DNA of 34,847 nucleotides from NCBI GenBank assembly GCA_031290375.1, contig JAITNR010000020.1:1-34847 (forward strand). The letters run 5' to 3'. Under the pieces are notes generated by a model. That model made no database searches. It had not been told where the DNA came from and worked only from the letters and a program-made list of their open reading frames with translations. The DNA comes from Prevotellaceae bacterium (lineage in GTDB: Bacteria > Bacteroidota > Bacteroidia > Bacteroidales > Paludibacteraceae). Below, one piece after another: positions 1 through 34,847 of the stretch; the stretch's first letter is position 1; every line of letters begins with the position of its first letter. Made by a program: the position numbers and the translations under genes.

Positions 1-1
1 A

Positions 2-127
2 AGACACACAAACAATATATCAAGCAATGAAAAAACGCCGAAGTTTAGTGCCTTATCAATTACTCGAAAATTAAAAAATGTAGTGGCTCGCTGTTTTGGT
101 AAGTCATTGAATGATATTGCTTTGTGA
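2..127 (+). CDS. C-terminal end of an ORF truncated by the window edge (possible transposase or other protein tail)
   Basis: Frame 2 is open from the window start to TGA at 125-127 (RHTNNISSNEKTPKFSALSITRKLKNVVARCFGKSLNDIAL*). Too short to assign. Confidence 0.3.
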   Translation, partial: RHTNNISSNEKTPKFSALSITRKLKNVVARCFGKSLNDIAL

Positions 128-158
128 TTTTTGACCGTAGAAGTCAGGATTGAAAATA

Positions 159-668
159 TTACAAGTTATTTATTTTTTGTGCCTGAACAATTCTATCATA
201 AACAAGATACGAAAAGTTTAAATCGGCTTTTTCATCGTAAAAAGTTTCCGATTTGTCGGTCAGTTGCCACTTTTTTGTGTCAATTTCAGGGAAAAACGTG
301 TCCCCCTCAAAAGCCTTATAAACTTTTGTCAGATAGAGCCTGTCTGCCAAATCCATCGACTGTCTGTAGATTGACGCTCCGCCGATGATAAACACTTCTC
401 TGTCGTTTTTGCAAAGTTCAAAGGCATGCTGCAACAAATTAACCACCTCCGCTCCATCAATTAGAGTCAAACTCTCGGAAATCACAATGTTACGGCGATT
501 TTTCAAAGGACGAAAGGGCAGGGAAAAATAAGTCTTCCTGCCCATTATAACGGTGTTATTCTCAGTCAGTTGCTTAAACCGCCTTAAATCTTCCGAAATG
601 TGCCACAAAAGCGAATTGTTTTTGCCTATGATACCGTTCTCAGCTACGGCTACAATTATTGAAATCAC
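159..668 (-). CDS. folA: Dihydrofolate reductase
   Basis: MISIIVAVAENGIIGKNNSLLWHISEDLRRFKQLT...VIMGRKT...FIIGGASIYRQ is the typical DHFR motif series. Confidence 0.95.
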   Translation of the reverse strand: MISIIVAVAENGIIGKNNSLLWHISEDLRRFKQLTENNTVIMGRKTYFSLPFRPLKNRRNIVISESLTLIDGAEVVNLLQHAFELCKNDREVFIIGGASIYRQSMDLADRLYLTKVYKAFEGDTFFPEIDTKKWQLTDKSETFYDEKADLNFSYLVYDRIVQAQKINNL

Positions 669-684
669 TGTTTGTGCCGAATTT

Positions 685-1359
685 TTAATTTCTTCTTGAT
701 GTAAAAATCATTATGTAGTAAATCAGTGTAGCCAACGAGGTAAGAGCCGCCACAACGTATGTGTAAGCCGCTGAACGCAAGGCACTTTCTGCCATTGGTT
801 GCAAAGTGTTGTCTGTAACACCTTCTGCCCTGAGCCATACTAATGCGCGCTTTGACGCATTAATTTCAACAGGCAATGTGATGAAACTAAACAGGGTAGT
901 TGCCGCAAACAACACTATTCCTGCCAACAAGAGTTGTGGAAAAGTTTTCAGCAGAAGCATACCGCCAAGCAATAGCCACGTTACATATTTTGACGAAAAA
1001 TTAACTACAGGCACTAACGCAGAACGCATTTTTAGCGGAGCATACGCCGCAGCGTGCTGAACGGCATGTCCGCACTCGTGAGCTGCTATCGCAGCCGCAG
1101 CAACGCTGTGTCCGTTAAAAACACCATTACTCAGATTTACCGTCTTGTTGAGCGGATTGTAATGGTCGGTCAGCATACCGCCAACGGTTGATACCTGAAC
1201 ATCTTCTATTCCGTTGTCCCTTAACATTTTACGTGCAATATCTGCGCCTGTCATTCCGTTAGGGAGCATTACACTCGAATATTTTTTCATTCGGCTGTTA
1301 AAAAGAGCCGACACTGCCATACTCAAAACTACAGTTCCAATAAACAAAATCCAATACAT
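685..1359 (-). CDS. Zinc metallopeptidase, membrane-associated (YugP-like)
   Basis: AAHECGHAVQHA zinc motif, hydrophobic segments, NxxNxxVNLSNGVF context. Confidence 0.88.
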   Translation of the reverse strand: MYWILFIGTVVLSMAVSALFNSRMKKYSSVMLPNGMTGADIARKMLRDNGIEDVQVSTVGGMLTDHYNPLNKTVNLSNGVFNGHSVAAAAIAAHECGHAVQHAAAYAPLKMRSALVPVVNFSSKYVTWLLLGGMLLLKTFPQLLLAGIVLFAATTLFSFITLPVEINASKRALVWLRAEGVTDNTLQPMAESALRSAAYTYVVAALTSLATLIYYIMIFTSRRN

Positions 1360-1534
1360 ACTTTACTTAATTATGAAATATAAATTAATAATTATTCTAT
1401 CAATGGTGGTATATCAAAAATTTTGCCAAACGCTGATATATGACAAAATTACCGATTTTTGCAAATATGCAGAAAGTTATTATTCCAAATTTGCAGGCAA
1501 GCAGGTTCAAATCGCATTTGTCATTTTAGGTCAA

Positions 1535-1939
1535 TTAAATTCCCAAATTTCTTTTGAGTTTTTCGATGCAGTAGTTCCAAAACATCTTTTCTCCTTCCAA
1601 ATCCTCTTCAGAACAATGGTCATCAACAATCAGGGTAATCAAACCCGTGAGTTCGTCCTTTGTTAATCTCAACTGAAAAAAAGTTTTCTCCTCTTGGTCA
1701 TTCCAATGCAGACGTATCAGTTCATTAGGTTTAACTGTCTTAATAACAGCGTCTTGTATTTGGTCTTTCCACTTAAATCTCAAATTTTTCTCGTCAATAG
1801 TTTCTACTTCATCAGCAAACCACTTACTTAAACCGCCAGGCGTGCTGATGGCTATCCAAATGCTTGGAAACGAATTTCCATTCAGCACATACTCAATGTG
1901 ATAGGGTTGTTTGGGCATAATTTTTTTATTAAAATTCAT
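1535..1939 (-). CDS. START-like/SRPBCC domain protein (Bacteroidetes type)
   Basis: IEYVLNGNSFPSIWIAISTPGGLSKWFADEV...FKWKDQ...HWND...FFQLRLTKDELTGLITLIVDD. Start overlaps the cdd stop (ATGA). Confidence 0.8.
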   Translation of the reverse strand: MNFNKKIMPKQPYHIEYVLNGNSFPSIWIAISTPGGLSKWFADEVETIDEKNLRFKWKDQIQDAVIKTVKPNELIRLHWNDQEEKTFFQLRLTKDELTGLITLIVDDHCSEEDLEGEKMFWNYCIEKLKRNLGI

Positions 1940-2418
1940 AAATATTCCTGTGAAAAAGCCAAGGGTAAAAGATGTGATATTCTATCTATGACAAAAATCT
2001 CCTTTGTGCCGTACAATAGCGTTACAATCGGACTTTTGTATCTGTTTTCCGTTTCCAGCAAAGACTGACGGCAACCTCCGCATGGTGAAATAGGATTTGG
2101 CAAAAAACCATCTTTGTTTTTAGCCGCAATGGCAATAGCAACCGGTTTTACATCAGGGTATTGCGAATTTGCATAAAACATGGCAACTCGCTCGGCACAC
2201 AAACCGGAGGGCGAAGCTGCATTTTCCTGATTGTTACCGCAAACCACCTGCCCATTTTCGAGCAGCACAGCAGCACCAACGTTAAACTGCGAATATGGAG
2301 CGTAGGAAATGCTTGTTTGCAACTTTGCTTTTTCAACCAAATCTCTATATATTTCATCAAGTGATTGAAAATCAACCACTTTAATATTAATTAAAATCTG
2401 TTTATCGGTCATACTCAA
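1936..2418 (-). CDS. cdd: Cytidine deaminase
   Basis: YSQFNVGAAVL, CAER and PCGGCRQ zinc-site motifs. Confidence 0.93.
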   Translation of the reverse strand: MSMTDKQILINIKVVDFQSLDEIYRDLVEKAKLQTSISYAPYSQFNVGAAVLLENGQVVCGNNQENAASPSGLCAERVAMFYANSQYPDVKPVAIAIAAKNKDGFLPNPISPCGGCRQSLLETENRYKSPIVTLLYGTKEIFVIDRISHLLPLAFSQEYL

Positions 2419-2629
2419 AATTTATTTTTTTGCAAATATAGCATTAATTTTATAATTGACAAATTTATTTTCCAGCTTTTTTACAAATTTAGGGAAAAAG
2501 TTGTATTCAGGTGTTGAACCTGCCTGATAAAAAAGGTAGAAAAGGCTAAAATTTTTTTTGAGATGCCAATTTTTTTGAGTGATATTGCAGAGTATTGAAA
2601 TCGAGAAGAAACAGAATAAAAAAGTTAGC

Positions 2630-4789
2630 CTACTTTTTGTCCATTAGCCCGAAAATCAACTTGTTGTCTTTTTCATCTACTTTTACAGTTGATTGTGTGG
2701 TAATTTCGCCTGAAATGATTTTCTTTGAAAGTTCGTTGAGCAAACTGCGCTGGATAACACGCTTTACAGGTCTTGCCCCAAACTGAGGGTTATAACCTTC
2801 ATTTGCAATAAATTTGAGAGCCTTATCCGTTACTTCAAGCGTTATATTGTTGCCTGACAGCATTTTTCTTACGCTGTCAAGTTGCAGCAACACCACTTTG
2901 GCTATTTCGTTTTTATCCAAAGGAGTGAACATTATTATCTCGTCAATACGGTTGAGAAATTCAGGTCTGATTGTCTGTTTCAATAGGTCAAACACTTCAT
3001 TTTGCGTTCGCTGAATAGTTTCTTCTTTGTTTTGGTCGTTAATTTGTTCAAAATTCTCTCTAATCAACTGAGAACCAAGATTTGATGTCATTATGATTAT
3101 GGTGTTTTTGAAATTGACTACACGTCCCTTGTTATCTGTAAGTCGCCCATCGTCAAGTACTTGCAGCAGTATGTTAAATACGTCAGGGTGAGCCTTTTCT
3201 ATTTCGTCAAACAGCACCACCGAATATGGCTTGTGGCGAATAGCCTCAGTCAGCTGTCCGCCCTCGTCATATCCGACATATCCGGGAGGTGCACCGACAA
3301 GCCGTGTAGCTGAAAATTTTTCCTGATATTCGGACATATCAATTCTTGTCATAAGGTTATCATCATCAAATAGATACTCTGCGAGAGCCTTTGCAAGTTC
3401 AGTTTTGCCAACGCCCGTTGTACCCAGAAATATGAATGAGCCTATCGGGCGTTTTATGTCCTGCAAGCCCGCTCTGCTGCGGCGAATTGCGTTTGCAACA
3501 GCCTCAATAGCATCGCTTTGTCCGATAATGCGTTTATGCAGTTCGGCTTCGAGGTTTAGCAGTTTGTCCTTTTCCGTCTGCATAATTCGCATTGCAGGTA
3601 TGCCTGTCCAACGGCTTACCACCTCCGCAATGTCTTCTTTATCAACTTCTTCTTTAACCAAAGGATTGCCGTCCTGAATTTTTGCAAGCTCCATTTGGTT
3701 AGATTGAATTTTTTGCTCTTCTTCCTTGATTTTTGCGTAACGAATTTCGGCTACCTTGCCGTAATCTCCTTCACGTTCAGCCTTTTCCGCTTCAAATTTA
3801 AAGTTTTCAATACTTGCTTTTGATTGTTGAATTTCTTCAATGATCTTTTTTTCTTCTTTCCATTTTTTGCGAATTTCTTCTGCTTTGTGTTTTTGCGTTT
3901 CTATCTCCTGAGAAAGATATTTTAGTTTTTGTTCGTCATTATCACGCTTGATTGCTTCACGTTCAATCTCTAACTGCTTAATATTACGCTCTAAAACATC
4001 CAGTTCTTCGGGTACGGAATCCGCTTCAAGACGCAGTTTTGCGGCTGCCTCGTCCATCAGGTCTATCGCTTTGTCGGGCAGGTAACGATTCGTGATACAG
4101 CGAGTTGACAGTTCTACGGCTGCAATTATAGCCTCGTCCTTGATTCTGACATGGTGATGGTTCTCATAACGCTCTTTAAGTCCGCGAAGAATGGCGATGG
4201 CACTTGACTGGTCAGGCTCATTTATCATAACTATCTGAAACCGCCTTTCCAATGCTTTGTCCTTTTCAAAATATTTTTGATATTCGTCCAAAGTGGTGGC
4301 ACCGATAGCACGCAGTTCGCCCCGTGCCAATGCCGGTTTGAGAATATTTGCTGCGTCCATTGCTCCCTCGCTTTTGCCTGCACCAACCAAAGTGTGAATT
4401 TCATCGATGAAAAGAATTATTTCGCCCTCAGCGGCAATTACCTCATTTACAACTGATTTCAATCTTTCTTCAAATTCACCCTTGTACATTGCCCCTGCAA
4501 TCAACGCACCCATATCGAGCGAAAATATTTTCTTGGACTTCAGATTATCGGGTACATCGCCGCGAAAAATCCTTTGAGCCAGCCCGTCTGCAATGGCGGT
4601 TTTGCCTGTACCGGGCTCGCCGATAAGAATGGGATTGTTTTTGGTTCTGCGGCTAAGTATCTGCAACACACGACGAATCTCGTCATCCCGTCCTATTACG
4701 GGGTCAAGTTTGCCGTTTCTTGCTCTCTCATTAAGGTTTATGGCATACTTTGCCAAGCCGATTTCCTGCTGGTTTTGATTATTATTCAT
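2630..4789 (-). CDS. clpB: ClpB-type AAA+ disaggregase lacking the N-terminal Clp-N domain
   Basis: Two AAA modules ([16 protein letters not shown]), a ClpB-style coiled middle domain and the VSRWTGIP motif. The protein begins at the linker ([24 protein letters not shown]) with no Clp repeat domain. Confidence 0.92.
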
Positions 4790-5316
4790 TTTTAGTTTTC
4801 AATTTCGTTGTTTATTTACAACATCAAGAATTATTCCAGAGATAAAAACAGGACAAAAAGGCAGTTCTTTTGTTTTTTATCTGCTATTTTGTCTTATAAA
4901 ATTTCATATGATTACTCTCACTACTATTTGCACTTGAGCCAATACGAAATCAATTGTTCCAGCGCATTTTTACTCTTGAAATTTATCAATAATTCGCTAA
5001 TCGGTAGCTGACCAACACTAAGTTGAACCTCGAATCTTTTTCGCATGATGTGAATCTTTTGTTGTTTATTGGAAATATATTATCGCTATTCCCTGATTTC
5101 CATGCAAATATACATATTTTATCGCTCTCTTCCAAATTTTTTACCGAAAATTTCAACCGAGAAATCAAATCTTATCTTGATATCAAACAATTGGGTATCT
5201 ATTTTTCTTAGATACACTAATTAGTGCAGCGCAATATTATTCCGTTATTCATTATTCATTGTTCATTACTCATTATTAACAGTGCCTCCAAAAAAGATTT
5301 AGCAGCAAAATCATTT

Positions 5317-5347
5317 TTTGCCGTGTGATAAAAAAGCATTAAATTTG
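5317..5347 (+). promoter_or_regulatory. Bacteroidetes-type promoter for trxA
   Basis: TTTG (5317-5320), 19 bp spacer, TAAATTTG (5340-5347), matching the -33 TTTG / -7 TAnnTTTG consensus. Confidence 0.7.
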
Positions 5348-5390
5348 CATAAGTAAAAAAATAATAACAATCATAAAAATAAATATTGAT

Positions 5391-5705
5391 ATGACGAATG
5401 TTACAGACACTTCTTTCGACGGTATTTTATCTGCAAACGCTGTTTGTGTGATAGATTTCAGTGCTACGTGGTGCGGACCCTGCAAAAAAATTGCCCCAAT
5501 TGTTGAAGAGTTGGCAAAAAATTATGAAGGCAGGGCATTTCTCGGTAAAGTTGATGTTGATGAAGCTCCCGAAATTACGGAGAGATTTGGCATCAGAAAC
5601 GTGCCTACAATCCTCTTTTTCAAAAACGGTGAAATCCAACAGGACAGAGTAATCGGTGCTATTGACAAATCATCTTTGGAAAACAAGATAAAGGCTTTGT
5701 TGTAG
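5391..5705 (+). CDS. trxA: Thioredoxin (cytoplasmic)
   Basis: DFSATWCGPCKKIAPIVEELA...VDVDEAPEITERFGIRNVPTILFFKNG. Confidence 0.95.
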   Translation: MTNVTDTSFDGILSANAVCVIDFSATWCGPCKKIAPIVEELAKNYEGRAFLGKVDVDEAPEITERFGIRNVPTILFFKNGEIQQDRVIGAIDKSSLENKIKALL

Positions 5706-5748
5706 GCAACAGTTTTTTATATTTTGGGGTTTTCCAACTGTAATGCCT
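5704..5748. terminator. Long bulged hairpin between convergent trxA and ispD
   Basis: AGGCA-ACAGTT (5704-5714) pairs with AACTGT-AA-TGCCT (5736-5748), an 11-bp stem with a 2-nt bulge, positioned between converging genes. Confidence 0.5.
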
Positions 5749-5810
5749 ATAGCATTGTTTCGGAAAGTACTTTTGACACATTGATTTACTGCTGGTGCAA
5801 TCTCAACAAG

Positions 5811-6476
5811 CTATAAAATTATTGCTTCTGCCATTTTCAAATCGGCTTTGGTAGTGATTTTTATGTTCTCGCTGTTGCCTTCAACGAGCACGATTTTTTT
5901 GCCGTACGCTTCCAACACTGAAGCATCGTCTGTAAAAGTTTCGGAAAACGGCTGTGAGTATGCCGCCTTGACCAATTCCGAATCGAATGTTTGTGGCGTC
6001 TGCACGAGTCTGATTTTGTTTCGGTCGAAAATTTTGTTGTCCTCTTCCAAAATTTCTCTTACGCTGTCGTTGCACTTGATAGCAGGCACGGCGTTCCCAT
6101 ACTTTTCGGCGATGGAAAAACACCTTTGCAAAGTGTCAAAACTCACAAGTGGACGAACCCCATCGTGTATTGCAACTATCGCATTGTCAGGTACTTTGTT
6201 TAATCCGTTTTTCACTGAAAAAAACCTCTCTGCGCCACCCTCAACTATTGTGTGAGGAACATCGAAGTTATATTTTCTGCATAGATTTTCCCAAAAACTG
6301 ATGTAAGAAGTGGTAAGAACCAAAATTATGTTGATTTTAGGGTTAAAACTATGGAATTTTTCAATTGTGTGCATCAAAACAGGCTTGTTTTTGAGTAAAA
6401 GAAACTGCTTTGGAATGTCGCCTGTCCCCATTCTGACACCTTTGCCTGCCGCCACTATTAATGCAAAAAGTTTCAT
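5811..6476 (-). CDS. ispD: 2-C-methyl-D-erythritol 4-phosphate cytidylyltransferase
   Basis: LIVAAGKGVRMGTGDIPKQFLLLKNKPVLMHTI...AIHDGVRPLVS...TDDASVLEAYG. Confidence 0.95.
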   Translation of the reverse strand: MKLFALIVAAGKGVRMGTGDIPKQFLLLKNKPVLMHTIEKFHSFNPKINIILVLTTSYISFWENLCRKYNFDVPHTIVEGGAERFFSVKNGLNKVPDNAIVAIHDGVRPLVSFDTLQRCFSIAEKYGNAVPAIKCNDSVREILEEDNKIFDRNKIRLVQTPQTFDSELVKAAYSQPFSETFTDDASVLEAYGKKIVLVEGNSENIKITTKADLKMAEAIIL

Positions 6477-6518
6477 TTTTTATAATTGAAATAGTGCTAA
6501 TTACCGGTAACCTAATGC

Positions 6519-7490
6519 CTAAAACTCCCTGTCAATCACATAATTCAACAACCCCACCAACAAGTCCTTTTCGGTAGAATCAGGTATAAACTCAATGCAG
6601 TTCAACGCCTGTTGCCTGAATTCCAGCATTTTAGCCTCTGCATATTCAATGCCTTTGTAATTGATAATCAAGTTAGAAACAAAGTTGATATCTTCCTTTG
6701 AAACAGTGTTGCCATGCAGAATTTGCAACACTTTATCTCCTTCATTACCAGCCGATTTGGACAGAGTATAAATCAACGGCAAGGTGATTTTTCCTTCGGT
6801 AATATCATTAAAAAGTGGCTTACCCAGCAGTTTATTCGATTTATAGTCAAAAATATCGTCCTTTATTTGAAAGCAGATACCAAGGTTTTCTCCAAAATCG
6901 GACAAAGCTTTAACTTGCTCAGAATTGCCTCCGCCCGTTAAAGCTCCTGATTTGGCACAAATGGCAAACAGGGAGGCTGTTTTATGCCTGATTACTGTGA
7001 AATAATCTTCATCTTTTATAAAATTATGAGAATGTTGCTGTTGCAACAGCTCGCCTCTAACGATCAAAGAACCAAAACTTTGCAACAATTCGAGATATTC
7101 CAAATTCTTTGTTAACAAGACAAAATTTATAGACTTGGTCAGTAAATAATCCCCTACCAACACTGCGGTCTTGTTGTCGAAAGTCTTGTTGAGCGAGGGT
7201 TTGTTTCTGCGCTGTTCGGAATTGTCCACTACATCATCGTGTATCAGGCTTGCCAAGTGTAGCAACTCGTATGCAGAGGCGAGATAATTGGTATTTTGAG
7301 TTGCTTTTCCTACTGCCTTTGCCGCCAAAATCACCAGAATGGGACGAATTTGCTTGCCCTTTTGTGGCAAAAGATACTCCAAAGCTTTATTCAGAAGATG
7401 TTCTTCCGAATGAAAAACTGTTGAGAAAATTTTGTTAAATTCTTCTAAATCTTTGGTTATTAATAGTTTTATACTTTCAAAATTTGACAT
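6519..7490 (-). CDS. ispB: Polyprenyl (octaprenyl-type) diphosphate synthase
   Basis: LIHDDVVDNSEQRRNKPS (first Asp-rich motif), QIKDDIFDY (second) and GKQIRP. Confidence 0.92.
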   Translation of the reverse strand: MSNFESIKLLITKDLEEFNKIFSTVFHSEEHLLNKALEYLLPQKGKQIRPILVILAAKAVGKATQNTNYLASAYELLHLASLIHDDVVDNSEQRRNKPSLNKTFDNKTAVLVGDYLLTKSINFVLLTKNLEYLELLQSFGSLIVRGELLQQQHSHNFIKDEDYFTVIRHKTASLFAICAKSGALTGGGNSEQVKALSDFGENLGICFQIKDDIFDYKSNKLLGKPLFNDITEGKITLPLIYTLSKSAGNEGDKVLQILHGNTVSKEDINFVSNLIINYKGIEYAEAKMLEFRQQALNCIEFIPDSTEKDLLVGLLNYVIDREF

Positions 7491-7518
7491 TATATGTTTT
7501 GTTTATCCTTAGCACGCA

Positions 7519-8469
7519 CTAATCTTTCGTTTTTAAAAAATTCACAATATTTTTTCTCTTTTTGAAAATCACGGCAATTATCAAACTAACCGCAAAACCT
7601 AAAATCCCGAAGATTATCAATGTATATAGGCGTGGAAAAGTACTGATAAAGAACTTGTCGGAAATAAAATTAATCACATCAGGGGTCGAGGCTTTGACCG
7701 AAATCAGATAATCTTTTTCTTTCAACAATTCTCTCATATTCTTGTAATAGAGGTCTTTTCGAGCAGGCTCTATCGTTATTCCCTCTCTGATAAGAGTTTT
7801 TTTGTTGCCGCCAAAATAATCATATTCCGAAAATCTGTCAAGTCTGTCAAGTTCCTTGATACAAAAGTCGATTTTCTCATCCAACATTGACTTGCTTGCT
7901 TCATCTATTCGGGCTATCCTTTTGTTTTCATTAAAATAAGTAACCAATCCATTCAAAAGATTGTCGAATTTTTGTGCCCCTATCAAAGAAATCTGCAATC
8001 CCAGACGGTCAGGCATCACAGGATTTATGCTATCGGCAAAAGTTGCAGCCGTAAATTTGAATGCAATCAAGTCGGGAATAGAGTCGTGTCTCATATCCAC
8101 CACAGGATAGGTTCTGAAGCAGAATATACTGCGCGCCTCATTTACACTGATATTCAGTTGTTTAGCCAAAGTTTTACTGTCGAGCGTATTTAAAGTGTTC
8201 AACACTTCAAACTCATTGATAATGGCAGCTTTAGCCTCTTTTGAGAATAAAATTGTGGTCGTACCTTTGTAAATTGTCTTGCTGTTGGTCGTACTAAAAA
8301 ATCCCAACAAGACAGACAACATCGTAACAGAAACGGTTATCCAAAAATATTGAACCGTAAGTTTAAATATCTGACACACAAAGTTTATCAGCCCCCAAAA
8401 CAGATTTTTCATTCCCCTGCCCAACGCAATAAACATCTCAAATAGGTTTATTTCTCTTTTCACTTCCAT
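7519..8469 (-). CDS. Chain-length determinant (Wzz-like) inner-membrane protein
   Basis: Transmembrane segment near the N-terminus, coiled periplasmic region, C-terminal transmembrane segment followed by KKRKN. Confidence 0.7.
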   Translation of the reverse strand: MEVKREINLFEMFIALGRGMKNLFWGLINFVCQIFKLTVQYFWITVSVTMLSVLLGFFSTTNSKTIYKGTTTILFSKEAKAAIINEFEVLNTLNTLDSKTLAKQLNISVNEARSIFCFRTYPVVDMRHDSIPDLIAFKFTAATFADSINPVMPDRLGLQISLIGAQKFDNLLNGLVTYFNENKRIARIDEASKSMLDEKIDFCIKELDRLDRFSEYDYFGGNKKTLIREGITIEPARKDLYYKNMRELLKEKDYLISVKASTPDVINFISDKFFISTFPRLYTLIIFGILGFAVSLIIAVIFKKRKNIVNFLKTKD

Positions 8470-8581
8470 AATATTTTAGTTTTAGTCATCAATTGTTAAT
8501 GTTTGCCGTTATGCTGCTACCAAGTAGTAGCCCGCAAGTTCCACAGCTCGACTGCGTATTTTCTCATATTTTTCAATTGTC

Positions 8582-9796
8582 TCATGCCAACAGTCTTGTA
8601 GCCGAATGTTCTATTCTTTCTTTGGTGTAATTAAGGTCAATATTCAGCTTGTCCTGATGCTCGGAAGGAATGTCAAACATTGCATCCGTCATAACAGTTT
8701 CCACAATTGCCCTGAGCCCTCTTGCTCCAAGTTTGTATTCAATTGCCTTATCCACAATATACTCCAATACCTCATCGTCAAAACTCAAATCAACGTTATC
8801 CATTTTGAACAGTTTGACATACTGCTTGATAATAGAATTTTTAGGTTCGGTAAGAATCCTACGCAAAGCCTCTCTGTCAAGTGGTTCAAGGTAAGTCAAA
8901 ACGGGCAATCGACCGATTATTTCCGGTATTAGCCCAAACGCTTTCAGGTCTTGCGGAGCGATATACTTCATCATGTTGTTTCTGTCAAAGGTGATTTGAT
9001 TGTTACTGCTGAACCCCACAACATTGGTATTCAAACGGTTTGCAATACGTTTTTCTATTCCGTCAAAAGCACCGCCGCAGATAAAAAGGACATTTTGCGT
9101 ATTAACGGGTATAAATTTCTGCTCAGGGTGTTTTCTACCGCCCTGTGGAGGCACATTCACAACTGCCCCTTCGAGCAGTTTGAGAAGCCCCTGCTGAACA
9201 CCCTCACCGCTCACATCGCGTGTAATACTCGGATTGTCGCCTTTGCGGGCAATCTTGTCAATTTCGTCAATAAAAACAATGCCCTGTTCGGCTACTTTCA
9301 CGTTGTAATCGGCTGCCTGCAAGAGCCTTGTGAGAATGCCCTCTATGTCTTCTCCCACGTAACCTGCCTCTGTGAGAACGGTCGCATCAACAATAGTAAA
9401 AGGAACGTGCAGTTTTTTGGCTATTGTACGAGCCAAAAGAGTTTTGCCTGTACCCGTTGCCCCAACAAGTATAATGTTCGATTTCTCTATTTCAACGTCT
9501 TCAACATCAGTTTTCTGAGAAATCCTTTTATAGTGATTATACACTGCCACCGACAAAAAACGCTTTGCTGCGTCCTGTCCTATCACATACTGGTCAAGAA
9601 AAGTTTTAATTTCTCGTGGCTTGGGAATTGATTTTCCCTTCATATCAAAGGCATCATCCTTTACCAGTTCGCCCTGTACCGCATCGTGTGCAGCTTCAAC
9701 GCAAAAATTGCAGATGCAAGCGTCAAAGCCCGTAACCATCAATTTTGCATCTTTGTTTGTTCTTCCGCAAAAATTACATTTACTATTTTTTGCCAT
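8582..9796 (-). CDS. clpX: ATP-dependent Clp protease ATP-binding subunit ClpX
   Basis: CxxC zinc-binding N-terminus ([12 protein letters not shown]), [45 protein letters not shown]. Confidence 0.97.
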
Positions 9797-9889
9797 CTGT
9801 TTAGGTTACTTTAAAATCAATTACTTAAAAATCACTTTTTCAGTCCGCAAAGTTAGTAAATTTTATTGATATTTTTTCCAACAAAGCCA

Positions 9890-10615
9890 TCAATCTAATC
9901 TTCGCTGTAAGATTTCCATAAACTCCTGTACAACTTCACTTTCCATATCCCATTTTAACTTGGTTGAAATATAGGATTGTGCCTGCTGAAAGTTTTCCAT
10001 CTTATTGAAATCGGTCAATGCCCCTGAAAGTTTTTCGCCATTGCCCTCGAACAGCTCTCTTTGAAAACGAAACCTGTCAGCAATGCTGATAGCCTGCTTT
10101 ATATCGGTTATTTTGTGTTTGGAAATATTTCCAGCCAAAGAATTATCTGTATTGGTAAGCTTGTCGTTTAAAATATTTATTTCGGGCAAATTTTTATCCT
10201 TTGGTTCAATCCAAATTTTCTCCTCAACCACTGGAGTTTCAACATTTTCTATAGTTTCAATTTTTTCGGGTCGAATCTCTTCCTGTTCAATCTCGATTTC
10301 AGGCTCTTTTTCAACAAGCAAAATTTCAGGTTCCTGTACAGGTGTTTGTATTTCTTCAGCCTCCTTTTTTTCAGGTTCTTGTTGAACAGAATCCTGCTTG
10401 TGTTCAATTCTCTCTTCTTTAATTACCTCTATCTCATTTTTTTCGGCAACAGGCAATGGCAATTTTTGCAGACAATCCACTATGTTTTGAGCTTTTGAAA
10501 TGGACAAATCAATCAAAATCTGAGGATAAGAGAGCATTTGTTCAAGCCCCTGCGTTAATATTTCCAATTCCCTTATATCCTTTTGAATAAGGGTAATCAA
10601 CAATTTATCTGACAT
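9890..10615 (-). CDS. Conserved Bacteroidetes hypothetical protein with Glu/Pro-rich linker
   Basis: Likely start MSDKLLITLIQKDIRELE at 10615 (the ORF track starts upstream). Coiled N-terminus, low-complexity Glu linker, conserved-looking C-terminus (ISIADRFRFQRELFEGN...WDMESEVVQEFMEIL). Confidence 0.65.
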   Translation of the reverse strand: MSDKLLITLIQKDIRELEILTQGLEQMLSYPQILIDLSISKAQNIVDCLQKLPLPVAEKNEIEVIKEERIEHKQDSVQQEPEKKEAEEIQTPVQEPEILLVEKEPEIEIEQEEIRPEKIETIENVETPVVEEKIWIEPKDKNLPEINILNDKLTNTDNSLAGNISKHKITDIKQAISIADRFRFQRELFEGNGEKLSGALTDFNKMENFQQAQSYISTKLKWDMESEVVQEFMEILQRRLD

Positions 10616-10696
10616 ATTTTTTTCTTTATTTTTGTGCAAAGTTAATAGATTTCTTTGAAATAACAACCATTTAGAAATAATCAACCGTGAAATCAA

Positions 10697-10862
10697 GTTG
10701 TTTTTCTACGACTCACTACGCTTTATTTTGAGAGTTTTACCGAAGACGAACTTCGCCGTTTTGGATACAGCAAAGACAACAAATTCAATCAGGAACAGGT
10801 TTTGCTGGCACTGCTGGTAACCGATAAGGATTTGCCTGTTGGCTGCGACCTTTTCAGGTAAA
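10697..10862 (+). pseudogene. Decayed DDE transposase fragment (IS1634/IS4-superfamily-like)
   Basis: FYD then, after a frameshift, TTLYFESFTEDELRRFGYSKDNKFNQEQVLLALLVTDKDLPVGCDLFR*, resembling the DDE core of IS1634-like transposases. No intact ORF. Confidence 0.7.
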
Positions 10863-10889
10863 TTAGCACCTCAAAAAAAAGATTTAGCC
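10863..10889 (+). repeat. Dispersed motif TTAGCACCTCAAAAAAAAGATTTAGCC
   Basis: Near-identical reverse complement at 15688-15712 and a variant at 5282-5304 (GTGCCTCCAAAAAAGATTTAGCAG). Confidence 0.6.
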
Positions 10890-10944
10890 AATTTAATTCT
10901 GTTTTTTACAAAATTAATTTTAACTTTGCAAAAAAAAGTACAAA

Positions 10945-11664
10945 ATGACAAAAGCGTCAAAAAAACTTGTTCAAAGGGTTGGAAACCGCAATCGTAAAAT
11001 CAAAATTCACAAGGAGGGAAAAACAATTTTAATTTCACTTTTTATTTTTCTTGTGGGAATTAATTTAATTTTTCACTTTTGGACCTCGTGGGGAGTGGGT
11101 TTTATCGTCAATTTTATTGTTTCTGTAGTAGCGTTTTGCTTTTTCCTTTTCTTTTTCAGAAATCCGTACAGGCTGACCAATATTGATGATGACAGTTTTG
11201 TGGTCGCCCCAGCTGACGGTCGGATAGTGGCAATCGAACTAACCGAAGAATGCGAATATTTTGAAGGCAAAAAAATGATACAGGTGTCGATTTTTATGTC
11301 TGTCTTTTCGGTTCACGCCAACTGGTATCCCATCAACGGCATCGTAAAATACACTAAGCACCACAACGGCAAGCATTTGGTAGCCTATTTGCCTAAGTCA
11401 AGCCACGAAAACGAGCACTCTTCCACCGTAATAGAAACCAAAACGGGCAAGCAGATACTTGTCAGGCAGATTGCGGGTACTTTGGCTCGGAGGATTGTTA
11501 CTTACGCCTCTGTTAATCATCCGGCACAAGTCAATCATCATCTTGGCTTTATCAAGTTTGGTTCACGGGTGGATATGTTTTTGCCCGAAGATTCGGAAAT
11601 CTTTGTTCGTATGAGCGAAAGCACAAAAGGCAACGAAACAATTATAGCAAAGTTGCCTGATTAA
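10945..11664 (+). CDS. psd: Phosphatidylserine decarboxylase
   Basis: FFRNPYR, VSIFMSVFSVHANWYPINGIV, and LGFIKFGSRVDMFLP with a GS autocleavage site. TAACTTTG -7-like element at 10921-10928. Confidence 0.93.
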   Translation: MTKASKKLVQRVGNRNRKIKIHKEGKTILISLFIFLVGINLIFHFWTSWGVGFIVNFIVSVVAFCFFLFFFRNPYRLTNIDDDSFVVAPADGRIVAIELTEECEYFEGKKMIQVSIFMSVFSVHANWYPINGIVKYTKHHNGKHLVAYLPKSSHENEHSSTVIETKTGKQILVRQIAGTLARRIVTYASVNHPAQVNHHLGFIKFGSRVDMFLPEDSEIFVRMSESTKGNETIIAKLPD

Positions 11665-11705
11665 TTTCATTTTTTAAAATAATATAATATTATATCAACA
11701 AAATT

Positions 11706-13001
11706 ATGAGAGTCAGATTAATAATAATGAATTTTCTGCAATTCGCAGTTTGGGGAGCGTATTTAACCTCAATGGGTTCGTATTTGGCTTCGGCTGGTAT
11801 GGGCACGAAAATCGGTTTTTTTTACTCAATGCAGGGAATTGTTTCGCTGCTGATGCCTGCACTGATGGGCATTGTGGCTGACAGGTGGATACCTGCGCAA
11901 AAACTTTTGGGTATTTGCCACGCACTTTCCGCAATGTTTATGTTTTTTGCGGGCTATTATGCGTTGGGAGCAGGAGACGCGGTGCAATTTTCAACGCTCT
12001 TTACATATTATTCGCTTAGCGTGGGGTTTTATATGCCCACCATCGCCCTGTCCAATTCGGTGGCATACAGTGTGTTAAACAAAGCAGGACTGGAAACGGT
12101 AAAACACTTTCCGCCAATTCGCGTCTTTGGCACCGTCGGATTTATTGTTGCAATGCTTGCGGTGAATTTTATCACCTCAAAGGGAATTGCCATTCAGCAT
12201 ACGCCAATCCAGTTTCTTGTTTCGGGCGATATTGGTTTAGTGCTGGCTATTTACGCTTTTACCCTGCCAAAATGTAACATAGACAAATCAAACAGAAAAC
12301 GTTCATTGTCTGAAGTGCTTGGGCTAAATGCTTTCGCACTTTTCAAACGCAAAAAAATGGCAATTTTCTTTATCTTTTCGATGCTTTTGGGGGCATCGCT
12401 GCAAATTACCAACGGCTATGCAAATCCTTTTATTACAGGGTTTTCCGAAGTAAAAGAATTTGCTCAAACCTGGGGGGCACAAAACGCAAACGCTTTGATT
12501 TCCCTCTCGCAAATTTCGGAAACGCTCTGTATTTTGCTCATACCATTTTTTCTTAAAAAATTTGGCATAAAAAAAGTTATGCTTATGTCGATGTTTGCGT
12601 GGGTTTTGCGTTTCGGCTTTTTCGGCTTGGGCAACCCCGGTAACAATGTTTGGCTTTTTGTCCTTTCAATGATTGTTTATGGCATTGCGTTTGACTTCTT
12701 CAATATTTCAGGCTCGCTTTTTGTGGACAGGGAGACTGATACCTCCATACGTTCGAGTGCCCAGGGACTGTTTATGATGATGACTAACGGTTTTGGAGCT
12801 ACCATCGGAATGTTGGGGGCACAGTCGGTTGCAAATCGTTTTGTCTATTCGCAGACAGACCCGCTGGCGAAGATTGAAGGGTGGCAGACGGCTTGGTTTA
12901 TTTTTGCCCTTTACGCTCTTGTGGTCGGCATCGCATTTGCATTTATTTTTAAATATAAGCACGATTCCAATAACGGTGGAGAATTGAGAGTGGAGAGTTG
13001 A
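11706..13001 (+). CDS. Nucleoside permease, MFS (NupG/XapB-type)
   Basis: MRVRLIIMNFLQFAVWGAYLTSMGSYL, polytopic protein, NGFGATIGMLGAQ. Confidence 0.88.
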   Translation: MRVRLIIMNFLQFAVWGAYLTSMGSYLASAGMGTKIGFFYSMQGIVSLLMPALMGIVADRWIPAQKLLGICHALSAMFMFFAGYYALGAGDAVQFSTLFTYYSLSVGFYMPTIALSNSVAYSVLNKAGLETVKHFPPIRVFGTVGFIVAMLAVNFITSKGIAIQHTPIQFLVSGDIGLVLAIYAFTLPKCNIDKSNRKRSLSEVLGLNAFALFKRKKMAIFFIFSMLLGASLQITNGYANPFITGFSEVKEFAQTWGAQNANALISLSQISETLCILLIPFFLKKFGIKKVMLMSMFAWVLRFGFFGLGNPGNNVWLFVLSMIVYGIAFDFFNISGSLFVDRETDTSIRSSAQGLFMMMTNGFGATIGMLGAQSVANRFVYSQTDPLAKIEGWQTAWFIFALYALVVGIAFAFIFKYKHDSNNGGELRVES

Positions 13002-13193
13002 CAAAATGGCACAACGCTCTGCATCATTGCGAGTTCCAAAGGGCAAACAATCTATATGCGATGGATTGCTTTGGGTTATTGCCTCTGCACAAAGACAAGA
13101 GAAAATGTTCTTTGACAGGATCGGTTAGTCCATTCAAATGAAAAACGATATAAATAACAGGCTTTAGCCAAACAAACAATTAATAGCGAACAG

Positions 13194-14186
13194 ATGAACT
13201 CAAACTTTATAGATTACGTAAAAATATATTGTCGTTCGGGCAATGGCGGTGCAGGCTCTACGCATTTTCATCGGGAAAAATTCGTTCCCAAAGGCGGACC
13301 CGACGGCGGGGACGGTGGACGTGGCGGACATGTCATTCTGCGAGGCAGTAAGGATTATTGGACTTTGTTACATCTGAAATATGCCCGTCATATTTTTGCA
13401 GGACACGGGGGACATGGTAGTGGTAGTCGCAGTTTTGGCAAGGATGGTGAGGACAGAACTATCACAGTTCCCTGTGGCACAGTTGCCTGCGATGCTGTAA
13501 CGAGAGAATTTCTGTGCGATATTACCGAAGATGGACAGGAGGAAATTCTTCTCAAGGGCGGACGTGGTGGTTTGGGTAACTGGCATTTCAAAACCGCCAC
13601 CAATCAAACCCCCCGCTATGCACAGCCGGGTGAACCTATGCTGGAAAAAGAGGTTATCCTCGAACTTAAAGTACTGGCAGATGTGGGTTTGGTAGGCTTT
13701 CCAAATGCAGGCAAATCAACCTTGTTGTCCGTGATTTCAGCCGCGAAACCCGAAATTGCCGATTATCCATTTACAACGCTTGTGCCAAATCTCGGTATTG
13801 TGCCGTACAGGGACGGAAAGTCGTTCTGTGTTGCCGACATACCGGGCATCATAGAGGGGGCTGCCGAAGGTAGAGGGTTGGGATTGAGGTTTTTACGCCA
13901 TATCGAAAGAAACTCTATCCTGCTTTTTCTTGTGCCCGCCGATAGCAACGATATTAAAAAAGAGTATGAAATTCTTCTCTCCGAACTGGAAAGATATAAT
14001 CCAGAACTGCTTGATAAACAACGAATTTTGGCTGTTTCAAAAATTGATATTCTCGGAGAAAATATGATCAAAGAGCTGAAAAAAACATTGCCGGAAAATG
14101 TACCACATATCTTTTTTTCGTCGATAACCCGTTTTGGACTGGAAAATCTTAAAGATATGCTCTGGCAGAAGTTGAATGAACTGTAA
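13194..14186 (+). CDS. obg: GTPase Obg/CgtA
   Basis: Gly-rich Obg fold ([22 protein letters not shown]), [38 protein letters not shown]. Confidence 0.97.
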
Positions 14187-14203
14187 TTTACGAATTACAC
14201 ACC

Positions 14204-14665
14204 TTATTTGCTCAGCAAATACTGCTTAATTTCGTTTTCGAGTTGGGCTTTATCTCTGTAGCCCGATACCATAGTAGGTTGCTTGCCGATTGGCACAAAC
14301 AAAATTGCGGGAATGCTGTTTATTCCGAACAATGCAGCAAGTTCCTGTTCTTTTTGGGTATCAATCTTATATACGTAAATTTGGTCTTTGTAAAGAGTTG
14401 CAATTTCGTCCACAATTGGCGACAGCATACGGCAGGGGCGACACCAGTCGGCATAAAAGTCTATGATACAAGGCTTGTCACCGAGATATTTCCAATCGTT
14501 AGACTCACCTGATTTATAATCAACAACTTTCTTTTTAAAAGTTTCTTTTGTGAGAAATTCAGGCTTTATTTTTGTTCCCTGAACATCGGTTTTAGTTTGC
14601 CCAAAGGCTATGAACATCAACGATGTAGATAAAAATACCGTCAAAACGATTTTAAAATTTTTCAT
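14204..14665 (-). CDS. Exported thioredoxin-family protein
   Basis: N-terminal signal-like segment and FYADWCRPCRMLSPIVDEIA. Confidence 0.9.
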   Translation of the reverse strand: MKNFKIVLTVFLSTSLMFIAFGQTKTDVQGTKIKPEFLTKETFKKKVVDYKSGESNDWKYLGDKPCIIDFYADWCRPCRMLSPIVDEIATLYKDQIYVYKIDTQKEQELAALFGINSIPAILFVPIGKQPTMVSGYRDKAQLENEIKQYLLSK

Positions 14666-14776
14666 AATTTTGGGTTATTTATAATCTATGTTTAGATAAT
14701 AATTTCTGTTTATGGTTTAATTAAGATTTTTGCTTGTAAGTCGCAAGTTTTTAATATGAAATATTGGTTTTATTTT

Positions 14777-15484
14777 TCAGTGAAAAAAGATATTCTCTAT
14801 TAAAAGATAAATGCTTGTCAGTACAAATATTGCACCTGTTATTTTTACGAACCATCGTCCCAGTTTGTCTGCTATTTTGTAAAATTTGTCTATTTTATTC
14901 AACCCAAAAGTCATTATAATTGTTATCAGAACAATAATTAAAACTGTTGCCAAAACAAAAACAAACGGTAAAACTATACCATAACTGACAGATAATGAGA
15001 GCGGTAATAAAATTCCAAAAAACAAAATTACGTTTGCAGGACAAAATATAAGCGAAAGTACTGCCCCTAATACAAAGGCTCTGATATTGTTGTGTTTAAA
15101 TCGGTGTCCAATTTTTTCTGCCGAAAACGATATTCTTAACCACGAAATTTTATCTGCAAAAATCAAGGCTAATCCGAAGATAAACAATATCGGAACTAAA
15201 ACAATTTCCCCCCAAGTATCGAAAAAACTTTGAAAATGCGAAATCGAATAACCTTTTTTAAGAATTAAAACAAGCCCCAGCCCCAGCCCTGCCAATACTA
15301 ATGTTCTGCCCAAAATATAAAAAAGACTGTTTAAAAGAATTATCTTTTTATGAGCATAATCCTTTGTTAAATAGCCTATTGCTGAAATATTTACAAGCAA
15401 AGTGCAAGGGTCAAGCATAAAAACGAACCCTAAAACAAAAGCGACCAGGCAAGGTGATGATATATTTTGAACGAAATCAATCAT
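14777..15484 (-). CDS. CcdA/DsbD-family thiol-disulfide transmembrane protein (ArsG-like variant possible)
   Basis: Polytopic, FVFMLDPCTLLVNISAIGYL and LIFCPANVILFFGI. Start corrected to MIDFVQN at 15484 because the longer ORF runs into the tRNA. Confidence 0.8.
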   Translation of the reverse strand: MIDFVQNISSPCLVAFVLGFVFMLDPCTLLVNISAIGYLTKDYAHKKIILLNSLFYILGRTLVLAGLGLGLVLILKKGYSISHFQSFFDTWGEIVLVPILFIFGLALIFADKISWLRISFSAEKIGHRFKHNNIRAFVLGAVLSLIFCPANVILFFGILLPLSLSVSYGIVLPFVFVLATVLIIVLITIIMTFGLNKIDKFYKIADKLGRWFVKITGAIFVLTSIYLLIENIFFH

Positions 15485-15519
15485 TTTGAGGATAATTCGA
15501 TTGAAAATGAGACATGATT

Positions 15520-15608
<89 letters not shown>

Positions 15609-15640
15609 TTTTAACAATATATGAAAAAATAAATTTAGCA

Positions 15641-15648
15641 CAAAGGTA
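15641..15648 (-). promoter_or_regulatory. -7 element upstream of tRNA-Ser
   Basis: Minus strand reads TACCTTTG. No clear -33 TTTG was seen. Confidence 0.45.
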
Positions 15649-15731
15649 ATATTTTTTTTTGAAAATATGATATTTGTTTCAGAAGGGTTAAATCTTTTTT
15701 TGAGGTGCTAAATAGTGTTCAAAATCAGGCA

Positions 15732-15960
15732 CAAAAAATAAATAATTTGTAATGTTTTTAATTTCTGGATTGCTTCGTTCCTTGCAATGACTGAATAATG
15801 AATAATGAAAAATGAAAAAATGCGGACTTTGCGTGATAATTGCATTTATGCACGTAGGGCATCCATATCAATAGAAAAATATGGAATACAACATGTATTT
15901 ATGTCCGTAGGACAGAATGTGAATAAGCTTAAGTGAAACTTACGGCTAAAGACAACCGGC
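15732..15960. repeat. Composite dispersed repeat region
   Basis: 15732-15791 matches 18790-18848. 15811-15875 matches 21399-21464. The continuation GTCCGTAGGACAGAATGTGAATAA...GTGAAACTTACGG resembles repeats I recall from Bacteroidetes genomes. Confidence 0.7.
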
Positions 15961-16065
15961 ACCATTTTTGAAAAAACAAATAAATATGATGTTATTTTAC
16001 ATAAAACACGAAATATAGCATAATTAGCCACTACAAAAACAACTTTTACTCAAAAAGTGCCATTT

Positions 16066-16356
16066 TTACACAGTTTGGATATGGGGATTGGGGGATAGAG
16101 TGTCGAAGTCAGGAGATTTGATAAAGTCAAGTATATTGGCAGCTTGGCAAACTTCTATTAGTTGTTCAAAATTTATTTCATTATCGGAAATTGCGATATT
16201 TTCGGCGATTGTTCCGCTAAAAATTTTGCCGTCCTGCAGCACAATTCCGCATTGATCACGCCATTCGTCCGTAAAAATTTCATTAATGTTTTTGTCGTTC
16301 AAAAATATTTTGCCAATTTCAATGTTGTAATGTGCCAAAAGTAATTTTATACTTTA
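16066..16356 (-). pseudogene. Remnant of an ABC transporter ATPase domain (peptide/bacteriocin-exporter type)
   Basis: KLLLAHYNIEIGKIFLNDKNINEIFTDEWRDQCGIVLQDGKIFSGTIAENIAISDNEINFEQLIEVCQAANILDFIKS includes the Q-loop region. It lacks Walker A upstream and the signature/Walker B downstream. Confidence 0.75.
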
Positions 16357-16465
16357 CTAACACTAAAGTTCCAAATTTTTGATAACTACAATGCACAAAA
16401 CTATGCCGCGTAAAGTATAACTTGTGATTGTCTTGATTTTAAAATATAATTGAGTTGCGGCAACG

Positions 16466-17758
16466 TTACAGTCTTCCATCCACAAACCGTCTATCAAGTG
16501 TGGCTTTTACATCGAATACTACTACCCCGTTTTTGTGGTATGTTTCAAAGTCTAATTTCTGGAAATCGTTGTGTGCAACGGCATGTATTACAGCCTGATA
16601 TGTCTTTTCCGTGTTCAGTTTGGCGATAATATCAATGCCATACTCGTGTTTCACTTCCTCTGCCGATGCCCAAGGGTCATAAATATCTACATTTACTCCA
16701 AATTCGCACAATTCGCGATAGATATCCACCACTTTGGTGTTGCGAATGTCAGGGCAATTTTCCTTGAAAGTAACTCCAAGCAACAGTACGTTCGAGCCTT
16801 TGACCTTTTGGTCTTTCTGCATCATCAGTTTCAGCACTTTGTTGGCGATAAACGGTGCTACACTGTTGTTTACATGCCGCCCCGAGAGTATCACCTGCGG
16901 AATGTAACCCATTGATTCTGCCTTACTTGCAAGATAATACGGGTCAACGCTGATACAGTGTCCGCCCACAAGTCCGGGACTATATTTGAGAAAATTCCAT
17001 TTAGTGCCTGCCGCCTCTATCACATCGTTTGTGTCGATGCCGATTTTATCAAAAATCAAAGCCAATTCATTTACAAAAGAGATATTTACGTCTCTTTGCG
17101 AATTTTCAATAATTTTAGATGCTTCGGCTACCTTGATACAGGGTGCTTTGTGTGTGCCAGCCTCAATGATAGAGGCATAGAGGTTATCCACATAGTCGGC
17201 AATTTCAGGGGTAGAGCCTGATGTAACCTTTTTAATTTTTGTCAGGGTATTTATCTTGTCGCCCGGATTGATACGTTCGGGGCTGTAGCCTGCAAAAAAG
17301 TCTCTGTTGAACTTCAATCCGGAAACATTTTCGATAACGGGGATACAATCATCTTCAGTACAACCGGGATAAGTAGTTGATTCATAAATCACTACACTTT
17401 TTTTGGAAATTACCCGTCCAAGCATCTCCGAAGCCTCAATAAGAGACATAAGGTCGGGTTTGTTGAAGTTATCAATCGGGGTAGGCACGGTAACTATAAA
17501 GGTGTTGTATTCCCTGAGATCTATCTCTTTACAAGAAAAAGCAAGTCCTGTTTCTCCATTTTTCCTCAAATCCATCACCTGCTTCATCTCTTGCAGGTCT
17601 GCTTCAAGAGTATGGTCTTTGCCCTGTTGCAATTCTGCAACTCGCTGAGTATTAATGTCAAAACCCAATACATCATACTTTTTGCCGTACTCAATAGCCA
17701 ACGGCAAACCTACATAACCTAATCCAATAACAGCAATTTTGGGTGTATTTAATTTCAT
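16466..17758 (-). CDS. Nucleotide-sugar (UDP-GalNAc/GlcNAc) dehydrogenase, WbpA/TviB-like
   Basis: IAVIGLGYVGLPLAIEYGKKYDVLGFDIN, STTYPGCTEDDCIPVIE, PGLVGGHCISVDPYYLASKAE. Confidence 0.92.
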   Translation of the reverse strand: MKLNTPKIAVIGLGYVGLPLAIEYGKKYDVLGFDINTQRVAELQQGKDHTLEADLQEMKQVMDLRKNGETGLAFSCKEIDLREYNTFIVTVPTPIDNFNKPDLMSLIEASEMLGRVISKKSVVIYESTTYPGCTEDDCIPVIENVSGLKFNRDFFAGYSPERINPGDKINTLTKIKKVTSGSTPEIADYVDNLYASIIEAGTHKAPCIKVAEASKIIENSQRDVNISFVNELALIFDKIGIDTNDVIEAAGTKWNFLKYSPGLVGGHCISVDPYYLASKAESMGYIPQVILSGRHVNNSVAPFIANKVLKLMMQKDQKVKGSNVLLLGVTFKENCPDIRNTKVVDIYRELCEFGVNVDIYDPWASAEEVKHEYGIDIIAKLNTEKTYQAVIHAVAHNDFQKLDFETYHKNGVVVFDVKATLDRRFVDGRL

Positions 17759-17839
17759 TGTGTTTATATTTTTTTAGACGGCGAACCGGAGAAAGCCGTA
17801 ATTTGCAATTAAAATCTTGGCTCTGTTATCATTATATTT

Positions 17840-18766
17840 TTATCTCAAATAAAGCACCATTCCTTCTCTGGCGGGGATACCATAGGTAATATTGTTGCGC
17901 CTATACAGTGATTTTAGGGTAATACCAAATTTTTGTGCAACAGAGTGCATGGAATCACCTACCCCAACGGAATAATTCCTGCTGTTCTCATTAGCCTTAT
18001 TTTTTTTTCTCGTGGTATAAACATAGGTACCCGCACTGAGAGTTGCGTCTTCAAACATATCGTTGTAATAGAGTAATATTTTGATATTACGCTTGTTAAG
18101 AGCTACGGATACGTCTTCAATGGTAGCGTCCTGTTTCAATTTATAGCAGGTAATTCCGTTGTTTTGGGTTCTTATGAGCAAATCTGAAAATTCTTCAGTA
18201 TTTTCAGAAGAATATTTTTTTCTTTCATCTTTGCTTGAAATCGCATCACCTTTACTGTTGTAAGTCAAGTAAATTAGATCATTAAGATTATAATCTTCTA
18301 TAAGAATTATCAGTTTGTTTGCATAATTTTTATCGGTAGCGTAGCCTGCTTTTTGCAAGCCGTTTGCCCACGATTGATAATCTTTCAGCGGATATTTAAA
18401 CAGAGGCTCATAACGCGGACGTTTGAGAAACTCCGAATGGTCTTCGTATGACTCAATAACCTCATTATATTTGCGAAAACACTCTTGAATGCGGTCATCG
18501 TCCTTGTTGATGGTTTTCCCTGTCCAATTGCTGCCACACTTCACCCCAAAGAAATTTTTGCCTTTTACTGCCAGCATACTTTCCCCCGCAGCCGACTCCA
18601 AAAGAGCCTGAGCCATAGTAATACTCGCAGGAATACCGTGTATGTGCTGCTCTCTTACCGCCAAATCCTTGTATTTTTCTATAAATTCAACATATTTGGT
18701 TTTTTTTTGAGCAAAAACAACTAAAATACTGCTACACAATAGAATAATCAACGATATTTTCTTCAT
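17840..18766 (-). CDS. Exported glucosaminidase (FlgJ/LytG-like) with C-terminal LysM
   Basis: Signal peptide, GIPASITMAQALLESAAGES, FFGVKCGSNWTGKT, C-terminal SVGVGDSMHSVAQKFGITLKSLYRRNNI. Confidence 0.9.
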   Translation of the reverse strand: MKKISLIILLCSSILVVFAQKKTKYVEFIEKYKDLAVREQHIHGIPASITMAQALLESAAGESMLAVKGKNFFGVKCGSNWTGKTINKDDDRIQECFRKYNEVIESYEDHSEFLKRPRYEPLFKYPLKDYQSWANGLQKAGYATDKNYANKLIILIEDYNLNDLIYLTYNSKGDAISSKDERKKYSSENTEEFSDLLIRTQNNGITCYKLKQDATIEDVSVALNKRNIKILLYYNDMFEDATLSAGTYVYTTRKKNKANENSRNYSVGVGDSMHSVAQKFGITLKSLYRRNNITYGIPAREGMVLYLR

Positions 18767-18789
18767 ATATTTTGTACTTTTTTAGGGAT

Positions 18790-18900
18790 GAAAAATAAAT
18801 AACTTGTAATGTTTTTAATTTCCGGTTTGCTTCGTTTTGCGCAATGACGCATTGCTTTTGGGCTTCGCGTCATTGCGAGTAACGAGCAATCCTGACTTGT
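18790..18900. repeat. Dispersed repeat including the CGTCATTGCGAG/GCAATC palindromic element
   Basis: AAAAATAAATAACTTGTAATGTTTTTAATTTCCGG... shared with 15732-15791, plus gcgcaatgacgcattgc...gcgtcattgcgagtaacgagcaatc. Confidence 0.7.
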
Positions 18901-18904
18901 TTTT

Positions 18905-19222
18905 TTACATTTCAAATGAATAGTCCATCAAGGGAGCGTGCTGTTGTGCTCCATAAACGTCTGTTTCTCCGAATGCACCCGACGGCAACGGGCGAACTAT
19001 CGTAACCTTTACCGCCTTTGCAGGCTCAAAATAGACCACTTTAATGATGTGTTCCTGTGGAATTTGATAAAGTTCGGCGAACATTTTTTCGTTAAAAACA
19101 TTGTTCTCCTTAGCTTTGTAAAACATCTCAAAATCAGTGAATATCACATCAAAAGTCAGTTCGTAAGGACCTGAATTTTTGCTTCTGATAACAGAGGCAA
19201 TATTTTTTAAATCGTATTTCAT
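18905..19222 (-). CDS. DUF4387-like protein
   Basis: IRSKNSGPYELTFDVIFTDFEMFYKAKENN...KVTIVRPLPSGAFGETDVYGAQQHAPLMDYSFEM. Confidence 0.8.
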   Translation of the reverse strand: MKYDLKNIASVIRSKNSGPYELTFDVIFTDFEMFYKAKENNVFNEKMFAELYQIPQEHIIKVVYFEPAKAVKVTIVRPLPSGAFGETDVYGAQQHAPLMDYSFEM

Positions 19223-19292
19223 AAATGTGTTTTAATTTTTTTTAGATTGTAAAATTAATATATTTTTTTGGTTTTTGGGTATTTTTCACATA

Positions 19293-19320
19293 AAAAAAAC
19301 TGCCTTGCAGCAGTTTTTTT
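19293..19320. terminator. Bidirectional intrinsic terminator next to ssb
   Basis: AAAAAAACTGC-CTTGCA-GCAGTTTTTTT, 11-bp perfect stem with A/T tracts on both sides. Confidence 0.85.
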
Positions 19321-19323
19321 GTT

Positions 19324-19776
19324 TTAGAAAGGCAGGTCGTTGTTGCCGTCAGGCTCTATTACAGGAGCATCAGCGGAATAATCGTTTGTTGAAACTGAAC
19401 CTGAGTAATTATTTGACTCTTTGGGCTCGTCTGAAATAGTGCCTTTTTTGTCCAACAATTCCAAGTTATCAACAACAACCTCAGTTACATAGCGTTTTAT
19501 GCCTGTCTTATCTTCGTAAGAACGGCTTGTGATTTTACCTTCAATAAAGATTTTACTTCCTTTTCGGATGTATTTTTCAGCCACTTCTGCCAATCCACGC
19601 CAGAGCACTATGTTGTGCCATTCGGTTTTGTCGGGTACCACTGTACCGTCTGCCTTTGTGTAGCCTCTGTCTGTGGTTGCAAGTGTAAATGAGGCTTTTC
19701 TGGTATTGCTGTCAAAATAATGAACTTCGGGGTCTCTGCCTACGTTGCCAATGAGAAAAACTTTGTTAAGTGCCAT
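19324..19776 (-). CDS. ssb: Single-stranded DNA-binding protein
   Basis: MALNKVFLIGNVGRDPEVHYF...WHNIVLWRGLAEVAEKYIRKGSKIFIEGKI...DDLPF-like tail (NNDLPF). Confidence 0.96.
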   Translation of the reverse strand: MALNKVFLIGNVGRDPEVHYFDSNTRKASFTLATTDRGYTKADGTVVPDKTEWHNIVLWRGLAEVAEKYIRKGSKIFIEGKITSRSYEDKTGIKRYVTEVVVDNLELLDKKGTISDEPKESNNYSGSVSTNDYSADAPVIEPDGNNDLPF

Positions 19777-19952
19777 AATTGAAAATGTGTATGTAAATAA
19801 GTTAGGTAATATGCTGTAAATTATGTAAAAACAATGCTAATAACTCTATCCCTGCTTGAGTTTCTGAAATCTAAGACTGACTTGTCTTTCTCCATTCGTT
19901 AATTCATTTATTAAAAATGCAAATTTACAAATTTTTTAATAAAAACAAAAAA

Positions 19953-20519
19953 TTATTTGTTATTAAATTTATTCATTGCCCTTGAAAGTCCCTCCAAACA
20001 GAACGATTTTATGGCTTCTACGGCTAAATCTATCTTTTCATCAACGATTTTTCTCTCCTCTTCCGAAAATTTTCCCAGAACAAAATGAATTTGTGCCCCT
20101 TGCAAAAAATCATTGCCAATACCAAATTTAAGACGTGGATATTGCTGATTTTCAATCATTTCTTCGATGCTTTTCAGTCCGTTATGTCCTGCACTGCTGC
20201 CATTACCCCTCAAACGGACAGCACCGATAGGCAACGAAATATCGTCAACAATTACCAAAAGTTGTTCTGTCGGAATGTTCTCTTTCTGCAACCAATAACG
20301 AATTGCTTTTCCACTATTATTCATATAAGTTGATGGTTTTAAGAGAATTAGCGTGTGATTTTTTAACCTTAATTCTGCCACTGCTCCGTAACGTTTATTC
20401 ACGTCAAAAGCTGCATCAGAAGCCTTTGCCAGAGCATCTAGTACGTCAAAACCTATATTATGGCGGGTATGAGCGTATTCTTCCCCGATGTTTCCCAATC
20501 CTGCAACAAGATATTTCAT
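19953..20519 (-). CDS. pth: Peptidyl-tRNA hydrolase
   Basis: MKYLVAGLGNIGEEYAHTRHNIGFDVLD, KPSTYMNNSGKAI, GHNGLKSIEE. Confidence 0.96.
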   Translation of the reverse strand: MKYLVAGLGNIGEEYAHTRHNIGFDVLDALAKASDAAFDVNKRYGAVAELRLKNHTLILLKPSTYMNNSGKAIRYWLQKENIPTEQLLVIVDDISLPIGAVRLRGNGSSAGHNGLKSIEEMIENQQYPRLKFGIGNDFLQGAQIHFVLGKFSEEERKIVDEKIDLAVEAIKSFCLEGLSRAMNKFNNK

Positions 20520-20602
20520 AAATTATGAACTGTTTTTAGCAAAAAAACACAAAAACAGGTAAAAATCCCTGCTCCTGTGTTTTTATTAATTAACCGCAGC
20601 AA

Positions 20603-21256
20603 TTATTTTACTGCTGCCTCCGTAGCTGCCGCCGCTATAGAACCACGAGTTACAGCAACGGTACAAACTACATTTTCAGGTCCGTTGAGCAGTTCAAGAT
20701 TGTCAAAACTGAGGTTCTTAACCTGAATAGATTTGCCAAGTTCGAGGCTTTCTACGTTGATTTTCAGGTTTTCAGGGATATTGCCTATCAAACCTCTCGA
20801 CCTCAATTTTCTTGTAACGAGACTCAACTTACCACCGGCACGAACACCTACAGCAAATCCCTCCAACACAACAGGAACTTCAATCACTATCGGTTTTTGG
20901 TCAAAAACCTCAAGAAAATCCAAGTGCAGAATCTCTTCCGTAACAGGGTGAGCCTGCAAAGCTTTGAGGATTGCCTTACGGGTTTTTCCATTGACTGTCA
21001 ATTCCACAAGAAAGATTTCTGGTGTAAAAATCAACTTTCTTACAGCATCAAACGTTACAACGAAATTGCTGACAATTAAACCTTTACCTTGATTTTCGAC
21101 AAGGTTTTCTCCTTTTTCCAATTTTCCCTCGTAGGGCAGTTCCACTGTTTCGCCGCCGTAAAGAATTGCAGGGATAAGACCCTGACGGCGAAGCGATTTA
21201 ACCGATTTTTTTCCTAATTCAACTCTTGGTTGACCTTCTAATTGAAATGTTTTCAT
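20603..21256 (-). CDS. rplY: 50S ribosomal protein L25/Ctc
   Basis: Upstream of pth; LRRQGLIPAILYGGE, HLDFLEV, and PVVLEGFAVGVRAGGKLSLVTRKLRSRGLIGNIPENLKINVESL. Confidence 0.93.
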   Translation of the reverse strand: MKTFQLEGQPRVELGKKSVKSLRRQGLIPAILYGGETVELPYEGKLEKGENLVENQGKGLIVSNFVVTFDAVRKLIFTPEIFLVELTVNGKTRKAILKALQAHPVTEEILHLDFLEVFDQKPIVIEVPVVLEGFAVGVRAGGKLSLVTRKLRSRGLIGNIPENLKINVESLELGKSIQVKNLSFDNLELLNGPENVVCTVAVTRGSIAAAATEAAVK

Positions 21257-21336
21257 TAATTTCTTTTTTTGTGTTACTCAAAATTAGTTAGTTGCCTAAT
21301 TCCCCATACACTAAACCTTTGGGATAAAAAAGCGTG

Positions 21337-21344
21337 CAAAGGTA
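21337..21344 (-). promoter_or_regulatory. -7 element upstream of rplY
   Basis: Minus strand TACCTTTG, 81 bp before the start codon. Confidence 0.5.
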
Positions 21345-21398
21345 ACATTTTTTTATTATTTGCGCAAATTATTTATGACAGGGCAAAAAAAATGAATA

Positions 21399-21464
21399 AT
21401 GAAAAAATGCGGACTTTGCATGATAATTGCATTTATGTCCGTAGGACATTCATACCAATAGAAA
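21399..21464. repeat. Dispersed repeat copy
   Basis: GAAAAAATGCGGACTTTGCATGATAATTGCATTTATGTCCGTAGGACATTCATACCAATAGAAA, close match to 15811-15875. Confidence 0.75.
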
Positions 21465-21512
21465 CAAATCTACGAATCATAATAATCACTAAAATCACAG
21501 TTCAGTCAATTT

Positions 21513-22914
21513 TCATTCTATAACACAACGCACACTAAACCCGTATGCTCTGTAATTCGTTGAGTTTATCTTGACTTCTGTACCGGTAAAGAGCAGGCTG
21601 CGCGCAAGAGTCGACGTTGCTGACACCGTACTCATCCAATAGTCACCTTCGGCATCACTGGTCTTCTGGGCATCACTACTATTATGGTGTCGGTTAAAAC
21701 CTCTTGGCAAGAAAAGCAAAGGCTCTTTAGCAGCAGGATTAGTGAGGTCAGTCGTATAAGAGGTGTTGGCTGTCCAATCAGCGTCCGCGTAAATAGCGTA
21801 ACCCGCCGAGTTGGCATCGTAGCTTACACCAGAATTATCTCTGGGTATATCCCAAGAATTACTGGCTACACATTTGCCTGTAACAGCACTACTGGTGGCG
21901 CAAACAACAGGTACCCAAGTCAAACCTTTACCATTACTTTTGCCATTGTCAGGTATACCGGTAATGTTAACAGTTGCGACAACATAATTAGGCAGGCAAT
22001 CATAAGCCCCCAAACGCTCCCATTCGTCCTCTGTAGGAACGCGAAAGCCGGAAGGACAAGGATTGTTCTGCGGCATAACCCAAGTAGTAGATTGAAAAAA
22101 TTTACCGTCGTTATTAGTATCAGTGCAACCGGAACAAACAACACCGCTACCGGAAGTTTCAACACCTGAAGTCTTACCATTACCCCAAAGAGCGTCATTT
22201 TGGAGTATAGCGCCAGCAATAAACATGGTGCCGTTAGGACTGTTAGGCTGACCGTTAGCATCATAACCAACATTAGCATAGGTTTCTACACCGTTAGCTA
22301 TACCAGGACCCCAGCGGCGTGTACGGGTAACAGTACCGTCAGGAAGAGTATTAATCTGTACAGCGTGTCTCCAACCTATTTTGTCCTTGTCGGGTTTGTT
22401 TCGGTCAGCCTCATAACCGCGTCCCCACTGAAACCAACCGCCGTAAACATTAGCGTCATGTATATCGAAAACGTGGTCTGCAAGATATTGCATCTGTTTC
22501 TTAGGGGTGTCGTACTTAGGGTCGGCACCGAGGTTGTAAGCCATAAAGGCAACAAGTGGAACGGATAATTGACTGCAAGTAATATCAGGAATTTCTACAG
22601 CAGGCTGACACGCTCCTATAGGTGCAGATATCCACTCCTTGCCGTTCCAAAACTCAACACAGTTTTTTAATTGTGTTGTAAATGGTTAGTCCTTTAATAG
22701 CCTCTTCCGTACCGTATGCGTCGCTCAACGCTTTACGTTGAAGTGTTGTCAGTTGCGGCAGCCGCAGACCTCTTTCACCGTTGGAAATCAGTTCCAAGAG
22801 GGAGAACGTTTCGGGCGTTTTGTCCTGCCCGATTGTAACCTGTGCGTTAATGCCTGTTGGCAAGAGCACTGCTGCGAAAAGCAGCGTTAAAAATGATACT
22901 TTTGTTCTTTTCAT
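21513..22914 (-). pseudogene. FISUMP-domain (Fibrobacter succinogenes major paralogous) exported protein, split by a +1 frameshift
   Basis: N-part (22654-22914) ends ...GLTIYNTIKKLC*. Removing one A from the A6 run (plus strand T-run 22663-22668) restores NCVEFWNGKEWISAP...VAFMAYNLGAD..., continuous with the 21513-22544 ORF ending SVRCVIE. Confidence 0.82.
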
Positions 22915-23022
22915 TTTGAATAATCCTTTTTAGTTTTTGATAAATGATATTTTTTAAAAAAAATTCTCTTAATTCTTAAAATTTTATGAATATCGTATCT
23001 AATACCTAATCACTTCCAAATA

Positions 23023-23135
23023 CCCGTCATTGCGGGCTACGACCCGCAATCCCCTGTTTTTTTTAGGGATTTATTTAGAGGGGGCTTGCATGTCATACCC
23101 CAAAGGGCATAGGCGCTCGCAATGACGGCACTTTT
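23023..23135. repeat. CGTCATTGCGGG...CCGCAATCCCC palindromic dispersed element
   Basis: ccgtcattgcgggctacgacccgcaatcccc...gcgctcgcaatgacggcac: outer CCGTCATTGCG/CGCAATGACGG arms and related cores at 18.8 kb. Confidence 0.65.
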
Positions 23136-23388
23136 GTTGCTTTTCAGGTTAAATATACGATATTCATTATTTTTTATTTTTAATTGAACAGGTACAGCAA
23201 AAGCAGCCCGTTTTATTAACAGGCTGTATATCAAATAGATAGATAGACAGACAGAAAAAAGCACGTAATTACCTGATAATCAACGACTTGGGGAGAGTAA
23301 CTCGCTCATAATCAATGAGTTACTGGCTTTTTCTGTCCGTAACGCTATAATCATTAACATTTGCAAGTAACCTGTCATATTTTTGAGT

Positions 23389-23420
23389 TATCTTTTTTTA
23401 TCTTTTTTTATCTTTTTTTG
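23389..23420. repeat. Three tandem copies of a 10-bp unit (TCTTTTTTTA)
   Basis: ttatcttttttta-tcttttttta-tctttttttg, downstream of the minus-strand -7 element TACCTTTG (23436-23443). Confidence 0.8.
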
Positions 23421-23435
23421 TATATAAAACGGGTG

Positions 23436-23443
23436 CAAAGGTA
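23436..23443 (-). promoter_or_regulatory. Putative -7 element for the FISUMP gene, giving a leader of about 500 nt
   Basis: Minus strand TACCTTTG. Confidence 0.45.
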
Positions 23444-23504
23444 AGTAGAATTTTTGAATTGTGCAAATTTATTTTTTGTGCCTGAATTGACGCATTTTTT
23501 TTTT

Positions 23505-24986
23505 TCACTGTCCTGTTCTCTCATAAGCCCCCAAGTCCGGTTTGGAATCGAAAAGGCGGTTTCTACCCAACAGGTCTAATGGGTATTGTGCTGCAACCGC
23601 ATAGTTGGCTTTGTCTTTGGCGCGTGAATTTACTGCCAGTTGAAAGTTGAAATAGCCGGTTGTTTTGATGTTGTCAATGGAAGTATTGACAAAAAGCGTG
23701 TCATATTTTACTTCACCCGAAGTCTGATTTTGAGAATAACTCCAGATAATATTCTGTAATTCAGGTCGTTCTATTTTTTTTGCTTTAACTAAACAATTGC
23801 TAATCAATACGTTAAAAGATATTGTAGATGTGTCTTGCAAAACAAGTTCGGTATTGCAATTACCAAAAATGATTGAGTTTTCAATCACAGATGAATTGAT
23901 GGGACACGGCACAAGTGTCTTGTCTTGGGTTGTATAGTTTGCAATAAAGACGGCAGGCGTTTTGCGTAACGAAGCGATAAAGGAGTTGGGAATGTAGTCT
24001 GCAATAGTGCTTTGTGCAACTTTGAGTTTTCCGCCAAGTTGAGCAATACACGAAAAGCCACAGTTAGAAATTTCGGAGTTAACTATCTGAACATCACCAA
24101 ATTGTGAAAGCACGCCGTAGGTATTCATATTGTGAACAACAGAGTTTTCAATCTTCAATTTTGTGTTGATTTGCGAAGAGCCGTACACCACAATCCCCAG
24201 GTTGCCGTTTCTTATGATAGTGTTCTGAAGCAGATTTTCACCCGATGGACTTTTGATGTAAATTCCGCCCCACTGCGATGGCAAATAGTCGTATAGAATA
24301 TCAATGTAAGCAAGGTCAAATCTGTCCCCTCGTATTGTAACAGGCTGACTGTTAGTGCCTGTTGCAATAATATTGCCATCAACTACTATGTCTGTATTTT
24401 TGTGTAAAAAAAGTTCCGTACCTGCGTTCAATGTCAGTGTTGCACCTGCGGCAATATGTAGATAATCAAAGATTAAATAGGGTTTTTCTGTGGTAAAAAC
24501 TGTGTTTGTCGTAATCGAAACTCCGCGCAAAATGTTTGCATCTCGTCCATACGCTTCCAGCACGAGCGATTGCTCTGTATTATTAACCGTAAAAACAAGA
24601 TTGTCAGTGATATAAATTGGAATTGTGGTGTCATTTTCTTTCAGAGTGGTTTCAATCATCACAAAAATGCTGTCTTTTGCACCTATAACAATGTTTTCCA
24701 GTATATTGGACTCCGGGGCAGCAAATCCGTCCGCGTTAAACCTGAAAACCGATTTTTTGCCATTTGACAGTGATATTTTACTAATATTCAGTGCTTTACT
24801 GTTACGATTGTAGATAATCACCTCAGCAGTGCGGGAGGGGATAGTCGAAAAAATTGTGTCAAACGACACGGTGTCGGACGAAAATATCAGCCTGTCTTTT
24901 GGGTCGGTAGAAAACGACTCATTGATACACGAGGCAAAAAATATCGACAACGATGCAATAAGCAAATATAACAATTTGATTTTCAT
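23505..24986 (-). CDS. Lipoprotein with right-handed parallel beta-helix repeats
   Basis: Start at MKIKLLYLLIASLSIFFASCINES with a lipobox. NTIIRNGNLGIVVYGSSQINTKLKIENSVVHNMNTYGVLSQFGDVQIVNSEISNCG repeats. Confidence 0.78.
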   Translation of the reverse strand: MKIKLLYLLIASLSIFFASCINESFSTDPKDRLIFSSDTVSFDTIFSTIPSRTAEVIIYNRNSKALNISKISLSNGKKSVFRFNADGFAAPESNILENIVIGAKDSIFVMIETTLKENDTTIPIYITDNLVFTVNNTEQSLVLEAYGRDANILRGVSITTNTVFTTEKPYLIFDYLHIAAGATLTLNAGTELFLHKNTDIVVDGNIIATGTNSQPVTIRGDRFDLAYIDILYDYLPSQWGGIYIKSPSGENLLQNTIIRNGNLGIVVYGSSQINTKLKIENSVVHNMNTYGVLSQFGDVQIVNSEISNCGFSCIAQLGGKLKVAQSTIADYIPNSFIASLRKTPAVFIANYTTQDKTLVPCPINSSVIENSIIFGNCNTELVLQDTSTISFNVLISNCLVKAKKIERPELQNIIWSYSQNQTSGEVKYDTLFVNTSIDNIKTTGYFNFQLAVNSRAKDKANYAVAAQYPLDLLGRNRLFDSKPDLGAYERTGQ

Positions 24987-25064
24987 TGAATTAGAATAAA
25001 AGGTATTCGTCTGCAACAGCACACGAAAAAAATAAATGAATAAAACACAAAATTAGTAATATTT

Positions 25065-25096
25065 TTTGATAGAATCAAAAAAAAGTATTATCTTTG
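25065..25096 (+). promoter_or_regulatory. Bacteroidetes-type promoter for the B12 locus
   Basis: TTTG (25065-25068), 20 bp spacer, TATCTTTG (25089-25096). Confidence 0.82.
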
Positions 25097-25101
25097 TGCC
25101 G

Positions 25102-25270
25102 ACTTAGGTTCAAGTTGCTTTAAATGCAAAGCAATTGACTAACAGGGAATTCCGTGAAAATCGGAGACAGTCGCGCTGCTGTAAACTTCAAAAAAAAATT
25201 TTTGAACTGCAAACCACTGCTAAAAGCGGGAAGGGAACAAAAACGAAGTGAGTCAGAAGACCTGCCTGAG
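25102..25270 (+). promoter_or_regulatory. Cobalamin (adenosylcobalamin) riboswitch
   Basis: ttaggttc...aacaGGGAAttcCGTGAAAATCggaGACAGtcGCGctgCTGTAA...CCACTGctaaaagCGGGAAGGgaac...gAGTCAGAAGACCTGCCtgag, the B12-box and flanking conserved blocks in the right order. Confidence 0.95.
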
Positions 25271-25315
25271 TAATTATTAACACTTAAAAGCCCTCGCGAA
25301 AATGGGTTAAAAGGT

Positions 25316-27352
25316 ATGTTCAAAAAGGGATTTCGCCTAAATTTATTTGTTTTTCTGCTACTTTTTGCAGATAGCTTCGTGGTCTTTTCTCGGGAAAACA
25401 ACGACAGTATTACGGCACATAACCTTGAACAACTGCAAGTTACAGCCAAAAGAAGTATCAATGAGATAATCCCGTCCCAAAAACTTTCGGGAAAGCAATT
25501 GGAGGCACTTAACAGTTTTTCTGTTGCCGATGCAATTCGTTATTTTTCAGGGGTACAAATCAAGGATTACGGTGGTATCGGCGGACTGAAAACAGTAGAT
25601 ATTCGCAGCATGGGAACCAACCATATGGGTGTGTTCTATGACGGCATTCAATTGGGTAATGCTCAGAACGGACAAATTGATTTGGGCAAATTTTCGTTAG
25701 ACAACATCGAAGAAATTTCCCTGTACAACGGACAAAAAAGCGAAATTTTTCAATCTGCCAAAGACTTCGGTTCGGCAGGGACAATTTATCTGTACACACG
25801 GCGTCCCCGTTTTACTGACGGAAAGAAAGCCAATATCAAAGCCTTTTTCCGCACAGGTTCTTTCGACTTCGTAAATCCTTCTGTCCTCTGGGAACAGAAA
25901 ATCAGCAAAAATATCAGTTCCTCATTCAGTACCGAATATATTTATTCTTCAGGGAAATATAAATTTCGCTATCGCAAAAGGCTTCAGGACGGAACGGTGG
26001 CATGGGATACAACCGCCGTCCGACAAAATGGGGATATTCACGCCATGCGTTTGGAAGGCGGTTTTAACGGTTTGGTAGAACAGGGTAAATGGAACACCAA
26101 AGCCTATTTTTATAATTCGGAAAAGGGAATACCCGGTCCTATTGTCAATAACGTATGGAAACGTTCGCAACGGCAATGGGACAGAAATTTTTTCGTACAA
26201 GGCAGTTTTCAAAAACAACTGTTCAAGGGGTATGATATATTATTTAACATGAAATATGCCAGTGATTTGATGCGTTACCTCAATCCTGATACAACTTTGA
26301 TGTATATTGACAATACTTTCCGCCAGCAAGAAATTTATGCCTCGCTTGCCAACAGATATTCTATACTTCCGCAATGGGATGTGAACCTGTCAGCCGATTA
26401 TCAATGGAATATTTTAGATGCCAACCTAAAGGACTTTGTTTATCCGCAGCGAAATACGGTTTTGGTAGCTTTGGCTACGGCTTTTGAATGGAAACGATTG
26501 AAAATGCAGGCAAGCCTTTTGGGTACATTCGTTTCTGAAAATGCAAAGAAAGGAGGGAAAACGCCGGATGACAGGCAAAAATATACGCCTGCTGTTTTTC
26601 TTTCATACCAACCTTTCAAACAACACCGTTTCAATATACGGGCGTTCTACAAACGTATTTTCAGAATGCCTACTTTCAATGATTTATACTACACTGATAT
26701 AGGCAATATTGCCCTCCGCCCCGAATATACCACGCAATATAATCTCGGATTTCAGTATAATAAAGATTTTAACAGAGGTATAATCAGCAGTTTGAATTTC
26801 CGTGCCGATGCCTATTACAATGAAGTAACGGACAAAATTGTTGCCATTCCCAAAGGTAGCGGACAATACCGTTGGATGATGATGAATATTGGATATGTGG
26901 AAATCAGGGGAATAGATGTGTCGGGACAAATGCAATGTAAATTGCCTTACAAAATAAAATTAAATATCAGCCTGAATTATACCCATCAAAAAGCACAGGA
27001 TTTCAGCAAAAAAGGAGAATGGTGGGCAGGGCAAATCGCCTATATTCCATGGCACAACGGCTCGGCTATCGTAAATATGATTTGGAAATCGTGGGATTTG
27101 AATTACAGCTTTATCTATGTCGGCGAACGCTATCACAATTCAGCCAACATCCGTGAAAACTACGAACAACCTTGGTACACACACGATTTGACATTTGGGA
27201 AAACATTCAAATGGCGCACCAGCAAAGGGATTAATCCCCTTATCAAACTCTCGGCAGAAGTAAATAACATTCTCAATCAACAATATGACGTAGTGTTGAA
27301 TTACCCGATGCCGGGACGTAATTATAAACTGATTTTAAAAATAGAAGTATGA
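25316..27352 (+). CDS. btuB: BtuB-like TonB-dependent receptor (copy 1)
   Basis: Plug domain (SVADAIRYFSGVQIKDYGGIGGLKTVDIRSMGTNHMGVFYDGIQLGNAQNGQIDLG), barrel, C-terminal NILNQQYDVVLNYPMPGRNYKLILKIEV. Directly downstream of the cobalamin riboswitch. Confidence 0.93.
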   Translation: MFKKGFRLNLFVFLLLFADSFVVFSRENNDSITAHNLEQLQVTAKRSINEIIPSQKLSGKQLEALNSFSVADAIRYFSGVQIKDYGGIGGLKTVDIRSMGTNHMGVFYDGIQLGNAQNGQIDLGKFSLDNIEEISLYNGQKSEIFQSAKDFGSAGTIYLYTRRPRFTDGKKANIKAFFRTGSFDFVNPSVLWEQKISKNISSSFSTEYIYSSGKYKFRYRKRLQDGTVAWDTTAVRQNGDIHAMRLEGGFNGLVEQGKWNTKAYFYNSEKGIPGPIVNNVWKRSQRQWDRNFFVQGSFQKQLFKGYDILFNMKYASDLMRYLNPDTTLMYIDNTFRQQEIYASLANRYSILPQWDVNLSADYQWNILDANLKDFVYPQRNTVLVALATAFEWKRLKMQASLLGTFVSENAKKGGKTPDDRQKYTPAVFLSYQPFKQHRFNIRAFYKRIFRMPTFNDLYYTDIGNIALRPEYTTQYNLGFQYNKDFNRGIISSLNFRADAYYNEVTDKIVAIPKGSGQYRWMMMNIGYVEIRGIDVSGQMQCKLPYKIKLNISLNYTHQKAQDFSKKGEWWAGQIAYIPWHNGSAIVNMIWKSWDLNYSFIYVGERYHNSANIRENYEQPWYTHDLTFGKTFKWRTSKGINPLIKLSAEVNNILNQQYDVVLNYPMPGRNYKLILKIEV

Positions 27353-28491
27353 ACAGACAGACTTTTTTATTTATGATTGTCGGGCTGTGCCTTTGTTTGG
27401 TTGCCTGCCGCAAAGAAAGTGAAATTTTTCAGCCTGAAGTTGTTACGGTAGATGTTCCCGAATATACTTCTATTCAGGGATTCTATCTGCTCAACGAAGG
27501 AAATATGGGCAGCAACAAATCCACTTTGGATTACTTCGATTACGAAACGGGCGAATATCACCGCAATATTTTTGCCGCTGCCAATCCTGCTGTTCCCAAA
27601 GAGTTGGGCGATGTGGGCAATGACATTGAAATCTACGGAGGCAAACTCTATGCCGTTATTAATTGTTCCAACAAGGTGGAAGTGATGGACAAGTACACCG
27701 CCAAGCGATTGGGACAGATAAACATTCCGAATTGTCGATATATCCGTTTCCATAAGGGATATGCCTACGTTACTTCGTATGCGGGACCGGTGGAAATCAA
27801 TCCAAACTATACACAGCAGGGTTATATAGCTAAGGTGGATACGGCTACTTTTCAGATTATAGACCGCTGTTTGGTGGGCTTTCAGCCTGACGAACTGGAG
27901 ATTGTGGGCAACAAAATCTACGTTGCCAATTCGGGCGGATATATGGCACCAAACTATGAAAGTACCGTTTCGGTGATTGACATACCATCTTTTACCGAAA
28001 CAAAACAGATTGAAGTAGCCCGAAACCTGCACCGCCTGCGTGCAGACAGGCATGGCACGCTATGGGTTACATCGCGGGGCGATTATCAGAGTCAGCCCTC
28101 GCGTCTGTATTACGTAGATTTGCAAACGGAAACATTGACCGATTCGATAGACATTGCCGTTTCCAACTTCCATTTGGATGGTGATTTGCTTTACCTCTAC
28201 AGCGTAGAATGGAGTTATGTCAGTATGTCGAACGTGGTTACTTACGGCATCGTAGATGTGGCACAGAAAACGGTTGTTACCCGCAACTTCATTACCGATG
28301 GAACAGAGCAACAAATTACCGTTCCTTATGGCATTATGGTTAATCCCTTGACAAAGGATATTTACGTTACGGATGCAACGGATTATGTATCACCCGGAAC
28401 GCTTTACTGTTTCGACAGGGAAGGCAAACAAAAATGGAACGTGAGGACAGGAGATATTCCTGCGCATTTTGTGTTACTCGGAAAATATTAA
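27349..28491 (+). CDS. BtuG-like surface lipoprotein, YncE-type beta-propeller (copy 1)
   Basis: Lipobox LVAC. IQGFYLLNEGNMGSNKSTLDYFDYETGEY..., YVANSGGY, VSVIDIPSFTETKQIEV. ATGA overlap with btuB. Confidence 0.87.
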   Translation: MNRQTFLFMIVGLCLCLVACRKESEIFQPEVVTVDVPEYTSIQGFYLLNEGNMGSNKSTLDYFDYETGEYHRNIFAAANPAVPKELGDVGNDIEIYGGKLYAVINCSNKVEVMDKYTAKRLGQINIPNCRYIRFHKGYAYVTSYAGPVEINPNYTQQGYIAKVDTATFQIIDRCLVGFQPDELEIVGNKIYVANSGGYMAPNYESTVSVIDIPSFTETKQIEVARNLHRLRADRHGTLWVTSRGDYQSQPSRLYYVDLQTETLTDSIDIAVSNFHLDGDLLYLYSVEWSYVSMSNVVTYGIVDVAQKTVVTRNFITDGTEQQITVPYGIMVNPLTKDIYVTDATDYVSPGTLYCFDREGKQKWNVRTGDIPAHFVLLGKY

Positions 28492-28524
28492 ATAATGGAA
28501 AATTTAGTACAAAGAATAAAAAGA

Positions 28525-29778
28525 ATGAAAAAGACTGTTGTTACAGCACTGATTGTGCTTATTAATGTATTTTATGGGATTGCAGGTCATACTTCGGCTT
28601 TGTTCAGTAACCAAGTTGACAATGATGACAGGGACATATCGCCTTACATATACAAGGTGTACGATTTTATGCCCGCTCCCGGACAATTTGTCAATACATT
28701 GCCGAAATATCTACAGGGCGATACCCGCGAAACTATGATTATCAAGGCTGAAACAGCCATCGCCAACGATAATCGGGGTACCATTTCACTCGGCGGATAT
28801 GGCGGATACGTTGTCTTTGGGTTCGACCACGAAGTGAAAAACATTCCAGGAAAATATGATTTCAAAATTCTGGGAAACGCCTTTTTCTCCAACTCGAACA
28901 CTAACCCGGAGGCTCCAAGAGAAGGAGGAAACTGTGAACCGGGCATTGTCATGGTGTCGTATGACGCCAACAACAATGGCATTCCCGATGATGAATGGTA
29001 TGAACTGGCAGGAAGTGAATATCACAGACCTGAAACCATCCACAACTATGAAATCACCTATTACAAACCCGATGAAAACAAAGATAAAACTCCCGACCCG
29101 AATTATCCTTTTCTGAATGATACCACTTATATCAGATGGACAAGTAATCAGGGAGATTACGGCTACGTATCTCGCAATACCTATCACTCCCAACCCTACT
29201 ATCCGCAATGGATAACCGCCGAAACCATCGTGTTTGAAGGAGCTAAACTCGCCAATAATTACATTGACGAAAGCGGAACAGGCTCTTATTACGTGCAATA
29301 CGCCTACGATTGGGGATATGCCGATAATTACCCGAACAGCCACAAACGTTCCGGTTTCAACATCGAATGGGCAGTGGATTCAGACGGCAATTGTATGAAC
29401 TTGCCCGGTATCCATTTTGTGAAAGTTTATACAGGCGTAAATCAATACTGTGGCTGGCTGGGCGAAACAAGTACCGAAATTTTGGGGGCTGAAGACCTGC
29501 ATCTGACAGACGGAGACGAAGATGTTGAAGATGGTGCAACCGCCATAGAACCGCTACAGGCTGAGAAATCAATTGTATTACTTCAAAATCCTGTTACGCA
29601 GCAGTTGTTCATTGCCTCCGCCGAACAGCAAAAGGCAGATGTGTATAATCTTATGGGCAACAAGGTGATGACTTTTCAGTTGCAAAGCGGAACAAATCAT
29701 ATTGCCTGCAACCTATTGCAAGGGCTTTATGTACTTGTGGTAGATAATCAAACAATAAAATTTATCAAAAAAAAATAA
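28525..29778 (+). CDS. Surface protein of the B12 locus with T9SS C-terminal sorting domain (function unassigned)
   Basis: Likely start MKKTVVTALIVLINVFYG. SPYIYKVYDFMPAPGQFVNTLPKY...GGYGGYVVFGFDHEVKN...GIVMVSYDANNNGIPDDEWYELAGSEYH. C-terminus IVLLQNPVTQQLFIAS...VYNLMGNKV...LLQGLYVLVV..KFIKK. Confidence 0.78.
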   Translation: MKKTVVTALIVLINVFYGIAGHTSALFSNQVDNDDRDISPYIYKVYDFMPAPGQFVNTLPKYLQGDTRETMIIKAETAIANDNRGTISLGGYGGYVVFGFDHEVKNIPGKYDFKILGNAFFSNSNTNPEAPREGGNCEPGIVMVSYDANNNGIPDDEWYELAGSEYHRPETIHNYEITYYKPDENKDKTPDPNYPFLNDTTYIRWTSNQGDYGYVSRNTYHSQPYYPQWITAETIVFEGAKLANNYIDESGTGSYYVQYAYDWGYADNYPNSHKRSGFNIEWAVDSDGNCMNLPGIHFVKVYTGVNQYCGWLGETSTEILGAEDLHLTDGDEDVEDGATAIEPLQAEKSIVLLQNPVTQQLFIASAEQQKADVYNLMGNKVMTFQLQSGTNHIACNLLQGLYVLVVDNQTIKFIKKK

Positions 29779-29802
29779 TATTAATTAAATCAAAAAAAAG
29801 TT

Positions 29803-31140
29803 ATGAGAAAAGAAAACAGTTTCAAGGCATTGTTGTTAGTAATGATGACGGTGACGGTCAACAATCTATTTGCCCTTCCGGGTGATACGATTATATTGAA
29901 TTTAAATCAACCTACCAATCCCGAATCAATTGCGTTTGATGCGCAAAATGGATATTGGACAGGTACTTTTGACACCAATTATCCGATTATCGAATTTGGT
30001 GATTTCGCTTTTTCCCATTCGGGATCGGGCGGTTATTGGAACGGATTTACTGTGTCCAACAGTGGTGATAACACCGATTACGGCAATGGCGGCAATGCCA
30101 GTTGGGTACCTTATCAATGGGGCTGTATGGCAGGCGGCGGTATCAAAACCGATGCTTCAGGCAAAGTTGTCAAAGATGCCTCAGGCAAGGTGGAAACAGA
30201 ACAGGGAATTCCCTATTTAGTGGCTTATTGGGGTTACTTTATGGAAAGCGATGAAGACCATTCTCTTCAAACTATTCTTTATAATAGCTATGAAGCTGTC
30301 GGCGTATATGTAAACAATCACCCCTGGCCCTACTACGGCAATATCAGTGGCGATGGTTTTGCCCGTCCTTTTGTGGAGGGGGACTACTTAAAACTGTTTA
30401 TACACGGCTTGAACGAGGACTATGAAAGTAACGGTTTGGTGGTGGAATACACTTTGGCTGAATTTACAAACGGACAACTCATAGAAAGTCCTGACTGGGA
30501 ATGGATAGATTTGAGCAGTCTGGGAACGATTTCAGGTTTTTATTACACAATGGAATCGACCGATGGTTCGGAGTGGGGTCCCAATACAGCTGTTTATTTC
30601 TGTTTGGACAAATTGCAGGTTCGCCAGCCCAATACACCTCCTTCAATACCGACCGATTTGCAGGCTGTGGCAACGAAAACCACGATAGCCTTTTCGTGGA
30701 CAGCATCAACAGACGATGGTCAGATAACAGGTTATCAGGTATATTTGGATGATCAATTAGTTGAAACGGTTACCGAAACATCTTATCTGTTTGAAGGGCT
30801 TATTCCGAATACATCTTACGAATTGGGAGTTGTTGCTATTGACAATGCTAATGCGTTATCGGGGAAAGCAACAATTACGCAATCTACGTTAAATACTGTA
30901 TGGATTTCTTCTGTTATCGGAGATAAAGTTGTGGTATATCCCAATCCGTTTATCGATTACATAGTGGTAAATATTGACAGTGACAGTGAGGCGCATCCTC
31001 TTGTTATATCCGACATATCGGGTAAAACAGTGTTGAGTGTAGATGTAACCGCCGGTGCTAATTGCATTAACACCTCGACATTGGAAAAAGGCGTTTATCT
31101 TGTGCGATACGGTTTGAATACTGCAAAAGTGGTTAAATAA
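29803..31140 (+). CDS. DUF4465/BtuH-like protein with Fn3-like domain and T9SS sorting domain
   Basis: GSGGYWNGFTVSNSGDNTDYGN...YLVAYWGY...VGVYVNNHPWPYYGNISGDGFARPF..GDYLKLFIHG...WEWIDLSSLG. Fn3-like PPSIPTDLQAVATKTTIAFSWTAS. C-terminus VVVYPNPFIDYIVV...GKTVLSVDV...GVYLVRYGLNTAKVVK. Confidence 0.84.
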   Translation: MRKENSFKALLLVMMTVTVNNLFALPGDTIILNLNQPTNPESIAFDAQNGYWTGTFDTNYPIIEFGDFAFSHSGSGGYWNGFTVSNSGDNTDYGNGGNASWVPYQWGCMAGGGIKTDASGKVVKDASGKVETEQGIPYLVAYWGYFMESDEDHSLQTILYNSYEAVGVYVNNHPWPYYGNISGDGFARPFVEGDYLKLFIHGLNEDYESNGLVVEYTLAEFTNGQLIESPDWEWIDLSSLGTISGFYYTMESTDGSEWGPNTAVYFCLDKLQVRQPNTPPSIPTDLQAVATKTTIAFSWTASTDDGQITGYQVYLDDQLVETVTETSYLFEGLIPNTSYELGVVAIDNANALSGKATITQSTLNTVWISSVIGDKVVVYPNPFIDYIVVNIDSDSEAHPLVISDISGKTVLSVDVTAGANCINTSTLEKGVYLVRYGLNTAKVVK

Positions 31141-31173
31141 ATTGAGAATTAAGGGCAAAACCCTTACAGCATT

Positions 31174-31200
31174 AGGGTAGGGTATGGTAGTACCCTACCT
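31174..31200. other. Intercistronic inverted repeat between the btuH-like gene and btuB copy 2
   Basis: GGTAGGGTA-TGGTAG-TACCCTACC (9-bp stem), preceded by AAGGG-CAAAA-CCCTT. No U-tract follows. Confidence 0.6.
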
Positions 31201-31229
31201 GATAGCTGTTGGTTATTAACTGTTCTTTT

Positions 31230-33236
31230 ATGTTAAAGAAAAGAATTTGTTTAAATTTAGTTGTTTTTGTACTGCTTTTTGCAGATAGTTGTGTGGTTTT
31301 TTCTCAGGCAAACAACGACAGTGTTGTGATATATAGCCTTGAAGAACTGCAAGTTACAGGCAAAAAAAGTGTCAATGAGATAATCCCGCCGCAAAAGCTT
31401 TCGGGTGATATGCTCAAAAACCTTGCTTCGGAATCAGTTGCTGATGCGGTGCGTTTTTTTGCGGGCGTACAAATCAAGGATTACGGCGGCATCGGCGGCA
31501 TAAAAACCATCAATGTACGCTCGATGGGTACAACTCAAATCGGCGTTTTCTATGACGGAGTTCAACTTGGCAACGCACAAAACGGTCAAGTGGATTTGGG
31601 ACGCTTTTCGCTTGATAACATTGAGAGCATATACATCTACAACGGGCAAAAGTCCGCTCCCTTGCAGTCGGCAAAGGATTATGTTTCGTCGGGCACAATT
31701 TATATTAATACTCTTCTGCCTCAATTTTCTGAAAACAAGAATTTTAACTTTACCACAAGGGTAAAAACAGGTTCGTTTGGGTTGATAAATCCGTCAATTC
31801 TTTGGCAGCAGAAAATCAGTAAAAACCTGAAATCTTCGTTCAGCACTGAATTTACCAACGCCAACGGCAAATATCGTTTTGCCTTGACCAATCCTATGAC
31901 TAATACAGATACCGTTCTAATGAGGCAAAATACCGACATCACCGCTCTTAGAACGGAAGGTTCGCTCTTCGGCAATTTCACCGGTGGTGAGTGGATATTT
32001 CAGATTTACAACTTCAATTCTCAGCGAGGATTGCCGGGATATATTGCCCGTAATCTCTATGTCAGTCACGAACGTCAGTGGGATAACAACTTTTTTGTGC
32101 AGGGTAGCATCAAAAAATATTACAGCAAACATTCCCATGTTTTTAGGGCAAAATATGCAAATGACTACACTCATTATACGCAAAACCCTGCCAACCCAAA
32201 TTTAGTCGGTAATTATTATCGACAACAGGAAATTTATTTCTCTTTTGCCAACGCATATCGTCCGATAAATATTTTGGATTTTTCGTTATCGGTTGATTAT
32301 CAATTTAACAAATTAGATGCGAATTTGAGAGAGTTTGTTTTTCCTCAACGTAACTCGCTTTGGGGTGCTTTTGCTACCTCTTTGAAGTTATCCAAATTCA
32401 AGGCGATGGCTTCACTTTCGGCTGTTTATGCAAAAGATAAGTTGAAACAGAACGCTTCGGGCGGCAAAAAACTTGAGTTTTCACCTGCCGTTATGGCTAC
32501 TTACTCGCCGTTCAAACATTTTCCTTTGAGTTTCAGAGGGTTTTACAAGAAGTCATTTAGAATGCCTGCCTTTAATGATTTGTATTACACTATAAGTCAA
32601 CAGTTTTCACATCTAAAACCCGAATTTGTATCTCAATATGATTGTGGAGTAGAATATATTTTAAAAAAAGAGGGTAAAATAATTAAAAACCTCAATATTT
32701 TAGCCGATTTTTATTATAATGATGTTAAAGACAAGATAACAATCGTGCCTACTTCAAGTGCGTTTCGCTGGCAGATGATGAACTTGGGCATAGTTAAGAT
32801 TTTTGGTGTTGATTTTTCGTCTGATATATTTTTGGCTTTATATAAAAATTTGAATTTGAATATTTTAGTTAATTATTCATATCAAAATGCAAGAGATTTT
32901 ACCGACAAAACCGACTATTTTTACGGAGACTTAATTCCATATTCGCCCAAACACAGTATTACGGCGGTGGCAAATCTACAATACAAATCCTGGCGACTGA
33001 ACTACTGCTTTCTCTATACGGGCGAACGATATTCTGCAAAGGCAAATTTGGAAGAAAATCGTATCCGTCCGTTTCAAACGCATGATGTTTCGGCAGGTTA
33101 TGTTTTTGAGTTGAAGAAAATGAAATTAACTGTAAATCTTGATATTAACAATGTTTCCAATCAACAGTATCAGGTGGTATTGAACTATCCTATGCCGGGC
33201 ACGAGTTTTAAAGTTGGGATAACGGCTGAGTACTGA
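31230..33236 (+). CDS. BtuB-like TonB-dependent receptor (copy 2)
   Basis: MLKKRICLNLVVFVLLFADSCVVFSQ aligns with copy 1 (MFKKGFRLNLFVFLLLFADSFVVFSR). Same VQIKDYGGIGGIKTINVRSMGTTQIGVFYDGVQLGNAQNGQVDLG plug and VVLNYPMPGTSFKVGITAEY C-terminus. Confidence 0.9.
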   Translation: MLKKRICLNLVVFVLLFADSCVVFSQANNDSVVIYSLEELQVTGKKSVNEIIPPQKLSGDMLKNLASESVADAVRFFAGVQIKDYGGIGGIKTINVRSMGTTQIGVFYDGVQLGNAQNGQVDLGRFSLDNIESIYIYNGQKSAPLQSAKDYVSSGTIYINTLLPQFSENKNFNFTTRVKTGSFGLINPSILWQQKISKNLKSSFSTEFTNANGKYRFALTNPMTNTDTVLMRQNTDITALRTEGSLFGNFTGGEWIFQIYNFNSQRGLPGYIARNLYVSHERQWDNNFFVQGSIKKYYSKHSHVFRAKYANDYTHYTQNPANPNLVGNYYRQQEIYFSFANAYRPINILDFSLSVDYQFNKLDANLREFVFPQRNSLWGAFATSLKLSKFKAMASLSAVYAKDKLKQNASGGKKLEFSPAVMATYSPFKHFPLSFRGFYKKSFRMPAFNDLYYTISQQFSHLKPEFVSQYDCGVEYILKKEGKIIKNLNILADFYYNDVKDKITIVPTSSAFRWQMMNLGIVKIFGVDFSSDIFLALYKNLNLNILVNYSYQNARDFTDKTDYFYGDLIPYSPKHSITAVANLQYKSWRLNYCFLYTGERYSAKANLEENRIRPFQTHDVSAGYVFELKKMKLTVNLDINNVSNQQYQVVLNYPMPGTSFKVGITAEY

Positions 33237-33427
33237 ACGCAAAAGCAGAAACAGTGAATAACTAATAGTGAACAATAAAATGCAATTACGAATTACGCAC
33301 AACTAATTACGTACAGCGGACTACGAACAACGCTCTAAAAGTCCCGTCATCCCTCGCCGCTGAGAACGTTCCGACATGTAAATTATTTTTTTATCAATAA
33401 TATTAACTAATTTTTTAAAGTATCTTT

Positions 33428-34549
33428 ATGAAGAAATTGTATTTTTTATCAGTGATGTCAGCTGCTCTTTTGTTTGGCAGTTGTAACCCGGACAAACCTG
33501 TTATTCCCCCGGGTGGTGAACCTGTCGACAACCAAATTACAGGGTTTTACCTTTTGAATGAAGGAGCTATGGGGTCGAACAACGCAAGGCTTGATTTCTA
33601 CGATTACCAGAAGGCAGTGTTTAGCAGAAACATTTTTCCTGCGGTAAATCCCGAAGTTACAGGCGGACTTGGTGATGTAGGCAACGATTTGAAAATCTAT
33701 GGCAGTCGCCTCTATGCAGTTATCAACGCCTCAAATCTGGTTGAGGTGATGGATGCCAAAACGGCTAAGCACATCGGCGTAATTTCTGTAACAAATTGCA
33801 GAAGTATAGCGTTTGACGGAGGCAAAGCGTATGTTTCGTCCTTCGCAGGATCGGTGTACGGAGCTTCGCAAATCGGCTACGTTGCCGAAGTGGATACGGC
33901 TTCCCTACAGGTTTTACGGACTGTAAATGTTGGACACGAACCGGAAGAGATGGAGGTAATGAACGGAAAACTCTATGTGGTAAATTCGGGCGGCTACAAC
34001 CCTCCCGCTTACGACAATTCGGTTTCAGTAATTGATATTTCGTCTTTTACAGAAACAGGGAAAATTGATGTAGCAGTAAATTTGCTTAACCTTAGAAAAG
34101 ATGCTCATAACAATCTTTTTGCTTTGGGTCGTGGTGATTACAGTGCCGTTCAGCCCGATATTTACAAAATCAATACGCAAACAAATGCAGTTGAAAAAAT
34201 CAACGTTCCTTATGCTTCAAATTTCTGTGTTTCAGGTGATTCGCTGTTTATTTTGAGTAACAACACCGACTACTCAAGTGGCACAGCAGTTACTGTTGCA
34301 AAGTTTGTGATTTACAACACTCAAAGTAAGCAAGTTATGACGGAAAACTTTATTACTGACACTTCTGATGCTCAGATAAGTCTGTCATACGGAATTGCCG
34401 TTAATTCAATTACAAAGGAGATTTTCATAACCGATGTCAAAGATTATGTTTCTCCCGGAACGCTGTTCTGTTTTTCGCTGGAAGGCAGCAAAAAATGGAG
34501 CGTTATGACTGATGTTATTCCCTCAAAAATTGCTTTTTTGTGGAAATAG
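33428..34549 (+). CDS. BtuG-like surface lipoprotein, YncE-type beta-propeller (copy 2)
   Basis: Lipobox FGSC. ITGFYLLNEGAMGSNNARLDFYDYQ...GGLGDVGNDLKIYGSRLYAVINASNLVEVMDAKTAKH, parallel to copy 1. Confidence 0.86.
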   Translation: MKKLYFLSVMSAALLFGSCNPDKPVIPPGGEPVDNQITGFYLLNEGAMGSNNARLDFYDYQKAVFSRNIFPAVNPEVTGGLGDVGNDLKIYGSRLYAVINASNLVEVMDAKTAKHIGVISVTNCRSIAFDGGKAYVSSFAGSVYGASQIGYVAEVDTASLQVLRTVNVGHEPEEMEVMNGKLYVVNSGGYNPPAYDNSVSVIDISSFTETGKIDVAVNLLNLRKDAHNNLFALGRGDYSAVQPDIYKINTQTNAVEKINVPYASNFCVSGDSLFILSNNTDYSSGTAVTVAKFVIYNTQSKQVMTENFITDTSDAQISLSYGIAVNSITKEIFITDVKDYVSPGTLFCFSLEGSKKWSVMTDVIPSKIAFLWK

Positions 34550-34572
34550 ATTTCCAATTATTCTGGAAAATA

Positions 34573-34599
34573 TTTTGAATATCAGGATGATATTCAAAA
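34573..34599. repeat. Perfect 12-bp inverted repeat downstream of btuG copy 2
   Basis: TTTTGAATATCA-GGA-TGATATTCAAAA. Confidence 0.8.
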
Positions 34600-34659
34600 G
34601 TGTTAGCCATTAAAAAAGGGTAGTACCGCAAGTACTACCCTTTTTTAATGGCTAACACT
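34599..34659. terminator. Perfect 28-bp inverted repeat with 5-nt loop, likely strong bidirectional terminator
   Basis: AGTGTTAGCCATTAAAAAAGGGTAGTAC-CGCAA-GTACTACCCTTTTTTAATGGCTAACACT. Confidence 0.85.
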
Positions 34660-34751
34660 GACAGGTCTTTGTCATGTTCAGTTAATTGTCTTTTATTAAT
34701 CAAATTGGTATAAGCGTTTAGGTTGCCCAAAAAAAATGCTACCTTTGTAGC

Positions 34752-34847
34752 GTGAAAACAAGAGAAAAATTTACAGGAGTGAATTCAATAGAATTTTATA
34801 AACGCTTTCAAAGCGATGAGGATTGCTACAAATATATTGCCAACATA
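34752..34847 (+). mobile_element. 5' end of an IS1595-like transposase gene (truncated by the window)
   Basis: MKTREKFTGVNSIEFYKRFQSDEDCYKYIANI... resembles the N-terminus of Bacteroidetes IS1595-family transposases. GTG start. Confidence 0.6.

Follow-up and report, generated by a model that had tools for sequence, protein, structure and literature searches.

The 34,847-nucleotide stretch of DNA analysed here (the window) carries, at positions 25065–34549 of the + strand, an operon that is securely assigned to B12 acquisition. Homology and anatomy show a cobalamin riboswitch at its head and genes for two BtuB-BtuG gates, each made up of a TonB-dependent transporter and a lipoprotein lid, as well as for BtuH and BtuJ. 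We consider it highly probable that the locus serves B12 capture at the outer membrane as an operon repressed by cobalamin, and that it combines T9SS display of accessory proteins with a history in which a cassette came to lie under a native switch. The order of the elements is promoter, cobalamin riboswitch, BtuB-a, BtuG-a, ORF3 (BtuH), ORF4 (BtuJ), BtuB-b and BtuG-b, and the features identified are as follows.

25065–25096, + strand: Bacteroidota-type promoter, TTTG-N20-TATCTTTG (pattern search)
25089–25283, + strand: cobalamin riboswitch aptamer, RF00174 (95.2 bits; gathering score 31.5)
25171–25175, + strand: loop L5 (UCGCG) of the riboswitch, one proposed partner in a kissing loop (sequence, compared with that of 24 other riboswitches)
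25289–25308, + strand: P13 hairpin, a proposed expression platform; its loop, UCGCGA, is complementary to L5 (fold and comparison)
25316–27352, + strand: BtuB-a, BtuB1-like TonB-dependent B12 transporter (8blw_A, E = 1.4e-130; Pfam plug and barrel; tree)
25316–25489, + strand: first 58 codons of btuB-a, a 5′ end of the native lineage (82% nucleotide identity with btuB-b, 55% elsewhere)
27349–28491, + strand: BtuG-a, surface lipoprotein β-propeller, DUF5074, lipobox LVAC (8ptf, 6e-47; 8blw_B, 1.3e-46)
28495–29778, + strand: BtuH with signal peptide, H-domain and T9SS type A tail; likely start at 28525 (8blw_B, 7biz, AlphaFold/Foldseek, TIGR04183)
28621–29505, + strand: predicted B12-binding H-domain of BtuH (sequence match; seven of eight BtuH2 ligand residues identical)
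29584–29772, + strand: T9SS type A sorting tail of BtuH (TIGR04183)
29803–31140, + strand: BtuJ with signal peptide, DUF4465, fn3 and T9SS type A tail (PF14717, 91 bits; 4jqr, 9hmu, 9fct, 9qpm)
30028–30612, + strand: predicted B12-binding DUF4465 jelly roll with HI-loop motif NTAVYF (sequence and fold matches)
30934–31128, + strand: T9SS type A sorting tail of BtuJ (TIGR04183, 36.3 bits)
31175–31200, + strand: intergenic hairpin with 11-bp stem between btuJ and btuB-b (fold)
31209–33236, + strand: BtuB-b, second B12 transporter, genus-native lineage (8blw_A, E = 1e-125; tree; same-genus orthologues)
33428–34549, + strand: BtuG-b, second surface lipoprotein, lipobox FGSC (8blw_B, 8.3e-44; tree)
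34599–34659, no strand assigned: perfect 28-bp inverted repeat after the operon, a possible terminator (fold and pattern search)

A riboswitch-led B12 locus with two BtuB-BtuG pairs had been proposed in a sequence-only reading, and the proposal holds: the RF00174 match and the matches of both receptors to 8blw_A agree with it, and the riboswitch and all six ORFs lie where that reading had placed them. Profile searches and, for ORF3 and ORF4, Foldseek comparison, which it had put forward as a check, assigned all six proteins to B12 families, with AlphaFold models of these two ORFs matching BtuG1/BtuH2 and DUF4465/BtuJ structures, respectively; in profile and structure-sequence searches, all six similarities were well past chance. 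The left 25 kb of the window is ordinary chromosome. The MAG that holds the contig (2.19 Mb in 273 contigs, 86% complete, 3.4% contamination) has its nearest relatives in the Bacteroidales and was called a gut-type Bacteroidales genome; statements on presence or absence in this MAG are based on family-by-family searches of the genome. For the ORF at 34752, identity as a transposase of an insertion sequence was not confirmed.

The riboswitch is the only cobalamin riboswitch found in the MAG, and no second riboswitch was detected within the operon, also at a relaxed threshold. The promoter pattern occurs six times on the + strand of the window against 0.8 expected from shuffles, which is weak by itself; the match listed sits immediately 5′ of the riboswitch. 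Consensus sigma-70 and terminator scans gave nothing above chance. The P13 hairpin lies immediately 5′ of the btuB-a start, and its loop contains CGCGA, complementary to the UCGCG of L5. Among the 25 riboswitches compared, L5 UCGCG together with the P13 loop CUCGCGA was found only in the window and in the same-genus loci L188 and L189, and the remainder mostly have CCCG with CGNGG-type loops. From these patterns we infer translational control by a kissing loop, in which L5 of the B12-bound aptamer would dock on the P13 loop and block initiation of btuB-a. The operon would be repressed by cobalamin and expressed under B12 scarcity.

The best match of both BtuBs is BtuB1 of Bacteroides thetaiotaomicron and that of both BtuGs is the BtuG1 propeller (G-domain), and in each pair the BtuB1-type transporter adjoins a BtuG propeller lipoprotein. 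For BtuB-b, the ATG at 31230 is a likelier start than position 31209. Alignments with 8blw_A place a Trp in the EL8 region of both transporters, and a stable BtuB-BtuG complex with EL8-driven transfer may be expected by analogy with the B. thetaiotaomicron literature. The possibility that the two receptors serve non-corrinoid ligands, e.g. siderophores, which the sequence-only reading had set against its own proposal, is not supported: in addition to the BtuB1 matches, both receptors fall within BtuB homologues in the tree, and a cobalamin riboswitch is present at 23 of the 24 btuB loci of relatives that were scanned.

ORF3 had been described as an unknown protein with a T9SS tail. The tail was recovered (28.8 bits) but the protein is not unknown: judged by its sequence and modelled fold, it is a true BtuH, and B12 binding is predicted. 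It matches the H-domain fused to B. thetaiotaomicron BtuG1 (8blw_B residues 387–661) with E = 1.5e-77 and BtuH2 (7biz) with E = 3.3e-49, and its AlphaFold model (pLDDT 88) gave 8blw_B and 7biz as the top Foldseek matches (E = 2e-32 and 1.6e-26). The residues of BtuH2 that contact B12 are Q333, N399, F401, H476, Y510, W511, W577 and L578 (PMC8941943), and all eight can be placed by alignment when 100 is added to the 7biz numbering. Q64, N128, F130, H231, Y265, W321 and L322 of ORF3 are identical to their counterparts, and W511 is replaced by Y266. ORF3 has the H-domain fold and is encoded in an operon with btuB, as are more than 80% of known homologues. It lacks the lipoprotein anchor, which is typical of characterised BtuH members and not defining; there is no Cys near the signal peptide, and the T9SS tail is present instead.

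ORF4 had been read as a DUF4465/BtuH-like T9SS protein, of which the DUF4465 and T9SS parts stand and the BtuH label does not. PF14717 scores 91 bits in this protein against a cut-off of 25, corresponding to an augmented jelly roll, and the AlphaFold model finds 4jqr, 9hmu and BtuJ1, with fold matches to 9hmu, 9qpm and 9fct. Because DUF4465 proteins have been named BtuJ (PMC12751083), ORF4 is referred to as BtuJ. The HI loop (NTAVYF) aligns with NTPSYF of BtuJ1, retaining the N, the T and the B12-binding Tyr, which is 97% conserved in the DUF4465 family. Tyr146 of the DE loop, a supporting and not strictly defining feature of BtuJ/DUF4465, is replaced by Trp, as in 4jqr.

The mixed modes of surface anchoring that had been suggested for this locus were borne out, in that both BtuGs carry lipoboxes whereas BtuH and BtuJ, judged by their termini, appear to reach the cell exterior through the T9SS and not as lipoproteins. 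The N-termini of ORF3 and ORF4 read as signal peptides without a lipobox, and both proteins end in a Por_Secre_tail, the arrangement of T9SS type A cargo. That these tails are not working T9SS signals and that the proteins are periplasmic or simply secreted is improbable. The tail of BtuH is slightly over the NCBIfam cut-off for TIGR04183 (28.8 bits against 23) and one bit under that of Pfam, which leaves this alternative some room, but the MAG encodes SprA (2877 bits), by which the presence of the translocon was judged, and 31 T9SS tails above the cut-off. Moreover, in related proteins the tail takes the place of an Ig-lipoprotein N-terminus, and it recurs in relatives. In about 100 related loci, BtuH occurs in a lipoprotein form (51), mostly with an Ig-like N-terminus bearing a lipobox and nothing after the H-domain, and in a tail form (49), in which a signal peptide and the H-domain are followed by at least 40 residues. 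TIGR04183 matched 23 of the 49 tail-form proteins scanned (that of the window included), none of the 12 lipoprotein-form proteins scanned and 16 of the 24 DUF4465 proteins scanned. Along the BtuB tree, BtuH is of the tail type in 25 of 26 cases in the BtuB-a clade and tail-less in all 45 cases in the other large clade, with five changes of form overall. T9SS-tailed BtuH is apparently widespread in Bacteroidales and follows the BtuB lineage. A T9SS-type C-terminal motif (IPR026444) is known from 229 of 824 members of DUF4465/IPR027828 (PMC12751083, PMC13398666); no published T9SS-tailed BtuH was found in a literature search whose reach into subscription papers was thin. A single protein combines the H-domain with DUF4465 in L053 (Candidatus Symbiothrix) and in L080, which supports the joint action of BtuH and BtuJ.

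The two BtuB-BtuG pairs do not represent an internal receptor duplication, as had been supposed; they derive from two older lineages. A recent tandem duplication within the operon, with the copies then diverging to target different corrinoids, would account for two adjacent pairs (49% identity between the BtuBs and 46% between the BtuGs) and for the common 5′ end of the two btuB genes, but it is contradicted by the trees. Forcing the pairs to be sisters was rejected by AU tests for both BtuB (p-AU = 1.15e-5, N-termini removed) and BtuG (p-AU = 2.35e-13). BtuB-b groups with the same-genus loci L186, L188 and L189 and with L190 of the same family, and an orthologue of BtuG-b is also present in L189; these orthologues of pair b lie at separate loci. 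Pair a groups with loci from other families, the body of BtuB-a being 79% identical to that of L053. Recombination explains the common 5′ end better, and tandem duplication is left with hardly any probability. Stacking of two BtuB lineages was also seen in 2 of about 100 other loci (L044 and L077).

The upstream end of the operon appears to belong to the lineage of pair b. The riboswitch is most similar to same-genus btuB-b leaders (71, 67 and 64% identity to those of L189, L186 and L188, respectively). Third codon positions of btuB-a and btuB-b are identical at 47 of 58 sites in the first segment versus 208 of 605 in the rest (p = 5e-12), and the N-terminal segment of BtuB-a, AKRSINEIIP, is of the b-lineage type (GKKSVNEIIP in BtuB-b), whereas a-lineage relatives have, e.g. 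ANRYKEVIP, which is one residue shorter. From sequence comparison, it is therefore well supported that the promoter, riboswitch, btuB 5′ end, btuB-b and btuG-b constitute the native locus of the genus, and equally well supported that the btuB-a body, btuG-a, btuH and btuJ form a cassette of another BtuB lineage; because the riboswitch and the first ~58 codons are of the native type, the incoming cassette apparently came under the native switch. The proposed order of the insertion steps is drawn from identity patterns only, and a donor is presumed. A contig assembled as a chimera of two organisms' B12 loci would fit the 3.4% contamination of the MAG and the difference in lineage across position 31140, yet the riboswitch and first 58 codons that precede pair a belong to the lineage of pair b, and GC is fairly even. 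Since the lineages are interleaved and not joined at one point, a simple chimera is disfavoured and seems very unlikely.

In B. thetaiotaomicron, BtuG, BtuH and BtuJ capture B12 with high affinity, and its transfer is driven by EL8. In the organism analysed here, BtuH and BtuJ would cross the outer membrane by the T9SS, lose the tail and either stay on the surface, remain on vesicles or be released. They would bind B12 and deliver it to BtuG, and closing of the BtuG lid together with loop EL8 of BtuB would push it into BtuB. The imported B12 would be used by MetH and methylmalonyl-CoA mutase, two B12 users that are encoded in the MAG. Family searches of the MAG did not find CbiC, nor, in this 86% complete assembly, a FecCD permease (inner-membrane BtuCD). 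A FecCD protein is present in three of five same-genus genomes, and its absence here is therefore probably due to incompleteness.

It is possible that the two pairs target different corrinoids. One such reading, compatible with any origin of the pairs, is that the two lineages were kept for different jobs, pair a taking B12 delivered by BtuH/BtuJ and pair b taking free or other cobamides. The lineages are divergent and have different accessory partners, and the similar stacking in L044 and L077 also agrees with it, but the two pairs have one and the same closest structure, BtuB1-BtuG1, and BtuG2 of B. thetaiotaomicron binds a variety of corrinoids (PMC10404256); we regard this division of labour as conceivable but doubtful. 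Still more speculative, and rather unlikely as a whole, is a scheme in which T9SS-exported BtuH and BtuJ would carry B12 outside the cell in detachable form and recharge one receptor lineage, with the second serving free or different cobamides and with receptor lineage and export route having co-evolved.

Gut communities are shaped by competition for B12, and in the Bacteroides model its capture is based on lipoproteins. B12-binding modules with T9SS tails that are apparently linked to receptor lineage make the anchoring route a testable variable in the delivery of B12 to BtuG, and the locus illustrates the placement of a foreign capture cassette under a resident riboswitch. The moderately surprising elements are a T9SS-tailed BtuH that is tied to the receptor lineage and the foreign cassette under a native riboswitch.

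Among known systems, the order BtuB-BtuG-BtuH-BtuJ recurs in many Bacteroidales loci, and the loci with T9SS-type BtuH in L053, Paludibacter L054 and G193 L046 have the order BtuB-BtuG-BtuH(T9SS)-BtuJ, as in the window. No second BtuB-BtuG pair was seen in these three loci, and BtuH and BtuJ of L053 are the single fused protein mentioned above. ORF3 shares the H-domain fold and seven of eight B12-contacting residues with BtuH2 (7biz; PMC8941943), but in BtuH2, which is a lipoprotein, three PKD domains precede a C-terminal H-domain, whereas only a signal peptide precedes the H-domain in ORF3 and a T9SS tail follows it. ORF4 shares the DUF4465 domain and three HI-loop residues (N, T and Y) with BtuJ1 and BtuJ2 (9fct, 9i2l; PMC12751083, PMC13398666), which are lipoproteins; ORF4 has fn3 and the T9SS tail in addition. 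Operon 1 of B. thetaiotaomicron (BtuB1, BtuG1/BtuGH and BtuJ1 = BT1491) resembles the locus in its families, their order and its cobalamin riboswitch, and also has in common a BtuG lipoprotein, an H-domain and a DUF4465 protein. In operon 1, however, BtuG1 includes the H-domain as a fusion and every accessory protein is a lipoprotein, whereas in the window H is a separate protein with a T9SS tail, BtuJ also ends in such a tail, and the operon continues with a second BtuB-BtuG pair, which belongs to a different lineage. The two halves of B. thetaiotaomicron BtuGH each bind cobalamin independently, which makes the split form of H found here functionally plausible.

Two palindromic elements lie in the 3' half of the operon and directly behind it:

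31175-31200, hairpin of 11 bp, within the 69 bp that separate btuJ from btuB-b
34599-34659, perfect inverted repeat of 28 bp with a 5-nt loop, directly 3' of btuG-b

The first is a possible processing or attenuation site, and the second may be a terminator or the end of an element. An ORF starting at position 34752 is cut off by the contig end, and the 32 amino acids present have no Pfam match.

A search of this MAG (G000) for a FecCD permease found none; the permease is present in three of five same-genus genomes, and another genome of the genus, G263 (94% complete), yielded neither a FecCD nor a BtuB match. Among the 24 btuB loci of relatives scanned for cobalamin riboswitches, L194 was the only one in which none was detected. 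At L188:10736-11863, in a genome of the same genus, such a riboswitch leads into a single gene for a DUF4465 lipoprotein, which lies 3' of the BtuB-b orthologue and has neither BtuG nor BtuH beside it.

The H-domain of BtuH and DUF4465 are combined with fn3 domains in single large proteins of Candidatus Symbiothrix (L053:4401-6926, 841 aa) and of the Bacteroidales MAG RUG12580 (L080:7926-10283, 785 aa). In L035 and L036 (genomes G077 and G182), an Ig-lipoprotein BtuH occurs in one locus together with a T9SS-tailed BtuH that adjoins DUF4465. BtuB-BtuG pairs of differing lineages are also stacked in L077 (Muribaculaceae) and in L044 of genome G059, where the H-domain is fused to one of the BtuGs.
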